DNA from: Actinomarinicola tropica
Lineage (GTDB): Bacteria; Actinomycetota; Acidimicrobiia; Acidimicrobiales; SKKL01
Length of the DNA stretch: 64,000 nucleotides
Assembly: GCF_009650215.1 (NCBI RefSeq)
Contig: NZ_CP045851.1
Location: 1,093,189 to 1,157,188 of the forward strand
Reading direction: 5' to 3'
The notes below the pieces were generated by a model, which saw only the letters and a program-made list of their open reading frames with translations, searched no databases and was not told the DNA's origin. Made by a program: the position numbers and the translations under genes. Of the stretch, positions 1 to 64,000 are shown piece by piece. Numbering within the stretch: position 1 is the first letter of the stretch; each line of letters opens with the position of its first letter.

Positions 1-791
1 GGCATCTCCAAGCGCTCCAGGGCGTCGACGACGACGCGCCCGACGACGAGGTCGCGGAACCACTTCTGGTCCGACGGCACCACGTACCAGGGCGCGTGCT
101 CGGTGCTCGTGCGGGTGATGGCGTCCTCGTAGGCGGCCATGTACTCGCCCCAGCTCTCCCGCACCCGCAGGTCGTGGTGCTCGAACTTCCAGTGCTTCTT
201 CGGGTTGTCGATGCGCTCCTGGAGGCGCTCGCGCTGCTCGTCGTGGGAGATGTGGAGCATGAACTTCAGGATGATCGTGCCCTCGTCGGCGAGCATCCGC
301 TCGAAGTCGACGATGTGTCCGTAGCGCCGCCGCCAGCGTCCCTCCGGCACGAGGTCGTCGACGCGCACGACCAGGACGTCCTCGTAGTGGCTGCGGTTGA
401 AGATGACGATCTCGCCGTCGGCGGGCGTGTGGCGGTGGACCCGCCACAGGTAGCCGTGGGCCAGCTCCTCCTCGGTCGGACGTCCGAAGCCCTTGACGGC
501 GATGCCGAGGGGGCTGCCGGCGCCGAAGACCCGGCGGGTGGTGCTGTCCTTGCCCGAGGTGTCCATGCCCTGGAGGACCACGAGCACCTTGGCGGCCTTG
601 GTGGCCCACAGCCGCTCCTGGAGGTCCCCGATGCGCTCGCTGAGCTCCTCGTTCAGGGCCTCGGCCGTGGCCTTCGCGTCCTCGTCGTCGGGACCGAGCA
701 GGTCGTCGGCCCGGGTGGGGCGGTCGGCGAGCCCGGGGGCGTCGCCGGGGCTGATGCGGAAGCGGTCCGGGTCGAGCGAGGAGACGTCCAT
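1..791 (-). CDS. ppk2: Polyphosphate kinase 2 (PPK2) family, 3' end cut by window edge
   Basis: PPK2-family enzymes transfer phosphate between polyphosphate and nucleotides in the cytosol. The 263 residues visible start at an ATG at 791 and run off the left edge. A Walker A of the PPK2 type, GMDTSGKDS, lies at residues 75-83, and the family's second conserved stretch FNRSHYEDVLV lies near residue 130, followed by the basic lid region (RWRRRYGHIVDFE). The N-terminal 55 residues are variable and acidic. The gene is divergent from the 2H/GNAT gene at 847, leaving 55 bp for both promoters. Which direction and nucleotide it prefers cannot be told from sequence. Family assignment is secure. Confidence 0.93.
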   Translation of the reverse strand, partial: MDVSSLDPDRFRISPGDAPGLADRPTRADDLLGPDDEDAKATAEALNEELSERIGDLQERLWATKAAKVLVVLQGMDTSGKDSTTRRVFGAGSPLGIAVKGFGRPTEEELAHGYLWRVHRHTPADGEIVIFNRSHYEDVLVVRVDDLVPEGRWRRRYGHIVDFERMLADEGTIILKFMLHISHDEQRERLQERIDNPKKHWKFEHHDLRVRESWGEYMAAYEDAITRTSTEHAPWYVVPSDQKWFRDLVVGRVVVDALERLEM

Positions 792-833
792 CGTCGCTGT
801 CTACCCGGCCCGAGGTCGTCCACGTCGGGTCGG

Positions 834-839
834 TAGGGT
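834..839 (+). promoter_or_regulatory. -10 box (TAGGGT), leaderless-type
   Basis: TAGGGT lies 7 nt before the GTG start at 847, fitting the TANNNT-N6-8-start pattern repeated before many genes here. No convincing -35 is visible. Confidence 0.5.
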
Positions 840-846
840 CGGCGCC

Positions 847-1764
847 GTGGCCCGACGTCGACTCGCTGCCTGCCTGGTCCTGCCCGAGCCGCATCGCACG
901 GAGGTCGACGGCCTCCGACGGGCGACCGGTGGCGAGGTGGCGCGGATCCCGCCGCACATCACGCTCGTCCCGCCCGTGAACGTACGGGAGGAGGCGTGGG
1001 ACGAGGCGCTCGAGGTGCTGCGCCGGGCCGCCGGCGCGCAGCCCGGTCCGCTCGACCTCGTCGTGGGTCCCGCGGCGACCTTCGCCCCCGTCAACCGCGT
1101 CGTCTACCTCGCGGTGGACGGTGACGCCACGGCACGCGCGCGGCTGCGCGACCTGCGGGCCGCTCTCCTTGTCGGCCCGCTCGAGCGCGACGAGCGTCGC
1201 CGGTTCATCCCGCACGTCACCCTCAGCCACCGGCTCCCGGAGGGGGACGACGCCCACGCGCTGGCGGTGCTCGGACGCTACGAGGAGCCCGTGCGGTTCG
1301 CCCACGTCGAGCTGCTCACCTACGACGACGAGGCGCGCCGCTGGGGGTCGTGGGCCGACGCCCGGATGGGTCCGGTGCGGGTCACGGGCCGGGGTGGCAT
1401 CGAGACCGAGCTGGGCGTGTCGGCGATCGTCCCGCCCGACGTCGTGGCCGGTCTCGCCGCCTGGGAGGTCCGGTCCGTCACGTTGCCGGACAGCGGCACC
1501 GTCGTCACCGGGCGTCGGGGTCGCGAGGTCGTCGGCGTGGCCGTGGGCGGCGTGGAGCGCTGGGGCGCGCGACGGGTCGGGCGGGTCGACGGGGTCGTCG
1601 TGGCGCCGCCCGAGCGGGGCGCCGGCCTCGGCCGCCATCTCGTCACGACCCTCGCCGCGGAGCTCGCCGATGCGGGGGCCGAGCGGATCGAACCGTCGGA
1701 GGACGCCGACGACGCGACCCGAGCGCTGGCTGACGCGGTCGGACTCGGAGCGCCCCAACCCTGA
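847..1764 (+). CDS. 2H phosphoesterase (LigT-like) fused to a GNAT acetyltransferase domain
   Basis: A 305-residue protein with two recognisable halves. Residues 1-175 are a 2H phosphoesterase (LigT / 2'-5' RNA ligase-like) domain with both signature motifs, HITL at 37-40 and HVTL at 123-126. Such domains hydrolyse or form 2',5' or cyclic phosphodiester bonds in RNA or nucleotides. Residues about 185-295 look like a GNAT fold, with the acetyl-CoA loop RGAGLG at 257-262 after a typical beta-4 (GVVVAPPE). The GTG start is chosen because the 2H domain begins there and a TAGGGT box lies 7 nt upstream. The substrate of either half is unknown. The fusion is seen; joint function is inference. Confidence 0.8.
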   Translation: MARRRLAACLVLPEPHRTEVDGLRRATGGEVARIPPHITLVPPVNVREEAWDEALEVLRRAAGAQPGPLDLVVGPAATFAPVNRVVYLAVDGDATARARLRDLRAALLVGPLERDERRRFIPHVTLSHRLPEGDDAHALAVLGRYEEPVRFAHVELLTYDDEARRWGSWADARMGPVRVTGRGGIETELGVSAIVPPDVVAGLAAWEVRSVTLPDSGTVVTGRRGREVVGVAVGGVERWGARRVGRVDGVVVAPPERGAGLGRHLVTTLAAELADAGAERIEPSEDADDATRALADAVGLGAPQP

Positions 1765-1768
1765 GCGG

Positions 1769-1774
1769 TACGCT
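1769..1774 (+). promoter_or_regulatory. -10 box (TACGCT), leaderless-type, for the Rrf2 gene
   Basis: TACGCT sits 6 nt before the ATG at 1781 and straddles the end of the preceding gene (stop at 1764), giving the regulator its own short promoter. Confidence 0.5.
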
Positions 1775-1780
1775 CCAGGT

Positions 1781-2266
1781 ATGAGGGTCCAGCTCGGGCG
1801 CAAGGGGGACTACGCCATTCGGGCGGCGGTCGACCTCGCCCGCCATGACGGCGCCGGACGTCGCAAGACGCGCCACATCGCCGAGGCGATGGGGGTGCCG
1901 GAGAGCTACCTCCCGTCGATCCTCGGGCAGCTGGTCGCTGCCGGGCTCGTCTCGTCGCTCGCCGGTCGGGACGGCGGCTACGCGCTCGTGCACCCGGCCG
2001 CCGAGACGACCCTGCTCCAGGTGGTCGAGGCGGTGGAGGGCGAGGTGGAGCTGGTGCGGTGCGTCCTCACCGGCGGTCCCTGCGGGTGGGAGACGGAGTG
2101 TGCCGTGCACCGGTTCTGGGCGGCGGCGCAGGACGCCTTCCGCGACCAGCTCGCCGCGGCCAGCCTGGCCGACGTGGTCGACGTCGACCGTGGGCTGACC
2201 GCAGCGTCTGGCTCCCCCCGCCGAGGGCGAGGTCAGTCCGACGTCGCTCCGGACGCCGGCGGCTGA
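1781..2266 (+). CDS. Rrf2-family transcriptional regulator with three cysteines
   Basis: A 161-residue winged-helix regulator of the Rrf2 family (IscR/NsrR/RsrR relatives). The N-terminus LGRKGDYAIRAAVDLA and the wing RDGGYAL are diagnostic. C94, C101 and C107 match the three cysteines that hold an Fe-S cluster in sensing members, so redox, NO or Fe-S status is the probable signal. The last 25 residues are low-complexity. The 3' end overlaps the convergent radical SAM gene by 34 bp. A 12-bp palindrome in the next divergent promoter region (3442-3453) is a candidate target, by proximity only. Confidence 0.9.
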   Translation: MRVQLGRKGDYAIRAAVDLARHDGAGRRKTRHIAEAMGVPESYLPSILGQLVAAGLVSSLAGRDGGYALVHPAAETTLLQVVEAVEGEVELVRCVLTGGPCGWETECAVHRFWAAAQDAFRDQLAAASLADVVDVDRGLTAASGSPRRGRGQSDVAPDAGG

Positions 2267-3399
2267 TGCAGGCAGCTCGGGTCCTCCCCGAGCGGATCCC
2301 CCGAGGTGGCGTAGGCGTGCGAGCGCGAGCCTCCGCAGACGGACGCGAAGTCGCACACGCCGCACCGGCCCCGCAGCAGCGACGGGTCGCGCAGGGAGCG
2401 CATCAGCGGTGAGCTGCGGTAGATCTCGGTGAGCGGCGCCTGCCGCACCGACCCGGCGCTCAGCGGGAGGAACCCGCTCGGGTAGACCTCGCCGTGGTGG
2501 TCGACGAAGGCGAAGCCACGGCCGGCGTTGACGTCGAGCGGTGGGCGGGGGCGCCGGGGACCTGGCGACACCCCGCCCATCAGCTCGTCGGTCCGTGCGC
2601 GGAGGACCGTGCGCAGCGGACCGAGGGGGAAGCGCCGGTCGAGGTCGTCGAGACCGGCGCGCTGGAGGGCGATCCGCCGGAAGTGCGGGGCCTCCGTGGC
2701 CTTCACGGGGACGAGGTGGCCGACGTCGTGCAGCCAGTGCAGGACCTCCTCGGTCGCGCCGGGCGAGAGGGCGGTGAGGTGCTGGCCCCGACCCGTCGGC
2801 ACGAGGAAGAAGACCGACCACAGGCTCACGTCGGCGAGCACGACCCGGGCGAGCACGTCGGGCAGCTCGGTGACGTTGTCGGCCGTGACCGTGGTGTTGA
2901 TCTGCAGGCGGATCCCGAGCTCGCGCACGGTGCGTGCCGCGTCGACCGTGGCGTCGAAGACGCCGGGGATGCCGCGGAAGCCGTCGTGGGAGGCGGCGTC
3001 GGAGCCGTCGAGGGAGAGCGAGACCGCCTTGGCGCCGGCGTCCCGCAGCTCGACGAGCGCGTCGCGGGTCAGGCGCGGGGTGACCGACGGGGAGACGGCG
3101 ACGTGCAGGCCCCGCTCGGTGCCGTGGCGGACGAGCTCGACGAGGTCGGGGCGCTCGAAGGGGTCGCCGCCGGTGAGCACCACCATCGGCCGCGGCGCGC
3201 CGACCGCCGCCAGGTCGTCGAGGAGCGCTCGACCCTCCTCGGTGGTGAGCTCCAGGGGGTCTCGGTGGGGGATGGCGGTCGCCCGGCAGTGCCGGCAGGC
3301 CAGCTGGCAGGCCCGGGTGACCTCCCAGATGACGATGAAGGGGCGGGCCTCGACGTCCTGGTGCAGCTCGCGGATGGGGTGGGCCGTCGTGAGGGTCAT
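2233..3399 (-). CDS. Radical SAM protein with SPASM-like C-terminus (NirJ/AhbD-like; resembles family TIGR04053)
   Basis: A 388-residue radical SAM enzyme. The cluster-binding CxxxCxxC is C31-C35-C38 in the context EVTRACQLACRHCRA, followed by a glycine-rich SAM motif (VLTGGDPF). The C-terminus carries a second cysteine set (GRCGVCDFASVCGG, then DPSC), as in the auxiliary Fe-S (SPASM/Twitch) domains of NirJ, AhbD and PqqE. The opening HQDVEARPFIVIWEVTRAC resembles what I recall of TIGR04053, whose reaction is not established. ATG 3399 is chosen because homology begins right after it. It is divergent from the nitronate monooxygenase gene and overlaps the Rrf2 gene tail to tail. A porphyrin or peptide modification is possible but not shown. 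Confidence 0.85.
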   Translation of the reverse strand: MTLTTAHPIRELHQDVEARPFIVIWEVTRACQLACRHCRATAIPHRDPLELTTEEGRALLDDLAAVGAPRPMVVLTGGDPFERPDLVELVRHGTERGLHVAVSPSVTPRLTRDALVELRDAGAKAVSLSLDGSDAASHDGFRGIPGVFDATVDAARTVRELGIRLQINTTVTADNVTELPDVLARVVLADVSLWSVFFLVPTGRGQHLTALSPGATEEVLHWLHDVGHLVPVKATEAPHFRRIALQRAGLDDLDRRFPLGPLRTVLRARTDELMGGVSPGPRRPRPPLDVNAGRGFAFVDHHGEVYPSGFLPLSAGSVRQAPLTEIYRSSPLMRSLRDPSLLRGRCGVCDFASVCGGSRSHAYATSGDPLGEDPSCLHQPPASGATSD

Positions 3400-3441
3400 G
3401 TCGCTCCAGGGGGCGTGCACCGATGAACCATGACTAACATG

Positions 3442-3453
3442 CTCAACGTTGAG
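3442..3453. promoter_or_regulatory. 12-bp perfect palindrome CTCAACGTTGAG between divergent genes
   Basis: A perfect inverted repeat between the start codons of the radical SAM gene (3399, minus) and the nitronate monooxygenase gene (3479, plus). A -10-like TAACAT for the plus gene lies at 3435-3440, so the palindrome would cover its transcription start. Candidate operator, possibly for the adjacent Rrf2 regulator. Confidence 0.45.
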
Positions 3454-3478
3454 TGGCAAGCCGAAGGAAGGGTGTGCG

Positions 3479-4894
3479 ATGGGGATCAGGGACTGCCGGG
3501 TCATCCAGGGCGGGATGGGTGTCGGGGTGTCCGGCTGGCGCCTGGCGCGGGCGGTGTCGCAGCGGGGACAGCTCGGCGTGGTCTCGGGCACCGCCATCGA
3601 CGCCGTGCACGCCCGGCTGCTGCAGGACGGCGACCCTGGCGGCCACCTGCGCCGGGCCTACGAGGCCCTGCCCCTCCCCGGCGTCGGCGACCGGGTTCTC
3701 CGTCGGTGGTACCGAGACGGCCGTCGCCCGCCGGGGCGGCCCTACCGCGCCCACCCGATGCTCACCCTCGAGCTCGACCCGGCCCACGCGGAGCTGCTCG
3801 TCGCCGCCAACTTCGCCGAGGTCTGGCTGGCGAAGGAGGGTCACGACGGCCTCGTCGGCGTCAACCACCTGGAGAAGATCCAGATGGCGATCGGGCCGTC
3901 GCTGTACGGCGCCGTCCTGGCCGGAGCCGACGCCGTGCTCATGGGGGCGGGCATCCCGTCGGCCATCCCGCGGCTCCTCGACCGGTTGGCGGAGGGACGA
4001 CCGGTCGAGGTGCGCGTCGACGGGGTCGGCACCGCTGAGGGCGCCGAGCTCCTGAGCCGCTTCGATCCGGCCGCTCTGGGACCGGTGGAGCACCGTCGTC
4101 GCCCGCCCTTCGTGGCCGTCGTGTCGTCGGTGTCGCTGGCCCGCTTCCTCGCTCGTGACGACGCGACCCGACCCGACGGCCTCGTCGTCGAGGCCCCCGT
4201 CGCTGGAGGGCACAACGCACCGCCGAGGGGGCGGCGGCGGCTCGATCCATCCGGACAGCCGGTCTACGGGCCGCGCGACGAGGTCGACCTCGCCGCCGTC
4301 GCCGAGCTCGACCTGCCGTTCTGGCTCGCGGGCGGCCGGGCCGATCGGGCGGGTCTCGACGCCGCGCTCGCGGCCGGGGCGTGCGGCGTCCAGGTCGGCA
4401 CGGCGTTCGCGCTGGCCCAGGAGTCGGGCATCGCCGCGACGCTGCGCCGCCAGCTGCTCGACGGCGTGACCGGCGGCGGCGTCCCCGTGCGCACCGACCC
4501 CGACGCCTCCCCGTCGGGCTTCCCCTTCAAGGTGGCCGAGGTCGACGGCACCGTGGGTGACCGTGCCGTGCGCGACGGCCGACGGCGGGTGTGCGACCTC
4601 GGCTACCTGCGGGTGCCGGTCGTCGGGGCCGACGGCTCGATCGAGTACCGGTGCCCGAGCGAACCGGTGGGGGCCTACGTCCGCAAGGGCGGGCAGGCCG
4701 AGGACACCGACGGCAAGGTCTGCCTGTGCAACGGACTCACTGCGACGATCGGCCTCGGGCAGGTGCGGCGCGACGGGACGGAGCCTGCGCTCGTCACCCT
4801 CGGCGCGGCGACCGAGGCGGTCGCCGCCCTCGCGGTAGCGCACGGCGGTGCCTACACGGCCGGCGACGTGCTCGACGCGCTGCTCGACCGCTGA
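3479..4894 (+). CDS. Nitronate monooxygenase-family flavoprotein (NPD-like TIM barrel)
   Basis: A 471-residue FMN-dependent TIM-barrel protein of the nitronate monooxygenase / 2-nitropropane dioxygenase family. The start CRVIQGGMGVGVSGW is the usual first strand and phosphate loop. GAGIPSAIPRLL and the later segment with APVAGGHNAPP are other family landmarks, the latter near the usual catalytic His. CGVQVGTAFALAQES is the FMN-phosphate strand. The C-terminal 120 residues carry extra cysteines (KVCLCNGL, CDLGYL), longer than the ~330-residue bacterial norm. ATG 3479 is preceded by GAAGGAAG. It is divergent from the radical SAM gene across a palindrome, which suggests co-regulation. Substrate not determinable. 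Confidence 0.82.
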   Translation: MGIRDCRVIQGGMGVGVSGWRLARAVSQRGQLGVVSGTAIDAVHARLLQDGDPGGHLRRAYEALPLPGVGDRVLRRWYRDGRRPPGRPYRAHPMLTLELDPAHAELLVAANFAEVWLAKEGHDGLVGVNHLEKIQMAIGPSLYGAVLAGADAVLMGAGIPSAIPRLLDRLAEGRPVEVRVDGVGTAEGAELLSRFDPAALGPVEHRRRPPFVAVVSSVSLARFLARDDATRPDGLVVEAPVAGGHNAPPRGRRRLDPSGQPVYGPRDEVDLAAVAELDLPFWLAGGRADRAGLDAALAAGACGVQVGTAFALAQESGIAATLRRQLLDGVTGGGVPVRTDPDASPSGFPFKVAEVDGTVGDRAVRDGRRRVCDLGYLRVPVVGADGSIEYRCPSEPVGAYVRKGGQAEDTDGKVCLCNGLTATIGLGQVRRDGTEPALVTLGAATEAVAALAVAHGGAYTAGDVLDALLDR

Positions 4895-4906
4895 GGAGCC
4901 GGTCGC

Positions 4907-5905
4907 TCAGTCGAAGGCGATCGAGCTGAAGGGGCGCAGCTTGTCGAGACGGTGGGTGGCGGTCACCGAGCGCACGGTGCCCGACTTCGCGCGCATGACG
5001 AGGGAGTGGGTCGTCGCCGTCGACTCCCGGTAGGTGACCCCCCGCAGGAGGGTGCCGTCGGTGATGCCGGTGGCGGCGAAGAAGCAGTTGTCGCCGCGCA
5101 CGAGGTCGTCGGTGGTGAGCACGGCGTCGAGGTCGTAGCCGGCGTCGACCGCCGCCTGGCGCTCGCCGTCGTCGCGTGGCCACAGGCGGCCCTGCATCTC
5201 GCCGCCCATCGCCTTGAGCGCCGCGGCGGTGATGACGCCCTCGGGGGTGCCGCCGATGCCGAAGAGCACGTCGACGCCCGAGTCGGGCATCGCGGCGGCG
5301 ATGCCGCCGGCGACGTCGCCGTCGGAGATCAGCTGGATGCGGGCGCCGGTGGACCGCACCTCGGCGATGAGCTCGGCGTGGCGGTCGCGGTCGAGGATGA
5401 CCGCCGTGAGGTCGCGCACGTCAGCGTTCTTCACCTTCGCGATCGCACGCAGGTTCTCGGTGGGGCTGCGACGGATGTCGATGATCCCCGCCGCACGCGG
5501 CCCGACGGCGATCTTCTCCATGTACACGCAGGGACCGGGGTCGAACATCGTGCCGCGCTCGGAGACGGCGATGACCGACAGGGCGTTCGGGAGGCCCTTC
5601 GAGGTGAGGGTGGTGCCGTCGATGGGGTCGACGGCGATGTCGCACTGGGGCGGCGAGCCGTCGCCGATGTTCTCGCCGTTGTAGAGCATGGGCGCCTCGT
5701 CCTTCTCGCCCTCGCCGATGACGACGACGCCGTCCATCGGCACGGTGCCGAGCAGGACGCGCATGGCGTCGACGGCGGCGCCGTCGGCCCCCTCCTTGTC
5801 CCCCCGGCCCACCCACCGGGCGGCGGCCAGCGCCGCGACCTCGGTGACGCGGACGAGCTCCATCGCCAGGTTCCGGTCGGGGGCCTCGGGTCGCAGGTCG
5901 CTCAT
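4907..5905 (-). CDS. glpX: Class II fructose-1,6-bisphosphatase
   Basis: A 332-residue GlpX-type fructose-1,6-bisphosphatase, which removes the 1-phosphate in gluconeogenesis. Metal-site motifs are visible: GEGEKDE at 64-70 and DPIDGTT at 93-99. [24 protein letters not shown] and the RAKSGTVR segment near the C-terminus are also characteristic. Length is normal for the family. ATG 5905 is 8 nt downstream of a TAGGGT box. The 3' end faces the nitronate monooxygenase gene with 12 bp between stops. Actinobacteria commonly use GlpX as their only FBPase; whether this genome has another cannot be seen. Confidence 0.97.
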
Positions 5906-5913
5906 GGCGCAGG

Positions 5914-5919
5914 ACCCTA
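5914..5919 (-). promoter_or_regulatory. -10 box (TAGGGT), leaderless-type, for glpX
   Basis: On the minus strand TAGGGT lies 8 nt before the glpX ATG at 5905. Confidence 0.5.
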
Positions 5920-5983
5920 GCCATCGGGGTGGTCGGGGGCCCATCGGGCCACCTGGTGGGTCGGGCCGTGCCAGGATGCGGCC

Positions 5984-6943
5984 ATGTCGGTGATGCGCTG
6001 CCCCTCCTGCGGTGAGCTGTCGTTGTCCCGGAGCGACGTCTGCCCGGGCTGCGGGGCGTCGATGGAGGCGTTCGAGCGGGACGCCGGTCGCGGCGCCGAC
6101 GACGCACCGGTGCGCCCCGACGTCGCCCAGGAGCGCCGGGAGCTGCACGAGTGGACGATGGAGGGCCGGCGCCTGCTCGACGGGATGCTGCAGCGCTCCG
6201 GCATCCCCCGCACGTGGCAGGGGTCGACGCTCATCACGCCCGACGTCGAGCACGACCGCGTCGAGGAGATGGTGGAGCTCGTCGGCGTCGGCGATGCGCA
6301 GGTCGGCGCCGAGGAGGACGTGGCGCCCACCGACGCGCCGGACGCCGGCGACACCGCCGACGAGGTCGGGGTCGAGGAGCAGGGCGTCGACCAGAACGCG
6401 GAGGACGTCGGCGAGGGGGAGGTCGGCTACGACCTGTCGGGCTGGACCGACCTGGCACGGGGCGACCTCGTCGCGGCGCTGGCTGAGGCCGGGATCGAGC
6501 ACGGTTGGGACGAGGACGGCGACCTCGTCGTCGACGCCGCCGACGAGCGGCGCGTCGACGCCGTCTTCGACCGGCTGACCACCGAGGGCGTCGGCGAGCT
6601 CGGAGCCGGCGCGGCGGGCGAGCTCGAGGAGGACCTCGAGGACGACGATGCGCTGCTCGACGACGACGGCCTGCTCGTGCAGGAGACCTTGTCGGACCTC
6701 TTCGTCGGCGCCGACCGCCTGCTCCACAACCCCGTCGACGGCACCGCGGCCACCCTCGTGATCGACGCCCAGGCGCAGCTGCGGGCGCTGCGGCTGCCGT
6801 TCGGGTTCGAGCGCACGCAGTGGCGGATGATCCTCGGCGCGGCGGAGGAGCTGGCGGAGTCGTTCGTCCCCTCCGGCATGGACGAGGACGCCGTCCGGGA
6901 CCGTGCCGCCCGCCTGCGCGGCCTGCTGCGCGACGTCGTCTGA
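5984..6943 (+). CDS. Acidic protein with an N-terminal zinc ribbon
   Basis: A 319-residue protein of unknown function. Residues 4-23 form a zinc ribbon (CPSCGE then CPGCG, two CxxC pairs). The centre (about 95-140) is very rich in Asp and Glu and is probably disordered. Residues 145-320 are more ordered. The region around 150-200 ([23 protein letters not shown]) resembles a short repeat about an inner-residue loop. No membrane segment or catalytic motif is evident. It is followed at 28 bp by the J-domain gene on the same strand, so a quality-control role is conceivable, but that rests on position only. Confidence 0.7.
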
Positions 6944-6958
6944 CCGGCCAGCCGCCGT

Positions 6959-6964
6959 TAGCGT
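6959..6964 (+). promoter_or_regulatory. -10 box (TAGCGT), leaderless-type
   Basis: TAGCGT lies 6 nt before the ATG at 6971. Confidence 0.45.
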
Positions 6965-6970
6965 GGCCGG

Positions 6971-7663
6971 ATGGTGCTGGCCGAGCTGGTGGTGGTCCAC
7001 TCCCGAGCGATCGCACCCACCCGCCGCGTCGCCCTCGGTGAGATGCACCTGCCCACCGAGCCCGAGCCCGGCTTCGGGCTCCTCCTGCTCGGGTGCGTCG
7101 CCGCAGCCCACGTCCGTTCCCTCGACCCCGACCTTCGCGACGACCTCGTGCGGTTGATGCACGAGGTCGAGCGGGGACGACGGATCGTGCAGCCCCGCCT
7201 GCGCCACCGCTTCCAGAACGACCGGGTCGGTCTGCTGCGCTCGACCCACCGGCTGGTGGGGGAGGGGGAGCGGATCATCCCGCAGATCGAGGACCGGGAC
7301 GCCCCGATCCCGCAGGTGCTCGGGGCGGTCTACGCCGTCGGCACGCTGCCGCTGGCCGTGCGGCCACGGGCCATGGAGGTCGTGCGTCGGGCGCTGCGGT
7401 GGCCCGGCGAGGTCGACGACCGCCTGATCGCCCACCTCTCCGGACGTCCGGCGGGGCCGAGCCTGCCCGTCGGGGCCGACCCGCGGCGCTGGGCGCTCGG
7501 GGTCTTCGCTCTCGACGCCGCGGCGGCGCAGGACCGCAGAGCCGTGCAGCAGCGGTTCCGCGAGCTCCTGCGTGACGCCCACCCCGATCACGGCGCGGCG
7601 TCGGAGGGCGCGGCGCTGCGCATCGCCGAGCTGGCCGAGGCCCGGCGGATCCTGCTGACGTGA
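6971..7663 (+). CDS. Protein with a C-terminal J domain (HPD motif)
   Basis: A 230-residue cytosolic protein. The last 60 residues look like a DnaJ domain: a helix-II-like stretch ([16 protein letters not shown]), the invariant HPD (in AHPDHGAAS), and a helix-III-like segment ending AEARRILL. J domains stimulate Hsp70 ATPase. The N-terminal 165 residues show no family I recognise; they are arginine-rich and probably alpha-helical. Placing the J domain at the C-terminus, without G/F or zinc regions, makes it a type III J protein. Its stop overlaps the GTG of the next gene (GTGA), so the two are probably translated together. Confidence 0.72.
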
Positions 7664-8247
7664 GCCCGCTGCGGCGGGCCCGTGGGCTCGTCCTCTTCCC
7701 GGGCGCGGGCGCCTCGTCGGACCACCACACGCTGGTGGCCCTCGAGGACGCGCTCGCCCCGCTGCCGGTCGCCCGATGCGACTTCCCCTACCGCCTCGCC
7801 GGGCGGCGTGCTCCGGACCGGGCTCCGGTCCTCGTCGGGTCCGTCGTGGACCACGCCACCGCGTTCGCGGCGGAGCACGACCTCCACCCGCGCGCCGTCG
7901 TCCTCGGCGGGCGCTCGATGGGCGGTCGGATGTGCTCGATGGCGGTCGCCGGCGGGCTGCCCGCGGCCGGTCTGGTGCTGCTGTCGTATCCGCTGCACCC
8001 GCCGGGCAAGCCGGAGAAGCTGCGGATCGAGCACCTCCCGCAGCTCGACGTGCCGTGCCTGTTCGTCTCCGGGACGAAGGACCCGTTCGGCACGCCCGAG
8101 GAGCTCGAGCGGGAGGTGGCGGCGATCCCCGGTCCGGTCACGATCCACTGGCTCGAGGGGGCGGGCCACGATGCCAAGGGGCGCGACGCGGAGATCAGTC
8201 AGGTGGTGGCGGCGTGGATCGACCGGCTGGGGCGTCGGCGGGGTTGA
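7660..8247 (+). CDS. Alpha/beta hydrolase, KANL3/Tex30-like
   Basis: A 195-residue small alpha/beta hydrolase. [15 protein letters not shown] is the oxyanion strand and turn. GRSMGGRM is the nucleophile elbow with Ser as nucleophile, the late [10 protein letters not shown] carries the acidic residue, and GAGHD supplies the catalytic His. The short length without a cap resembles the KANL3/Tex30 and dienelactone-hydrolase-like groups. The GTG start overlaps the upstream stop. The 3' end runs 53 bp into the convergent transporter gene. Substrate unknown. Confidence 0.85.
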
Positions 8248-9745
8248 GCTCCTCCAGCTCCTTGTGCGCCGTCTCCGGGTAGCGGGCGAGGACGAGGACG
8301 GCGAGCGCCAGCGGACCGGCGAGCAGGACGGCCAGCGCGCCGCCGATGCCGCCGAGCGGGTCGGAGAGCTGACCCACGACGAGCAGCCCCGCGCTGGAGC
8401 CCGCGACGCCGACGAGGGTGATGATGCCGTTGGCCCGTCCCCGGCCGGAGGTCGGGAACAGCTCGGGTCCGTAGACGCCCAGGGCGGGCACCGTGGCCGC
8501 AGCGATGACCGCACCGACCGCCGACGCCGCCCACATCGGCCACCCCGGGACGAGGAACGAGACGAGGGTGAACCCCGCGCCGCCGACGAGGCCGATCGCC
8601 GCGATGCCACGCCGGCCTCGGACGTCGGCGAGGCGCCCGCCCACGGCGACCCCGATGCCGGCGGGGGTGGTCGTGAGCAGGGTGAACGCGGAGATGCGCG
8701 CCGCGCTGAACCCCCGCTCGGTGCGCAGGAACTCGTTCTGGAACTGCGACGCGGGGGCCAGGAACATCGACGCCAGGAACCCGGAGACCGCGAGCAGCCC
8801 CAGTCGGCCGCGGTCGACCGCCGCGGGCGCCTCCCCGCGGTGGACGGCGAAGCGGCGCGTCTCGGGCAGCAGTCGGGCGACCCGCACGAGGAGCGGCAGC
8901 GCGAGGAGCGGGATGAGGTAGAGGAGCCGCCACGCGTCGGGGCCCAGGTCGGCGAGGGGCAGGACCCACACGCACATGCCGGCACCCAGGCCGGCGGCCA
9001 GCGCCATCACGCTGACGCCGTAGGCCCGCGACCCCGCCGGCAGCTCCTCGGCGGCGACGATGCCGACGAGCAGGGCCAGCGCGGTCGAGAGCCCTCGCGC
9101 GATCGTCTGGCTGGTGCCGAGCCACAGGAGGTTCGGGGCCAGCGCACCGGTGGCGGCGAGGGCGATGGCCGCGGTGGCGGTGCCGAGCAGGAGCGTGCGG
9201 CGGCCGCGCCGGTCGGACGCCGCCGCGATGACGAGGGCGAGCAGCACGCCGACGCGCACCGCGGCGAGCACGAAGGACTGGTCGGCGCGGTCCCCGTCGA
9301 ACCGGTCGACCGCGAAGGTGATCGTCTGGGTGATGAGCGTCCCGAGGTAGCCCCCGACGAGGGAGAGCACCGAGAGCAGGGCGAGCACCGTCGCAGCCCG
9401 CCGGTCCACCCGGTCCGGCGGCGCCCACCAGGGCTGGGCGTCGGGCAGCGGCTCGCCCGCTGCCAGGCGCCGGGACTCGGTCGCCAGCGCGGCGCGCACC
9501 GGGTGGACGAACAGGGGTGCGAAGAAGGGGATGGCGAGCGTGAGGTCGAGCTCCTCGACGACGTCGTGGGTGCCGTCGTCGGCGGGCGACACGTCGAGCG
9601 TCCGGCGGTAGGTACGCACCGGGCCCTCGGCCGCGATCCACGCACCGTCGCCGTCGGGCTCCTCCGCCACGAGCCCGCGGCGTGGCGCCGCGAGCCTGGC
9701 GAGGCCGGCGTCGTCGACGCGGTGGCGGAGGACGACGCGTGGCAC
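8195..9745 (-). CDS. MFS transporter with an N-terminal SRPBCC-like domain
   Basis: A 516-residue protein. Residues 1-100 are soluble and look like an SRPBCC (polyketide-cyclase-like) domain or its second half (VRTYRRTLDVSP then VVEELDLTLAIPFFAPLF). Residues about 130-500 contain 12 hydrophobic segments of a major facilitator, with the inter-helix 2/3 loop DRRGRRTLL and the equivalent DVRGRRGIA in the second half. GTG 9745 is chosen because the soluble domain begins there. Substrate unknown. The fusion of a lipid- or hydrophobe-binding type domain to an MFS permease is unusual. Confidence 0.8.
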   Translation of the reverse strand: MPRVVLRHRVDDAGLARLAAPRRGLVAEEPDGDGAWIAAEGPVRTYRRTLDVSPADDGTHDVVEELDLTLAIPFFAPLFVHPVRAALATESRRLAAGEPLPDAQPWWAPPDRVDRRAATVLALLSVLSLVGGYLGTLITQTITFAVDRFDGDRADQSFVLAAVRVGVLLALVIAAASDRRGRRTLLLGTATAAIALAATGALAPNLLWLGTSQTIARGLSTALALLVGIVAAEELPAGSRAYGVSVMALAAGLGAGMCVWVLPLADLGPDAWRLLYLIPLLALPLLVRVARLLPETRRFAVHRGEAPAAVDRGRLGLLAVSGFLASMFLAPASQFQNEFLRTERGFSAARISAFTLLTTTPAGIGVAVGGRLADVRGRRGIAAIGLVGGAGFTLVSFLVPGWPMWAASAVGAVIAAATVPALGVYGPELFPTSGRGRANGIITLVGVAGSSAGLLVVGQLSDPLGGIGGALAVLLAGPLALAVLVLARYPETAHKELEELNPADAPAGRSTPPPPD

Positions 9746-9857
9746 GGGAGCCGATCGTACGGGGCGCGAGGTGGGCGTCCGCCTCGCCAGCGGGCATGCT
9801 GGTGGGGCCGTGGCCCGCGTCGCTGCGGCGTCGAGTCGACGTGATCGAGGAGTGGTC

Positions 9858-10118
9858 GTGCGGGAGAAGGTCGAGAAGGTGATCGAGGTCATCCGGCCTG
9901 CGATCCAGGCCGACAACGGTGACATCACCCTGCACGACGTGGACGAGGCGACCGGCGTGGTCACCGTCGAGCTGACCGGCGCCTGCGTCACCTGCCCCGC
10001 CTCGACCCAGACGCTGAAGGCCGGCATCGAGCGGATCCTGCGCGACCGCGTCGAGGGCGTCACCGAGGTGGTCGACGCCACCGCTCCCTCGTCGGACGGC
10101 ACGGCCGTCTCGCTCTGA
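9858..10118 (+). CDS. NifU C-terminal-domain Fe-S carrier
   Basis: An 86-residue protein equal to the NifU C-terminal (Nfu) domain, which assembles or carries a [4Fe-4S] cluster. The ligands are in GACVTCPAS (CxxC). VIEVIRPAIQADNGDITL is the characteristic first helix and strand. GTG 9858 is selected because GAGGAG ends 5 nt upstream; GTG 9852 is the alternative. It is followed closely by meaB. Divergent to the MFS gene. Confidence 0.9.
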   Translation: MREKVEKVIEVIRPAIQADNGDITLHDVDEATGVVTVELTGACVTCPASTQTLKAGIERILRDRVEGVTEVVDATAPSSDGTAVSL

Positions 10119-10129
10119 GCGGACGACGG

Positions 10130-11104
10130 GTGGGGGACGAGGCGGCGCGCCTGCTCGACGCGGCGGCCGGCGGCGACCGGCCGGCGCTGGCCCGACTGCT
10201 CACGATGGTCGAGCGCGGCGGCGCCGACGCACGCGCCGCGGCCCGGGCGGCGGCCGCCCGACCGGCCACCGACGGCTACACGGTCGGCATCACCGGCGCT
10301 CCCGGCGCGGGGAAGTCCACCCTCACCGGCGCGCTCGTCGGCGCGATGCGGGCCGCCGAGGAGGTCGTCGGCGTGCTGGCGGTCGACCCGTCGTCCCCCT
10401 TCACCGGCGGCGCCATCCTCGGCGACCGGGTGCGCATGTCGGAGCACGCGCTCGACCCTGGCGTCTTCATCCGCTCGATGGCGACCCGGGGCCACCTGGG
10501 CGGGCTGGGCGTCGCGACGCCGGGTGCGGTGCGGGTCCTCCACGCCGCCGGGCGCCCCTGGGTGCTGATCGAGACCGTCGGCGTGGGCCAGGTCGAGGTC
10601 GAGGTGGCCGGGGCGGCCGACACCACCGTCGTCGTCGTCAACCCCGGCTGGCGACGCCGTCCAGGCGAACAAGGCCGGCCTGCTCGAGATCGCCGACGTG
10701 TTCGTCATCAACAAGGCCGACCGTCCGGGCGCCGACGAGACCCGGCGCGACCTCGAGTCCATGCTCGACCTCACCGAGCACCGCGACTGGCGGCCGCCGA
10801 TCGTGGCCACCGTCGCCACGGAGGGCACCGGGCGCGAGGAGCTGTGGCGGGCCATCGCCGACCACCGGCGGCACATCACCGGAACCGGCGAGCTCGAGCG
10901 CCGCCGCGCCGACCGGGCGCGGGACGAGCTGGGGCGGGTCATCGCGCCGAGCGGCTCCGCATCCGTGCCGACGCGCTGCGCGACGGCCCCGACTTCCACC
11001 AGGTCGAGCGGCAGGTCGTCGACGGCGGGCTCGACCCGTGGTCGGCCGCCGACCGGCTGCTCGGCGAGCACGACGACCACCCCGTGAGCGAGGACGCCCG
11101 ATGA
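10130..11104 (+). pseudogene. meaB: MeaB/ArgK-type GTPase, disrupted by a -2 and a +2 frameshift
   Basis: MeaB-type G proteins guard adenosylcobalamin mutases such as methylmalonyl-CoA mutase. The N-terminal third is clear: G1 loop GAPGAGKST at 56-64, then AVDPSSPF and FIRSMATRGHLGG. After VVVNPGW (position 10651) two bases are missing compared with the family's PGWGD, and the proper sequence (QANKAGLLEIADVFVINKADRPG, with the NKAD G4 motif) continues in another frame. Near 10944-10948 two extra bases (ATCGCGCCGAG for ATCGCCGAG) restore the first frame for the last 52 residues. The whole stretch stays open, so a 324-residue protein with about 98 wrong residues would be made. Sequencing error and true decay are both possible. 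Confidence 0.8.
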
Positions 11105-11748
11105 GCGACGAACGACCCCAGGACGACACGCCGGACGACGAGCACCGGGAGCCGGAGGTCGTCTCCGGCGAGGTGGTCGGCGAGCCGACGAGGGCGCGGG
11201 CCGTGGCCGGTCCGCCGAAGCTCGCCTCGATCGTCGGCGCCGGCGCCGCGGTGCTGCTGCTGAACGGACTGCTGTTCACGCTCGTCGCCCTCCCGCCGTC
11301 GCTCGACATCGACGCCGCCCGCTGCACGACGGCACGGACCGAGATCGAGGCCGCGAACGACAACGACGAGGACTACGACGACGTCCAGCTGGACGTCGAC
11401 GACGTCGACGACCTCGCGTGCGATGACGCCGTCGCCCTCGCCGAGCAGATCCCCCTCGAGGACCCTGCTGACGTCGAGGAGGGCGACGAGGTCGACACGG
11501 TCTGGATCCCGAGCACAGGAGAGCTGCGGTTCCAGCTCACCGCGATCCTCGCCTTCGGCTTCGCCCAGGTCACCGGCGGCGTGCTGGTGCTCGTCCGGGG
11601 CCGCCGCTGGATGCGCAACGTCTCGGTGGCCGCCGCCGCCCTGGGTCTGGTGTTCCCGGTCTTCGGGCTGGCCTCGATGGTCGCCGCGGCGTTCGTCGTC
11701 TACGCGCTGGTGTTCAGCCGTCAGTCGAAGGAGCTGTGGCCGCGTTAG
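11101..11748 (+). CDS. Membrane protein of unknown function with acidic loop
   Basis: A 215-residue protein starting at ATG 11101, which overlaps the end of the meaB frame by 4 nt. There is an acidic cytosolic start, a first membrane helix near 45-65, an extracytoplasmic loop with strongly acidic DDV repeats and two cysteines (ARCTTARTE and LACDDAV) that could form a disulfide, then two more helices near 145-165 and 175-205. No family recognised. Its last 35 bp overlap the convergent lipoprotein gene. Confidence 0.7.
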   Translation: MSDERPQDDTPDDEHREPEVVSGEVVGEPTRARAVAGPPKLASIVGAGAAVLLLNGLLFTLVALPPSLDIDAARCTTARTEIEAANDNDEDYDDVQLDVDDVDDLACDDAVALAEQIPLEDPADVEEGDEVDTVWIPSTGELRFQLTAILAFGFAQVTGGVLVLVRGRRWMRNVSVAAAALGLVFPVFGLASMVAAAFVVYALVFSRQSKELWPR

Positions 11749-12964
11749 GTCGCAGGATCGCGGCGATGTCCGCAGGCAGCACCCACGTCACCCGGCCGTC
11801 GTCGAGCGCCTCGCGCCACTCCTCCAGCAGCTCGGCGAGGGCCGTCAGGACCTCGGTCGAGAGCGGCGCGACCCGGGGGTCGGGTGGCGGAGCAGCCTCG
11901 TCCTCGGTCTCGGGATCCGTGCCCTCGATCTCGGGATCGGTGCCCTCGGTCTCGGCTTCGGCCTCGGGGTCGGGGGGTTCGGGCAGCAGGTCGTCGAGGC
12001 GCACGGTGACGCCCCAGGTGAACACGCCCGGGGCCGGGTACTCCTCCGGCTCGTCGTAGCGGTGATCGGCCGCCCAGCCGAGGGTCTGGGTGAACGGTGA
12101 CGCCAGCTGGTCGACGGCGTCGGGACCGACTCGGACAGCGCCCTGCGCCGGCGTCAGCGCCACCTGGTCGACGAGCACGATCTCGCCGGCGGGCGAGTCG
12201 ATGCAGGCGTTGCCGTCGAACCAGGCCGACCGCCAGGGCGCCGTGAAGGCGTCGGTGCCGTACTCGTTGGTGTGGCCGGCCAGGCCGAGCCCCTCGCAGA
12301 GCGGCGAGATCTCGCCGACGACCTGATCGATCCCGTGGACGTCGAGCACCGCCACGGCGTCGAAGAGGGTCTCCGCGGTGGTCGGATCGGGGCCCACCGG
12401 GTCGGCCATCGCCGGGAGGCCCGACGCGATCGTCGTCGTCCGCCCGCACCCCTCCTCGAGGGACCTCACCGCCCGGAACGACTCCCCGAGCGTCCGGGCG
12501 TGGAGCCCGATGGCGTGGCCGCGCGACTCCAGCTCGTCGAGCAGCTCGGGCGCCCGCTCGCAGATCGCCGCTACCGCTCCGTAGGCGAGCTCGAAGCTGG
12601 CGACGACGCCGGCGTCGCGCAGCACCTGCTCGATCTGGCGCACCCGTCCGACCACCGCGTCGGCGGCCTCGGCATCGAGCCCGGTGAGCTCGCGGCTCGC
12701 GTAGGGCGACCAGCTCGTGTCGCCGCGCACGACCACGGAGAACACGGCGTGGACCGGGGGCGGCAGCGGGTCGCCCTCCTCGTCGGTGCCGGCGGTGACG
12801 GGGACGAACGGCGGTGCGGTCGAGGTCGTCACCTCCGGGCGGGTCGTCGAGGGCCCTGCGTCCGGCTCACCGTCGTCGCCGGACGAGCACCCGGCGACGA
12901 GCCCGACGACGAGGGCGAGCGCGACGAGGCGGGCACGGGACGGACGGGGCACGGCGGCGAGCAT
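11714..12964 (-). CDS. Secreted lipoprotein, polysaccharide-deacetylase-like fold possible
   Basis: A 416-residue lipoprotein. A signal peptide (ARLVALALVVGLVAGC) ends in a lipobox with Cys26, then a Thr/Ser/Pro-rich linker. HAVFSVVVRGDTSW, the helix ELLDELESRGHAIGLHAR and the later strand DVHGIDQVVGE recall the barrel of polysaccharide deacetylases, but the usual metal-binding HxxxH motif is not convincing, so activity is uncertain. Residues about 325-365 contain an acidic Glu/Thr/Pro repeat (EGTDPE occurs twice). The C-terminus (ALDDGRVTWVLPADIAAIL) resembles the final helix and strand of such barrels. It lies opposite a crotonase gene, 53 bp apart. Confidence 0.6.
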   Translation of the reverse strand: MLAAVPRPSRARLVALALVVGLVAGCSSGDDGEPDAGPSTTRPEVTTSTAPPFVPVTAGTDEEGDPLPPPVHAVFSVVVRGDTSWSPYASRELTGLDAEAADAVVGRVRQIEQVLRDAGVVASFELAYGAVAAICERAPELLDELESRGHAIGLHARTLGESFRAVRSLEEGCGRTTTIASGLPAMADPVGPDPTTAETLFDAVAVLDVHGIDQVVGEISPLCEGLGLAGHTNEYGTDAFTAPWRSAWFDGNACIDSPAGEIVLVDQVALTPAQGAVRVGPDAVDQLASPFTQTLGWAADHRYDEPEEYPAPGVFTWGVTVRLDDLLPEPPDPEAEAETEGTDPEIEGTDPETEDEAAPPPDPRVAPLSTEVLTALAELLEEWREALDDGRVTWVLPADIAAILRPNAATAPSTDG

Positions 12965-13004
12965 GGCACCCGGGGGCGCTCCCGGGCACGGCGGGCCCCG
13001 GCGG

Positions 13005-13010
13005 TACGGT
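13005..13010 (+). promoter_or_regulatory. -10 box (TACGGT), leaderless-type
   Basis: TACGGT lies 7 nt before the ATG at 13018. Confidence 0.5.
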
Positions 13011-13017
13011 GTCGCCC

Positions 13018-13797
13018 ATGTCCGAACCGACCCTCGTCCGCGTCGAGCGCGGTGACGACGGCGTGGCCGTCGTCACCCTCGACCACCCCAAGGTCAACGC
13101 GCTGTCCACCACCCTCCTCGGCCAGCTCCACCAGGTGGCGCGCGACCTGTCGGCCGAGCCCCCGGGAGCGGTCGTGCTCACCGGCGGCGACCGGCTCTTC
13201 GCCGCCGGCGCCGACATCTCCGAGTTCGGCGGGCCGGCCGAGGCCCGGCGCGTGGGTGGGGCGTTCCGCGACGCCCTCGACGCCGTCGCTGCCATCCCTC
13301 GGGCCACGATCGCCGCGGTGTCCGGCTACGCGCTCGGCGGCGGCTGCGAGCTGGCCGTGGCGTGCGACTTCCGGGTGGCGTCCGACCGGGCGGTGTTCGG
13401 CCAGCCCGAGATCCTGCTCGGGATCATCCCCGGGGGCGGCGGCACGCAGCGCCTGCCACGCCTGATCGGTCCCTCGCGCGCCAAGGACATGATCCTCACC
13501 GGACGGCAGGTGAAGGCCGAGGAGGCCCTCGCCATCGGGCTGGTCGACGAGGTCGTCGCACCCGATGCGCTCATGGCCCGCGCCCGCGAACGCGCTGCCG
13601 AGCTGGCGCGCGGCGCCGTCGTCGCCCAGGGCCTCGCCAAGCGGGCGATCGACAGCGGGCTCGACCGCCCGCTGGCCGAGGGTCTCACCATCGAGCAGGA
13701 CCAGTTCGCCGAGGTGTTCACGACCGCCGACTCCCGCACCGGGGTGGCGTCGTTCCTCGAGAAGGGGCCCGGTCACGCCCGCTTCGAGGGGCGGTAG
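13018..13797 (+). CDS. Enoyl-CoA hydratase / isomerase (crotonase) family
   Basis: A 259-residue crotonase, hydrating trans-2-enoyl-CoA in beta-oxidation or related acyl-CoA chemistry. The oxyanion-hole segments AAGADISEF and ALGGGCELA are present. Both glutamates used by true hydratases are conserved: one in GGCEL and one in FGQPEILLG. GGGGTQRLPRLIG follows as usual. Length is standard for a monofunctional hydratase. It is followed by the rhomboid gene after 6 bp, so the two may share a transcript. Substrate chain length is not readable. Confidence 0.93.
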   Translation: MSEPTLVRVERGDDGVAVVTLDHPKVNALSTTLLGQLHQVARDLSAEPPGAVVLTGGDRLFAAGADISEFGGPAEARRVGGAFRDALDAVAAIPRATIAAVSGYALGGGCELAVACDFRVASDRAVFGQPEILLGIIPGGGGTQRLPRLIGPSRAKDMILTGRQVKAEEALAIGLVDEVVAPDALMARARERAAELARGAVVAQGLAKRAIDSGLDRPLAEGLTIEQDQFAEVFTTADSRTGVASFLEKGPGHARFEGR

Positions 13798-13803
13798 CGC
13801 CGG

Positions 13804-14685
13804 GTGACCCTGCCCGAGACCGTCTGCGCCTTCCACCCCGACCGCCGGGCGGGGGTCTCCTGCCAGCGCTGCGGTCGTCCGATCTGCCCGGACTGCATGC
13901 GCACGGCCTCGGTCGGGTTCCACTGCCCGGAGTGCTCACGTCAGGGACGCCAGCAGGTGCACACGCCGCGGACCCTTGCCGCCCGACGCGACCCGATCGT
14001 CACCAAGGCGCTGGTCGGCGTCAACGTGGTCGTGTTCGTGCTCGCCGGCCTCCGCGGAGGCGGGCTGCTCGAGCCGAGCGCCGACGTGCAGATCGACTTC
14101 GGGCTCGTCGGCTACGGGTTCACGCGCGAGGGGTTCGTCGGCGTCGACACCGGCGAGTGGTACCGCCTCGTCACCGGGGGGTTCCTCCACGCCGACCTGA
14201 TCCACCTCGGGCTCAACATGTTCCTGCTCTGGGTCCTCGGATCGGCGCTCGAACCCGCGCTCGGGCGCCTGCGGTTCGGGCTGCTCTACGCCGCGTCGCT
14301 GCTCACCGGCTCCCTCGGTGTGATGCTCCTCGATCCCGACGCCCTCACGGTCGGTGCGTCCGGCGCGGTGTTCGGACTGATGGGTGCCATGGTCGTCGCC
14401 CAGCGCGCCGCGGGCATCGACATCTGGCAGAGCGGCATCGGCGTTCTCGTCGGGCTGAACGTCATCACCACGTTCGCGATCCCCAACATCTCGATCGGCG
14501 GCCACCTCGGTGGCCTGGCGGGCGGGCTGCTCGTGGGTGCGCTCCTCATCGAGCTCCCACGGCGTGCGGCCCCGGGGAGCCGGCGGACGGCGTCGGTGGC
14601 GGCGGTGGTCCTCGTGGTCGCGCTGGCGGCGGCGAGCGTCGTGGCGTCGATCTGGGCGTCGGGCCAGTACCCGAGCGTCCTCTAG
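13804..14685 (+). CDS. Rhomboid intramembrane serine protease with N-terminal B-box-type zinc finger
   Basis: A 293-residue membrane protease. Residues 8-42 form a B-box-like zinc finger (CAFHPDRRAGVSCQRCG, then CPDCM and CPEC). Six hydrophobic segments follow. The nucleophile is Ser in GASGAVFG, and the catalytic His is in GGHLGGLAGG. HADLIHLGLNMFLLW is the conserved L1/TM2 HxxxN element. GTG is the start, 6 bp after crotonase. Its TAG stop shares the tetranucleotide CTAG with the TAG of the convergent SRPBCC gene. Substrate unknown. Confidence 0.93.
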   Translation: MTLPETVCAFHPDRRAGVSCQRCGRPICPDCMRTASVGFHCPECSRQGRQQVHTPRTLAARRDPIVTKALVGVNVVVFVLAGLRGGGLLEPSADVQIDFGLVGYGFTREGFVGVDTGEWYRLVTGGFLHADLIHLGLNMFLLWVLGSALEPALGRLRFGLLYAASLLTGSLGVMLLDPDALTVGASGAVFGLMGAMVVAQRAAGIDIWQSGIGVLVGLNVITTFAIPNISIGGHLGGLAGGLLVGALLIELPRRAAPGSRRTASVAAVVLVVALAAASVVASIWASGQYPSVL

Positions 14686-15119
14686 ATCCGGCGAGCGAAC
14701 CGCCGCAGGTTCCCCTCCCAGATCCGGCGCAGGACCGGTGTGGCGACCCGCGCGCCGAGCGGCCCGCCGAGGTACCAGGGGAACACGAGCGACTCGGTCC
14801 AGGTGAGGTCGGTGAGCCCGCCGTCCGCGCCGGCGGGGGTCAGCGTGAACTCGCCGGTACCCGTGACGAGGCCCACGTGGCGCACGCCCATGCGGCGCTC
14901 GTCCTCCCACGACGTCACCTCCATGACGTCGACGAGTCGCAGCGGGCCGACCTTGGTGTCGCACTCGAACGTGGTGCCGACCCCCTCCTGCTGGTCGGTG
15001 GTGAACCGGATGGCGACGGCGTCGGCCATCCACTCCACGTGGGTGGAGATGTCGGCCAGCTCCTGCCAGACGCGCGCCGGTGGGGCGGGGATGCGGATGC
15101 TGGTGCGGATCGATGGCAT
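14682..15119 (-). CDS. SRPBCC-family protein (polyketide cyclase/dehydrase-like)
   Basis: A 145-residue START/Bet v1-like protein. SIRIPAPPARVWQELADISTHVEWM is the standard first strand and helix. The rest alternates strands and ends in a long C-terminal helix (RRIWEGNLRRFA). Such proteins bind small hydrophobic ligands. It is the last gene of a three-gene minus-strand unit, methyltransferase-galT-SRPBCC, where each start overlaps the previous stop. Ligand unknown. Confidence 0.82.
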   Translation of the reverse strand: MPSIRTSIRIPAPPARVWQELADISTHVEWMADAVAIRFTTDQQEGVGTTFECDTKVGPLRLVDVMEVTSWEDERRMGVRHVGLVTGTGEFTLTPAGADGGLTDLTWTESLVFPWYLGGPLGARVATPVLRRIWEGNLRRFARRI

Positions 15120-16174
15120 CAGCCGGCGACTCCTGTGCGACGCCCCGAGGGCGGCGGGCCGCCCACACGGGCGGCATCGGTGAGCTGGACGGTGGCGTCC
15201 TCGGGGCTCATCGTGTTGATGAGCACGCCCGTGCCCTGCTCGAACCCGGCGAGGGTGCTCGTCCGGGGCAGCAGGTGGATGTGCCAGTGGTAGTGCACGT
15301 CGTGGTGGTGCGGGGCGGTGTGGATGACGACGTTGTAGGCGACGTCGCCGAGCACCCGGTGCAGGCGGTGGATGGCGGTGCGCAGCAGGCGGCCCACGCC
15401 GCGGAGCGACGCGACGGGGGCGGTGTGCAGCCGTGGGTCGTGGACCCTCGGGACGACGAGCATCTCGTAGGGGGCGCCGCTCCAGTAGGGGGCGACGGCG
15501 ACGGCGTCGTCGTCGGCCTCGACCACGCGCTGGTCGGCTGCGAGCTCCACGCTGAGGGTGGTGCAGAGCAGGCACACCGCCGGGTCGTGGCGCGCGCTGG
15601 CGAAGCGGCGGAACCCGACGAGCTCGTCGTCGATCTCGAGCGGGACGAACGGGATGCCGAGCAGCTGGGCGTGGGGGTGCTCCAGCGAGGCGCCGGCCTC
15701 CCGGCCGAAGTTGACGATCGCCTGGGTGTAGGCGACCTGGGGCAGGGCGGCGTGGGCGACGAGCCGCTCGCGGATCGCCGTGGCGACCACGTCGATGCGC
15801 TCGTCGTCGAGGAGCGCGAGGTCGCCCTCGTGCTCCGGTCCGATGACGAGCACCTCGTGGCGCCCGGCGGCGTGCACCGCCTGGTGCAGCACCCCGTCGA
15901 CGGCCGGGCGCATGGTGCCGTCGCCGTCGAAGGCCGGGTACCGGTTGGGGACGACGCGGACGAGCCAGCCACCCGTCGACCCCTCGTAGGTCGCGAGCGC
16001 GGGCGGCGTCAGCTCCTCGTTGCCGGGGCAGAACGGGCACGGTCCGGTGCGCTCGGCCTCGACGGCGAGCGTGCGGGTGGCGAAGTCCTGCGGGCGGATG
16101 GCCCGGCCGCTCGCGATCGTGACCCACCGACCGGTCAGCGGGTTGCGGCGCAGCTCGTTCGAGGGCCCGGTCAC
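15119..16174 (-). CDS. galT: Galactose-1-phosphate uridylyltransferase
   Basis: A 351-residue GalT, moving UMP between UDP-glucose and galactose-1-phosphate in the Leloir pathway. CPFCPGNE near residue 50 supplies zinc-binding cysteines. The active-site His lies in EHPHAQLLG (HPH motif). FGREAGASLEHPH and the late HYHWHIHLLPR are typical of the second HIT-like half. GTG 16174 is used because the family's opening RRNPLTGRWVTIA follows at once. Overlaps the methyltransferase stop by 4 nt. No galK or galE is adjacent, so ADP/UDP-sugar recycling rather than galactose catabolism is possible. Confidence 0.93.
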   Translation of the reverse strand: MTGPSNELRRNPLTGRWVTIASGRAIRPQDFATRTLAVEAERTGPCPFCPGNEELTPPALATYEGSTGGWLVRVVPNRYPAFDGDGTMRPAVDGVLHQAVHAAGRHEVLVIGPEHEGDLALLDDERIDVVATAIRERLVAHAALPQVAYTQAIVNFGREAGASLEHPHAQLLGIPFVPLEIDDELVGFRRFASARHDPAVCLLCTTLSVELAADQRVVEADDDAVAVAPYWSGAPYEMLVVPRVHDPRLHTAPVASLRGVGRLLRTAIHRLHRVLGDVAYNVVIHTAPHHHDVHYHWHIHLLPRTSTLAGFEQGTGVLINTMSPEDATVQLTDAARVGGPPPSGRRTGVAG

Positions 16175-16956
16175 GCCGGTGACGGTACCGCTCGTCGAGG
16201 TCCGTAGCGCGAGACGTGCACGGCGCTGTCGTCGTCGAACGGCTCGCCGTCCCATCCGGCCGTGCGGTCGAGGAGGTGCAGGCCGGCGGCGGCCGCCATG
16301 GCGTCGAGCTGGTCGGGCGTCGCGTAGCGGATCCGCCAGGGCCGCAGGCGAACGGAGCCGTCGACGCCCATGTCGACGTGCTGCCCGGTGACGGTCTGGG
16401 TCGCCGGGTCGTGCTCGGTGGCGGTGAGCACGACCCGGTCGAGGGTGACCCGCGACGGTGAGAGGTCGCGGGTGACCGTGGGCGGCGGATCGCCGGGGAC
16501 GACGGCCTCGACGAGGAGCGAGCCGCCGGGGACCAGCAGGCGCGCCACCCCCTCCAGGCACCGCCGCTGGCGGCGCTCGTCGGCCAGGTTGAAGAACGTG
16601 TTGAAGGCGACGAGGACGACGGCGAACGGGCCGTCGACGACCCCGTCGGGTTCGGCCATGTCGCCCTCGTGCACGTCGACGCGCGCCGCGCCGGGCTTGG
16701 CGCGCAGCAGGTCGAGCATCGAGGGGCTGACGTCGATGCCGGCGACCCGGAGCCCCCGGTCGGCCATCGCGAGCGCCAGCCGTCCGGAGCCGACCCCCAG
16801 CTCGAGCACGCGTCCGCCGCCGGCGGCCTCGACGAGCCGGGCCACGTGGTCGGCGGTCGCTGCGGCGTCGGTGACGTCGGCGTACCAGTCGTCGTACACG
16901 TCGGCGAAGGACGCGCCGTAGTCGGGGTCGGGCGTCGGGTCGGTCGGGTCGCTCAC
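16171..16956 (-). CDS. SAM-dependent methyltransferase (class I)
   Basis: A 261-residue class I methyltransferase. Motif I is VLELGVGSGRLAL, the acidic end of strand 2 is GIDVSPSML, then VDVHEGDMAE and the strand 4 motif FAVVLVAFNTFFNL. These resemble small-molecule methyltransferases of the Methyltransf_25 type. GTG 16956 is chosen because upstream in-frame sequence is not conserved-looking. First gene of the unit with galT. Divergent from the superoxide dismutase gene 73 bp away. Substrate unknown. Confidence 0.85.
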   Translation of the reverse strand: MSDPTDPTPDPDYGASFADVYDDWYADVTDAAATADHVARLVEAAGGGRVLELGVGSGRLALAMADRGLRVAGIDVSPSMLDLLRAKPGAARVDVHEGDMAEPDGVVDGPFAVVLVAFNTFFNLADERRQRRCLEGVARLLVPGGSLLVEAVVPGDPPPTVTRDLSPSRVTLDRVVLTATEHDPATQTVTGQHVDMGVDGSVRLRPWRIRYATPDQLDAMAAAAGLHLLDRTAGWDGEPFDDDSAVHVSRYGPRRAVPSPA

Positions 16957-16986
16957 CGCCCCAGTTTCCTTCCTCGGGCGTTCCGG

Positions 16987-16992
16987 TAGCCT
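16987..16992 (+). promoter_or_regulatory. -10 box (TAGCCT) for sodB, leadered
   Basis: TAGCCT of the same type as the leaderless boxes but 37 nt before the GTG, with a ribosome site in between. Confidence 0.45.
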
Positions 16993-17029
16993 CCGAACCG
17001 ACACAAGAGGACGAAGAAAGGACCCCACA

Positions 17030-17623
17030 GTGGCCTTCGAACTGCCGCCGCTTCCGTTCGCCAAGGATGCCCTCGAGTCGCGGGGCATGAGCGCCGAGAC
17101 CCTCGACTACCACTACGGCAAGCACCACCAGGCCTACGTCAACAACCTGAACGGCCTGGTGGAGGGCACCGAGAACGAGCAGAAGTCGCTCGAGGAGCTC
17201 ATCAAGGAGGCGCCCACCCACGAGGGCCTCTTCAACAACGCCGCCCAGGTCTGGAACCACACCTTCTTCTGGAACTGCCTGAGCCCCACCGGCGGCGGCG
17301 CCCCCTCGGGCGAGCTGGCCGAGAAGCTGTCGAGCGCCTTCGGCTCGGTCGACGACTTCCGTGCCGAGTTCACCGAGGCCGCGAAGACGCAGTTCGGCTC
17401 GGGCTGGGCGTGGCTCGCGCACGACGGGTCCGGCCTGAAGGTCATGAAGACCCTCAACGCCGACAACCCGATCAACCACGAGGCCAAGCCGCTGCTCACC
17501 CTCGACGTGTGGGAGCACGCCTACTACATCGACTTCCGCAACGCGCGCCCCGGGTTCATCGACAACTTCTTCGACCAGCTCGTGAACTGGGACCACGTCG
17601 AGCAGAACCTCAACGAGGTCTGA
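17030..17623 (+). CDS. sodB: Superoxide dismutase, Fe/Mn family (Fe-like)
   Basis: A 197-residue cytosolic superoxide dismutase. Metal ligands are H28, H77, D159 and H163 (in HYGKHH, WNHTFFW and DVWEHAYYIDF). The sequence AAQVWNHTFFWNCL and overall length fit the Fe-type or cambialistic group. GTG 17030 follows a good ribosome site AGAAAGGA. A TAGCCT box at 16987-16992 gives a 5' leader of about 30 nt, so unlike many neighbours this gene is leadered. A GC-rich hairpin terminator follows at 17649. Confidence 0.96.
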   Translation: MAFELPPLPFAKDALESRGMSAETLDYHYGKHHQAYVNNLNGLVEGTENEQKSLEELIKEAPTHEGLFNNAAQVWNHTFFWNCLSPTGGGAPSGELAEKLSSAFGSVDDFRAEFTEAAKTQFGSGWAWLAHDGSGLKVMKTLNADNPINHEAKPLLTLDVWEHAYYIDFRNARPGFIDNFFDQLVNWDHVEQNLNEV

Positions 17624-17648
17624 CCGACCGCAGCACCTGACGTTCCCG

Positions 17649-17686
17649 CACGGCCCGGGTCCCGCTCCGGCGGGGCCCGGGCCGTG
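17649..17686 (+). terminator. Hairpin terminator after sodB
   Basis: Two 17-nt arms (17649-17665 and 17670-17686) pair along their length with one G.U pair and a TCCG loop. There is no T-tract, as is common for actinobacterial terminators. Confidence 0.8.
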
Positions 17687-17695
17687 TCGCGCCTC

Positions 17696-17701
17696 TAGCC
17701 T
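17696..17701 (+). promoter_or_regulatory. -10 box (TAGCCT), leaderless-type, for the cysteine desulfurase
   Basis: TAGCCT lies 6 nt before the GTG at 17708 and just after the sodB terminator. Confidence 0.55.
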
Positions 17702-17707
17702 GGCGGT

Positions 17708-18868
17708 GTGACCGATCGCGCCTACCTCGACCACGCCGCGACCACGCCGCTACGCCCCGAGGCGCGCGAGGTGCTCGTGGCGCTGCTCGACGAGGAGGCG
17801 GGCAACCCGTCGGGGACGCACCGGGCCGCCCGTACGGCGCGGCGGGTGGTCGACGAGGCCCGCGACGTCGTCGCTGCGGCGCTCGGCTGCCGCCCCGGCG
17901 AGGTCGTGTTCACGAGCGGCGGCACCGAGTCCGACAACCTCGCCGTCGCCGGTGTCCACGCGGCGCAGCCCGGCGTCGTCGTGTGCTCGGCGATCGAGCA
18001 CCACGCGGTGCTCGACCCCGTCGAGGCGCTCGGCGGGCGCGTCGTCGGCGTCGACGCCCGCGGGCGGGTCGACCTCGACGCCCTCGCCGCCTCGCTCGAC
18101 GGGTCGGTCGTGCTCGTCTCGGTGATGCTCGCCAACAACGAGATCGGGGTCGTGCAGGACCTCGCCGCCGTCGCCGCGGTCGTCCAGGAGCACGCACCGG
18201 GAGCGGTCGTCCACACCGACGCGGTGCAGGCGTTCCCCTGGCTCGACGTCGCCGAGCTGGCGGCCCCGGCGCACCTCGTCTCGATCAGCGCCCACAAGTT
18301 CGGCGGACCCCAGGGCGTCGGCGCGCTCGTCGTCCGGACCGGCACGCCGCTCACACCTCTGCAGCGCGGGGGCGGGCAGGAGAGGGGACGGCGCTCGGGC
18401 ACGCAGAACGTCGCGGGCATCGGTGCCATGGCCGCCGCGGCGGCCGCCACGCTGCGCGACCGCGACGAGGTCGTGCACCGTGTGGCCCGCCTGCGCGACC
18501 GCCTCGGCGACGCTCTCACCGCTCGCCTCGACGGCGTCACCGAGACGGCGGTGCCCCTCGACGCCGACGGTCGGCCCGACCGGTCGGGGAAGGTCGCGGG
18601 GTCGTGCCACGTGTGCATCGACGGCGTCGAGAACGAGGCGCTCCTGTTCCTGCTCGACCAGCAGGGGGTGGCGGCATCGGCGGCATCGTCCTGCGCCAGC
18701 GGGGCGATGGACCCCTCCCACGTCCTCGCGGCACTCGGCGTCCCGCGCGAGCGGGCGCAGGGGTCGCTGCGCCTCACGCTCGGTCCCACCACCACCGAGG
18801 CCGAGGTCGACCACGCGGTGGAGGTCGTCGTCCGTGCCGTCGAGCGCCTCCGGGGCCATCGCCGATGA
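17708..18868 (+). CDS. Cysteine desulfurase (NifS/IscS group I)
   Basis: A 386-residue PLP enzyme that takes sulfur from cysteine as a persulfide. YLDHAATTPLRPEA opens the protein. The PLP lysine is K197 in SISAHKFGGPQG, and the mobile active-site cysteine is C329 in SSCASGAMDPSH. The long loop around that Cys marks the NifS/IscS group. Its TGA overlaps the ATG of mnmA, so it most likely supplies persulfide sulfur to MnmA for tRNA thiolation as well as to Fe-S assembly. Confidence 0.94.
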   Translation: MTDRAYLDHAATTPLRPEAREVLVALLDEEAGNPSGTHRAARTARRVVDEARDVVAAALGCRPGEVVFTSGGTESDNLAVAGVHAAQPGVVVCSAIEHHAVLDPVEALGGRVVGVDARGRVDLDALAASLDGSVVLVSVMLANNEIGVVQDLAAVAAVVQEHAPGAVVHTDAVQAFPWLDVAELAAPAHLVSISAHKFGGPQGVGALVVRTGTPLTPLQRGGGQERGRRSGTQNVAGIGAMAAAAAATLRDRDEVVHRVARLRDRLGDALTARLDGVTETAVPLDADGRPDRSGKVAGSCHVCIDGVENEALLFLLDQQGVAASAASSCASGAMDPSHVLAALGVPRERAQGSLRLTLGPTTTEAEVDHAVEVVVRAVERLRGHRR

Positions 18869-19905
18869 GGGTGCTCGCCGCCATGTCGGGCGGCGTCGAC
18901 TCCTCGGTCGCGGCCGCGCTGCTCCTCGAGCAGGGCCACGACGTCGTGGGCGTCACCATGAAGCTGTGGGGCGGTGCGTCCGACTCCGGCTGCTGCTCGG
19001 TCGCCGACGTCGACGACGCCCGCCGCGTCGCCCAGCAGCTGGGCATCGACCACCACGTGTTCAACTTCGGCGATGACTTCGAGGCCCGGGTCGTGGCCCC
19101 CTACGTCGAGGCCCACGCCGCGGGTCGGACGCCGAACCCGTGCGTCGAGTGCAACCGTCACCTGAAGTTCGACCGGCTGCTCGAGCGGGCCGACGCCCTC
19201 GGCTTCGACGCCGTCGCCACCGGCCACCACGCGCGGATCGGCGTCGGTCCCGTCGGGCGCCGGCGGGTGGCCCGTGGCGCCGACCGGGCGAAGGACCAGT
19301 CCTACGTCCTGCACATGCTCACCGGCCACCAGCTGGCCCGCGTGCTGCTGCCCGTCGGCGATCGCACCAAGGCCGAGGTGCGCGACGAGGCCCGGCGACT
19401 CGGTCTGCGCACCGCGTCGAAGGCCGACAGCCAGGACGTCTGCTTCATCACCTCCACCGGTGGTCGCCGGACGTTCCTCGGCGACCGCATCCCGCTCCAC
19501 GCCGCCGACGTCGTCGACCGCGACGGGGTGACGGTGGGGCGGGTCGATGCCGTCGAGCTGGTCACCGTCGGCCAGCGCAAGGGCCTCGGCGTGGCGGGCA
19601 CGGGCGAGCGGCGCTTCGCCGTCGCGGTCGACGTCCCCCGCCGTCGCGTCACCGTCGGCGCGGCCGACGACCTCCTCGTCGCCACGAGTCCCGTCGCCGA
19701 CCTCGCCTGGGTCGACGCACCGATCGACGGACCGGTCGACGTGCAGGTCAGCGCCCACGGCGCACCGGCGGCGGCGCGGGTCGAGGGCGACGTCGTGTAC
19801 TGGGACGCCCCGCACCGCCGCGTGGCCGCGGGGCAGAGCGTGGTGCTCTACGACGGCGACGAGGTCGTCGGCTCCGCCGTGGCGGCCCCCGACCCGGACG
19901 CCTAG
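18865..19905 (+). CDS. mnmA: tRNA-specific 2-thiouridylase
   Basis: A 346-residue MnmA, which makes the 2-thio group on U34 of Glu, Gln and Lys tRNAs. The ATP PP-loop SGGVDSS is at 8-14. The two catalytic cysteines are C93 in NPCVECN and the one in SQDVCFI. GQRKGLGV and the C-terminal beta barrel follow. Normal length. ATG 18865 overlaps the desulfurase stop (ATGA). The TAG stop shares CTAG with the TAG of the convergent membrane protein gene. Confidence 0.97.
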   Translation: MRVLAAMSGGVDSSVAAALLLEQGHDVVGVTMKLWGGASDSGCCSVADVDDARRVAQQLGIDHHVFNFGDDFEARVVAPYVEAHAAGRTPNPCVECNRHLKFDRLLERADALGFDAVATGHHARIGVGPVGRRRVARGADRAKDQSYVLHMLTGHQLARVLLPVGDRTKAEVRDEARRLGLRTASKADSQDVCFITSTGGRRTFLGDRIPLHAADVVDRDGVTVGRVDAVELVTVGQRKGLGVAGTGERRFAVAVDVPRRRVTVGAADDLLVATSPVADLAWVDAPIDGPVDVQVSAHGAPAAARVEGDVVYWDAPHRRVAAGQSVVLYDGDEVVGSAVAAPDPDA

Positions 19906-20780
19906 GCCGGGGTCGCGACGGGCAGGCGCCGCGACGCGGCCTCCCGCAGCACGGCCCCCGGACGGGTCGGGGCGACGAGCAGCTCGGAGGTCTCCACCGG
20001 AGGTGGCGGCGCCCCGCGCGCCCGGCGCAGCTCCAGGGTGACCGGTGCGACCAGCTCGATGCGGAGCGCGAGCCCGAGCGCGCCTGCGGTGAGGTCGTGG
20101 GCCGCCGTGTCGGCGGGTGCGGGTCCGAACGAGCGGATCGTCTGGCGGCGGAGCAGCTGGGGGCCGACCGCCGCCGGGTCGTGCACCACGACGCCGGCGG
20201 GCACGAAGACCAGCCAGCGCCGGGCGAGCTGGTGGAGGGACCGCACGGCGAGCACGGCGAGGGGCGCGCCCACGACGAGCGCGACGGCGCCCGGCGCCCA
20301 CTGCCGCGCCGCGAGCAGGAGCGGCCCGGTCAGCGTGCCCCCGACGGCGACCGCCCACAGGAGGGGGACCGGCCCGAGGACCAGCGGTCCGGGGACCCGG
20401 AGCGCGAAGCGGCGCTCGGGCCCGTAGGCCGACCCGTTGACGAACGCGTCGCCGGTGGTGGGGGAGAAGGCGACCACGACGGCCAGCGCCGCAGCGACGA
20501 GTCCGGCGACCGCAGCCGTGGTGCCGACGCCGTCGGCGGTGGCGGCCCAGCCCGCGGCGAGCACGGTGACCGGTGCGGTGACCCGCAGCGCTGTGAGACC
20601 GACTGTGCGGGGCACGAAGGTCGCGACCGCCCCGGCCGTCCAGGCCAGCCACGCGAGCACGGCGGCGACGACGGCGACGGGACCGCTCCGATCTGACAGC
20701 GCGGACTCGAGGGCGGGACCGAGCGTGAGCGGAAGCGTCAGCCACAGGACGCGGACGGGCCAGGCACCACCGAGGTTCAC
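19902..20780 (-). CDS. Membrane protein of unknown function
   Basis: A 292-residue protein with about five or six hydrophobic segments in residues 10-195 (pairs around 10-50, 60-110 and 130-180), then a soluble C-terminal half with VFVPAGVVVHDPAAV and LLRRQTIRSFGPAP, possibly a PH-like fold. This layout recurs in conserved actinobacterial proteins, but I do not recognise a named family. GTG 20780 is the likely start. It is divergent from the MetE-like gene. Confidence 0.68.
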   Translation of the reverse strand: MNLGGAWPVRVLWLTLPLTLGPALESALSDRSGPVAVVAAVLAWLAWTAGAVATFVPRTVGLTALRVTAPVTVLAAGWAATADGVGTTAAVAGLVAAALAVVVAFSPTTGDAFVNGSAYGPERRFALRVPGPLVLGPVPLLWAVAVGGTLTGPLLLAARQWAPGAVALVVGAPLAVLAVRSLHQLARRWLVFVPAGVVVHDPAAVGPQLLRRQTIRSFGPAPADTAAHDLTAGALGLALRIELVAPVTLELRRARGAPPPPVETSELLVAPTRPGAVLREAASRRLPVATPA

Positions 20781-20882
20781 GGCTCCGAGATTTGCCCATC
20801 GGGGTCGCCGCTGGCTATTCCAGAGCCCGGGGGAACAGGGGACCGGCACCACGCCGGGCCGTCGAGGCAGGAGTCGCAGCAG

Positions 20883-21911
20883 GTGGGGAACGAGGCAGCC
20901 CAGGCTCGGGTGATCGGGTTCGTCCCGGGTGTCGACACGTCGATCGGCAGCTTGCCGCACCGCGACGCCGCGGCGGCCGTCGACCTGGTCCTCTCCCGCC
21001 AGACCCGCCTGCCTGCCGCCCCCTCGCTGCCCCAGCGCTCGCCGCTCGAGGGCATGGTGGCCCAGGCCGCGTGGGGGATCCCGGGCGTCGACGTCGCCGC
21101 GGACGGCTCGCTCGACCTGCACCTCGACCAGCTCGACCCCGAGGCCGAGCCGGGTGACGACGCCCTCGCCGGTGAGCCGTTCCACACGCTGCGCCTCTTC
21201 CTCGACGCCGTGGCCGGGCGCGAGGGGCCGATCAAGCTCCAGCTGACCGGCCCCGTCACGCTCGGCCTCGCCCTCCACGCCGCCGGGGCCGACGCCGACC
21301 GGGCCTTCGCGGTCGCCGGGCGGGCCGTGCGCTCCCGGGCCGCAGCGCTCCTCGATCTGACCCGGTCGGCGGCGCCGGGGTGCGAGCCGGTCGTCTTCCT
21401 CGACGAGCCCGGGCTCACCGGTCTGCTCCACCCCGACCTGCCGATCGACCGCGAGGCGGCGATCGACCTCACGTCCTCGGCGCTCGCGGTCCTCGAGCGC
21501 GGGGCGATCACCGGGCTGCACGTCTGCGGCCCCACGGACTGGAAGCTCGTCATCCAGTCCGGCCCGCAGATCCTCTCGGCCCCGCTCGGGCTCGGGCTCG
21601 CCGACGCCGCCGACACTCTCGGCCGCTACCTCGACGACGGCGGCTGGATCGCCTGGGGCGCGGTGCCCACCGACGAGCCGATCGGCTCGAGCCCCGGCCG
21701 CCTGTGGCGCCAGCTGTCCGCCGCGTGGTGCGAGCTGGTGCAGGGCGGGTGCGACCCGGTGCTGCTGCGCACCCACGCCCTGGTCACCCCGGCCTGCGGC
21801 CTCGCCAACCACGGCACGTCGCAGGCCGAGCGCGTGCTCGGCCTCACCCGGCAGGTGGCGGCGCGGCTGCACGACCAGGCCATCGGCGTGCGACTCGCGG
21901 TCGGCGCCTGA
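20883..21911 (+). CDS. MetE/UroD-like TIM-barrel protein
   Basis: A 342-residue protein resembling the C-terminal catalytic barrel of cobalamin-independent methionine synthase. GVDTSIGSLPHRDA is the usual first strand. Candidate zinc ligands are the His/Cys of GLHVCGPTDW and the Cys of TPACGLAN near the end. VFLDEPGL matches the DEP motif. It lacks the N-terminal MetE half. Such short MetE-like proteins often transfer methyl groups from corrinoid or other donors; the true substrate is unknown. GTG 20883 has AGGAG 9 nt upstream. Divergent from a membrane protein gene. Confidence 0.78.
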   Translation: MGNEAAQARVIGFVPGVDTSIGSLPHRDAAAAVDLVLSRQTRLPAAPSLPQRSPLEGMVAQAAWGIPGVDVAADGSLDLHLDQLDPEAEPGDDALAGEPFHTLRLFLDAVAGREGPIKLQLTGPVTLGLALHAAGADADRAFAVAGRAVRSRAAALLDLTRSAAPGCEPVVFLDEPGLTGLLHPDLPIDREAAIDLTSSALAVLERGAITGLHVCGPTDWKLVIQSGPQILSAPLGLGLADAADTLGRYLDDGGWIAWGAVPTDEPIGSSPGRLWRQLSAAWCELVQGGCDPVLLRTHALVTPACGLANHGTSQAERVLGLTRQVAARLHDQAIGVRLAVGA

Positions 21912-24083
<2,172 letters not shown>

Positions 24084-24093
24084 TCGCTGCGGC

Positions 24094-24540
24094 TCAGGCC
24101 GCCTCGAAGCACCAGCTGTAGACGGCAGTCTCGTTCGGGGTCCGGGCCTTCCAGAACTCGACGGTGACGCAGTTGGTGCCGGATCGCAGCGATTCGAGCA
24201 CCTTGTCGGGCCCAGGCGCGAACACGTAGCGGCCGAGCGACGGGATGCCCGCCCCGCCACCGGTGATCTGGTCGTCGGGGATCGGCGTGCCGTTGACCGC
24301 GAGCGTGGCGGCGTAGCCGTCGGCGAGGTCGACGCCCACCTCGGACTGGCGCAGGACGTCGGCGCCCGACGTGGGGATCAGCGCCTCGATGGCGGGGTCC
24401 CGGTCGGGGGCGGCGCGGGTCGAGCGGGTGCTGTCGATCGACACCGCCACCATCGCCGCGGTGGCGCCGAGGAGGAGCAACCCGAAGATGATGCGGCGGG
24501 GGATCGTCCGGTCGAGGACGGCGAAGGGGGAGGAGGCCAC
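24094..24540 (-). CDS. Small membrane-anchored protein of unknown function
   Basis: A 148-residue protein with a basic N-terminus, one membrane helix near residues 17-35 (RIIFGLLLLGATAAMVAVS) and an exported C-terminal domain of about 100 residues. It contains IEALIPTSGADVLRQSEVGVDL and two cysteines (GTNCVTVEFW and YSWCFEA) that could pair. The GTG at 24540 gives the shortest model. It is divergent from the PASTA kinase gene with 84 bp between starts, so a link to kinase signalling or the cell wall is possible but unproven. Confidence 0.68.
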   Translation of the reverse strand: MASSPFAVLDRTIPRRIIFGLLLLGATAAMVAVSIDSTRSTRAAPDRDPAIEALIPTSGADVLRQSEVGVDLADGYAATLAVNGTPIPDDQITGGGAGIPSLGRYVFAPGPDKVLESLRSGTNCVTVEFWKARTPNETAVYSWCFEAA

Positions 24541-24612
24541 GGCGCCATGATGCCGTCCCCCGGGGCCGCGTCCCACTCGGGTCGCTGTCACCGATCCGAC
24601 CGGGCCACCGTC

Positions 24613-24618
24613 TAGCCT
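24613..24618 (+). promoter_or_regulatory. -10 box (TAGCCT), leaderless-type, for the PASTA kinase
   Basis: TAGCCT lies 6 nt before the GTG at 24625. This supports GTG 24625 over the in-frame ATG at 24640. Confidence 0.5.
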
Positions 24619-24624
24619 CCGACC

Positions 24625-26643
24625 GTGGCCCTTTCGCGCATGAGCGACCTCATCGGGCGGGTCCTCGACGGCCGCTACCGGCTGGTGGCGCCGATCGGGA
24701 CGGGCGCGTCCGGGCGGGTGTTCCTCGCCGACGACGTGCGGCTCCGCCGGCGCGTCGCCGTGAAGGTCCTGCACCCCTCGCTCGCCGACGACGAGTCGTT
24801 CCTGCGCCGCTTCCAGGCCGAGGCCCACGCCGCGGCCGCGCTCAACCACCCCCACGTGATGGCGGTGTACGACTGGGGGCGCGACGACGTGCCCTACCTG
24901 GTCACCGAGTACCTCGGCGGCGGCAGCCTGCGGGCGATGCTCGACAAGGGGCGCCGGCTCACGGTGTCCCAGGCCCTGCTCGTCGGGCTCGAGGCCACCC
25001 GCGGCCTCGACTACGCGCACCGTCGAGGCTTCGTCCACCGCGACGTCAAGCCGGCCAACATCCTCTTCGGCGACGACCAGCGGCTGCGGATCGCCGACTT
25101 CGGCCTGGCGCGGGCCCTGGCCGAGGCCGGGTGGACCGAGCCGTCGGGCGCCGTCCTCGGCACCGCCCGCTACGCCTCGCCGGAGCAGGCGCGCGGCGAG
25201 ATGGTCGACGGCAAGGCCGACGTCTACGCACTGGGGCTGACGCTCATCGAGGCGGTCAGCGGCCAGGTGCCCTTCGCCGCCGACACCACGATCGCCACGC
25301 TGATGGCCCGGGTCGACAAGGAGGTCGAGCTCGACGACAGCTTCGGCCCGCTGCGGCCCGTGCTCGAGCGTGCGTGTCGTCCCGACGCCGCCGAGCGGCC
25401 CGACGCCGGGGCGCTGGCCGTGGCGTTCATGGCCGCCGCCGAGAAGCTGCCTCGACCCGAGACGCTGCCCCTGGTCGGCGCGGTGGAGGGCGACGTCGTC
25501 GGCGCCGACCCGTCCGACGCCACGATCCACGGCGCCGAGCCCGATCCCACCCTCGCGTCACCGGTGGTGAACGTGCCGGCCCCGGACCCGACCACCGCCG
25601 TCGCGGTCCCCGCCGACGCGCTCAGCCCGCGCGCCCGCCGCAAGGCAGCCCGCGCCGAGGCCAAGGCGGCGAAGAAGGCCTCGAAGGAGGCCGCGACGCT
25701 CGCCGCGGCCGAGGCGGACGAGGGCCGCCGGCGTCGACGCTGGCCGTGGGTGCTCGTGGCGCTCCTCGTCGCCGCCGTCGTGGGCGTGGGCACCGCCGTC
25801 GCGGTGCGGAACCTGACCGAGCCCACCCTCTACCCGGTCGACGACTACGTCGGTGCCCTGGCCGACGACGTCGAGGAGATCGTCGCCGAGTACGGCTGGA
25901 CGGTGGAGCGGGAGCTCGAGCGCCGCACGGGCGTCCCCGTCGGCACGATCCTCGAGCAGGACCCCGCCCCGGACACCGAGCTGGAGGAGGGCGCCGAGAG
26001 CGTCCTGCGGCTCGTCGTCGCCGAGGGCAACGAGCTCACCGATGTGCCCGCCGACCTCGTCGGCGCGCCGCGCGAGCAGGTCGAGGCCGCGCTGGCCGAG
26101 GCCGGTCTCGCCGTGGGCGAGGTCACCGAGGATTGGAGCGAGGACGTCCCAGCCGGTCACGTGATCGAGGTGAGGATCCCCGAGGACCAGCTGGTCGAGG
26201 GCCAGCTCCCGGAGGAGACGGCGATCGGCCTCCTCGTGTCGGCGGGCCCCATCCCTCGCACGCTGCCCGGCGTCGCCGAGGGGGCCAGCTACGACTCGGT
26301 GGCCGCCGACCTCGAGGCCGACGGCCTGGTGCCCGAGCGGGTCACCGAGGCGAGCGAGACCGTGCCCGAGGGCGCGGTCATCCGCACCGAACCCGGCGAG
26401 GGCGAGCAGGTGCCGCGGGGCAGCACGGTCCGGGTCATCGTGTCGAGCGGCCTGCCGTTCGTCACCGTCCCCGACGTGGCGGGCATGGACGAGGACGAGG
26501 CCATCGAGCGGCTCGAGGACGCCGGCCTCACGGTCGGCACCCGGGTCGGCCCGCCGCGGCGCAGCGTGCTCGTCACCGACCCGCCGGCCGGCGAGTCGGT
26601 GCGGCAGGGCACCGAGGTGACGATCTACACCCGCTCCACCTAG
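24625..26643 (+). CDS. PknB-type Ser/Thr protein kinase with four PASTA repeats
   Basis: A 672-residue membrane kinase that senses cell-wall fragments. The kinase domain spans about 15-270: glycine loop GTGASGRV, Lys47 in VAVKVL, HRD at 138-140 in the context HRDVKPANIL, and DFG at 158-160. A low-complexity juxtamembrane region follows, then one membrane helix at about 373-393, then four PASTA repeats (about 396-465, 467-538, 540-612, 614-672). The length and order match PknB/Stk1. Its TAG shares CTAG with the stop of the convergent cheX-like gene, and no other kinase-cluster genes (pknA, pstP, rodA) are adjacent. Confidence 0.95.
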   Translation: MALSRMSDLIGRVLDGRYRLVAPIGTGASGRVFLADDVRLRRRVAVKVLHPSLADDESFLRRFQAEAHAAAALNHPHVMAVYDWGRDDVPYLVTEYLGGGSLRAMLDKGRRLTVSQALLVGLEATRGLDYAHRRGFVHRDVKPANILFGDDQRLRIADFGLARALAEAGWTEPSGAVLGTARYASPEQARGEMVDGKADVYALGLTLIEAVSGQVPFAADTTIATLMARVDKEVELDDSFGPLRPVLERACRPDAAERPDAGALAVAFMAAAEKLPRPETLPLVGAVEGDVVGADPSDATIHGAEPDPTLASPVVNVPAPDPTTAVAVPADALSPRARRKAARAEAKAAKKASKEAATLAAAEADEGRRRRRWPWVLVALLVAAVVGVGTAVAVRNLTEPTLYPVDDYVGALADDVEEIVAEYGWTVERELERRTGVPVGTILEQDPAPDTELEEGAESVLRLVVAEGNELTDVPADLVGAPREQVEAALAEAGLAVGEVTEDWSEDVPAGHVIEVRIPEDQLVEGQLPEETAIGLLVSAGPIPRTLPGVAEGASYDSVAADLEADGLVPERVTEASETVPEGAVIRTEPGEGEQVPRGSTVRVIVSSGLPFVTVPDVAGMDEDEAIERLEDAGLTVGTRVGPPRRSVLVTDPPAGESVRQGTEVTIYTRST

Positions 26644-27143
26644 CGGATGATGATGCCGAGTCGCCCGCTGCCGTAGCCCTCGATCGTCACCGCGAACTCG
26701 CGGCGCTTCCCGGGGTTGCGGACGAGGTCCCACACCTCGTCGGGCACCGCCTCGTCGGCGGTCGACCACACAGCATCGAGCTTCAGGTGCGGCGATGTCG
26801 GCGAGTTGAGGAGCGACATCATGATGTTCGCCACCTCCTGGTAGTTCTCGAAGAGCGTCTCCTCGAGCTCGCCGGCGGCGACCGACTCGTGGGCCGCGTT
26901 GGCGGGGATCATGCCGAGCGAGGCACCGGTGCCGGCCGCGAAGTCGAGGTCGGCGACCGAGAGGGCCAGGACGCGGCCCTGCGTGTCGCGGTAGGCGGCG
27001 ACCACGTGGGCGCCGTCGGGCTCGATGGGGGTGAGGGCCACCTTGGAGGCGGCGCAACCACGGCCGACGAGGGCGGTGACGAACTCGCCGACCGCCTCCT
27101 GGATCGGGACCGGTGGGCCCGCGACGTCGACCGGTGGCCTCAC
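26640..27143 (-). CDS. CheX/CheC-like protein, possible CheY phosphatase
   Basis: A 167-residue protein with features of the CheC/CheX/FliY phosphatase fold: alternating strands and a long helix ending LFENYQEVANIMMSLLN, in which E103 and N106 form the ExxN catalytic pattern of CheX and CheC. Only one such motif is visible, as in CheX. The GTG overlaps the stop of the upstream cheY-like gene (GTGA), so the two are probably co-translated. It would dephosphorylate that CheY and reset motor output. This is inferred from motif and position; overall similarity is weak. Confidence 0.55.
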   Translation of the reverse strand: MRPPVDVAGPPVPIQEAVGEFVTALVGRGCAASKVALTPIEPDGAHVVAAYRDTQGRVLALSVADLDFAAGTGASLGMIPANAAHESVAAGELEETLFENYQEVANIMMSLLNSPTSPHLKLDAVWSTADEAVPDEVWDLVRNPGKRREFAVTIEGYGSGRLGIIIR

Positions 27144-27502
27144 GCCACGACGCCGAGGGCCTCGGCGAAGGAGTCGGCGTTGAAGGGCTTCGAGAGGAGG
27201 AAGGACGCGCCCGCCGCCAGCGCCTGCTCCTTGTAGGTGGGGGTCGTCTCCGACGTGATGAACCCGAACGTGGTCTGGATGCCGTCGGCACGGAGCGCCT
27301 GGAGGAACTCCATGCCGCTCATCTCGGGCATGTTCCAGTCCGAGAGGATCAGGTCGGGGTTCTCCGCCTTGGCGACGGCCAGGCCCTGCGCACCGTCTTC
27401 GGCCTCGAGGATCTCGGCCTGGTCGAAGCCGGCCTGGCGCAGGTTGCGCTTGATGAGCATGCGGATCGTCTTGCTGTCGTCGACGAGCAGGATCTTGTTC
27501 AC
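27140..27502 (-). CDS. cheY: CheY-like single-domain response regulator
   Basis: A 120-residue receiver domain with no output domain. The acidic pocket is D8-D9, the phosphorylated Asp is D55 (LILSDWNMPEM), T83/S84 is the switch residue and K105 is in LLSKPF. This residue set is that of chemotaxis CheY proteins. It sits between flgL and the cheX-like gene in the flgN operon, and a FliA-type promoter at 27537 serves it separately. No cheA, cheW or receptor gene is in the window, so the input is elsewhere. The FliM here lacks the usual CheY-binding peptide, so how it reaches the motor is open. Confidence 0.88.
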   Translation of the reverse strand: MNKILLVDDSKTIRMLIKRNLRQAGFDQAEILEAEDGAQGLAVAKAENPDLILSDWNMPEMSGMEFLQALRADGIQTTFGFITSETTPTYKEQALAAGASFLLSKPFNADSFAEALGVVA

Positions 27503-27536
27503 TTCGACTCCGGTGCGTGGGGAGGGACGGGGATGT

Positions 27537-27563
27537 GATCGGCCGGAGCCGGGGTCACCTGAG
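27537..27563 (-). promoter_or_regulatory. FliA-type promoter for cheY (CTCAGG-N15-CCGATC)
   Basis: On the minus strand CTCAGG (27563-27558), 15 nt, CCGATC (27542-27537). It overlaps the 3' end of flgL and would give a leader of about 26 nt before the cheY ATG at 27502. Confidence 0.55.
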
Positions 27564-28445
27564 GAAGTCGAGGAGGGTCGGTTGGATCACCTTCGCGGTG
27601 ACCGACAGGGCGGCGTTGTAGGCCATCTCCTGGATCCGGACCTCGATGAGCGTCTCGGCGATGTCGACGTCCTCGACCTCGGAGAGGGAGGCCTTCAGCT
27701 CCACGTCCACCTCGGCGTTGCGGAAGCCGATCTCCTCGACCTGCTTCGAGCGGGCACCCATCTCGACCTGGGCCCGCTCGATGCGGTCGGCGGCCCGTCC
27801 GATGGCCTCGAGGCCCGCGCTCGCCGCGCCCGTGTCGCCGGCGTCGAGGGCTGCGGCGATCTGCTCGAGCACCTGGAACACGTTGCCGTCGGGGTCGGCA
27901 GCCGTGCCGAACACCTCCGGACCGGTCCGGTTCACCCGGATCGACACGTCCGGTGCGACGTTGCGCTGCACCTGGCCCTCGTTGCCGAGGTAGGTGCCGT
28001 CGGCGGCGTACGCCGACGTGGCGTCGGAGGTGCCGGCGAAGATGGGGCGACCCAGGTACTGGGTGTTGGCCGTCTGGACCAGCTCCTCGCGGATGGCGCG
28101 GATCTCGGCCGCGTAGGCGGCGCGGCTCTGCGCGTCGGCCGACCCGTTGATGGCGCCGACCACGAGGGTCCGGGCACGGGTGAGCCGGTCGACGGCGTGG
28201 GTGAGGGAGCTGTCGGCGTTGTCGAGCCAGGCTCGGGCATCGAGGGAGTTGCGCTTCATCTGCTCGTTGCGGCGCAGCTGCGCGCGGTAGTCGAGGGCGG
28301 AGAGGACCTGGGCCGGCCCGTCGGAGGGGCGCCGCACCTGCTTGCCGGTGGCGATGCGCTCCTGCGAGTCGTTGAGCTGGCGGGCGTTGCGGTGGATCGA
28401 CGCCAGCATCGTGCGGCTGGCGCTGGTGTTGGTCACGCGGTTCAC
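27555..28445 (-). CDS. flgL: Flagellar hook-filament junction protein FlgL
   Basis: A 296-residue FlgL (HAP3), the second junction protein between hook and filament. It has flagellin-like helical ends: N-terminal RIATGKQVRRPSDGPAQVLSALDYRAQL and C-terminal SEVEDVDIAETLIEVRIQEMAYNAALSVTAK. The middle (about 130-200) is the small variable D2-like part. It follows flgK by 8 bp in the flgN-flgK-flgL order usual for these genes. Its length is typical for FlgL without large insertions. Confidence 0.93.
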   Translation of the reverse strand: MNRVTNTSASRTMLASIHRNARQLNDSQERIATGKQVRRPSDGPAQVLSALDYRAQLRRNEQMKRNSLDARAWLDNADSSLTHAVDRLTRARTLVVGAINGSADAQSRAAYAAEIRAIREELVQTANTQYLGRPIFAGTSDATSAYAADGTYLGNEGQVQRNVAPDVSIRVNRTGPEVFGTAADPDGNVFQVLEQIAAALDAGDTGAASAGLEAIGRAADRIERAQVEMGARSKQVEEIGFRNAEVDVELKASLSEVEDVDIAETLIEVRIQEMAYNAALSVTAKVIQPTLLDFLR

Positions 28446-28453
28446 GGGGCCTC

Positions 28454-29872
28454 CTAGCGGCCGACGAGGCCGGTGCGGCTGATGAGCGTGTCGAGCATCT
28501 CGTCGACGGCGGTCATCAGGCGTGCGGATGCGGCATAGGCGTGCTGCGACTGCACGAGCGACGTCATCTCCTCGTCGAGGTTGACGCCCTTCACGCTGTC
28601 GCGTGCCGCGTCGACCTGGACGACGACCTCGGTCTGGATCTGCTCACGGCGGTTCGTCGCCTGGGTCTCCACGCCGAGACCGCCGATCATCCGCTTGTAG
28701 ACGGCGTCGGCGCTGTTCTGGCCCTCGCCGAGGCGGGCGAGGAGGGTGGCGTTGCCGGCGTCGAGCGGCCCGGCCGACGCCGGGGGCGCGCCGCCGTCGG
28801 ATCCGGCGGCGGCGACGCGACGCGGGTCGGCGGCGACGACGGCGTTCACCGCGAGGTCGCTCGCCGTGGTCCCGGTGAAGAAGGCGAGACCGGCGGCGCC
28901 GTCGAGGTCGAAACCGCCCTCGTGCACGGCGTTCACCGTGGACGCGAGCGTGGCAGCGACGGCGTCGAGCTCGCTCAGGTAGTGGGGGATCATCCGGTTG
29001 GTCGTGTCGAGGAGGCCGCCGACCTCGCCGTCGGCGACGTTCGCCCGGTAGCCGTCCTTCGCCCACTGGACCTCGACCTCGGTGAAGTCGGGGTGCGCGG
29101 TGGGATCGGTGGTCTCGACCACCTGGAGCTGCTCGTAGCGGTCGCCACGGACGAGGCTCGACCCTCCGAGGAACACGTCGGTGGTGCCGAGCTCGCCCTG
29201 GCGCGTCGTGACGCCGACCAGCTCGCCCAACCGCTCGATGAGCAGGTCGCGCTGGTCGGCGAGGTCGTGGGCGTCGAGGCCGGCGGCGGTCGCGTTGCGC
29301 ACCGCGCCGTTCAGCTCGGCGACGCGGGCGGCGGTGGCGTTGACCTCGCTCGTCAGCGCCTCGGCCTGCTCCAGCGCGCTGCGGTGGAGGTTCGTCAGCT
29401 CCGCGGCGCCCCGGTTGAGCTCGTCGGCCACGGTGCGGGCCCGCTCGAGCAGGGCGACGCGCGGCGCGCTCGCGCCGGGCTGGTTGGCGAGGTCGTCGAA
29501 CGCGCCCCACAGCTCGGACAGCTGGTGGGCGAGGCCCACGTCGCTCGGCTCGGGGAAGATCATCTCGACCCGACCGAGGGACGTCGCCTGGGTCCGCAGC
29601 AGGGACAGGCTGCCGGCCTCGCGCAGGGCGCGGGCCTCGAGGAACTCGTCGCGGATCCGCACGACGCCGGCGGCGCGCACGCCGTTGCCGATGCCGTCGG
29701 TCTTGCTCCAGACCGCGGGGACGACGCCGGCGCCGGCCGACACGAGGTCGACCCGCTGACGGCTGTAGCCCTTGGTCGCGGCGTTCGAGGCGTTGTGACC
29801 GGCGGTCTGCAGCGCCCGCTGGTGGGCGATCAGGCCGGACAGCGCGGTCTGCAGCGCGGAGAAGTTGGACAT
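28454..29872 (-). CDS. flgK: Flagellar hook-associated protein FlgK
   Basis: A 472-residue FlgK (HAP1), the first junction protein on the hook. The N-terminus FSALQTALSGLIAHQRALQTAGHNASNAATKGYSRQR has the rod/hook/HAP signature. The C-terminus ends with the coiled segment SVKGVNLDEEMTSLVQSQHAYAASARLMTAVDEML typical of FlgK. The ATG at 29872 overlaps the flgN stop as TGATG, pointing to coupled translation with its chaperone. Four codons upstream there is a GTG-type alternative that I consider less likely. Confidence 0.95.
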   Translation of the reverse strand: MSNFSALQTALSGLIAHQRALQTAGHNASNAATKGYSRQRVDLVSAGAGVVPAVWSKTDGIGNGVRAAGVVRIRDEFLEARALREAGSLSLLRTQATSLGRVEMIFPEPSDVGLAHQLSELWGAFDDLANQPGASAPRVALLERARTVADELNRGAAELTNLHRSALEQAEALTSEVNATAARVAELNGAVRNATAAGLDAHDLADQRDLLIERLGELVGVTTRQGELGTTDVFLGGSSLVRGDRYEQLQVVETTDPTAHPDFTEVEVQWAKDGYRANVADGEVGGLLDTTNRMIPHYLSELDAVAATLASTVNAVHEGGFDLDGAAGLAFFTGTTASDLAVNAVVAADPRRVAAAGSDGGAPPASAGPLDAGNATLLARLGEGQNSADAVYKRMIGGLGVETQATNRREQIQTEVVVQVDAARDSVKGVNLDEEMTSLVQSQHAYAASARLMTAVDEMLDTLISRTGLVGR

Positions 29873-30381
29873 CAGACGTCCCAATCCACGAGCGTGGGCC
29901 GGGCGAGCGACCGGGTGCCGCCGCCGTTCGGCGCGTACCCGTCGAGGCGGGGACCGTCGCCGATCTGGGCGACGAAGTCCTGCGTGTCACGCAGCCCCTT
30001 GGCGAGGAGCTCCTTGTTGTCGCGGCTCACCGACTCGATCGAGCCGATGAGCGACAGGAAGGTCGCCTGGTGGTCGCGGAGGATCTGCCCCCACGGCTCG
30101 CCGGCGGCATCGGCGAGCATCGACAGCGTCGCGTCCGGGCCGAGGCCGTAGCCGGGGGCCACCGCGGCGACGTGCGCCGCCCGCAGGATCTCCTCGGTGC
30201 GCAGGTCGTCGATGGCGTCCTCCACGTCGCGAGCCGACTGGTCGATCCAGCGGCTCCGCCCCGAGGCGAGCACCATCTGCTGCACCTCCAGGCGGTAGAG
30301 GAGGAGCTCCACCTGGGCACGCTGACGCCACAGCGTCTGGCTCAGCTGGCTGAGTCGCTCGTCGGCGCGGGTCGTGGACAT
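29872..30381 (-). CDS. flgN: FlgN-like export chaperone
   Basis: A 169-residue, mostly helical protein in the position of FlgN, the chaperone that escorts FlgK and FlgL to the export gate. The N-terminal 60 residues (QLSQTLWRQRAQVELLLYRLEVQQMVLASG) form the long FlgN-type helix with LLxxLexQ pattern. The C-terminal 30 residues are probably disordered. A FliA-type promoter ends 8 nt before its ATG, so the operon mRNA is probably leaderless. Assignment rests on helix pattern and operon order. Confidence 0.8.
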   Translation of the reverse strand: MSTTRADERLSQLSQTLWRQRAQVELLLYRLEVQQMVLASGRSRWIDQSARDVEDAIDDLRTEEILRAAHVAAVAPGYGLGPDATLSMLADAAGEPWGQILRDHQATFLSLIGSIESVSRDNKELLAKGLRDTQDFVAQIGDGPRLDGYAPNGGGTRSLARPTLVDWDV

Positions 30382-30389
30382 GGCGGATG

Positions 30390-30416
30390 GTTCGGCCGCC
30401 CCATGCCGCCGATGAG
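30390..30416 (-). promoter_or_regulatory. FliA-type promoter for flgN-flgK-flgL (CTCATC-N15-CCGAAC)
   Basis: Minus strand CTCATC (30416-30411), 15 nt, CCGAAC (30395-30390). The -10 differs by one base from the CCGATC of the other sites. Eight nt separate it from the flgN ATG, as at fliM and the EAL-HDOD gene. Confidence 0.6.
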
Positions 30417-30488
30417 GATTCGTCACGCAGAAGTGGCGCCGACGGGGGCACGTACAGGAACAAGGACGCTCGAGGGCGTCGCGAACTG

Positions 30489-30499
30489 GGTCGTTCGGC
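30489..30499 (+). promoter_or_regulatory. Shared element GGTCGTTCGGC upstream of fliC
   Basis: Variant of GGTCGAACGGC found also at 34520, 47582 and (GGCCGAACGGC) 57166. It lies between the divergent flgN and fliC promoters, 39 bp before the fliC -35. Possible activator site. Confidence 0.35.
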
Positions 30500-30527
30500 T
30501 CATCGCGCCAGATCCGCGGCTCGAACC

Positions 30528-30554
30528 CTCATCCGGGCGACCCCGTTCCCGATC
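30528..30554 (+). promoter_or_regulatory. FliA-type promoter for fliC (CTCATC-N15-CCGATC)
   Basis: CTCATC (30528-30533), 15 nt, CCGATC (30549-30554). The flanks match the flhA promoter at 52923 beyond the boxes (CGAACCCTCATC and GGGCGAC in both). Expected mRNA start near 30562, 79 nt before the fliC ATG. Confidence 0.75.
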
Positions 30555-30559
30555 GACTG

Positions 30560-30580
30560 GCTGCCGCAGGAAGCGGTAGC
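30560..30580 (+). promoter_or_regulatory. GGA-loop hairpin in fliC leader, candidate CsrA site
   Basis: Arms 30560-30567 and 30573-30580 pair over 8 bp (one G.U) around the pentaloop AGGAA. GGA in a hairpin loop is the CsrA recognition feature. The predicted mRNA start near 30562 leaves at least a 5-bp stem at the very 5' end. Confidence 0.5.
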
Positions 30581-30624
30581 GGTCCCAGCTCCAGATGGGT
30601 TGGTGACCTCGTTCCAACTTTCAC

Positions 30625-30630
30625 GGAGGA
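30625..30630 (+). promoter_or_regulatory. fliC ribosome site GGAGGA, possible second CsrA site
   Basis: A strong ribosome site 10 nt before the ATG, containing overlapping GGA triplets and flanked by a weak GTTCC/GGAAC inverted repeat (30611-30615 and 30635-30639) that would put it in a loop. Confidence 0.6.
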
Positions 30631-30640
30631 AATCGGAACA

Positions 30641-31828
30641 ATGCGCATCAACCAGAACATCTCGGCCCTCAACTCGTACCGCAACCTGTCCAACACCAAC
30701 ACGGTGATGGGCAAGTCGCTCGAGAAGCTCTCCTCGGGCTTCCGCATCAACCGGGCCGCCGACGACGCCGCCGGCCTCGTCATCAGCCAGGGCCTGCGTG
30801 CCCAGGTCTCCGGCCTCCGCCAGGCCACCCGCAACGCCCAGGACGGCATCTCGGTCGTGCAGACCGCAGAAGGCGCCCTGAACGAGGTCCACAGCATGCT
30901 GAACCGCATGCGTGACCTGGCCGTCCAGTCGGTCAACGCGTCGAACGACAGCGATGCCCGCACCGCGGCCAACAACGAGATCACCGAGCTCAAGGGTGAG
31001 ATCGCCCGCATCGCCGACCAGACCAAGTTCGGCAGCCAGAAGCTGCTGGACGGCTCGTTCGGCGCCACCCCGGCGAGCGTGACCGGCGTCGACGCCGACG
31101 GTGCCTACACCGTCGCCGCCAACGACGACTTCACCCTCAACATCAACGGCACCGGCGCCGTCACCGTCGAGCTCTCGGCCCTGACCGGCGCGAACGCGAC
31201 CGACACCGCCTCCGCCCTCCAGACGGCCATCCGCTCCGCCCTCGCGGCGAGCGGCGACGCCGACATCCAGGCCTTCGCCGACAAGGTGACGGTCACGGGT
31301 GAGACGGTCGGGACCGGCTCGAGCCTCACCCTCGAGATCAGCGGCCTCGCCGACGGCGAGACCTTCACCCTCACCGAGGGCACCAACAACCCGCTGGCCG
31401 CCCTCGGCCTCGGTGGTGCCATCACCGCCGCCGACGGCGACGCTGCCCTGTTCCAGGTCGGCGCCAACGCCGGCGAGACGATCGAGGTCAAGGGCATCGA
31501 CCTGGCTGCGGTCGCCACGGCGATCACCGGTGACGTGACCACGGCGGCGAACGCCACGGCGTTCATCTCCGCCATGGACGACGCCATCGCCGACGTCTCC
31601 GGCTTCCGTGGTCAGCTCGGTGCGGTCCAGAACCGCTTCGAGTCGACCATCAACAACCTCCAGGTCACGACCGAGAACCTGGCCGCCTCGGAGTCCCGCA
31701 TCCGTGACACCGACATGGCGCTCGAGATGGTGTCGTTCACCCGCCACCAGATCCTGACCCAGGCCGGCACGGCGATGCTCGGCCAGGCGAACCAGCTGCC
31801 CCAGGGCGTGCTGCGTCTCCTCGGCTAG
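30641..31828 (+). CDS. fliC: Flagellin
   Basis: A 395-residue flagellin. The D0/D1 ends are highly conserved: MRINQNISALNSYRNL, then KLSSGFRINRAADDAAGL and the C-terminal RIRDTDMALEMVSFTRHQILTQAGTAMLGQAN. Residues about 145-310 form the variable surface domain, rich in Ala, Thr, Asp and Gly, with internal similarity to flagellin D2 repeats. It has a leader of about 79 nt with a CsrA-like hairpin and a strong ribosome site, and its own terminator, as expected for the most abundant product. It is the only flagellin gene in the window. Divergent from flgN. Confidence 0.97.
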   Translation: MRINQNISALNSYRNLSNTNTVMGKSLEKLSSGFRINRAADDAAGLVISQGLRAQVSGLRQATRNAQDGISVVQTAEGALNEVHSMLNRMRDLAVQSVNASNDSDARTAANNEITELKGEIARIADQTKFGSQKLLDGSFGATPASVTGVDADGAYTVAANDDFTLNINGTGAVTVELSALTGANATDTASALQTAIRSALAASGDADIQAFADKVTVTGETVGTGSSLTLEISGLADGETFTLTEGTNNPLAALGLGGAITAADGDAALFQVGANAGETIEVKGIDLAAVATAITGDVTTAANATAFISAMDDAIADVSGFRGQLGAVQNRFESTINNLQVTTENLAASESRIRDTDMALEMVSFTRHQILTQAGTAMLGQANQLPQGVLRLLG

Positions 31829-31844
31829 TACCCACCGCACCGGT

Positions 31845-31878
31845 GAGGGCGAGCGGGCAACGGCGCCCGCTCGCCCTC
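31845..31878 (+). terminator. Hairpin terminator after fliC
   Basis: Perfect 14-bp arms (31845-31858 and 31865-31878) with loop AACGGC. No T-tract. It isolates fliC from fliD. Confidence 0.85.
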
Positions 31879-31929
31879 CTGCCGGTTCGGACGCAGTCCG
31901 CCTGACGACCGCCGTACGAGGGAGCGACC

Positions 31930-33525
31930 GTGAGCTACATCGATGGGATCGCCTCCGGGCTGAACACCACCGACATCATCAACCAGCTCATGCAGGTCGA
32001 GGCGATCCCCCAGACCCTGCTGAAGAACAAGGCCACGACGGTCAAGGCAGGCCTCGACGCCTACGCGGCGATCCGCACCAAGTTCTCGTCCGTCCGCACC
32101 GCGGCCGACGCCCTGCACTCCTCGTCGAGCTGGCGGGGCCTCGCCGCCACCAGCTCGAACCCCGACGCCGTCGGCGTCACCGCACGCAGCGGTGCTGCCG
32201 GGGGCGCCGCGACGTTCAGCGTCGTGAACCTCGCCCAGGCGATGCAGCGCTCGAGCACCGACGCCTTCGCATCGACCGACGCCGCCCTCGACGGCAGGTC
32301 TCTCTCGATCACGAGCGGCGACCACACCTTCTCCTCGACGGCCACGACCCTCGACGAGCTCGTGGCGGAGATCAACGCCGACGGCGAGCTCGGTGTGACG
32401 GCGTCCACCGTCCAGGTCCGCCCCGGCGAGCACCAGCTGGTCCTCACCGCCGCGACGTCCGGCGTCGCCAACGGGTTCACCGTCGCCGACTCCGGCTGGA
32501 CGAGCGGCTTCGCTGTCACCCGCACGGCCGAGGACGCCGTCCTCGACTACGGCGGCATCACGGTGACCCGCCCGACGAACACGATCGACGACCTCGTGGG
32601 CGGCGTGACCCTGACGCTCAAGGCCGAGACGACGGGTCCCGTCACGGTCAACGTGGCGCGCGACGCCGACGGGATCACCAAGAAGGTGAAGGCACTCGTC
32701 GAGGCGGTCAACGGCGCCCTGGCGGAGATGAAGATCCGCACGGCCTACGACGCCGAGACGAACCAGCGGTCGTCGCTCACCGGCGATGCGACCGTGCGCC
32801 AGCTCACAGGGCTGCTGACCGGCGCCCTCGCCGACCCCGTCGCGGCGAGCAGCCTCGGCTCGGTCGGCTTGGCCGGTGTCGAGCTCACCCGCGACGGCAA
32901 GGTCACCTTCGACGAGGCGGAGTTCAAGGCCGCCTACGCCGCGGACCCGGCAGCGGTCGAGCGTCTGTTCGTCGCCGGCGGTACGAGCACGAGCGCCGAC
33001 CTGGCTTGGACCTACGCCGGCTGGCGGGCCCAGCCGGGAACCTACGCCGTCGAGGTCACCCGCACCGGAGCGGACACCTACACCGCGACGATCGACGGCG
33101 AGACCGCCGCGGTCACCGTCAACGACGACGGATCCCTGAAGATCGCCGCCGACTCGGTGCACTCCCGGCTGGGTGGTCTGACCGTCTCCCTCTCGACCGA
33201 CGCCACCGCCGCCCTCGTCGAGGGCGTGCCCTCCGGCGTCGGGTCGATCACCTACGACCCGGGCGCCGCCCGTCGGCTCAGCACCGTCGCCAACCGGGCT
33301 CTCGACGCCGTGGACGGCCTGCTCACGAGCGCCGAGGACGCCCGCAAGGCCCGCATCGACGACATCAACCGCCAGGTGGAGGCCTGGGAGCTGCGCCTCG
33401 AGAAGCGCGAGCTCGGCCTCCGCCGCCAGTACACGGCCCTCGAGACGATGATGGGCCAGCTCGCCAACCAGGGCCAGTGGCTCGCCGGTCAGCTCGGCAG
33501 CCTCCAGGCCAACTCGCCGAAGTAG
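31930..33525 (+). CDS. fliD: Flagellar filament cap FliD
   Basis: A 531-residue FliD (HAP2), the cap that folds flagellin at the filament tip. SYIDGIASGLNTTDIINQLMQVEAIPQTLL is the family start. AVTSSNPDAVGVTA-like and VNLAQAMQRSS segments mark the FliD_N domain. The C-terminus (VEAWELRLEKRELGLRRQYTALETMMGQLANQGQWLAGQL) is the long helical FliD_C end. GTG is the start. No FliA-type motif is seen in the 51 bp after the fliC terminator, so its promoter is not identified; read-through from fliC is possible. Confidence 0.95.
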   Translation: MSYIDGIASGLNTTDIINQLMQVEAIPQTLLKNKATTVKAGLDAYAAIRTKFSSVRTAADALHSSSSWRGLAATSSNPDAVGVTARSGAAGGAATFSVVNLAQAMQRSSTDAFASTDAALDGRSLSITSGDHTFSSTATTLDELVAEINADGELGVTASTVQVRPGEHQLVLTAATSGVANGFTVADSGWTSGFAVTRTAEDAVLDYGGITVTRPTNTIDDLVGGVTLTLKAETTGPVTVNVARDADGITKKVKALVEAVNGALAEMKIRTAYDAETNQRSSLTGDATVRQLTGLLTGALADPVAASSLGSVGLAGVELTRDGKVTFDEAEFKAAYAADPAAVERLFVAGGTSTSADLAWTYAGWRAQPGTYAVEVTRTGADTYTATIDGETAAVTVNDDGSLKIAADSVHSRLGGLTVSLSTDATAALVEGVPSGVGSITYDPGAARRLSTVANRALDAVDGLLTSAEDARKARIDDINRQVEAWELRLEKRELGLRRQYTALETMMGQLANQGQWLAGQLGSLQANSPK

Positions 33526-33544
33526 CGAAGGGAACGGGTTCCCG

Positions 33545-33982
33545 ATGTACGCCACCGCCACCAGCGCCCGCCACAAGTTCGTCAGCGACGGTGTGGGCAG
33601 CACGCCGCCCGAGCGGCTGCTCGTCATGCTCTACGACCGGCTCCTCCGCGACCTCGATGACGCCACCGGCGCCATCGAGCGCGCCGACGTGGGCGCGTCG
33701 CACGACGCGCTCACCCACGCCCAGGACATCGTCGCCGAGCTGCACAGCGCCCTCGACCCGACCCGCTGGGACGGCGCCGACGCCATGGCCGGGCTCTACG
33801 CCTACCTCGCCGAGCTGCTCGGTCGGGCCAACATGGCCAAGTCCGCCGCACTGGTGGCGGAGGCCCGCTCGGTGATCGCCCCGCTGCGCGACACGTGGGC
33901 CGAGGCCTACGCCAGCACCGCGGCCGCTGCACCCGTCGCTGCCGCCTCCCGCCCCGCGGGCGGCCTGGACGTGGCCGGCTGA
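33545..33982 (+). CDS. fliS: Flagellin chaperone FliS
   Basis: A 145-residue FliS, which holds the flagellin C-terminus before export and, in FliW/CsrA systems, links secretion to flagellin translation. The pattern PPERLLVMLYDRLLRDLDDATGAIE is diagnostic, followed by helices ALTHAQDIVAELHSALDP and YLAELLGRANMAKSAALVAEAR. The C-terminal Ala/Pro tail is longer than usual. Its TGA overlaps the ATG of the next gene (TGATG). Confidence 0.94.
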   Translation: MYATATSARHKFVSDGVGSTPPERLLVMLYDRLLRDLDDATGAIERADVGASHDALTHAQDIVAELHSALDPTRWDGADAMAGLYAYLAELLGRANMAKSAALVAEARSVIAPLRDTWAEAYASTAAAAPVAAASRPAGGLDVAG

Positions 33983-34314
33983 TGGCCGCTTCGTCCGTCG
34001 CCGCCTGGAGCGCCGCCCTCGACGAGGTCGAGGAGGGACTGCGCGTGGCCGACCGCATCGCTCGGGGCGAGGCCGACCTCCAGGTCCCCGCGTGGATCGC
34101 GCCGGCCGAGCTGGGCCCGCTCCCTGCCGAGCTCGCACCGCGCCTCCGCCTCGTGATGGCGTCGCTCGAGGCCGTGCACGGCGACCTCGTCGAGGCGCGC
34201 GAGCGGGCCGCGGCCGAGCTCGCGGAGCTGGCCGAGGCCGCCCGGGCACCCGGCCGTCGGCCGGTCGCCGCCGGCGAGCCCCCGGCTCCCCGGCTCGTCG
34301 ACCACTCCGCCTGA
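33982..34314 (+). CDS. Small helical protein in the fliT position
   Basis: A 110-residue protein, predominantly helical (WSAALDEVEEGLRVADRIARGE, then LRLVMASLEAVHGDLVEARERAAAELAELAEAAR), with a Pro-rich tail. It is translationally coupled to fliS and lies where many genomes have fliT, the FliD chaperone. Sequence similarity to FliT is not evident by eye, so the name is only a positional suggestion. It ends the fliD-fliS unit. Confidence 0.7.
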   Translation: MAASSVAAWSAALDEVEEGLRVADRIARGEADLQVPAWIAPAELGPLPAELAPRLRLVMASLEAVHGDLVEARERAAAELAELAEAARAPGRRPVAAGEPPAPRLVDHSA

Positions 34315-34373
34315 CCGCCGCCCCCGCCGGCGCGTTCGACCCGCCCGGCCCCTCCGTCGCGCCCGGCTCCTCG

Positions 34374-34393
34374 TCCATGGGGAGGCGCAGCAC
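34374..34393 (+). repeat. 20-bp direct repeat, copy 1
   Basis: TCCATGGGGAGGCGCAGCAC, identical to copy 2 with a 51-bp period. A shared CCCGGCTCC lies upstream of both copies. Each includes a short CTCCATGGGGAG or near inverted repeat. Confidence 0.85.
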
Positions 34394-34424
34394 CGCCACC
34401 CGTGGCCCGGCTCCCCGAGGGCTC

Positions 34425-34444
34425 TCCATGGGGAGGCGCAGCAC
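34425..34444 (+). repeat. 20-bp direct repeat, copy 2
   Basis: Exact copy of 34374-34393. It ends about 105 bp before the flgB -35 box. Confidence 0.85.
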
Positions 34445-34519
34445 GTCGTGGGGTGGCACGGGTCCCCGTGGGTCCGAGAACGAGGGAGGGGCACAGCGCC
34501 CGAGGAGTCGAACCCGGTG

Positions 34520-34530
34520 GGTCGAACGGC
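34520..34530 (+). promoter_or_regulatory. Shared element GGTCGAACGGC upstream of flgB
   Basis: Identical to the copy at 47582. It starts 29 bp before the flgB -35 (30 bp at fliM, 39 bp at fliC), roughly one helical turn apart. Confidence 0.4.
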
Positions 34531-34548
34531 TCATTGGCGCGGCGAAGC

Positions 34549-34575
34549 CTCAGCGGAGGCGGGCGGCCTCCGATC
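34549..34575 (+). promoter_or_regulatory. FliA-type promoter for the flgB operon (CTCAGC-N15-CCGATC)
   Basis: CTCAGC (34549-34554), 15 nt, CCGATC (34570-34575). It would drive flgB through flgE. Confidence 0.65.
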
Positions 34576-34710
34576 GCATCGCCTGAGCACGGAGCGCTCG
34601 TGAGCCATCGCCAGGGAACGGCGAGCCCAAGACACCTGTCGACGCGCGAGGTTGACGATGCCCCTGTTCCCTGCCGGCTCTGCCGGTGCTGCCTTCCGGA
34701 CGACCGATCG

Positions 34711-35058
34711 ATGATCGTCTCCGACGCCACCATGCGAGCCCTGCACACCGCTCTGACCGGGCTGAACGCCCGACGTCAGGCAGCAGAGGACAACATCGCC
34801 AACGTCGAGACCGCGGGCTACACCGCGAAGAAGGTCGACTTCGAGGACTCGCTGCGCACCGCGATCGAGCGGGGAGAGCCCCGCGCCGTCGACATCTCCG
34901 TCACCCGGTCGCTCGCGCCGACCCGGATGAACGGCAACAACGTCGCGATCGACGAGGAGATGGTCGGGCTCACCGAGACGGCGCTCCGCCACCAGCTGGT
35001 CGTCGAGGGGATGAACACCAAGTTCCGCCTCCTCCGCACCTCGATCGTGGGGCAGTGA
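34711..35058 (+). CDS. flgB: Flagellar rod protein FlgB
   Basis: A 115-residue FlgB, a proximal rod subunit. The pattern ALHTALTGLNARRQAAEDNIANVETAGYTAKKVDFEDSL is the rod-protein N-terminal signature, and the C-terminus ETALRHQLVVEGMNTKFRLLRTSI is the matching helix. ATG 34711 places this motif at the usual distance; a GTG at 34600 would add 37 residues with no resemblance. First gene of the long flgB-flgE operon. Its TGA overlaps flgC. Confidence 0.93.
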   Translation: MIVSDATMRALHTALTGLNARRQAAEDNIANVETAGYTAKKVDFEDSLRTAIERGEPRAVDISVTRSLAPTRMNGNNVAIDEEMVGLTETALRHQLVVEGMNTKFRLLRTSIVGQ

Positions 35059-35468
35059 TGAGCGCTCTGTTCGGTTCGATCGCCATCGCCGGTTCCGGCA
35101 TGGGCGTCTACAAGACCTGGATCGACGCCACGGCCGACAACGTCGCCAACGTCAACACGGTCCGGTCGACCGACGAGGCCGCCTTCCAGCAGCGCTTCGT
35201 CGTCTCGGCGGCAGCCGAGAACGGCGCCGGCCAGATCGGGAACGGCGCTCGCGTCGCCGGCGTCCTGTTCGGCGACGCCGAGGGCCGCCTCGTCTACGAC
35301 CCCGCCCATCCGCTCGCTGACGAGCAGGGGATGGTCCGCCACCCCGACATGAACCTCAGCGACCAGATGACCAACCTCATCATCGCCCAGCGCGCCTACC
35401 AGGCGAACGTGACCGTGTTCGAGCGGGCACGCGACGCCTACCTGCGCGGCCTCGAGATCGGACGCTGA
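35058..35468 (+). CDS. flgC: Flagellar rod protein FlgC
   Basis: A 136-residue FlgC, a proximal rod subunit. IAIAGSGMGVYKTWIDATADNVANVNT is the rod signature and HPDMNLSDQMTNLIIAQRAYQANVTVFERARDAYLRGLEI is the characteristic C-terminus (NLSxxMTNLIxAQRAYQAN). ATG 35058 follows the overlapping flgB stop. Normal length. Confidence 0.95.
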   Translation: MSALFGSIAIAGSGMGVYKTWIDATADNVANVNTVRSTDEAAFQQRFVVSAAAENGAGQIGNGARVAGVLFGDAEGRLVYDPAHPLADEQGMVRHPDMNLSDQMTNLIIAQRAYQANVTVFERARDAYLRGLEIGR

Positions 35469-35470
35469 CC

Positions 35471-35797
35471 ATGGCCATCATCCCGCCCCTCGGTGCCGTC
35501 GGGGCCTCCCCGGCGGTCGCCTTCGAACCAGCGGTCCGACCGCTCACCTCCCCGGGTTCGGCCGACGAGAAGGACGGCGTCGACTTCGGCACGGCCGTCG
35601 TCAACGCTCTCGAGAACCTCCAGGCCTCCCACGCCACCACCGATCGCCTCGCAGAGGCCGCGGCCACCGGCGACCTGCGGGCCGTCGAGGACTACATGGT
35701 CATGGCCACCGAGACCCAGCTCGCCACGCAGCTGACCGTCGCCGTCCGCAACCGTGCGGTCGAGTCGTTCAACGAGATCATGAGGATGCAGGTCTGA
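35471..35797 (+). CDS. fliE: MS-ring/rod junction protein FliE
   Basis: A 108-residue FliE, which joins the MS ring to the rod. The C-terminal half has the family pattern: FGTAVVNALENLQASHATTDRLAEAAATGDLRAVEDYMVMATETQLATQLTVAVRNRAVESFNEIMRMQV. The N-terminal 30 residues are disordered. It lies between flgC and fliF as usual, with a TGATG overlap to fliF. Confidence 0.93.
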   Translation: MAIIPPLGAVGASPAVAFEPAVRPLTSPGSADEKDGVDFGTAVVNALENLQASHATTDRLAEAAATGDLRAVEDYMVMATETQLATQLTVAVRNRAVESFNEIMRMQV

Positions 35798-37476
35798 TGG
35801 CCGGGTTCGACCTCGCCGCTCTGAAGGAGCGCGCCTCCACCGTCAACGCCGGGTTCACCAAGGGCCAGAAGGCCCTGATGATCGGCGGCACCCTGGCGGT
35901 CGTCGTCGGCCTCGTCGTGTTCACGAAGCTCGCCGGCGGCACCGACTACGCCACGCTCTACGCCAACCTGGAGCCGGGCGACGCCGCGGCGGTCACCGAG
36001 CGCCTCGACGCCGACGGCGTCTCCTACGAGCTCGCCGACGGCGGCGGCACGATCCGCGTCCCCCGCGACGTCCTGTACGAGACCCGCATGCAGCTGTCCG
36101 CCGACGGCGTGGCCAGCGGTGGGCAGGAGGGGTGGTCGATCCTCGACGGGCAGGGCATCACGGCCTCCGAGTTCAGCCAGCGGGTCGGGTACCAGCGGGC
36201 CCTCGAGGGCGAGCTGGCCCGCACGATCCGCTCGATCGAGGGCGTGGAGTCCGCCACCGTGCACCTCGCCCTCCCGCGCGACACGGCGTTCGCCCTCGAC
36301 GACACCGAGGCCAGCGCCTCGGTCCTCATCAGCACCCGGGGCGGCACCACCCTCGACTCGATGCAGGTCCAGGCGATCGTCAACCTCGTCGCCTCCAGCG
36401 TCGACAAGCTCGAGCCGTCGGACGTGACGGTCGCCGACTCCTCCGGCATGGTGCTCGCCGCACCGGGCCAGCGGTCGGTGGACTACGCCGGGAACGACCT
36501 CAACATGCGCCAGGCCGCGGCGTTCGAGGAGCGCGTCGCTGCCGACATCCGCTCGATGCTCACCTCCGTCCTCGGTCCGAACAACGCCGTCGTCTCGGTC
36601 AGCGCCGAGCTGGACTTCGACGAGGCGACGATCACCCGTGAGACCTACACCCAGCCGCTGACCGATCCGGCCGGCAACCCGCTGCCGCTCACCGAGAGCA
36701 ACCGCACCGAGACCTACACGGGCGAGGGCACCGGGGCCGCCGGCGTCCTCGGCGCCGAGGACGGTGGGGGCGAGGCCGGCGGGGCCGCCACCGAGTACAA
36801 CCTCGACGAGTCCGACCGCACCAACGCCGTCGACCGCGAGGTCGAGTCGATCAACCGGGCCCCGGGGACGATCGAGCGCCTCGGCATCGCCGTGATCGTG
36901 GACGAGGCGTCGACGACGCCGGCGATGATGGCCGAGATCGAGCAGCTGGTCACTGCCGGTGCCGACATCCGGGCCGATCGGGGCGACACGCTCGCCGTCA
37001 GCCGGCTGCCGTTCGACACCAGCATCCAGGACACGATGGCCGACGAGGCGGAGGCCGCCGAGGCCGACGCCGCGGCCCAGGCCCGCAACGATCTCTACCA
37101 GACGATCGGCCTCGGCCTCCTCGTCGGGCTCGTCCTCCTCGTCTCGTGGCTGAAGATGCGCAAGGCCGCCAAGCGCCGGCGCCAGGCCCAGGCGATCGAG
37201 GCCCGGGCCATCGAGGCCGCCCTCGTCCCCGCCGGGCTCACCGTCGGCGAGGCCACCTCGGCCCTCACCCAGCCGGCGCCCGCCGACATCGACCTCGCAC
37301 CGGTCGACGCCCTCGACCTCGACGCCTTCGACGAGGCCCCGGCCTTCCCGCTCGGGGGCGACGACCCCGCCTCGCGGGTGGCCTCGGACGTCGCCGACAT
37401 GATCGACAACCAGCCCGACGAGGTCGCGCAGCTCCTGCGTGGCTGGTTGGGTGACCGACGGGCGGGTGGCCGGTGA
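35797..37476 (+). CDS. fliF: Flagellar MS-ring protein FliF
   Basis: A 559-residue FliF, the membrane ring on which the motor is built. Membrane helices lie at about 26-46 and 440-460. The YscJ-like ring domains lie between them (DYATLYANLEPGDAAAVTERLDADGVSYEL, then EGELARTIRSIEGVESATVHLALP). The cytosolic C-terminus, which binds FliG, ends DEVAQLLRGWLGD. Residues about 290-345 form the acidic collar region. Length is normal. Confidence 0.96.
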   Translation: MAGFDLAALKERASTVNAGFTKGQKALMIGGTLAVVVGLVVFTKLAGGTDYATLYANLEPGDAAAVTERLDADGVSYELADGGGTIRVPRDVLYETRMQLSADGVASGGQEGWSILDGQGITASEFSQRVGYQRALEGELARTIRSIEGVESATVHLALPRDTAFALDDTEASASVLISTRGGTTLDSMQVQAIVNLVASSVDKLEPSDVTVADSSGMVLAAPGQRSVDYAGNDLNMRQAAAFEERVAADIRSMLTSVLGPNNAVVSVSAELDFDEATITRETYTQPLTDPAGNPLPLTESNRTETYTGEGTGAAGVLGAEDGGGEAGGAATEYNLDESDRTNAVDREVESINRAPGTIERLGIAVIVDEASTTPAMMAEIEQLVTAGADIRADRGDTLAVSRLPFDTSIQDTMADEAEAAEADAAAQARNDLYQTIGLGLLVGLVLLVSWLKMRKAAKRRRQAQAIEARAIEAALVPAGLTVGEATSALTQPAPADIDLAPVDALDLDAFDEAPAFPLGGDDPASRVASDVADMIDNQPDEVAQLLRGWLGDRRAGGR

Positions 37477-38498
37477 GCCTCATGGAGACGCACAACATCG
37501 AGAAGCTCACAGGGGCGCAGAAGTCGGCGATCCTCATCATGACGATGGGCAAGGAGCGCTCGGCGAAGGTCCTCAAGTCGATGCGCGAGGCCGAGGTCAC
37601 CGAGATCATGGCCGAGGTCGCGCGGATGGCGAACGTCGACGACCGCGTCGTCGAGCAGGTGCTCGGCGAGTTCGCCGTCACGGCGTCCGCCCGCCGCCAC
37701 GTCGCGATCGGCGGCGTCGACGTCGCTCGGGAGCTCCTCGAGGCGACGGTCGGCGAGCGCCGAGCCGACGAGATCTTCGAGCAGCTCAACATGTCGATGA
37801 TGAGCGCGCCGTTCGAGTTCCTCCGGAAGGCGGATCCGCGGCTCGTGCTCGGCTTCATCCGCGACGAGCACCCCCAGACGATCGCCCTGGTGCTCGCCTA
37901 CATGACCGCCGACTCCGCCTCCATGGTGCTGAGCGGGCTCCCCGAGGAGCTCCAGCGCGAGGTCGCCGTGCGGGTGGCGACGATGGACCGCACCACTCCC
38001 GACATCGTCGCCACCGTCGAGTCCGCGCTCGAGCGTCGGCTCTCGTCGGTGATCCAGCAGGGCGACCTGTCGTCGGTCGGCGGGGTGCAGACCCTGGTGG
38101 ACCTGCTGAACCGGTCGGACCGCGCGACCGAGCGCCTCATCTTCGAGGGCCTCGAGAACCACGACGAGGTCCTGGCCGACGAGGTCCGCAGCATGATGTT
38201 CGTGTTCGAGGACATCCTCACCCTCGACGACCGCTCGGTGCAGCAGGTGCTGCGCCAGGTCGACTCGAAGGACCTCGCCCTCGCGCTGAAGGGCGTGCGC
38301 GAGGAGGTCAAGCGCAAGATCCTCGACAACATCTCCTCGCGCGCCGCCGAGAACCTCCAGGAGGAGATCGACATGCTCGGCGCCGTGCGCCTCACGGCGG
38401 TCGAGGAGGCGCAGGGCGCGGTGGTCCGCGTCATCCGCGCTCTCGAGGAGGCGGGCCAGATCGTGCTGACGAGGTCGGGCGATGAGTACGTCGAGTAG
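37473..38498 (+). CDS. fliG: Flagellar motor switch protein FliG
   Basis: A 341-residue FliG, the rotor protein that contacts MotA. The N-terminal FliF-binding domain (LTGAQKSAILIMTMGKERSAKVLKSMREAEV), middle domain with EHPQTIALVLAYM (EHPQ motif) and C-terminal torque domain are all present. In the last, charged residues line the helix around VQQVLRQVDSKDLALALKGVREEVKRKILDNISSRA. GTG 37473 overlaps the fliF stop; the ATG at 37482 is an alternative. Its end overlaps fliH by 17 nt. Confidence 0.97.
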   Translation: MSLMETHNIEKLTGAQKSAILIMTMGKERSAKVLKSMREAEVTEIMAEVARMANVDDRVVEQVLGEFAVTASARRHVAIGGVDVARELLEATVGERRADEIFEQLNMSMMSAPFEFLRKADPRLVLGFIRDEHPQTIALVLAYMTADSASMVLSGLPEELQREVAVRVATMDRTTPDIVATVESALERRLSSVIQQGDLSSVGGVQTLVDLLNRSDRATERLIFEGLENHDEVLADEVRSMMFVFEDILTLDDRSVQQVLRQVDSKDLALALKGVREEVKRKILDNISSRAAENLQEEIDMLGAVRLTAVEEAQGAVVRVIRALEEAGQIVLTRSGDEYVE

Positions 38499-39189
38499 CG
38501 CCACGGTGTTCCCGTTCGCCGACGTCACCGACCTTCCGACGGTCACGATCACGCGTCCGTCCGGCACGGGCGACCCCCACACCGACGCGCTGCGCACCGC
38601 GGCGTGGGACGAGGGGTACGCCGCGGGTCGCGTCGAGGGTCGGGCAGCGGGCCACGCCGAGGGCCTGGCCGCCGGCCGTGCCGAGGGTCTGGCCCGCGGG
38701 CACGCCGAGGGCCTGGCCGCCGGCCGTGACGAGGCCCGGATCGAGGCCGTGCGCGACCTCGCCGGCGCCCTGCGGGCGCTCGACGCGGCGTCCGCCGCCG
38801 CCGACGCCCGCGACGCCGTGGTGCTCGCGGACATCGAGGCCGAGGTCGTCGACCTGGCCCTCGCCCTCGCCGAGGCGATCATCGAGCGGGAGGTCCGATC
38901 CGTCGACGACGCGGCCCGCGACGCGGTGCGCCGCGCGCTCCGACTCGCCCCCGAGCGGGGCGGGCTCCTGGTGCGACTGCACCCCGACGACATCACCCAC
39001 CTGGGCGACCTGGCCGAGCTCAGCCCCGGTCGCGCCCTCGAGGTCGTCGCCGACCCGTCGGTCGCCCGTGGCGGCTGCCTGATCGAGAACGACGCCACCC
39101 AGGTCGACGCCCGCATCGAGACGGCCCTGTCCCGGGCCCGTGCCGTGCTGCTCGGCACCTCCGAGTCGGCCGAGACGGTGATCGCGTGA
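38482..39189 (+). CDS. fliH: Flagellar export regulator FliH
   Basis: A 235-residue FliH, the peripheral stalk of the FliI ATPase. Residues about 45-85 carry an eight-residue Gly/Ala repeat (units such as GHAEGLAA and GRAEGLAR), the GxxxG-like repeat known in FliH. The DNA under it holds a 28-bp exact repeat with a 48-bp period. The C-terminal half (LALAEAIIEREVRSVDDAARDAVRRALRL, then GGCLIENDATQVDARIETAL) is the conserved FliH/HrpE domain. Overlaps fliG and fliI. Confidence 0.9.
   Translation: MSTSSSATVFPFADVTDLPTVTITRPSGTGDPHTDALRTAAWDEGYAAGRVEGRAAGHAEGLAAGRAEGLARGHAEGLAAGRDEARIEAVRDLAGALRALDAASAAADARDAVVLADIEAEVVDLALALAEAIIEREVRSVDDAARDAVRRALRLAPERGGLLVRLHPDDITHLGDLAELSPGRALEVVADPSVARGGCLIENDATQVDARIETALSRARAVLLGTSESAETVIA
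38653..38728 (+). repeat. In-frame 48-bp tandem repeat inside fliH
   Basis: A 28-bp segment at 38653-38680 recurs exactly at 38701-38728. It codes for the Gly/Ala/His/Glu repeat of FliH. Confidence 0.9.
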
Positions 39190-40535
39190 CGACGGCGACC
39201 CTCGCCCGGCCCTTCGACGGCACCGACCTCGGTCGTCGCGTGGATGCCGCCCTCTCGGTGGCGGCGACGCGCCGCACCGGTCGGGTGACCCGCGTCGTCG
39301 GCCTCACGTTCGAGGTCGCCGGCGTCGAGGCGGCGATCGGCGACGTCGTGCGGGTCGAGACCTCGGGCGACGCCATGCTCGGCGAGGTCGTCGCCATCGG
39401 CCCCGACTCGGTCGTGGCCATGCCCCTCGGCGACCTCCACGGCGTCCGTGCCGGCGCCCCGGTCGAGGCCGCCGGCGGCTCGATCTCCGTGCCGGTCGGC
39501 GAGGAGCTGCTCGGCCGGGTGCTCGACGGCCTCGGCCGCCCCCTCGACGACGGACCCCCGCTCTCCGGTCTCGCCCGCGCCGCGCTCGCGGGCGAACCGC
39601 CCCACCCGCTCCGCCGTCCGCCGGTCGAGCAGCCCGTGCACCTCGGCGTCCGGGCCCTCGACACGATGGTGCCGGTCGGCCGCGGCCAGCGCATCGGCAT
39701 CTTCGCCGGCTCCGGTGTCGGCAAGTCGAGCCTCATGTCGATGATCGTGCGCGGCACCGACGCCGACATCTCCGTCGTCGCCCTGATCGGCGAGCGCGGC
39801 CGGGAGGTGCGCGAGTTCATCGAGCGCGACCTCGGACCCGAGGGCCTCGCCCGCTCGGTCGTCGTCGTCGCCACCTCCGACGCCCCCGCCCTCGTCCGCC
39901 TGCGGGCGGCCTTCGCCGCCACGCGCATCGCCGAGTGGTTCCGCGACCGGGGTGCCCACGTCAACCTGCTCATGGACAGCCTCACCCGCTTCGCCATGGC
40001 GCAGCGGGAGATCGGCCTGTCCGCCGGCGAGGTCCCCGCCACCCGCGGCTACCCGCCGTCGGTCTTCACCCTGCTGCCCCGGCTGCTCGAACGGGCCGGC
40101 GCGTCGGAGGACGGCTCGATCACCGGCATTTACACCGTGCTCGTCGAGGCCGACGACCTGAACGACCCCATCGGTGACTCGGCCCGGTCGATCCTCGACG
40201 GCCACATCGCCCTGTCGCGGAAGCTGGCCACCGCCGGCCACTTCCCGACGATCGACGTGCTCGAGTCGATCTCCCGCGTCGCGCCGGCGGTCACGACCCC
40301 CGAGCAGCAGGCTGTCGCCACGACGTGCCGACGCCTGATGGCCGCCTACCGCGAGGCCAAGGACCTCATCGAGATCGGCGCCTACCAGGCCGGCACCAAC
40401 CCCCAGGTCGACGAGGCCGTCGCCCGTCGCGACGCCATCGACTCCTTCCTCCGCCAGGGGATGGACGAGCGGGTCGCCCCCGGCGAGGCCTGGATGGAGC
40501 TCGCTGCCCTCCTCGGGATCGGAGCGGCGTCGTGA
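39186..40535 (+). CDS. fliI: Flagellum-specific export ATPase FliI
   Basis: A 449-residue hexameric ATPase of the flagellar type III export gate. Walker A GSGVGKSS is near 175-182, VVALIGERGREVREFIE and LLMDSLTRFAMAQREIGL (Walker B region) follow, then TRGYPPSVFTLLPRLLERAG. These are classical FliI/F1-beta motifs. GTG overlaps the fliH stop (GTGA). Complete. Confidence 0.98.
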   Translation: MTTATLARPFDGTDLGRRVDAALSVAATRRTGRVTRVVGLTFEVAGVEAAIGDVVRVETSGDAMLGEVVAIGPDSVVAMPLGDLHGVRAGAPVEAAGGSISVPVGEELLGRVLDGLGRPLDDGPPLSGLARAALAGEPPHPLRRPPVEQPVHLGVRALDTMVPVGRGQRIGIFAGSGVGKSSLMSMIVRGTDADISVVALIGERGREVREFIERDLGPEGLARSVVVVATSDAPALVRLRAAFAATRIAEWFRDRGAHVNLLMDSLTRFAMAQREIGLSAGEVPATRGYPPSVFTLLPRLLERAGASEDGSITGIYTVLVEADDLNDPIGDSARSILDGHIALSRKLATAGHFPTIDVLESISRVAPAVTTPEQQAVATTCRRLMAAYREAKDLIEIGAYQAGTNPQVDEAVARRDAIDSFLRQGMDERVAPGEAWMELAALLGIGAAS

Positions 40536-40975
40536 AGCGCTACCGGTTCCGGCTCGAGCAGGTGGCGCGCGTCCGCAAGCTGCAGGAGGACCAGGCCCGC
40601 GCCGAGGTCATGCGCGCCCGCCAGCGCCTCATCGAGGCCGGCGCCGACCTGTCGCAGAGCATCGAGCGCCTCGACGGGAAGCCCCGCTCGTCCGGGCACC
40701 TCACCCCCGGGCGCTTCCGTGCCGAGCGCACCGAGGAGGAGCTGCTCGCGCGGGCGGTCCTCGCCGCCCGGCTCGCGGAGTCGAACGCCCGTCTCCTCGT
40801 CCACCAGCGCGTCGACGAGTGGGCCGCCGCAGCACGCGAGGTCTCGACCCTCGAGCGGCTCGACGAGCGCGCCCGGGCCGAGCACGAGGTCGCGGCCGCC
40901 CGTGACACCCAGATCGAGCTCGACGACCTCGTGACCACCCGACGCGCTGCCACGCCTCGGGAGGTGCAGCCGTGA
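40532..40975 (+). CDS. fliJ: Flagellar export protein FliJ
   Basis: A 147-residue coiled-coil protein in the FliJ position. KRYRFRLEQVARVRKLQEDQARAE is the FliJ start (F-L-xx-VL-xx-R). Two long helices with a turn near residue 55 follow. FliJ acts as the central stalk of the FliI ring. GTG overlaps the fliI stop, and its own stop overlaps the next GTG, so this stretch is tightly coupled. Confidence 0.87.
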   Translation: MKRYRFRLEQVARVRKLQEDQARAEVMRARQRLIEAGADLSQSIERLDGKPRSSGHLTPGRFRAERTEEELLARAVLAARLAESNARLLVHQRVDEWAAAAREVSTLERLDERARAEHEVAAARDTQIELDDLVTTRRAATPREVQP

Positions 40976-41991
40976 CCTTCCCCGCTCCTGCGATCGGCAC
41001 CGTCGACGTCGCGGCCCGCATCGACCGGATCCGAGCCCGGTTCGAGCCCGCCGCCCCTGCGACGGCCACGCCCACGTCGACCGCCCCCAGGGGGTCCGAC
41101 GACTTCGCCGCCCTCCTCCGGTCCGCCGGGGTCGACCTCACCGGCCCGCTCCTGCCCGAGGGCCGCACCCACCTGGCGTCCGCGCTCGCCGGGCGTGGCG
41201 CCGGTCTCGGCGACGCCGTCGTCCGCCAGGGCATGACCTACCTCGGTGTGCCCTACCTCTGGGGCGGCACCGACCCGAACGTGGGCCTCGACTGCTCGGG
41301 CTTCGTGCAGCGCGTGCACCGCGACCTCGGGATCGAGCTGCCGCGCGTGAGCCGCGACCAGGCCCGCGGCGGCCAGCCCGTCGCCTCGCTCGCCGAGGCC
41401 CGCCCCGGCGACGTGCTCGCCTTCGGCGAGCCGGTGAACCACGTGGCCATCTACACCGGCGACAGGATGATGGTCCACGCGCCGCGCCGTGGCGACGTCG
41501 TCACCCACGAGCCGATCGATCGTCCGATCACCGCCATCCGGCGCTACACGCCGGCTGCCCCCGTGGCCGCTCCGGCGATCGGTGGTGCCGGGTGGGCCCC
41601 CACCGGCGGGGGAGAGGCGGCGTTCGGCGACCTCTTCGCCGCGGCCGGCGCCCGCCACGGCATCGACCCTCGCATCCTCTCCGCGGTGGCTCGCGTCGAG
41701 TCCGGCTACGACCCGACCGCCGTCAGCCCGGCCGGAGCCCGGGGCCTCATGCAGTTCATGCCCGCGACCGCCGCCGGCATGGGCATCGACCCCATGGACC
41801 CCGCCCAGGCGATCGACGGGGCGGCCCGCTACCTGACCAGCCAGCTGCGGGACTTCGGCAGCCTCGAGCTCGCCCTCGCCGCCTACAACGCCGGCCCTGG
41901 TGCGGTCCGCCGCCACGGCGGCATCCCGCCCTACGCCGAGACCCAGAACTACGTCACCAAGGTGATGTCGATCCTGAACGGAGCCCGCTGA
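40972..41991 (+). CDS. Peptidoglycan hydrolase with NlpC/P60 and lytic transglycosylase domains
   Basis: A 339-residue two-domain wall hydrolase. Residues 80-190 are NlpC/P60, an endopeptidase cutting peptide stems: nucleophile C108 in GLDCSGF, H157 in NHVAIYTG, H169 in MVHAP. Residues 215-335 are a Slt-type lytic transglycosylase: catalytic E243 in ARVESGYDP, GLMQFMPATA, and AAYNAGPGAV. The first 75 residues (with ARIDRIRARF and FAALLRSAG) may bind the rod. No signal peptide is visible, so export through the flagellar gate is likely. It occupies the place of FlgJ, which opens the wall for the rod. Confidence 0.9.
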   Translation: MTFPAPAIGTVDVAARIDRIRARFEPAAPATATPTSTAPRGSDDFAALLRSAGVDLTGPLLPEGRTHLASALAGRGAGLGDAVVRQGMTYLGVPYLWGGTDPNVGLDCSGFVQRVHRDLGIELPRVSRDQARGGQPVASLAEARPGDVLAFGEPVNHVAIYTGDRMMVHAPRRGDVVTHEPIDRPITAIRRYTPAAPVAAPAIGGAGWAPTGGGEAAFGDLFAAAGARHGIDPRILSAVARVESGYDPTAVSPAGARGLMQFMPATAAGMGIDPMDPAQAIDGAARYLTSQLRDFGSLELALAAYNAGPGAVRRHGGIPPYAETQNYVTKVMSILNGAR

Positions 41992-43241
41992 TGAGCCACG
42001 TCATGACGGCCCTGCCCGTGGCCGCGCCGACCCCGGCGACCCCACCGGCCGGCCGGCAGGCCCCGGAGGGCGACACCCCCGAGGGGGAGGCGTTCGCCGC
42101 CGTCGTCGCTGGCCTCGAGGCCGCCCACACCGGTACCGCCGACACCGCCGAGACGGCCGAAGAGGCCGAGGTCGAGTCGGTCGACGGCGAGGACGCCGCG
42201 GCCACCGGTGAGGAGGCGGCGACCCTCGCGGCCGTCGTGCCGGTCGTGACCCTGCCCGCGGGGGCGCCGGCCACGGCGCTCAGCGTCGACGGCGCCGAGG
42301 CGACGGTGCCGGCGACCCCCGCTCCCGAGGCGCTCGTCGCCGAGGTCGTCGCGCCCGCCGCCCCCGACGCCGCCGCCGCGGCGGCCCCGTCGCCGACGAC
42401 GGGGGAGCAGGCCGACGCCGCGCCCGCCGCTCAGGGGGCGGCCCCGACGGCGACCGAGACCGGCGCACCCTCCGTCCCGATCGAGGCCGCCGCCGCGCCC
42501 TCCGAGCCGACCACCGGCGCCGCGCCCCTCGCCCCGCCGGCGGGCGAGGCGACCGAGCCGCAGGTCGCGATCGACACCCCCACCGACGCAGGGGCGCATG
42601 CGGGCACCGACGCCGACGCCGAGGTCGCGACCGAGGTTCCATCCACCGCTCGCACCGAGTCGGCACCCGCTCCTGCCCCCGCGTCGAGCTCGTCCACCAC
42701 GGCGGCCACCACCTCGGTCGGTGACGGGCCGGCGCCCGCCGCGTCCACCGCCCCCGCCGCCGAGTCCGCGCCGGTCGACACCGCGACGCCCTCCGGGCTG
42801 CTCGACGCCCCCGACGCCGACCCGTGGGAGCAGGTCGCCACGGTCGTGCGGCCGCTGCGGTCAGCCCCCGACGGCACCCACCGGCTCTCGCTCCAGCTCC
42901 GCCCCGCCGAGCTCGGCACCGTGCACCTCGAGGTCGGGGTCACCGACGGCCGCCTCAGCATCCGCGCCGTCGCCGAAAACGTCATGAGCCGCGACGCCCT
43001 CGTCGCCGCCCTTCCCGAGCTGCGGGCCGAGCTGACCGGCTCGGGCATCGACCTCGGCAGCGTCGACGTCGGCGACCAGACCGGCCACGGCTCGACCGAC
43101 GCCGACCGCGCCGACGACCACGGCGGCGTCCCCGGGCGCCGCGGCGTCGTCGGTGGCGGCTCGACCGCCGGCCCCGCCGCCGTGGCCTCCGGCCCCACCT
43201 CCCACCCCGCCGGCCCCGGCCGGCTCGATCTCGCCCTCTGA
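41991..43241 (+). CDS. fliK: FliK-like hook-length control protein
   Basis: A 416-residue protein. Residues 1-280 are Ala/Pro/Glu/Thr-rich and disordered, as in the ruler part of FliK. Residues about 285-365 form the Flg_hook domain: LSLQLRPAELGTVHLEVGVTDGRLSIRAV, then LVAALPELRAELTGSGIDLGSVDV. The tail is Gly/Asp-rich. FliK measures the hook and switches export to filament proteins. It stands directly before flgD and flgE, as is standard. ATG follows the previous stop (TGATG). Confidence 0.92.
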   Translation: MSHVMTALPVAAPTPATPPAGRQAPEGDTPEGEAFAAVVAGLEAAHTGTADTAETAEEAEVESVDGEDAAATGEEAATLAAVVPVVTLPAGAPATALSVDGAEATVPATPAPEALVAEVVAPAAPDAAAAAAPSPTTGEQADAAPAAQGAAPTATETGAPSVPIEAAAAPSEPTTGAAPLAPPAGEATEPQVAIDTPTDAGAHAGTDADAEVATEVPSTARTESAPAPAPASSSSTTAATTSVGDGPAPAASTAPAAESAPVDTATPSGLLDAPDADPWEQVATVVRPLRSAPDGTHRLSLQLRPAELGTVHLEVGVTDGRLSIRAVAENVMSRDALVAALPELRAELTGSGIDLGSVDVGDQTGHGSTDADRADDHGGVPGRRGVVGGGSTAGPAAVASGPTSHPAGPGRLDLAL

Positions 43242-43253
43242 ACCGGAGCACCG

Positions 43254-43685
43254 ATGACCTACATCCCTCCCGTCACCGCCCCGAGCGCCACTCCCGAGAC
43301 CTGGGGCGCGGAGAGCCGTGAGGTGAAGAGCTCGACCGAGATGGACAAGGACACGTTCCTGAAGCTCCTCGTGGCCCAGCTCAAGTACCAGGATCCGCTG
43401 TCGCCGGCGGATCCCCAGCAGTTCCTCGCCCAGACCGCTCAGTTCACGACGGTCGAGAAGCTCGAGGAGATCGCCGCCGCCAGCGCCGACCAGACCTGGG
43501 CGATCGCGCTGAACACGGCGAGCACCCTCGTCGGCAAGGAGGTGACGTTCCTCCGCGAGGACGGCACCACCGGCACCGGGGTCGCCACCTCGGCGCTCAC
43601 CGAGCCCGACGGGATCATCCTCAACATCGGTGACGAGCAGGTCCCGCTCGGCGCCATCACCCAGATCGCACCCGTCCAGCCCTGA
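43254..43685 (+). CDS. flgD: Hook cap / scaffolding protein FlgD
   Basis: A 143-residue FlgD, the hook cap. MDKDTFLKLLVAQLKYQDPLSPADPQQFLAQTAQFTTVEKLEEI is the N-terminal signature. Residues 75-140 form only a short Tudor-like part (GKEVTFLREDGTTGTGVATSA), so the protein is the short form common in Gram-positive bacteria, without the larger FlgD Ig domain. It sits 12 bp after fliK. Confidence 0.95.
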   Translation: MTYIPPVTAPSATPETWGAESREVKSSTEMDKDTFLKLLVAQLKYQDPLSPADPQQFLAQTAQFTTVEKLEEIAAASADQTWAIALNTASTLVGKEVTFLREDGTTGTGVATSALTEPDGIILNIGDEQVPLGAITQIAPVQP

Positions 43686-43740
43686 CCCCCCGTTCGCACC
43701 ACCCGATCCCACCGATCGCCCGCCCGAAGAGGAGCACCTC

Positions 43741-44985
43741 ATGATCCGCTCGATGTTCTCGGCCATCTCCGGCCTCCGGAACCACCAGACGATGATGGAC
43801 GTCGTCGGCAACAACATCTCCAACGTCAACACCACCGGCTTCAAGTCGAGCACCACGGTGTTCCAGGACGTCCTCAGCCAGGTCCTGCGGGGCGGCGGCG
43901 CGGCCAACCAGGAGCTCGGCGGCACCAACCCCGCCCAGGTCGGCCTCGGCTCCCGCGTCGCCGCCATCACCACCAACTTCGGCCAGGGCGCGCTGCAGCG
44001 CACCGGTCGCGCCACCGACCTCGCCGTGCAGGGCGACGGGTTCTTCGTCGTCAACCAGGCGGGCCAGGAGCTCTATACGCGGGCCGGCTCGTTCTCGATC
44101 GACGCCCTCGGCCGCCTCGTCACCCAGGAGGGTGCGTTCGTCATGGGCTGGCAGAGCGACGCCGCCGGCAACGTCAACTCGAACGGCGCCATCGGGCAGA
44201 TCCAGGTGCCGGTCGGCGACCTCGTCGCCCCGGTCGCCTCGACCGAGATCGCCCTCGGCGGCAACCTGCCGTCGAACGCCGCGGTCGGCGCGAGCATCGT
44301 GAACTCGGTCGAGGTGTTCGACACCCAGGGCAACCCGATCTCGATCCGCCACACCTTCACCAAGACCGCCGCCGACACCTGGACCGTCGCCAGCGAGTAC
44401 ACCCTCGCCGACGGCACGACGGGTGCGGCCGGTGCCGACTCGACGATCGTGTTCGACGGCGCGGGCGAGATCGATGCCGGTGCGTCGACGATCAACCCCC
44501 TCAACACGATCCCCGCTCCCGCGGGCACGATCGACCTGTTCCTCGGCGACCCGGGCGGCGCCAACCGCCTCACCCAGTACGGCGAGCTCTCCACCGTCGC
44601 CGTGCTCAGCCAGGACGGCTCGGCCGCCGGTTCGCTCCAGTCGTTCAGCGTGTCCCAGGAGGGCCTCGTCGTGGGGTCCTACTCCAACGGCCGCACCCGG
44701 GCCATCGGCCAGATCGCCCTCGCCAGCTTCGCCAACCCTGAGGGCCTGGAGAAGGTCGGCGGCTCGAACTACCGGTCCACCATGAACTCCGGCCTGGCCC
44801 AGCTCGGCACCGCCGGCGCCGGCGGCCGGGGGCTCCTGTCGTCGGGCACGCTCGAGATGTCGAACGTCGACCTGGCCCAGGAGTTCACCAACCTGATCGT
44901 CGCCCAGCGCGGCTTCCAGGCCAACTCCCGGGTGGTCACCACCTCCGACGAGCTGCTCCAGGAGGTCGTGAACCTCAAGCGCTGA
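43741..44985 (+). CDS. flgE: Flagellar hook protein FlgE
   Basis: A 414-residue FlgE, the hook subunit. MIRSMFSAISGLRNHQTMMDVVGNNISNVNTTGFKSS is the hook/rod start, the middle has DLAVQGDGFFVV, and the C-terminus LEMSNVDLAQEFTNLIVAQRGFQANSRVVTTSDELLQEVVNLKR is classical. ATG 43741 is preceded by GAAGAGGAG. It ends the long operon and is followed by a strong terminator. No separate flgF or flgG is seen, so distal-rod subunits must lie elsewhere. Confidence 0.96.
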   Translation: MIRSMFSAISGLRNHQTMMDVVGNNISNVNTTGFKSSTTVFQDVLSQVLRGGGAANQELGGTNPAQVGLGSRVAAITTNFGQGALQRTGRATDLAVQGDGFFVVNQAGQELYTRAGSFSIDALGRLVTQEGAFVMGWQSDAAGNVNSNGAIGQIQVPVGDLVAPVASTEIALGGNLPSNAAVGASIVNSVEVFDTQGNPISIRHTFTKTAADTWTVASEYTLADGTTGAAGADSTIVFDGAGEIDAGASTINPLNTIPAPAGTIDLFLGDPGGANRLTQYGELSTVAVLSQDGSAAGSLQSFSVSQEGLVVGSYSNGRTRAIGQIALASFANPEGLEKVGGSNYRSTMNSGLAQLGTAGAGGRGLLSSGTLEMSNVDLAQEFTNLIVAQRGFQANSRVVTTSDELLQEVVNLKR

Positions 44986-45005
44986 TCCAGCGTCGAGTCG
45001 CGCGC

Positions 45006-45046
45006 GGCGCGGGGGAGGGGTGAGCCGATCGCCCCGACCCCGCGCC
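45006..45046 (+). terminator. Hairpin terminator after flgE
   Basis: Outer arms 45006-45014 and 45038-45046 pair over 9 bp, with an inner GGGG/CCCC pair, followed by GTTT. It separates flgE from the flbD promoter. Confidence 0.75.
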
Positions 45047-45063
45047 GTTTCGCGCCTCCAGTC

Positions 45064-45090
45064 CTCATGCCGACGCCGGTCCGACCGATC
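45064..45090 (+). promoter_or_regulatory. FliA-type promoter for flbD-motA-motB-fliL (CTCATG-N15-CCGATC)
   Basis: CTCATG (45064-45069), 15 nt, CCGATC (45085-45090). It would give a leader of about 39 nt to the flbD ATG. Confidence 0.7.
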
Positions 45091-45136
45091 ACCCGGGCGT
45101 CGCTTCGATCCAGCACACGGAAGGTGAACGGACGCG

Positions 45137-45397
45137 ATGATCCTCTTGCGACGCCTCAACGGGAGCGAGTTCGGCGTGAACGCCGACCTCATCGAACGTC
45201 TCGAGGTCACCCCCGACACCGTCGTCACCCTCGTGGACGGCACCAAGTACGTCGTCGCCGAGCCGGTCGACGAGGTCATCGAGAAGATCATCGACTTCCG
45301 CGCCCGCATCCTGGCCACCGCCGAGGTGTACGAGCGGTCCGGTGCCACCCCGGCGTCGCCGCTGCGCCTGGTGCCCGAGACGATCGAGGAGATCTGA
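45137..45397 (+). CDS. flbD: FlbD/SwrD-family small protein
   Basis: An 86-residue protein of the FlbD family, called SwrD in Bacillus, where it raises motor torque. MILLRRLNGSEFGVNADLIERLEVTPDTVVTLVDGTKYVV is the full family pattern. The C-terminal 25 residues are extra. It directly precedes motA with one base between the stop and the GTG, which fits a role with the stator. Confidence 0.92.
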   Translation: MILLRRLNGSEFGVNADLIERLEVTPDTVVTLVDGTKYVVAEPVDEVIEKIIDFRARILATAEVYERSGATPASPLRLVPETIEEI

Positions 45398-45398
45398 C

Positions 45399-46187
45399 GT
45401 GGAACCGGCATCCCTCATCGGCCTCGTCCTCGTCCTCGTCGGGACCTTCATCGGGTCGACGCTGAAGGGCGTCGGCATCGGCGCCTACTTCGGCGTCCCC
45501 GCCGCGTTCCTCATCGTGGTCGTCGCCTCCATCGGCGCCACGATGATGTCGAACGCCATGGCCGACGTGAAGAACATGCCCAAGGCGTTCATGAAGGCGT
45601 TCAAGCCCGGCGACACGGGCGATCCCAGCGCCTCGATCGACACGATCGTCGAGTTCGCCGAGCGGGCCCGTCGCGAGGGCCTCCTCGCCCTCGAGGACTC
45701 GATCGACAAGGTCGAGGACCCCTTCATGCGGCGGGGCCTCCAGATGGCCATCGACGGCGGCGACCCGGAGATGGTCCGCGACGTCATGGAGACCGAGGTC
45801 AACGCCATGCGCGAGCGCCACAAGGTCGGCTCGCAGTTCATGACGAGCGTCGGCATCTTCTCCCCGACCTTCGGCATCATCGGCGCCGTCGTGGGCCTCA
45901 TCGCCACGCTCAGCAAGCTCGACGACCCGGCCCACCTCGGCGCGGGCATCGCGGCCGCGTTCATCGCCACCTTCTGGGGCGTCTTCATGGCCAACGGCAT
46001 CTTCCTGCCCATCGGCAAGAAGCTGCAGCGCCTGTCGGCCGAGGAGCTTGCCCACAAGCAGCTGATCATCGAGGGCGTCCTGTCGATCCAGGCCGGCTCG
46101 AACCCCCGCATGCTCGACGACATCCTCACGTCCTACCTGGCGCCGAAGGCGCGCCTGGCCCGCATGGAGGAGCGGCAGAGTGCGTAA
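45399..46187 (+). CDS. motA: Flagellar stator protein MotA
   Basis: A 262-residue MotA, the membrane stator subunit. Four hydrophobic segments lie at about 4-22, 30-48, 150-175 and 182-205. The cytosolic loop contains RRGLQMAIDGGDPEMVRDVMETEV, which includes the charged residues that meet FliG. PTFGIIGAVVGLI and FWGVFMANGIFLPIGKKL are typical of H+-type MotA. The GTG start and one-base gap to flbD indicate co-translation. Overlaps motB by 8 nt. Confidence 0.96.
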   Translation: MEPASLIGLVLVLVGTFIGSTLKGVGIGAYFGVPAAFLIVVVASIGATMMSNAMADVKNMPKAFMKAFKPGDTGDPSASIDTIVEFAERARREGLLALEDSIDKVEDPFMRRGLQMAIDGGDPEMVRDVMETEVNAMRERHKVGSQFMTSVGIFSPTFGIIGAVVGLIATLSKLDDPAHLGAGIAAAFIATFWGVFMANGIFLPIGKKLQRLSAEELAHKQLIIEGVLSIQAGSNPRMLDDILTSYLAPKARLARMEERQSA

Positions 46188-47031
46188 GAAGCACGCCGCC
46201 CACCACGAGGAGGAGCACGAGAACCACGAGGCGTGGGTCATCCCCTACGCGGACATGCTCACCCTGCTCATGGGCCTCTTCGTCGTCCTCTGGGCCATCA
46301 GCTCGGCCGACATGGCCAAGCTCGAGGCCCTCCAGACCAGCTTCGCGGGGTCGCTCGGCATGACGCCGAGCGGCGAGTCCGCGGCGGGCGGCGACGGCGC
46401 CCTCGACGGCACCGACGGCGTCCTCGAGGGCGGCTTCCCCGAGCCCCTCGTCGTCAACGGGGTCGAGATGACCGAGGAGCGCATCGAGGAGGCGGTCGGC
46501 GCGCTCGAGCGCGAGCAGGACGCCGAGGAGGCGCGCGCCGAGGAGAACGAGCAGCTCGACGCCGTCGAGCAGGCCATCAGCGACCACGCCGCGGCCACCG
46601 GTGTCGCCGACGTCGTCGGCTTCCGCCGTGAGGACCGGGGGCTCGTGGTCTCGATCGTGAGCGACCAGGTCCTCTTCGAGCCCGGCTCGGCCGACCTCCG
46701 CCCGGAGGGGCGCGCCGTGCTCGACGGGCTCGCCGACGCCCTCGTCGCCCTGCCGAACCACGTGGCCATCGAGGGCCACACCGACGACGTGCCCATCGCG
46801 ACGGCGCGCTTCCCCTCCAACTGGGAGCTCTCCACCGCCCGGGCCACGTCGGTCCTCCAGTACCTGCTGTCGACGCACGGCTTCCCGCCCCAGCGCCTCA
46901 CCGCCTCCGGCTACGGGGAGCAGCACCCCGTCGCCGACAACGCCGACCCCACGGGCCGGGCCCGCAACCGCCGGGTGGACATCGCCGTCCTCTCCATGAC
47001 CCCCGCCGCACCGACCGGAGCGACACCATGA
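46180..47031 (+). CDS. motB: Flagellar stator protein MotB
   Basis: A 283-residue MotB. One membrane helix near 22-42 holds the proton-binding Asp in PYADMLTLLMGLF. The plug and linker region follows, then an OmpA-like peptidoglycan-binding domain (VAIEGHTDDVPI, NWELSTARATSVLQYLL, NRRVDIAVL). It anchors the stator to the wall. Overlaps both motA and fliL. Confidence 0.96.
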   Translation: MRKKHAAHHEEEHENHEAWVIPYADMLTLLMGLFVVLWAISSADMAKLEALQTSFAGSLGMTPSGESAAGGDGALDGTDGVLEGGFPEPLVVNGVEMTEERIEEAVGALEREQDAEEARAEENEQLDAVEQAISDHAAATGVADVVGFRREDRGLVVSIVSDQVLFEPGSADLRPEGRAVLDGLADALVALPNHVAIEGHTDDVPIATARFPSNWELSTARATSVLQYLLSTHGFPPQRLTASGYGEQHPVADNADPTGRARNRRVDIAVLSMTPAAPTGATP

Positions 47032-47564
47032 CCATGACCGAGAACCCCGAGGTCTCGGCCGCGGCGCCTGCCGAGGCCGACGCGAAGGCCAAGAAGGGGA
47101 AGAAGGGCAAGAAGGAGAAGGGTGGACGGTCGAACGTCGTCCCCGCCGTGATCCTCGCCGTGGGCATCGCCGCCGGCGGCTACTTCATGGGCGGGTCCGA
47201 CAGCGGCGCGGCCACCGTCGACACGACCGTCGCGCCCGAGGTCGTCGAGGGTCCGCTGCTCGGCGTCGAGCCGATGACGGTCAACCTCGCCAACGGCCGC
47301 TACCTGCGGATGGCGGCGTCGTTCCAGATGTCCGACGCCTACGAGGACGCCGTCGAGGGGGAGGACGGTGGCGAGGAGTTCGCCCACCACGACGCGTCGC
47401 GGGTCCAGGACCTGCTCATCTCCTCGCTCGGCGGACGTGACGCCGCGGGCCTCAGCACCGCCGAGGGCCGCCACGAGGTGAAGGAGGCCCTGGAGGCCGA
47501 GCTGAACGAGGTCTTCGACGGGTCGGTCATGGAGATCTACTTCACCGAGTTCGTCATCCAGTAG
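47028..47564 (+). CDS. fliL: Flagellar basal-body-associated protein FliL
   Basis: A 178-residue FliL. A Lys-rich cytosolic start, one membrane helix at about 36-54 (VVPAVILAVGIAAGGYFMGG) and an exported stomatin-like domain (LEPMTVNLANGRYLRMAASFQ, then LEAELNEVFDGSVMEIYFTEFVIQ) are all typical. FliL rings surround the stator. Last gene of this unit. A weak CCCC/GGGG hairpin at about 47592-47605 could end it. Confidence 0.93.
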   Translation: MTMTENPEVSAAAPAEADAKAKKGKKGKKEKGGRSNVVPAVILAVGIAAGGYFMGGSDSGAATVDTTVAPEVVEGPLLGVEPMTVNLANGRYLRMAASFQMSDAYEDAVEGEDGGEEFAHHDASRVQDLLISSLGGRDAAGLSTAEGRHEVKEALEAELNEVFDGSVMEIYFTEFVIQ

Positions 47565-47581
47565 GTCGACGAGGGCGAATA

Positions 47582-47592
47582 GGTCGAACGGC
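47582..47592 (+). promoter_or_regulatory. Shared element GGTCGAACGGC upstream of fliM
   Basis: Identical to 34520-34530, starting 30 bp before the fliM -35 box. Confidence 0.4.
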
Positions 47593-47611
47593 CCCTCTTC
47601 GGGGGTCAAGC

Positions 47612-47638
47612 CTCATCGACAACCGGGCAGGGCCGATC
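47612..47638 (+). promoter_or_regulatory. FliA-type promoter for the fliM-flhB operon (CTCATC-N15-CCGATC)
   Basis: CTCATC (47612-47617), 15 nt, CCGATC (47633-47638). Eight nt separate it from the fliM GTG, implying a leaderless mRNA. Confidence 0.75.
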
Positions 47639-47646
47639 ACCTCGCC

Positions 47647-48615
47647 GTGCCCGTCACGGTTCCTCGACACGTCGATCCCGAGCTCACGCACAAGGCGCGC
47701 CCGTTCGACTTCCGGCGCCCGAACAAGCTGAGCCGGGACCACGTCCGCAGCCTCCAGATCGTCCACGAGACGTTCGCGCGCCAGTTCACGACCGTCCTGT
47801 CGAGCACGCTCCGCGTGGTCTCGCAGGTGTCGGTGCTGTCGATCGAGCAGCTCGCCTACGACGAGTACGTGAGCGACACGCCGAACCCGTCGCACATGTC
47901 GATCCTCTCGGTCGAGCCGCTGCCCGGCGTCGCGGTGCTCCAGTTCCCGCTGCAGACCGCCATGACGATCGTCGACCTCATGCTCGGCGGCCACGGTGCC
48001 ACCACCGGGCCCGAGCGGCCGCTCACCGACATCGAGCGGGGCCTCGTCCGCACGATCATCGACCGCGTCCTCGCCGAGCTGGCCTACGCCTTCGAGTCGG
48101 TCGCCACGATCGAGCCCGCGGTGATCGGCTACGAGTCGAACCCGCAGTTCGCCCAGGTCGCCGCACCGTCGGACATGACCGTCGTGATCATGTTCGACAT
48201 GAAGATCGGTGCGGTCGAGAACGTGGCCTCGCTGTGCTTCACCTACTCGGCGCTGCAGCCGATCCTCGACACGATCGCCGCGGCGACCGCCCACAGCCAG
48301 GTGGGCCGACACGACCTCGAGATCGCCCGTGAGCGGGTCGCGCACCGCATGCTCGACGTGCCTGTCGACCTGGCGGTCGAGTTCGCGCCCGTCACGCTCA
48401 CCTCGGGCCAGATCGTCGACCTCCAGGTCGGCGACGTCATCCCCCTCGGGCACCCGACCGACCTGCCCCTGACGGGCACCGTCGACGGCACGCCGGCGTT
48501 CCGGGTCCGCCCGGCGCGCTCGGGCAAGCGCCTCGCCGGCCAGGTCGTCGACGAGATCGATCCACGCCGGGCGGCTGCGGCCGCCGCCACCCTCCGCACG
48601 GGAGAGCTCCGATGA
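47647..48615 (+). CDS. fliM: Flagellar motor switch protein FliM, without the usual CheY-binding N-terminus
   Basis: A 322-residue FliM, the middle C-ring protein. [38 protein letters not shown] is the family signature. The CheC-like middle and SpoA C-terminal domains are present ([18 protein letters not shown], then [12 protein letters not shown]). Most FliM proteins begin with a peptide like LSQxEIDALL that binds phospho-CheY. This one starts [17 protein letters not shown], and the upstream frame offers no start codon and no such motif. The GTG is fixed by the promoter 8 nt upstream. First gene of fliM-N-O-P-Q-R-flhB. Confidence 0.94.
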
Positions 48616-49424
48616 CCCCCACCCCCACGGCCACGACCGTGTCGACCGAGTCGCTCGCCGAGCTGGTCGGCACCGTCGCCGACGACTTCCCGGCGGTCGG
48701 CCTCCAGGCCGGGCCCGCCGACGTGCAGAGCACGCTCGACGAGCTGCTGCCCGCCGAGGACGCGCTGGTCCTCGTCGTGCCCGCGGCGGGCGGCCCGGCG
48801 CGCGACCTGTTCGTCATCGTCGCACCCGCGCTGCTCGCGTTGATGGGCGTCAACGACGCCGCCGAGCTGCCCGGAGCGGTGGCCCGCACGATCCTCGAGC
48901 TGGCCGATGGCGACCCCATCGACGAGGCGAACGGCCGGCTCGGCGCCGGTGCGGACGCGCTCGTCGGCCTCCCCGTCGACGGCGCCGCGCCCGGGTCGAC
49001 CATGGTGGCCGCAGGCGTCTTCGCCGGTGTCGACCACGTCGCCACCGTCGGCGTCGCCGTCCACGGTGAGCCGAGCGCGACGAGCGCCGAGCCCGAGGCG
49101 ATGGACCTCCCCGCGGTCAGCGCCGGGGCGCCCGCCCCGTCCGCCGCCGCGCCGGCGACCTCCCGCGTTCCCGGCGGTCGGGGCCTCGACCTCCTCGGTG
49201 GCGTGCAGATGAGCGTCGTCGCCGAGCTGGGTCGGACCCGCATGACCGTCGCCGAGCTCCTCAGCCTGGCTCCGGGCTCGGTCGTCGAGCTCGATCGTGC
49301 CGCCGGCAGCCCCATCGACCTCCTCGTCAACGGGACGCTGATCGCCCGTGGCGAGGTCGTGGTCGTCGACGAGGAGTTCGGCCTCCGCGTCACCGAGATC
49401 GTGGACGGGACCGAGGGCCACTGA
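48612..49424 (+). CDS. fliN: Long FliN (FliY-like) motor switch protein
   Basis: A 270-residue protein whose last 85 residues are the FliN SpoA domain ([36 protein letters not shown], then [11 protein letters not shown]-like [26 protein letters not shown]). The first 160 residues ([18 protein letters not shown], then [15 protein letters not shown]) look like a CheC/FliM-like domain, as in FliY of Bacillus, but no ExxN phosphatase motif is obvious. Ordinary FliN has 80-140 residues. A Pro/Ala linker joins the halves. Confidence 0.88.
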
Positions 49425-49819
49425 TGGCGACCGACGTCAACGTGCTGGAGCTGATGCTCCGGCTCGTCATCTCGATGGGGCTCGTCGTGGCCATCATCGT
49501 GGTCGCCGCGAAGTTCGTGAGGAACCGGCCGGGCCTCGGGCTCGGTCGCACCGGGGACGGGCCGAAGGTCGACGTGCTCGACCGCACCCAGGTGGGCCGC
49601 AACGCGTCGGTCGCCGTGGTGCGCGTCGGCGGGCGCGGCCTCGTGGTCGGCGTCACCGAGCAGCAGGTCACGCTCCTCGCCGAGGCGCCGGAGCTGGTCG
49701 TGAAGTACGAGCAACAGGAGGCCGAACGGACTGCGCCTCCCGCGGAGCAGGACGCTCCGGGTCGGACACGGATGAACTTCGTCGAGGCGCTGCGGGAGGC
49801 GACCGTCCGTCGGTCGTGA
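49424..49819 (+). CDS. fliO: Flagellar export protein FliO
   Basis: A 131-residue FliO, an assembly factor for FliP. One membrane helix near 8-28 (ELMLRLVISMGLVVAIIVVAAKFV) is followed by a small cytosolic domain (VDVLDRTQVGRNASVAVVRVGGRGLVVGVTEQQVTLL), the standard FliO pattern. A flexible tail follows. It overlaps the fliN stop and precedes fliP, as usual. Confidence 0.9.
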   Translation: MATDVNVLELMLRLVISMGLVVAIIVVAAKFVRNRPGLGLGRTGDGPKVDVLDRTQVGRNASVAVVRVGGRGLVVGVTEQQVTLLAEAPELVVKYEQQEAERTAPPAEQDAPGRTRMNFVEALREATVRRS

Positions 49820-49846
49820 CCGTCCCGCCGCCCTGAGGTGGCATCC

Positions 49847-50671
49847 ATGTCCCGACGCATCCCGGCGTTGATCGCCGCGGTCGTCATCGCACTCGCCCTC
49901 GGCCTCGTGCTACCCGCCGCCCCGGCGGCCGCGCAGGACGTGCCCGGACCCGACGTCCCCGCACCGCCCGTGCCGGGCGCGCCGACCCCCGACGAACCCG
50001 AGGGGCCGAGCGCGACCATCGACATCGACCTGAGCCAGGGCGAGGCCCCGAGCCAGAGCATCGTCATCATCCTCGGGCTCACCGTCTTGTCGGTCGCCCC
50101 GTCGATCCTCATCCTGACGACCAGCTTCACCCGCATGGTGGTCGTCCTCTCGCTGACGAGGAACGCCCTCGGCGTCCAGACCATCCCGCCGAACCAGGTG
50201 GTCATCGGCCTGGCGCTCTTCCTGTCCCTCTTCGTGATGGCGCCCACCCTCTCGGAGATGAACGAGGAGGGCCTCCAGCCGCTGCTCGCCGGCGAGCTCA
50301 GCCAGGGCGAGGCCTTCGAGGCCGCGTCGGCGCCGCTCAAGGAGTTCATGCTCGCCAACACCCGCGAGGGCGAGCTGCAGATGATCGCCGGTGCCGCGGG
50401 CGACGAGGTCCCCGAGCAGATCGAGGACCTGCCGCTCACCACCGTCGCGCCGGCCTTCGTCCTCTCGGAGCTGAAGAGCGCCTTCATCATCGGCTTCGTC
50501 ATCTTCGTGCCGTTCCTGGTCATCGACCTCGTCGTCTCGGCGGTCCTCATGTCGCTCGGCATGATGATGCTGCCGCCGGTCTTCGTGTCGCTGCCCTTCA
50601 AGATCCTCCTGTTCGTCATGGTCGACGGGTGGTCGCTGATCGCCCGGACCCTCCTCGAGAGCTACAGGTGA
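49847..50671 (+). CDS. fliP: Flagellar export gate protein FliP
   Basis: A 274-residue FliP, core of the export channel. A cleavable signal peptide (residues 1-25, ending PAAPAAAQ) is followed by SIVIILGLTVLSVAPSILILTTSFTRMVVVLSLTRNALG, the FliP hallmark. QTIPPNQVVIGLALFLSLFVM and the terminal pair of helices with LGMMMLPPVFVSLPFKILLFVMVDGW complete it. ATG 49847 is preferred; GTG 49838 would add three residues. Confidence 0.97.
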   Translation: MSRRIPALIAAVVIALALGLVLPAAPAAAQDVPGPDVPAPPVPGAPTPDEPEGPSATIDIDLSQGEAPSQSIVIILGLTVLSVAPSILILTTSFTRMVVVLSLTRNALGVQTIPPNQVVIGLALFLSLFVMAPTLSEMNEEGLQPLLAGELSQGEAFEAASAPLKEFMLANTREGELQMIAGAAGDEVPEQIEDLPLTTVAPAFVLSELKSAFIIGFVIFVPFLVIDLVVSAVLMSLGMMMLPPVFVSLPFKILLFVMVDGWSLIARTLLESYR

Positions 50672-50681
50672 GGGGAACCTC

Positions 50682-50951
50682 GTGACCGATTCGATGGTGG
50701 TGGAGATCGGCCTGCAGGCCATGCTCCTGGCGGTGAAGCTCGCCGGGCCGATCCTCGCGGTGACGCTCGGCCTCGGCCTGACGATCGGGCTCGTGCAGTC
50801 CGTGACCCAGCTCCAGGAGCCGACGCTCACGTTCGTCCCGAAGTTCCTCGGCGCCGGTGCGGTCCTGCTGCTCGGCGGGGCGTGGATGCTGCGGGAGGCG
50901 ATCGGCTTCACCGAGGCGCTGTTCGACCTCGTGCCCACGCTGCTCGCCTGA
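50682..50951 (+). CDS. fliQ: Flagellar export gate protein FliQ
   Basis: An 89-residue FliQ with two membrane helices (AMLLAVKLAGPILAVTLGLGLTIGLVQS and FLGAGAVLLLGGAWMLREAI) and the intervening family motif SVTQLQEPTLTFVPK. GTG start, 10 bp after fliP. Confidence 0.96.
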   Translation: MTDSMVVEIGLQAMLLAVKLAGPILAVTLGLGLTIGLVQSVTQLQEPTLTFVPKFLGAGAVLLLGGAWMLREAIGFTEALFDLVPTLLA

Positions 50952-50961
50952 GCGCGATCCG

Positions 50962-51723
50962 GTGACGCTCTCGATCGACCCGACCCTCCTCGTGGGGTTC
51001 CTCTACGCCCTGGTGCGCACCGGGGCGTGGATCGCGATCGCGCCGCCGTTCTCGTCCTCGGCGATCCCCGTGCGGGTGAAGATCGCCATCTCGGTGTGCC
51101 TGGCACTCGTCCTCGCCCCCGGCTTCGAGGGGGGCCCGGACGCGCTCGACACCACGGCGTTCGTCGCCGGGCTCGTCTACCAGGTGGGCGTGGGCCTGGC
51201 CCTCGGGTTCGCCGTGCTCCTGCTCTTCTCCGCCGTGCAGGCCGCGGGGCAGCTCATCGACCTGTCCGCGGCGTTCTCGAGCGCCCAGCTCTACGACCCG
51301 TTCTCCAACGCCGCCTCGACGCCGATGGGGCGGCTCTACCAGATCCTCGCCATCACGATCCTGTTCGTGATCGACGGCCACCTGATGCTCGTGCAGGGGC
51401 TCCTCGCCAGCTTCGAGGCGGCTCCGCTCGGCGGGCTGCGGCTCGACTCGCTCGCGGCGTTCCTCATCCGCGACGTCGGCACCTTCTTCGTCGCTGCCCT
51501 CCAGATCGCGTTCCCGATGCTCGCGGCCCTGTTCCTCGCCGAGGTCGTCCTCGGGCTCCTCAGCCGGGCCGCGCCGCAGATCAACATCCTCGTCATCGGC
51601 TTCAACGTGAAGATCCTCCTGCTGCTCCTCCTCGGCGGCTTCGCCCTGACCATCCTCCCGGGGGCGGTCGAGCGGCTCGTCGAGCAGATCCTCGGCTCCC
51701 AGGCCGGCTGGCTCGGGGGGTGA
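50962..51723 (+). CDS. fliR: Flagellar export gate protein FliR
   Basis: A 253-residue FliR with about six hydrophobic segments. ALVRTGAWIAIAPPFSSSAIPVRVKIAISVCLALVLAP is the family opening, and AGQLIDLSAAFSSAQLYDPFSN and LGLLSRAAPQINILVIGFNVKILL are conserved FliR segments. The GTG at 50962 places this opening at the right distance. Between fliQ and flhB, as usual. Confidence 0.95.
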   Translation: MTLSIDPTLLVGFLYALVRTGAWIAIAPPFSSSAIPVRVKIAISVCLALVLAPGFEGGPDALDTTAFVAGLVYQVGVGLALGFAVLLLFSAVQAAGQLIDLSAAFSSAQLYDPFSNAASTPMGRLYQILAITILFVIDGHLMLVQGLLASFEAAPLGGLRLDSLAAFLIRDVGTFFVAALQIAFPMLAALFLAEVVLGLLSRAAPQINILVIGFNVKILLLLLLGGFALTILPGAVERLVEQILGSQAGWLGG

Positions 51724-51726
51724 GAC

Positions 51727-52902
51727 GTGGCGGACACCAGTGACAAGACCGAGAAGGCGACACCCCGGAAGCGGAAGGAGTCCCGCAAGGAAGGGCAGAT
51801 CGCCAAGACCCAGGACATGTACGGCTGGATCGCCGTGCTCGTCGGCTCCTTCGTCGTGCCGGCGATGATGGGCTCGGTCGGCGGCTCGCTCCAGGGGTCG
51901 ATCGAGGACTGGCGGCGGGTCATCAGCCGTCCCGAGGAAGCCGTCATGTCGGAGGTGGCCCGCCAGACGCTCGTCGGCGTGGGCGGTGCGGTCACGCTGT
52001 TCCTCGTCGTCGCCTTCCTGCTCGGGCTCGTCACCCAGCTGGCCCAGGTCGGCTTCGTGATGACCGGCAAGCCGCTGAAGCCGCAGCTGAAGCGGCTCGA
52101 CCCGATCAAGGGCTTCAAGCAGCTGTTCTCCGTGCGCACCGCGTGGCAGGCGTTGACCGGCATCGTGAAGATGGTCGCGATCGGCCTGGTCTCGATCCCG
52201 ATGCTCGTCGGGGTCTCGCGCGACATGGTCGGCGGCACCCAGTTCGACCTGTCGGCGGGCCTGTCGCTCGTCGGTTCGGCCACCCTGACCGCGGTGCGGA
52301 TCGCGGCGGTCGTCGGCGTGTGCATCGCCCTCGCCGACTACGGCTTCCAGCGGTGGAAGACCGAGAAGGACATGCGCATGTCCAAGCAGGAGATCAAGCA
52401 GGAGATGAAGAACAGCGACGGCGACCCGCACGTGAAGGCCCGCCAGCGCTCGATCCGCCTCGCGGCGTCCCGCAACCGGATGATCGCCTCGGTGGCCGAC
52501 GCCAACGTGGTCGTCACGAACCCGACGCACGTCGCGGTGGCGCTGCGCTACGAGCCGGGCACCGGAGCGCCCCGCGTCGTCGCCCGGGGCGCGGACGGCA
52601 TCGCCATGCGCATCAGGGCCGCGGCCCGCGACGCCGAGGTCCCGATCGTCGAGTCCCGCCCGCTCGCCCGTGCGCTGTACGCCAGCTGCGACGTCGACCG
52701 GGAGATCCCCCGGGAGCTGTTCGAGGGCGTCGCCATGGTCCTCGCGTTCGTCCAGCGGGTCGCCCGACGCACGACGCTGAGCGGCGACCACATCTACGAG
52801 GTGCCGGTCTCGTGGGACCCCGAGCTCTCGGACCTCGACTCGAGCGCCGGTCGCGCCCGGCGTCGCGCCTCGCGCCGCCGTCGGCGCCCGGCCGCGGCCT
52901 GA
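51727..52902 (+). CDS. flhB: Flagellar export switch protein FlhB
   Basis: A 391-residue FlhB, which switches export specificity after self-cleavage. KTEKATPRKRKESRKEGQIAKTQDM is the family start, four membrane helices lie at about 30-50, 88-110, 145-170 and 185-210, and the cleavage site NPTH is at residues 265-268. VARGADGIAMRIRAAARDAEVPIVESRPLARALYASCDVDREIP follows. The extreme C-terminus is Arg-rich. It closes the fliM operon. Confidence 0.97.
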   Translation: MADTSDKTEKATPRKRKESRKEGQIAKTQDMYGWIAVLVGSFVVPAMMGSVGGSLQGSIEDWRRVISRPEEAVMSEVARQTLVGVGGAVTLFLVVAFLLGLVTQLAQVGFVMTGKPLKPQLKRLDPIKGFKQLFSVRTAWQALTGIVKMVAIGLVSIPMLVGVSRDMVGGTQFDLSAGLSLVGSATLTAVRIAAVVGVCIALADYGFQRWKTEKDMRMSKQEIKQEMKNSDGDPHVKARQRSIRLAASRNRMIASVADANVVVTNPTHVAVALRYEPGTGAPRVVARGADGIAMRIRAAARDAEVPIVESRPLARALYASCDVDREIPRELFEGVAMVLAFVQRVARRTTLSGDHIYEVPVSWDPELSDLDSSAGRARRRASRRRRRPAAA

Positions 52903-52922
52903 CGCCGATCTGCGGGCGAACC

Positions 52923-52949
52923 CTCATCTGGGCGACGCGACCGCCGATC
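52923..52949 (+). promoter_or_regulatory. FliA-type promoter for flhA (CTCATC-N15-CCGATC)
   Basis: CTCATC (52923-52928), 15 nt, CCGATC (52944-52949). Flanks match the fliC promoter. Leader of about 100 nt to the flhA GTG. Confidence 0.75.
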
Positions 52950-53055
52950 GTCGTGGAGATCACGCTGACCGGACGGACTCGGTCGGTGCACCCAGCTGCC
53001 CACGACGGGCGGCGCTCGACCGGCAGGGACGCCCGGCGACAGGCATGACGGCTCT

Positions 53056-55104
53056 GTGAGCGACCGACGTCTCGGACAAGCGATCTTCCCGGCAGCGGTG
53101 ATCTTCGTGGTGGCCATGATGGTCATCCCGTTGCCGACGCAGCTCCTCGACCTCCTCCTCACGCTGAACATCGCCGCCGGCGTCCTCCTCCTCCTGGCGT
53201 CGATGAACGTGCGCAAGCCGCTCGACCTCGCCGTCTTCCCGTCGCTGCTGCTCGTCGCCACGCTCTTCCGCCTCGGGCTGAACATCAGCTCGACCCGCCT
53301 CATCCTCAGCAAGGGCGATGCCGGCGAGGTCATCGAGGCCTTCGGCAACTTCGTGATCTCGGGCTCGCTCGTCGTCGGGCTCGTCGTCTTCCTCATCCTC
53401 GTGGTCATCCAGTTCGTGGTGATCACGAACGGCGCGACCCGCGTGGCCGAGGTCGGCGCTCGCTTCACCCTCGACGCCATGCCCGGCAAGCAGATGGCGA
53501 TCGACGCCGACCTGAACGCCGGCGTGATCGACGACGAGGAGGCCCGTCGCCGCCGCGAGGAGATCAGCTCCGAGGCCGACTTCTACGGTGCGATGGACGG
53601 CGCCTCCAAGTTCGTGAAGGGCGACGCCATCGCCTCGGTGATCATCACGATCATCAACCTCGTCGGCGGCCTGGTCATCGGCGTCGTCCAGCTCGGCGTG
53701 CCCGTCGGCGAGGCGGTGTCGCGCTACAGCCTGCTCACCGTCGGCGACGGACTCGTCTCGCAGATCCCGGCCCTGCTCGTGTCGATCTCCGCCGGCCTCA
53801 TCGTCACCCGCTCCGCCGGCGAGTCCGACCTCGGCTCCGACGTCTTCGCCCAGTTCGCCGCGCAGCACCACGCGCTGCGCACCGGAGGGATCGCCCTCGT
53901 CCTGGTCGGCTTCGTCCCCGGGCTCCCGACCGTCCCGTTCGTCGTGGTCGGCGGGGCGACGCTCGTCGTCAGCCGGCGGCTCGCCGCCCGCGCCGCCGCC
54001 GTCGAGGCCGCGGCGCACGACGACCGCATCCCGCCTCCGCCCGACCCGGACGACCCGAACGAGCTGATGCGCTCGATGCGGGTCGAGCCGGTCAGCCTCG
54101 AGCTCGCCGTCGACCTCGTCGACCTGGTCGACGTGTCGGCCGGCGGTGACCTCCTCGACCGCGTGCGGGGCCTGCGCCGCAAGCTCGCCCTCGAGCTCGG
54201 CATGATCGTCCCCCCGGTCCGCACCCGCGACAACCTCGACCTGCCCCTCGGCAGCTACGTCGTGCGGGTCCACGGCGTCGAGGTCGGCCGTGGCACCGCC
54301 CCTCCCGGGCAGGTGCTCGTGCTCGCCGACGACCTCGCCGCGCTGCCGGGCGTCGAGACGCGCGAGGCGGTCTTCGGCCTGCCCGCGAAGTGGGTGCCGA
54401 CGAGCCACCGGGCCCACGCCGAGGCGGTCGGCGGCACCGTCGTCGACCGGGCCTCGGTCATCACCACCCACCTGGCCGAGATCTGCCGCCGCCACGCCCC
54501 CGAGCTGCTCAGCCGCCAGGAGGTCAAGGGCCTGCTCGACGTGGTCCGCCGCACCGATCCCGCGGTCGTCGAGGACCTCACCAACGCCCAGGTCGGCGTG
54601 GGGGAGATCCAGCTCGTGCTCCAGGGCCTGCTCGCCGAGCAGGTGAGCATCCGCGACCTCGTGCGCATCCTCGACGGCATCAGCCAGCGGGCCCGCCACA
54701 CCCGCGACACCGAGCAGCTCGTCGAGGCCGCGCGCACCGCGATCGGCTCGGCGATCGCCGTCGCCCACGCCCCCGACGGCGTCCTCGCCGTCCTCACCCT
54801 CGACCCGATGCTCGAGCAGGCCCTCCTCGCCTCGGTCCAGCAGGGCGAGGACGGCCGCTTCCTCGCCATCGACCCCGACCAGGCCGAGCGCCTCGGGCGG
54901 GCGTGCGCCGAGCGGCTGGTGGCCGCCGAGCAGACCGGCCGTGCGCCGGTGCTCGTCTGCGCCCCCGCCCTCCGGCCCGCCCTGCGCCGCTACCTCAGCC
55001 GGGTCCTCCCGCAGCTGCCGCTCCTCTCCTACGAGGAGCTGTCCGACCACCTGACCATCGAGACCCTCGGAACGGTGTCCCTTGAGCACGCACTTGAAGT
55101 TTGA
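53056..55104 (+). CDS. flhA: Flagellar export gate protein FlhA
   Basis: A 682-residue FlhA, the large export-gate subunit. The N-terminal half has about eight membrane helices and the conserved segments FPSLLLVATLFRLGLNISSTRLIL and RFTLDAMPGKQMAIDADLNAGVIDDEEARRRR (FHIPEP-type loop). The cytosolic half forms the export platform. The C-terminus runs into the next gene by 23 nt. GTG 53056 follows a leader carrying the FliA-type promoter. Confidence 0.97.
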   Translation: MSDRRLGQAIFPAAVIFVVAMMVIPLPTQLLDLLLTLNIAAGVLLLLASMNVRKPLDLAVFPSLLLVATLFRLGLNISSTRLILSKGDAGEVIEAFGNFVISGSLVVGLVVFLILVVIQFVVITNGATRVAEVGARFTLDAMPGKQMAIDADLNAGVIDDEEARRRREEISSEADFYGAMDGASKFVKGDAIASVIITIINLVGGLVIGVVQLGVPVGEAVSRYSLLTVGDGLVSQIPALLVSISAGLIVTRSAGESDLGSDVFAQFAAQHHALRTGGIALVLVGFVPGLPTVPFVVVGGATLVVSRRLAARAAAVEAAAHDDRIPPPPDPDDPNELMRSMRVEPVSLELAVDLVDLVDVSAGGDLLDRVRGLRRKLALELGMIVPPVRTRDNLDLPLGSYVVRVHGVEVGRGTAPPGQVLVLADDLAALPGVETREAVFGLPAKWVPTSHRAHAEAVGGTVVDRASVITTHLAEICRRHAPELLSRQEVKGLLDVVRRTDPAVVEDLTNAQVGVGEIQLVLQGLLAEQVSIRDLVRILDGISQRARHTRDTEQLVEAARTAIGSAIAVAHAPDGVLAVLTLDPMLEQALLASVQQGEDGRFLAIDPDQAERLGRACAERLVAAEQTGRAPVLVCAPALRPALRRYLSRVLPQLPLLSYEELSDHLTIETLGTVSLEHALEV

Positions 55105-56122
55105 CGGCCCCCACCTCGAGGAGGTGCTGGAGCGGGTCGGGCGCGAGCTCGGCCCCCGCGCCGTGATCGTCGAGGCCAACAAGACCCGTCGCGGCGGCGT
55201 CGGCGGCTTCTTCAGCAAGGAGTGGTACGAGGTCGTCGTCGCGGCGCCGGCCGAGGAACCCGCCGCCACCGATGACGAGCTGGCGATCGAGGACCCGCTC
55301 CTCGCCCTGGCCGACGCCGTGCAGGACGAGGTAGCGCCACGCCGGTCGCCAGCCCCCGAGCCCGTGCGCGAGGAGACCTTCGCCGAGGTGCTCGCCCGCG
55401 CCGGCGTGGGGGAGAGGTTGTCGCCCGGCACGTCGTCCCTCACCGCGCCGCCCGCCCCGGCGCTGCCCACAGCCCCCGTGGCGTCCGCGATGCCCGCGCC
55501 CGTCGCGCCGGTCGCGCAGGCCGCCGAGGTCGCGCTCCGCGACCTGCCGCTCGGCGAGATGCTCGCCCGGCTCGACGCCCTGGTCCCCCGCACCACGCTC
55601 CCCACGGCGGCAGGAGCCGTCATCGCCGTCGTCGGCGACCTCCGCGTCGCCCGTGCGGCTGCTGCGGCCCTCGCCGTGCGCCTCGGCGCGGGCGAGGCCG
55701 ACGTCATGATCGCCACCCCCGAGGCCCGCGACGCCGTGTCGCCGTGGCTGCGCATCGACGGACCCGACGTGGCCGCGGCGCGCGCCGCACGCTGGCGGCG
55801 CGGCGAGCACCCCGTCGTCGTCGCCGTCGACCTCACGCCCGGCCGGGAGGGCCACGCCTGGGCGGCGTCGGTCCTCGAGGCCCTCGACGCCGATCAGGTC
55901 CGGCTCGTGGCACGGGCCTGGCAGGTCACCGACGAGCTGGCCCCGAAGGCCGCCGTGCTCGGCGGTGTCGACGGGATCGAGCTGGTCGAGCTGGAGGCCG
56001 CGGCCGAGCCCGAGGCGTTCCTCGCCCTCGACCTGCCCGTGGTCGGCATCGACGGCCGCCCGGCGACGAGCGAGATGTGGGCCGCACTGATGATGGAACG
56101 GAGGCACGATGCGACGGCATGA
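55082..56122 (+). CDS. FlhF-like protein lacking a GTPase P-loop
   Basis: A 346-residue protein in the flhF position. The first 55 residues match the FlhF N-terminus well (VGRELGPRAVIVEANKTRRGGVGGFFSKEWYEVVVAA). Residues 60-165 are a Pro/Ala linker and helices. The remaining part should be the SRP-type GTPase, but where FlhF has GPTGVGKTT this protein has VVGDLRVARA (183-192), and the DTAGR and TKLDE motifs are replaced (VDLTPGRE, VELEAAAEPE). It is therefore probably a pseudo-GTPase. The start appears to be TTG at 55082 inside flhA; no in-frame ATG or GTG fits better. Confidence 0.72.
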   Translation: MSTHLKFDGPHLEEVLERVGRELGPRAVIVEANKTRRGGVGGFFSKEWYEVVVAAPAEEPAATDDELAIEDPLLALADAVQDEVAPRRSPAPEPVREETFAEVLARAGVGERLSPGTSSLTAPPAPALPTAPVASAMPAPVAPVAQAAEVALRDLPLGEMLARLDALVPRTTLPTAAGAVIAVVGDLRVARAAAAALAVRLGAGEADVMIATPEARDAVSPWLRIDGPDVAAARAARWRRGEHPVVVAVDLTPGREGHAWAASVLEALDADQVRLVARAWQVTDELAPKAAVLGGVDGIELVELEAAAEPEAFLALDLPVVGIDGRPATSEMWAALMMERRHDATA

Positions 56123-56411
56123 CGACGTGCACGTGAGCGGCGCCGTGGAGGCGCTGCTCGAGGACGCCCACTCGGCGATCGCCCTGTTGGCGGGGACGGT
56201 GGTGGCCTCCCCGGTCCTCCTCGCCGCCCTCGGCGGTCGCCGCGACGTCGCCAGTGCCCTCGGGCTCTACGTGGCCGCCATCGCCGGCTGCTGGGTGGTC
56301 GTCGGGCTCGTCGCCGGCGCGCTGTCACTCGCCGCCCCCGTCCCCGTCGAGGACGGCGACCGCCGTGCGGGTGCGGACGGGGACCCCGAAGCGGCCGCGG
56401 CGAGTCGGTAG
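56109..56411 (+). CDS. Small two-helix membrane protein
   Basis: A 100-residue protein with two hydrophobic segments (about 24-42, IALLAGTVVASPVLLAAL; and 50-72, LGLYVAAIAGCWVVVGLVAG) and an acidic tail. Unknown function. ATG 56109 overlaps the FlhF-like gene by 14 nt, so it belongs to that unit. It stands where many genomes have flhG but shares no ATPase feature with it. Confidence 0.65.
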   Translation: MRRHDDVHVSGAVEALLEDAHSAIALLAGTVVASPVLLAALGGRRDVASALGLYVAAIAGCWVVVGLVAGALSLAAPVPVEDGDRRAGADGDPEAAAASR

Positions 56412-56414
56412 GCT
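56409..56414 (+). promoter_or_regulatory. -10 box (TAGGCT), leaderless-type, for fliW-csrA
   Basis: TAGGCT lies 6 nt before the fliW GTG. It is the housekeeping rather than FliA type. Confidence 0.5.
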
Positions 56415-56420
56415 CCGGTC

Positions 56421-56837
56421 GTGCTCATCGAGTCCGAACAGCTGGGAGCCGTCGAGATCGACGACACCAAGGTGCTCAGCTTCCCCGACGGCCTCCTCGG
56501 GTTCCCCGACGTCACCCGCTTCGCGCTGGTCGACGCCGGCGACGATGCCACGTACTTCTGGCTGCAGTCCCTCGACGACCCGCAGCTCGCGTTCCTCGCC
56601 ACGGTGCCCTGGCCGTTCTTCCCCGAGTACGAGCCGGTCCTGTCCGACTCGGACCAGGACGCGCTCGACCTGCAGGACCCGGGCGACGCCATGGTGCTGT
56701 GCCTGCTGACGATCTCCGACGACGCGGTCACCGCGAACCTGCTCGGCCCGCTCGTCGTCAACGCCGTCTCCCGCACCGGCCGCCAGGTGGTGCTCGACGG
56801 GGACCTCCCCACCCGCGCCCCGCTGGCCGCCATCTGA
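56421..56837 (+). CDS. fliW: Flagellar assembly factor FliW
   Basis: A 138-residue FliW, an antagonist of CsrA that also binds flagellin. VLSFPDGLLGFPDVTRFALVD is the signature, then FWLQSLDDPQLAFLATVPWPFFPEYEP and AVTANLLGPLVVNAVSRTGRQVVLD. GTG 56421 is supported by a TAGGCT box 6 nt upstream. Its stop overlaps the csrA ATG (TGATG). The pair sets flagellin translation to secretion, as shown in Bacillus. Confidence 0.96.
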   Translation: MLIESEQLGAVEIDDTKVLSFPDGLLGFPDVTRFALVDAGDDATYFWLQSLDDPQLAFLATVPWPFFPEYEPVLSDSDQDALDLQDPGDAMVLCLLTISDDAVTANLLGPLVVNAVSRTGRQVVLDGDLPTRAPLAAI

Positions 56838-57067
56838 TGCTCGTCCTCAGCCGCCGCACGAACGAGTCGATCGTCATCGGCGGCGAGATCGTCGTCACCG
56901 TGCTCGAGATCAAGGGCGACCAGGTGCGCCTCGGCATCCGCGCCCCCCGGCACGTCACGGTGCACCGCGAGGAGATCCACGCCGAGATCCAGCGGGAGAA
57001 CCGCTCCGCAGCGGTGGTGGGCGACGTCGACCTCGGCCGCCTGCCGAAGCCCTCCGCCGGGGCCTGA
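56837..57067 (+). CDS. csrA: Translational regulator CsrA
   Basis: A 76-residue CsrA, an RNA-binding dimer that recognises GGA in hairpin loops. MLVLSRRTNESIVIGGEIVVTVLEIKGDQVRLGIRAPRHVTVHREEI is the complete family pattern, including the RNA-contacting R and the FliW-responsive region. It is translationally coupled to fliW. The fliC leader carries two plausible GGA targets (30568 and 30625). Confidence 0.97.
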   Translation: MLVLSRRTNESIVIGGEIVVTVLEIKGDQVRLGIRAPRHVTVHREEIHAEIQRENRSAAVVGDVDLGRLPKPSAGA

Positions 57068-57165
57068 GCCACCCGTCCGAGGACGTCCGACCGGTCGACG
57101 CCGGGGCGCCCACCACCCTCGTGCGACGGGCGTCACGGGCCTATTGACAGTTTGGCAACGAGGTG

Positions 57166-57176
57166 GGCCGAACGGC
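57166..57176 (+). promoter_or_regulatory. Shared element GGCCGAACGGC upstream of fliA
   Basis: One base away from GGTCGAACGGC at 34520 and 47582. A -35-like TTGACA stands at 57144-57149. No FliA-type promoter is seen in this 225-bp gap, so fliA itself is probably not self-activated. Confidence 0.35.
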
Positions 57177-57292
57177 ATGGGACGGCCGGATCATTTCGGC
57201 CGCCGTCGGCGAAAACCCCTCCAGTTCAGGACCGAACCATCCCGATGCAACGGCTGTACCCAGTCGGAATCGGTCGCAGGTAGGTGGTCCAC

Positions 57293-58174
57293 ATGGAGAT
57301 GACGGCGCAGCAGCGAGAACTGGTCGACAGCCACCTGCCGCTCGTCGAGCACCTCGTCCTGCGGGTGTCCGCGAACTTCCCGCGACACGTCGACCGCAGC
57401 GAGCTCATCGCCGCCGGCAGCCTCGGGCTCGTCGAGGCCGCCATGCGCTACGACGGCGACCGGGGCGTCCCGTTCGGTCGCTACGCCGCCCGTCGCATCC
57501 GCGGCGCCGTCCTCGACGCCGTCCGCGCCGCCGACTGGGCGCCGCGCTCGACCCGGCAGCTCGCCCGCCAGGCCGATGCCGCGACCCAGGCCTTCGCCGC
57601 CCGCACCGGGCGCACCCCGACCGACGAGGAGCTCGCCGACGAGCTCGGCATCGAGGCCGCCGAGCTGGCCGAGATGCGGGGGCGCGTCCACCGGGGCGTC
57701 GTGCAGTCGCTCGAGCCCCGCGCCGGCCAGGACGAGGGCGCCAACCCCCTCGACCGCCTCTTCGACCGCTCGGCCTCCGGTGCCGACGAGCACCTCGAGC
57801 AGGAGGAGCTGCGGGGCTACCTGCGCTCCGCCCTCGAGCACCTTCCCGAGCGTCATCGCATCGTCGTCGTCGGCCACTACTTCGAGCAGCGCTCCTTCGA
57901 CGAGCTCGCCGACTTCCTCGGGGTCACCCCCTCTCGCGTCTCGCAGCTGCGGGCCGACGCCGTCGAGATGATCAAGGACGGCATCGAGGCCCAGTACCGG
58001 CCGAAGGACGACGCCAAGCCGGTCGGTCGGGTGGCGATCCGCCAGGCCCGCTTCGCCGCCGAGATCGCGTCGCACGCCGACTGGCGCACCCGCCTCGATC
58101 CGGGCACCCGCTCGATGGACGCCATCCGCGAGCTCGGCATCGACGGCCTGGCCGACACCGCCGTCAACGCCTAG
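57293..58174 (+). CDS. fliA: FliA/WhiG-type RNA polymerase sigma factor
   Basis: A 293-residue sigma factor of group 3 (FliA/WhiG). Region 2 contains HLVLRVSANFPRHVDRSELIAAGSLGLVEAAMRY and FGRYAARRIRGAVLDAVRAADWAPRS. Region 3 is TPTDEELADELGIEAAELAEMR, and region 4 has the helix-turn-helix FDELADFLGVTPSRVSQLRADAV. About 50 residues follow region 4 with no known match. ATG 57293 lies after AGGTAGGTGG. It is the natural reader of the CTCATC-N15-CCGATC promoters found through the locus. No anti-sigma flgM gene is seen. Confidence 0.95.
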   Translation: MEMTAQQRELVDSHLPLVEHLVLRVSANFPRHVDRSELIAAGSLGLVEAAMRYDGDRGVPFGRYAARRIRGAVLDAVRAADWAPRSTRQLARQADAATQAFAARTGRTPTDEELADELGIEAAELAEMRGRVHRGVVQSLEPRAGQDEGANPLDRLFDRSASGADEHLEQEELRGYLRSALEHLPERHRIVVVGHYFEQRSFDELADFLGVTPSRVSQLRADAVEMIKDGIEAQYRPKDDAKPVGRVAIRQARFAAEIASHADWRTRLDPGTRSMDAIRELGIDGLADTAVNA

Positions 58175-58199
58175 GTCCCTCGATCGACGGACATCCGGA

Positions 58200-58222
58200 C
58201 CGCCCCGGTCAGACCGGGGCGG
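58200..58222. terminator. Bidirectional hairpin between fliA and the EAL-HDOD gene
   Basis: Perfect 10-bp arms (58200-58209 and 58213-58222) with a CAG loop. It overlaps the stop codon of the minus-strand gene at 58209-58211. Confidence 0.75.
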
Positions 58223-59543
58223 GCTCCAGGCCCCTCGTGATCCGGCTCACCCACGCCAGGGCGTTGCGGTAGCCGCTGACCACGGTCGCCGGCTCGATCC
58301 GGCCCCGGGCGAGGCGGTCGAGGTCGTGGCGCTCGTACGCGATGACCACGTCGAGCGTCCTGCCGATCACACCCTGCCGGGAGCGCAGCGCCTCGGCGAT
58401 CTCGTCCGACACCGGGATGCGGTGGAGGACCTGCTCGACGGACAGGCCGAGCAGCAGGTCGAGGGCCGAGAACAGCCCGGTCGTGAACCCCGCGTGGGCC
58501 GCCGAGGGGTGGGTGAGGAGGAGGATCTCCTCGCAGTGGCGCGCCCGCAGCAACGACTGGTGCACGATCTCGGGCGGGTGGTCGGTCGCCTCGGACAGCG
58601 CGAGCAGCGCGGCCACGGCCCGGACCGTGTCGATCCCGAGGTAGACGACGGCGTCCCTCGTCCGCTCGACCCGCCGCTCGAGCGCCAGGTAGCTGGAGTT
58701 CGCCATCCGCAGGACCTTGTACGACATGCCGAGGTCGATCGAGATCAGGGCGTCGATGTCGTCGACCTCGACGTCGGGCCGCTCGAGCTCGGCGAGGAGC
58801 TGCAGCACGGCGACGCGGTTCGCCGGCACGGTCGGCTCGTCGATCCGCTCGACGGGGCGGAGCACGTCGCCCCGGAGCCACGTCGCGCCTGCCGCCCGGC
58901 ACGGCTCGACCTCTGCCGAGTGCGCCAGGCCGGTGACGAGGAGCTTGCCCCGGGGGTTGTGGCGGGCGAGGGCCTCGGACGCGGCCTCGAGCTCGCCGAC
59001 GCGGACGTCGGCCCGGAGCCCGCCGGCGATCGGTAGGACGCGGTCCGGTCGCTCGCACGCCGCGAGGGAGCCGACGATGAGGGGGTAGCCCTCGTCGCGC
59101 ACGGCCCGCAGGACCTCCTCGCCGGCGGCGTCGATGCGGCCGGCCACCTCGATCATCATGCGGTGCGCGGGCAGGGCGTGGTGCAGGCCCTCGGCGAGCA
59201 GGTCGACGGTGACCTCGACGAACCCCGTGCGGCCCCCGATCAGCGAGTCGAGGCCGACCTCGAGCAGCGCCCGGGTGAGCAGCTGTCGGGAGGCGTCGCC
59301 CGCGGCGTGCCCGTCGTCGTCGAGGCGGTCGACGATGAGGTGGTACCCGCAGACGTCGAGCCGTCGGTCGAAGACCGGGGCGCGGCCGATGTAGGTCGTG
59401 CCGCCACCGGCGTCGCCGACGGTGATCGGGTGGAGGGGGGCCTCGGCGACGACATCGGTCCAGTCGGGCGTCGCCGGCGCCTCCTCCGCCACGCGTCGTC
59501 GGCTGCGGCTGCGGAAGCGCGTGCGGGGCCGGCGGTCGGACAT
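58209..59543 (-). CDS. EAL-like and HDOD domain signalling protein
   Basis: A 444-residue cytosolic signalling protein. An Arg-rich N-terminus is followed by an EAL-like domain (about 50-245; IGRAPVFDRRLDVCGYHLIVD, the YuxH-type start) that lacks a proper EAL catalytic triad, then an HDOD domain (about 250-440; LISIDLGMSYKVLRMANSSYL, then GIDTVRAVAALLALSE), a metal-free HD relative. Such proteins regulate motility or the cell cycle, often without c-di-GMP hydrolysis. A FliA-type promoter ends 8 nt before its ATG, tying it to the flagellar regulon. Convergent with fliA. Confidence 0.88.
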   Translation of the reverse strand: MSDRRPRTRFRSRSRRRVAEEAPATPDWTDVVAEAPLHPITVGDAGGGTTYIGRAPVFDRRLDVCGYHLIVDRLDDDGHAAGDASRQLLTRALLEVGLDSLIGGRTGFVEVTVDLLAEGLHHALPAHRMMIEVAGRIDAAGEEVLRAVRDEGYPLIVGSLAACERPDRVLPIAGGLRADVRVGELEAASEALARHNPRGKLLVTGLAHSAEVEPCRAAGATWLRGDVLRPVERIDEPTVPANRVAVLQLLAELERPDVEVDDIDALISIDLGMSYKVLRMANSSYLALERRVERTRDAVVYLGIDTVRAVAALLALSEATDHPPEIVHQSLLRARHCEEILLLTHPSAAHAGFTTGLFSALDLLLGLSVEQVLHRIPVSDEIAEALRSRQGVIGRTLDVVIAYERHDLDRLARGRIEPATVVSGYRNALAWVSRITRGLEPAPV

Positions 59544-59551
59544 GCCCCGGT

Positions 59552-59578
59552 GATCGGTCGCGGGTGGCGCGAGAACAG
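59552..59578 (-). promoter_or_regulatory. FliA-type promoter for the EAL-HDOD gene (CTGTTC-N15-CCGATC)
   Basis: Minus strand CTGTTC (59578-59573), 15 nt, CCGATC (59557-59552). The -35 is the most diverged of the set. Eight nt separate it from the ATG at 59543. Confidence 0.5.
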
Positions 59579-59647
59579 GCCTCGCCGCGCATTTCGGCCC
59601 TCGATCAGGGGACTGTGACGCATGTCTCAACGGTCCCCGGCCCGTCC

Positions 59648-59662
59648 CTGACAGGCCGTCAG
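59648..59662. promoter_or_regulatory. Inverted repeat CTGAC-N5-GTCAG before the MFS gene
   Basis: A 5-bp inverted repeat immediately upstream of the TAGGCT box of the MFS gene. Possible operator for an efflux regulator; short enough to be chance. Confidence 0.3.
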
Positions 59663-59668
59663 TAGGCT
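59663..59668 (+). promoter_or_regulatory. -10 box (TAGGCT), leaderless-type, for the MFS gene
   Basis: TAGGCT lies 8 nt before the GTG at 59677. Confidence 0.5.
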
Positions 59669-59676
59669 GCGCCATC

Positions 59677-61245
59677 GTGGAAGAAGGTGCGTCGGAACCC
59701 CAGACCGGACGCACCGGGGGAGCGAGCAGGACCACCGCCGAGCACGGCGAGGCCACCGATCTGGCGCTCGACGGACCCGGTGTCGAGCCCATCGGTGTCG
59801 TCCCGTGGCCGCTCCTGTTGCGCGACCGCCTGCGCGGTCGGGTCGCCGACAGCGACCGCTACCCGTGGATCGTGCTCGCCACCGCGCTGTTCGGCCTCTT
59901 CGGCGTCGGCTTCACCATCACCATCCTCGCCATCTCGGTCACGTCCATGGCCGAGGAGTTCGACTCCAGCTCCGCGACGCTGGCGTGGGTCGTCACCGGC
60001 CCGATGCTCGCGTTCGCCATCTTCGGTCCGGCCGCAGGCAAGCTCGCCGACCTCTACGGGCACCGCCGGTTCTTCCTCGGCGGCCTCGTCGGCGCCACGG
60101 TCTTCGCCGGGCTGACCGCGCTGGCGTGGAGCCCGTCCTCGCTGATCGCCTTCCGGGTGATCGGCGCGACGCTCGGCGCGGCGTGCGGTCCCGCGTCGAT
60201 GGCGATCATCAACCGGCTCTTCACCCGGGAGACCCGCGTCAAGGCGATGGGCTACTGGTCGCTCGTGATGGCCGGCGGCCCGGTGATCGGCGCCGTCGCC
60301 GGCGGTCCCGTGGTCGAGGCGTTCGGGTGGCGCTGGATCTTCATCGGCCAGGTGCCGTTCCTCCTCGCCGGCCTCCTCGTCGCCTACGCCATCCTCCCGG
60401 AGAGCCCGCGCGCCGAGAAGGCGCCGTTCGACTTCCTCGGGTCCGCCCTCCTCGGCGGCAGCACGACGCTCGCCCTCCTCGCGCTCAACCGGGGGCCGAT
60501 CGTCGGCTGGACCCACCCGATCGTCATCGGGGGCTTCGCCCTGATGCCGCTCGGCCTCGCGCTGTTCGTCCGCCGGCAGCGGCGCATCAGCCACCCGCTC
60601 ATCCCGCTCGAGTACCTCGGCCGGCGCAACTTCACCCTGCCGATCCTCACCCAGATGTTCGCCAACTTCGCCTACATGGGCGGGTTCATCCTCACGCCGC
60701 TGCTCCTCCAGGACGTGCTCGACTTCGGCGAGACCCGGACGAGCCTGGTCTCGATCGCCCGCCCGCTGCTGTTCGCGATCGCCGGGCCGGTCGCCGGCGC
60801 CATCGCCATCCGCGTGGGGGAGCGCAACTCGGCCGTGTTCGGCGTCTCCTGCGTCGTCACGTCGATGATCGGCCTCTCGATGGTCGCACCCGGCAGCACC
60901 GAGCTGTTCATCATGGCCGCGCTCGGCCTCTCGGGCATCGGCATGGGCGCCGTCTCGCCGTCGATGGCCGCGAGCATCGCCAACAGCGTCGACGAGCGCG
61001 ACCTCGGCATCGCCGGCGCCGCCCAGCAGATGATGACCCAGGTCGCCGCGGTCACCGGCACCCAGATCCTGCAGACCGTGCAGGCGGCGCGGCTCGATGC
61101 CGACGGCCTGGCGGGCTCCTACTCGATCGCCTACCTCGTCGGCGGTGGGGTGGCGGCCCTGGCGATCGGCACCGCGTTCTTCGTCCGGTCCACCAAGGAC
61201 GAGAAGGTCCACGAACCGGTCCGGGTCCCGGCCGCGGCCCGCTAG
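59677..61245 (+). CDS. MFS exporter, DHA2 (EmrB/QacA-like) family
   Basis: A 522-residue transporter with about 14 hydrophobic segments after a 60-residue cytosolic start. Motif A is GKLADLYGHRRFFLGG, and the 14-helix family motif C is MAGGPVIGAVAGGPVVEAFGWRWIF. This class exports drugs, lipids or other amphiphiles in exchange for protons. GTG 59677 is supported by the TAGGCT box. An adjacent inverted repeat could be an operator, but no regulator gene is next door. Confidence 0.92.
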   Translation: MEEGASEPQTGRTGGASRTTAEHGEATDLALDGPGVEPIGVVPWPLLLRDRLRGRVADSDRYPWIVLATALFGLFGVGFTITILAISVTSMAEEFDSSSATLAWVVTGPMLAFAIFGPAAGKLADLYGHRRFFLGGLVGATVFAGLTALAWSPSSLIAFRVIGATLGAACGPASMAIINRLFTRETRVKAMGYWSLVMAGGPVIGAVAGGPVVEAFGWRWIFIGQVPFLLAGLLVAYAILPESPRAEKAPFDFLGSALLGGSTTLALLALNRGPIVGWTHPIVIGGFALMPLGLALFVRRQRRISHPLIPLEYLGRRNFTLPILTQMFANFAYMGGFILTPLLLQDVLDFGETRTSLVSIARPLLFAIAGPVAGAIAIRVGERNSAVFGVSCVVTSMIGLSMVAPGSTELFIMAALGLSGIGMGAVSPSMAASIANSVDERDLGIAGAAQQMMTQVAAVTGTQILQTVQAARLDADGLAGSYSIAYLVGGGVAALAIGTAFFVRSTKDEKVHEPVRVPAAAR

Positions 61246-61307
61246 GTCCACCACGGCGGGGGTCTTGTAGCGTGCGGCCGGACCCACCCGTGTCCGACAG
61301 GAGGACG

Positions 61308-61718
61308 ATGGCCAGCTACGAGTTCCTGAGCCCGGAGTGGGTCGCGGCGGCCACGCAGATCCGCGACGAGTACAGGGGGCGCGTCAGCCCGCCGGCGCTG
61401 CCGATCAGGGCGAACCTGGTCGTCACCGACGCCCCGTTCAGCGCCGAGCCGCTCCGCGCGTTCATCGACACCTCCGACGGCGAGCTCATCATCGAGATGG
61501 GCGTGCTCGACCCCGTCGACCTCACCGTGACCGTCGACTACGAGACGGCCCGCCGCGTCTTCGTCCAGGGGGACCAGCAGGCCGCGATGGAGGCCTTCCT
61601 CGGGGGGCGCATCGCGGTCGACGGCGACATGACCAAGCTCCTCGCCCTGCAGGCGCAGGGCGCCGACCCGCTGGCCGAGGAGATCGCCCGGCGGGTCGAC
61701 GAGATCACCGCCCGCTAG
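61308..61718 (+). CDS. SCP2-like sterol/lipid carrier protein
   Basis: A 136-residue protein with the SCP2 fold pattern: EFLSPEWVAAATQIRDEY at the start, a central sheet (LTVTVDYETARRVFVQGDQQAAMEAFLGGRIAVDGDMTKLLAL) and the DGDMTKLL segment typical of this family. Such proteins bind fatty acyl-CoA or lipids. ATG 61308 follows AGGAGG-like CAGGAGGAC. A TAGCGT box at 61268-61273 gives a short leader. Confidence 0.85.
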   Translation: MASYEFLSPEWVAAATQIRDEYRGRVSPPALPIRANLVVTDAPFSAEPLRAFIDTSDGELIIEMGVLDPVDLTVTVDYETARRVFVQGDQQAAMEAFLGGRIAVDGDMTKLLALQAQGADPLAEEIARRVDEITAR

Positions 61719-61739
61719 CCACGACGTGGGAGGCCCACG

Positions 61740-62579
61740 ATGACCGACGCGACGACCACCGACGGCACCACCCCCGAGGACCCGACGCCCTCGTCCGACC
61801 CGCACACCGACGACGCCCCTGCCGCTGAGATCATCCCCGGCGCCGAGCCGCTGTCGGTGGCCGGCGGACCGGCCGGGGCGCTCGTCCTCCACGGCTTCAC
61901 CGGCAACCCGCAGTCGATGCGCGGCCTCGCCGAGGCGTTCGCGGCGGCGGGGTTCACCGTCGAGATGCCCCTCCTCCCCGGCCACGGCACGTCGATCGCC
62001 CACATGCTCCGCACCGACTGGTCCGACTGGTCGGCGGCGGCCGAGGCGGCGTACGAGGACCTCGCGGGTCGGTGCGAGTCCGTCGTCGTCGCCGGCCTGT
62101 CGATGGGCGGCACGTTGACGTTGTGGCTCGCCGAGCGCCACCCCGAGATCGCCGGCCTCGTCGCCGTCAACCCCGCCTGCCCGCCCCCAGGGTCGTCCGC
62201 CGAGGTCGTCGCCGGGCTGGAGGCGCTCCTCGAGTCCGGCCAGGAGACGATGGACGCCATCGGCGGCGACATCGCTGACCCCGACGCTCGCGAGCTCGCC
62301 TACGAGCAGGTCCCGCTGCGCGGCCTCGTCAGCCTCATGCGCAACGCCGAGGACGTCGCCGCCGAGGTCGGGTCGATCCGCAGCCCCCTGCTGCTGATGA
62401 CCAGTCCGGAGGACCACGTCGTCGACCCCGCGAACAGCGACCACCTCGCGGCCCACGTCGGTGGCGAGGTCGAACGGGTGACCCTCGAGCGCAGCTACCA
62501 CGTCGCGACGCTCGACCACGACAAGGAGCTGGTGGAGGAGCAGGCGGTCGCCTTCGCCCGGAGGGTCACCGGCACCTGA
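61740..62579 (+). CDS. Carboxylesterase (Est30-like alpha/beta hydrolase)
   Basis: A 279-residue serine esterase. After about 40 acidic, disordered residues the hydrolase begins: LVLHGFTGNPQSMRGLAEAFAAAGFTVEMPLLPGHGTS, nucleophile elbow GLSMGGTL, acid TSPEDHVVD and catalytic His in RSYHVATLDHD. The pattern matches Est30/monoacylglycerol-lipase-type enzymes. Near the SCP2-like gene, so a lipid-related substrate is plausible. Confidence 0.92.
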   Translation: MTDATTTDGTTPEDPTPSSDPHTDDAPAAEIIPGAEPLSVAGGPAGALVLHGFTGNPQSMRGLAEAFAAAGFTVEMPLLPGHGTSIAHMLRTDWSDWSAAAEAAYEDLAGRCESVVVAGLSMGGTLTLWLAERHPEIAGLVAVNPACPPPGSSAEVVAGLEALLESGQETMDAIGGDIADPDARELAYEQVPLRGLVSLMRNAEDVAAEVGSIRSPLLLMTSPEDHVVDPANSDHLAAHVGGEVERVTLERSYHVATLDHDKELVEEQAVAFARRVTGT

Positions 62580-62596
62580 TCGGGTAGGGCCCGACG

Positions 62597-63505
62597 ATGG
62601 AGCTCCAGGACGTCTGGGACCTGATCGTCGACAACCGGTCCCCGGGTGGCCGCCTGGCGACGAGCGCCGTCGTCGTGGCCGTCGGTGCGCTCGTGGCCGC
62701 GGTGGCCGGTCGCGCCCTCGCCCGACGGGCCGACGACGTCTACAGCCGCTACTACGCCCGGAAGGTGACGCGCTACGTCGTCGCCCTGGTCGTCCTGCTG
62801 GTGCTGGCGGTGGTGTGGCGCGCCTTCGCCGGTCGGGTCGGCGTCGTGCTCGGTCTGGCCACCGCGGGCCTGGCGTTCGCCATGCAGGAGGTCATCGGTG
62901 CCGTGGCGGGCTGGTTCAACGTGCTGTCGGGGCGCATCTTCCGCGTCGGCGATCGCATCGAGATGGGAGGCGTCCGGGGCGACGTCATCGACATCACGCC
63001 GTTGCGCACCAAGGTGATGGAGATCGGCTCCGCCGACCAGAGCAGCACGCCGGTGAAGGGTCGCCAGTACACGGGCCGGATCGTGGCCATCTCCAACAAG
63101 GCCACGTTCACCGAGCCGGTCTACAACTACTCGGCGGCGTTCGAGTTCATCTGGGAGGAGCTGACGGTCCCGGTCGCGCACGGCGACGACTGGGAGCAGG
63201 CCGAGCGCATCCTCGAGGAGGAGGTCCGTCGGGTCTCGGCGTCCCGCGGGGCCCAGGACGCCATCCGCACCATGGCGCGCCGCTACCCGGTGCCCCGCGC
63301 CGAGGTCGAGCCCCGCGTGTTCCTCCGCGCCACCGACGACTACCTGGAGCTGTCGGCGCGCTTCGTCGTGCCGGTGCGGTCGGCGCGCTCGGTGAAGGAC
63401 GACCTCACTCGGCGCGTCATGGCCCGCCTCGGCGACGCCGGCATCGCCGTGGCCTCGACCACCCAGGACGTCACCGTGCACCGCCCCCACGGCGACGACG
63501 ACTGA
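62597..63505 (+). CDS. MscS-family mechanosensitive channel
   Basis: A 302-residue small-conductance mechanosensitive channel. Three membrane helices lie at about 17-40, 58-78 and 83-108. The last is the pore helix (GLATAGLAFAMQEVIGAVAGWFN), followed by the beta domain (FRVGDRIEMGGVRGDVIDITPLRTKVMEI) and a mixed C-terminal domain. It relieves osmotic pressure. Spaced 17 bp after the esterase and probably co-transcribed. Confidence 0.93.
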   Translation: MELQDVWDLIVDNRSPGGRLATSAVVVAVGALVAAVAGRALARRADDVYSRYYARKVTRYVVALVVLLVLAVVWRAFAGRVGVVLGLATAGLAFAMQEVIGAVAGWFNVLSGRIFRVGDRIEMGGVRGDVIDITPLRTKVMEIGSADQSSTPVKGRQYTGRIVAISNKATFTEPVYNYSAAFEFIWEELTVPVAHGDDWEQAERILEEEVRRVSASRGAQDAIRTMARRYPVPRAEVEPRVFLRATDDYLELSARFVVPVRSARSVKDDLTRRVMARLGDAGIAVASTTQDVTVHRPHGDDD

Positions 63506-63541
63506 CCGGCGACGCCGTCCCGGGGGCGCGGAGGTGCCCTC

Positions 63542-63547
63542 TAGGCT
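63542..63547 (+). promoter_or_regulatory. -10 box (TAGGCT), leaderless-type, for gatC
   Basis: TAGGCT lies 7 nt before the ATG at 63555. It supports that start over the upstream in-frame one at 63534. Confidence 0.55.
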
Positions 63548-63554
63548 GCGTCGC

Positions 63555-63857
63555 ATGCCCGATCCGATCTCGCGCGACGACGTCGCGCACGTCGCCGACC
63601 TGGCGCGGCTCCGCCTCACCGACGACGAGCTCGACCACTTCACCGAGCAGCTCGCCGCGGTGCTCGACCACGCCCGCGACGTCGAGGGGCTCGACGTCGC
63701 CGACGTCCCACCCACCGCGCACCCCTACGAGCTCACGAACGTGCTGCGGCCCGACGAGGTCCGGCCCACGCTCGACCGCGACGAGGTCCTCGCCGAGGCA
63801 CCGGCGGCCGAAGCCGGCCAGTTCCGGGTGCCGCCCGTCCTCGGGGAGGCGCCGTGA
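63555..63857 (+). CDS. gatC: Asp-tRNA(Asn)/Glu-tRNA(Gln) amidotransferase subunit C
   Basis: A 100-residue GatC, the small clamp subunit of the tRNA amidotransferase. ISRDDVAHVADLARLRLTDDELDHFTEQLAAVLDHARDVEGLDV is the family pattern, and the end FRVPPVLGEAP is typical. Its TGA overlaps the gatA GTG (GTGA). Confidence 0.95.
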   Translation: MPDPISRDDVAHVADLARLRLTDDELDHFTEQLAAVLDHARDVEGLDVADVPPTAHPYELTNVLRPDEVRPTLDRDEVLAEAPAAEAGQFRVPPVLGEAP

Positions 63858-64000
63858 CCACCGCGGTCGAGATCGCCGCAGCCGTCCGGGCGGGGGAGCG
63901 CACGGCCCGGGAGGTCCTCGACGAGCACCTCGCCGCCATCGACGCCCGCGAGCCCGAGCTGCACGCCTTCAACCTGGTCACCGCCGACGAGGCGCGGGCC
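63854..64000 (+). CDS. gatA: Glu-tRNA(Gln) amidotransferase subunit A, 5' part only
   Basis: The first 49 residues of GatA, the amidase that makes ammonia from glutamine for tRNA amidation. EIAAAVRAGERTAREVLDEHLAAIDAREPELHAFNLV matches the N-terminal helices of amidase-signature GatA. The gene continues past the right edge. The GTG overlaps the gatC stop. Confidence 0.9.
   Translation, partial: MTTAVEIAAAVRAGERTAREVLDEHLAAIDAREPELHAFNLVTADEARA

Follow-up and report, generated by a model that had tools for sequence, protein, structure and literature searches.

A predicted two-site CsrA target in the fliC leader of an Actinomarinicola tropica flagellar cluster, with candidate sites before flgB and flhA

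The window, by which we mean the whole 64,000-nucleotide stretch of Actinomarinicola tropica DNA analysed here, carries the flagellin gene fliC behind a structured leader and, in the same cluster, genes for CsrA, FliW and a sigma factor. The features that bear on fliC are the following.

30528–30553, plus strand: putative motility-sigma-like promoter of fliC, CTCA-N16-CCCGAT (pattern, spacing and place common to two family members)
30560–30580, plus strand: upstream CsrA-type hairpin, GCUGCCGC-AGGAA-GCGGUAGC (sequence inspection, folding and comparison with relatives)
30581–30608, plus strand: third hairpin, lying between the upstream GGA and that of the ribosome site (MFE fold)
30611–30639, plus strand: weak hairpin whose loop presents the ribosome site ACGGAG; second site of CsrA type (folding)
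30641–31828, plus strand: fliC, flagellin (PF00669, PF00700)
56421–56837, plus strand: fliW (PF02623, 2.9e-34; resembles FliW of PDB 5dmb)
56837–57067, plus strand: csrA, sharing its first base with the fliW stop (TIGR00202 above cut-off, PF02599)
57284–58174, plus strand: FliA/WhiG-type sigma factor (TIGR02479, 6.1e-55; 186.4 bits, narrowly missing the cut-off of 189.6)

The upstream hairpin has a stem of 8 bp that includes one G-U pair (arms 30560–30567 and 30573–30580) and holds GGA at 30569–30571 in its AGGAA loop. The ribosome site of fliC, ACGGAGGA (ACGGAGG), contains two further GGA trinucleotides, at 30625–30627 and 30628–30630, the first of them 56 nt 3' of the GGA in the upstream loop, and is followed by the fliC ATG at 30641. 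It lies in the hairpin tttc[ACGGAG]gaaa within GUUCC...GGAAC, in which the inner pairs have a probability of about 0.5 and the first GGA is about 97% unpaired. The initial annotation had placed an AGGAA-loop hairpin of this length at the predicted 5' end of the fliC mRNA and a GGA pair, as ribosome site, downstream of it in a weak hairpin. The coordinates prove right, sequence and fold agree with both elements, and the promoter ends at 30553, 6 nt 5' of the hairpin stem.

The whole leader folds at -39.8 kcal/mol (z -2.58), and 2 of 200 shuffles reached equal stability. No Rfam family matched within the window at its gathering score. A hairpin like that at 30581–30608 is present in leader L003 and absent from the MFE fold of L007; it is perhaps a spacer between the two GGA sites. 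For all four transcript ends examined, the last at 30660, the 5' hairpin has a pairing probability of 1.00. In longer folds that take in fliC coding sequence the probability is 1.00 to +40, 0.00 at +60, 0.63 at +80, 0.11 at +100 and 0.93 at +150, and the hairpin of the window is predicted to be unsteady once coding sequence is included. Leaders of seven relatives were folded likewise; six of the seven hairpins stay at 0.65 or above at all lengths, and that of L014 stands at 0.15 at +100.

Two family members repeat the fliC promoter with the same N16 spacing and with 5–7 nt to the hairpin, and it is plausible from the sequence that the fliC mRNA begins within a few bases of the 8-bp stem. This prediction assumes the usual promoter-to-start distance. 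The pattern CTCA-N16-BCCGAW occurs six times in the window (27538–27563, 30391–30416, 30528–30553, 34549–34574, 47612–47637 and 52923–52948), against 2.33 expected, and six sites were reached in 3 of 100 shuffles. These sites stand before flgN, fliC (30528–30553), flgB (34549–34574), fliM, flhA (52923–52948) and a CheY-like gene (flgB, fliM and the CheY-like gene named by eye). A generic sigma-70 promoter scan found nothing. The promoters of flgN and fliM nearly touch the likely start codons, as judged by eye, so that both genes look leaderless. The initial annotation had singled out fliC as keeping a leader where flgN and fliM do not; this describes those two genes well, but flgB and flhA also have leaders with GGA hairpins, described below.

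We compared the leader with those of other flagellin genes. The order set gave 27 leaders from 30 flagellin loci (L026 is truncated, L031 has no start and L032 is hook-protein-like) and the class and phylum sets gave 118 of 120 (L068 and L080 have no start), with L119 dropped at 54 nt and the start positions of L062 and L084 set by hand. The resulting 144 leaders became 124 once near-duplicates were removed. At thresholds of score 13 and 5 bp, the same for shuffles, a GGA-loop hairpin stands 5' of the ribosome site in 69 of the 124 non-redundant leaders, against a mean of 11.3 and a maximum of 22 in 100 dinucleotide shuffles; for these shuffles and for the arm permutations, near-duplicates were removed and kinship is otherwise uncorrected. 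GGA ranks first of the 64 trinucleotides in the loops, also in the order, class and phylum sets taken singly, where 16/26, 25/48 and 28/50 leaders, respectively, carry the hairpin. Position matters as well: the hairpin is found in 68/122 leaders and in 11/121 of the adjoining upstream stretches of 126 nt, in 1/25 stretches further upstream (15/25 leaders of the same subset), in 1/26 coding starts and in 14/122 reverse-strand controls. Judged by flagellin, the closest relatives with a name are metagenome assemblies of Acidimicrobiia and Ilumatobacteraceae.

The stems differ among relatives and still pair. When arms were exchanged among ANGGAN sites, a stem of at least 4 bp was found in 71/153 native sites against 10.9 on permutation (maximum 20 of 1000, kinship uncorrected), which bears out the covariation that the initial annotation had looked to in related species. 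The 69 hairpins comprise 58 distinct inner stems, and on this comparison it is the pairing of the stem, rather than its sequence, that is conserved. GC-rich sequence might also produce such a hairpin by chance, and there are 22 GGA-loop hairpins scoring at least 20 on the two strands of the window, the fliC one among them. The shuffle, trinucleotide, position and permutation controls all contradict a chance origin, as does the presence of the hairpin in both flagellin-bearing relatives of the same family, and we regard it as very improbable.

The loop is ANGGA in 53/69 hairpins and has the context C-ANGGA-Y-G in 33/69; the base after the GGA is a pyrimidine in 49/69 and G in 11/69. Judged by these counts the loops prefer ANGGA plus a pyrimidine, which is the preference of CsrA, and not GGAG. 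They resemble hexaloops of the form CANGGANG, which PMC4894983 gives as high-affinity sites for CsrA. At the other site, ANGGAN occurs in the final 26 nt of 113/124 flagellin leaders, and stems of at least 4 bp enclose it in 32/113, against 6.4 (maximum 14 of 2000) in permutations with kinship uncorrected. The GGA-to-GGA spacing of 56 nt in the window is above the median of 36 nt in the leaders.

A different function for the hairpin would be to slow mRNA decay as a 5' structure, or to serve as a standby site for ribosomes, with the loop GGA as a mimic of the ribosome site and CsrA having no role. A stable promoter-proximal 5' hairpin could act in this way, the fliC leader is highly structured, and three leaders with hairpins come from genomes with no CsrA match. 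A hairpin serving stability alone gives no reason why GGA should stand above 63 other trinucleotides in the loop, however, and a mimic of the ribosome site predicts GGAG, at odds with the few loops in which G follows. We consider this explanation improbable, though less so than chance.

The link between hairpin and promoter is looser. CTCA-N15/17-BCCGAW occurs in 28/124 flagellin leaders, against 0.65 (maximum 4) in shuffles, and a promoter-like site lies near the hairpin in only 11/69 hairpin-bearing leaders. The promoter is thus well supported within the family, and by its excess among all 124 leaders, and is no universal partner of the hairpin. A separate flagellin search gave 78 loci, of which 59 leaders were scanned and 27 scored above 13, with several match starts differing from the true start codon; Firmicutes leaders mostly scored lower. 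The Clostridium gallinarum leader, tgaca[AGGA]tgtca, scores 12, below the cut of 13, and equals BS1 predicted for C. difficile.

The genome of the window has a single CsrA match (87.8 bits), to a canonical CsrA, and a single FliW match (117.7 bits), the gene for which adjoins csrA. Residues 2–69 of the 76-aa CsrA align with chain D, the CsrA chain of the CsrA–FliW complex 5dmb, and by this alignment the C-terminal extension used for FliW binding is present. At 56835–56839 the fliW stop overlaps the csrA start in TGATG. An overlap of this kind suggests coupled translation of the regulator and its antagonist. The initial annotation had fliW, csrA and fliS all in the fliC locus; they do belong to the same cluster and fliS is close (33545), but fliW and csrA are about 26 kb from fliC.

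The two proteins accompany flagellin across genomes. Among 118 genomes, our own included, 30 have a flagellin-type match, 31 a CsrA match and 29 a FliW match; CsrA is found in 29/30 and FliW in 28/30 of the flagellin-positive ones. In the class, CsrA was found in 54/61 genomes tested (59 further flagellin-positive genomes plus G083 and G078), and 52 of 53 further FliW-positive genomes from the class and phylum have a flagellin-type match.

There are exceptions. With a broader loop range and a later cut than in the fixed-score scan, 21/27 order leaders have the hairpin; five of the six that do not (L005, L011, L013, L021, L023 and L029) come from genomes with csrA and fliW, and two of the six show bulged or mismatched hairpins by eye. 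The initial annotation had held that relatives with fliW and csrA but no GGA hairpin before fliC would refute the switch; these five order-level leaders, and five from family f33, in part speak against it. In family f33 (G035, G084, G302, G347, G425 and G427) all six genomes have a CsrA match, that of G084 split in two, and FliW was found in both genomes examined, G035 and G084. Five of the six f33 leaders fail our test for a hairpin; in the remaining one, L084, the GGA stands in a loop other than ANGGA. The fliC hairpin is therefore common and not universal, because five of six f33 genomes have csrA without it. The family also has extra CsrA matches: those of G302, G425 and G427 stop at model position 44–46, and so perhaps lack the part used by FliW, G347 has two partial matches, and the second match of G035 is nearly full.

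G083, a single case, gave no FliW match, has an unusual CsrA and lacks the fliC hairpin; its flgB leader carries a GGA hairpin. It belongs with G459 to family f32, and in these two genomes CsrA is a one-chain protein of 185–193 aa (L153, 536–1090, plus strand; L154, 485–1063, minus strand), with strand 1 at the N-terminus, about 100 residues in the middle, and the remainder of CsrA, C-terminal extension included, at the far end. The Pfam CsrA family is matched in two stretches, and a PDB comparison of the model (pLDDT 80.9) gave nothing at E 0.001 or better. The protein may be a CsrA in a single chain that has one RNA site. In the four leaders from genomes with no CsrA match, whose assemblies are 74–94% complete, the hairpin is present in G078, G309 and G417 and absent in G292, which counts against the CsrA reading. 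The flagellin contig of G078 (C33, L155), with its GGA-loop hairpin, is from a genome with no csrA or fliW match; the contig may be foreign, or the assembly incomplete.

We consider it very probable that CsrA acts on the fliC leader at two sites, as part of a CsrA–FliW flagellin switch, as the initial annotation had predicted; what such a switch leads one to expect at the sequence level is found here, namely a canonical CsrA and FliW, a GGA at the ribosome site and a co-varying GGA-loop hairpin. Against it stand the relatives' leaders that lack the hairpin, the hairpins in genomes with no CsrA match, the wide GGA spacing and the predicted opening of the window's hairpin in some of the longer transcripts. 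In the proposed mechanism a CsrA dimer would grip the 5' hairpin and take up the ribosome-site GGA on its other face, blocking ribosomes. The third hairpin, at 30581–30608, may draw the two distant sites nearer to each other. Binding of FliW to CsrA would free the fliC mRNA, and unexported flagellin would bind FliW and bring repression back. Both GGA sites, their co-variation and the place of csrA and fliW within the fliC cluster can be read directly from the DNA, and the binding of CsrA, repression, relief by FliW and binding of FliW by flagellin are taken by analogy from Bacillus and Campylobacter.

CsrA–FliW control of flagellin is of a kind already known. As described in PMC7652899, the Bacillus subtilis hag system has CsrA, FliW and two GGA sites, one of them over the ribosome site, as in the window. 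The hag sites quoted in PMC8523840 are A51–A55 and C75–G82, whereas in the window a hairpin separates the GGAs, which are spaced by 56 nt. Campylobacter jejuni flaA, as presented in PMC4894983, has two ANGGA-loop hairpins, the second on the ribosome site, is mainly transcribed by sigma-28 and shows compensatory changes in relatives, all as here; its spacing is 21 nt, compared with 56 nt in the window. A 2008 paper (PMC2587704) proposed that CsrA controls the flagellin of the actinobacterium Kineococcus radiotolerans. The proposal came from the flagellin ribosome site, which matches Bacillus BS2 at 9/12 bases; like the window, this organism has csrA in a motility island. The portion of that paper on which we draw does not include an upstream hairpin, a link to FliW or a comparative test, in contrast to the present analysis. 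A 2015 proposal (PMC4682653) has FliW acting on CsrA in Actinobacteria among others, and in the part of the actinobacterial flagella study PMC10746217 cited here CsrA and FliW appear once each, as search queries. What is new is the breadth of hairpin conservation, as far as leader sequences reveal it. This comparative evidence would carry the feedback switch studied in Bacillus, Clostridioides and Campylobacter over to Actinomycetota, an extension that would be in keeping with an early origin of the CsrA–FliW switch.

The leaders of flgB and flhA are new candidate CsrA targets, on the strength of the following sequence elements.

34549–34574, plus strand: putative motility-sigma-like promoter before flgB (pattern match)
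34584–34624, plus strand: pair of hairpins with GGA in the loop, flgB leader: tgagc[ACGGAGC]gctcg, then tcgcc[AGGGAAC]ggcga (hairpin scan, relatives, arm permutation)
52923–52948, plus strand: putative motility-sigma-like promoter before flhA (pattern match)
52963–52988, plus strand: GGA-loop hairpin in the flhA leader, cgctgaccgg[ACGGAC]tcggtcggtg (hairpin scan; flhA by PF00771)
53022–53033, plus strand: second GGA site in the flhA leader, ggc[AGGGAC]gcc, about 20–25 nt before the start

The flgB hairpins lie 115 and 91 nt from the ATG at 34711 (gene name assigned by eye), and the first flhA hairpin 77 nt from its start. At the second flhA site, ggc[ACGGAC]gcc is found in L244 and L248. Hairpins were counted at score 11 for flgB and score 9 for flhA, with 3 bp, thresholds that were set after inspecting the leaders and applied alike to shuffles; the leader sets include near-duplicates and several flhA starts are uncertain. 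Thirty flgB leaders contain 49 GGA hairpins, against 10.7 (maximum 18) in 100 shuffles, and GGA is the first of 64 trinucleotides in their loops (49), AGG coming next with 24. After the promoter these leaders often have GAGC[ACGGANC]GCUC and then GCC[AGGAN]GGC, and arm permutation gave 25/52 against 7.0 (maximum 16). For flhA, 30 order leaders contain 44 GGA hairpins, where 200 shuffles gave 19.1 (maximum 33). At least two hairpins are present in 16 of these leaders, against 3.8 (maximum 11). The flhA controls held 16 hairpins in 29 stretches from -240 to -120 and 2 in 30 coding starts. GGA exceeds AGG by 44 to 36 at score 9 and, in leaders at score 13, by 14/30 to 11, and arm permutation is borderline (11/37 against 4.4, maximum 11). 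The sequence support for GGA hairpins is thus weaker for flhA. Whole-leader folds favour structures other than the GGA hairpins (z 0.15 for flgB and -0.45 for flhA), and on folding shorter 5' transcripts the hairpins do form.

As GGA hairpins stand behind the same promoter type in the flgB and flhA leaders too, CsrA may control three flagellar operons. We tentatively propose, as a possibility more likely to fail than to hold, that CsrA of Acidimicrobiia governs these three same-promoter operons by repressing fliC and binding the 5' ends of the flgB (rod/base) and flhA (export gate) mRNAs, and that release by FliW on hook completion produces the switch from base to filament. Distant from the start codon, the sites in flgB and the first one in flhA may protect or activate, and repression is possible at the second flhA site, given its place. 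On this proposal the hairpins predict that CsrA sets the timing of genes for the base and for the filament alike. Both flgB hairpins and the first one of flhA lie close to the predicted mRNA 5' end, like the sites of E. coli flhDC, through which CsrA stabilises that flagellar mRNA according to PMC7652899; the likeness is in site position. In the Campylobacter CsrA pull-down reported in PMC4894983, flgB (1.6-fold) and flhA (1.2-fold) were hardly enriched, unlike what the GGA hairpins in their leaders here would suggest. CsrA sites in flgB or flhA leaders were not reported among the matches listed in our search of mostly non-subscription literature.

Abundant fliC mRNA might, in addition, titrate CsrA from other flagellar mRNAs, which would be compatible with the two-site switch. 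In PMC4894983 flaA mRNA is described as titrating CsrA in Campylobacter, a precedent, and the GGA hairpins of the flgB and flhA leaders point the same way. Titration and plain repression look alike from sequence alone, and we hold the former to be rather doubtful.

Among 36 gene starts scanned in the window, GGA hairpins scoring at least 13 lie before fliC, flhA, fliP and fliG; for flgB the ORF start used lay 5' of the true start codon, and its real leader was missed. A whole-genome search for the promoter plus GGA gave 34 places, against 8 with the reversed pattern. Thirty of these loci were inspected, and a hairpin scoring at least 11.5 was found in seven rows that represent six distinct places: fliC, flgB, flhA and three elsewhere in the genome.
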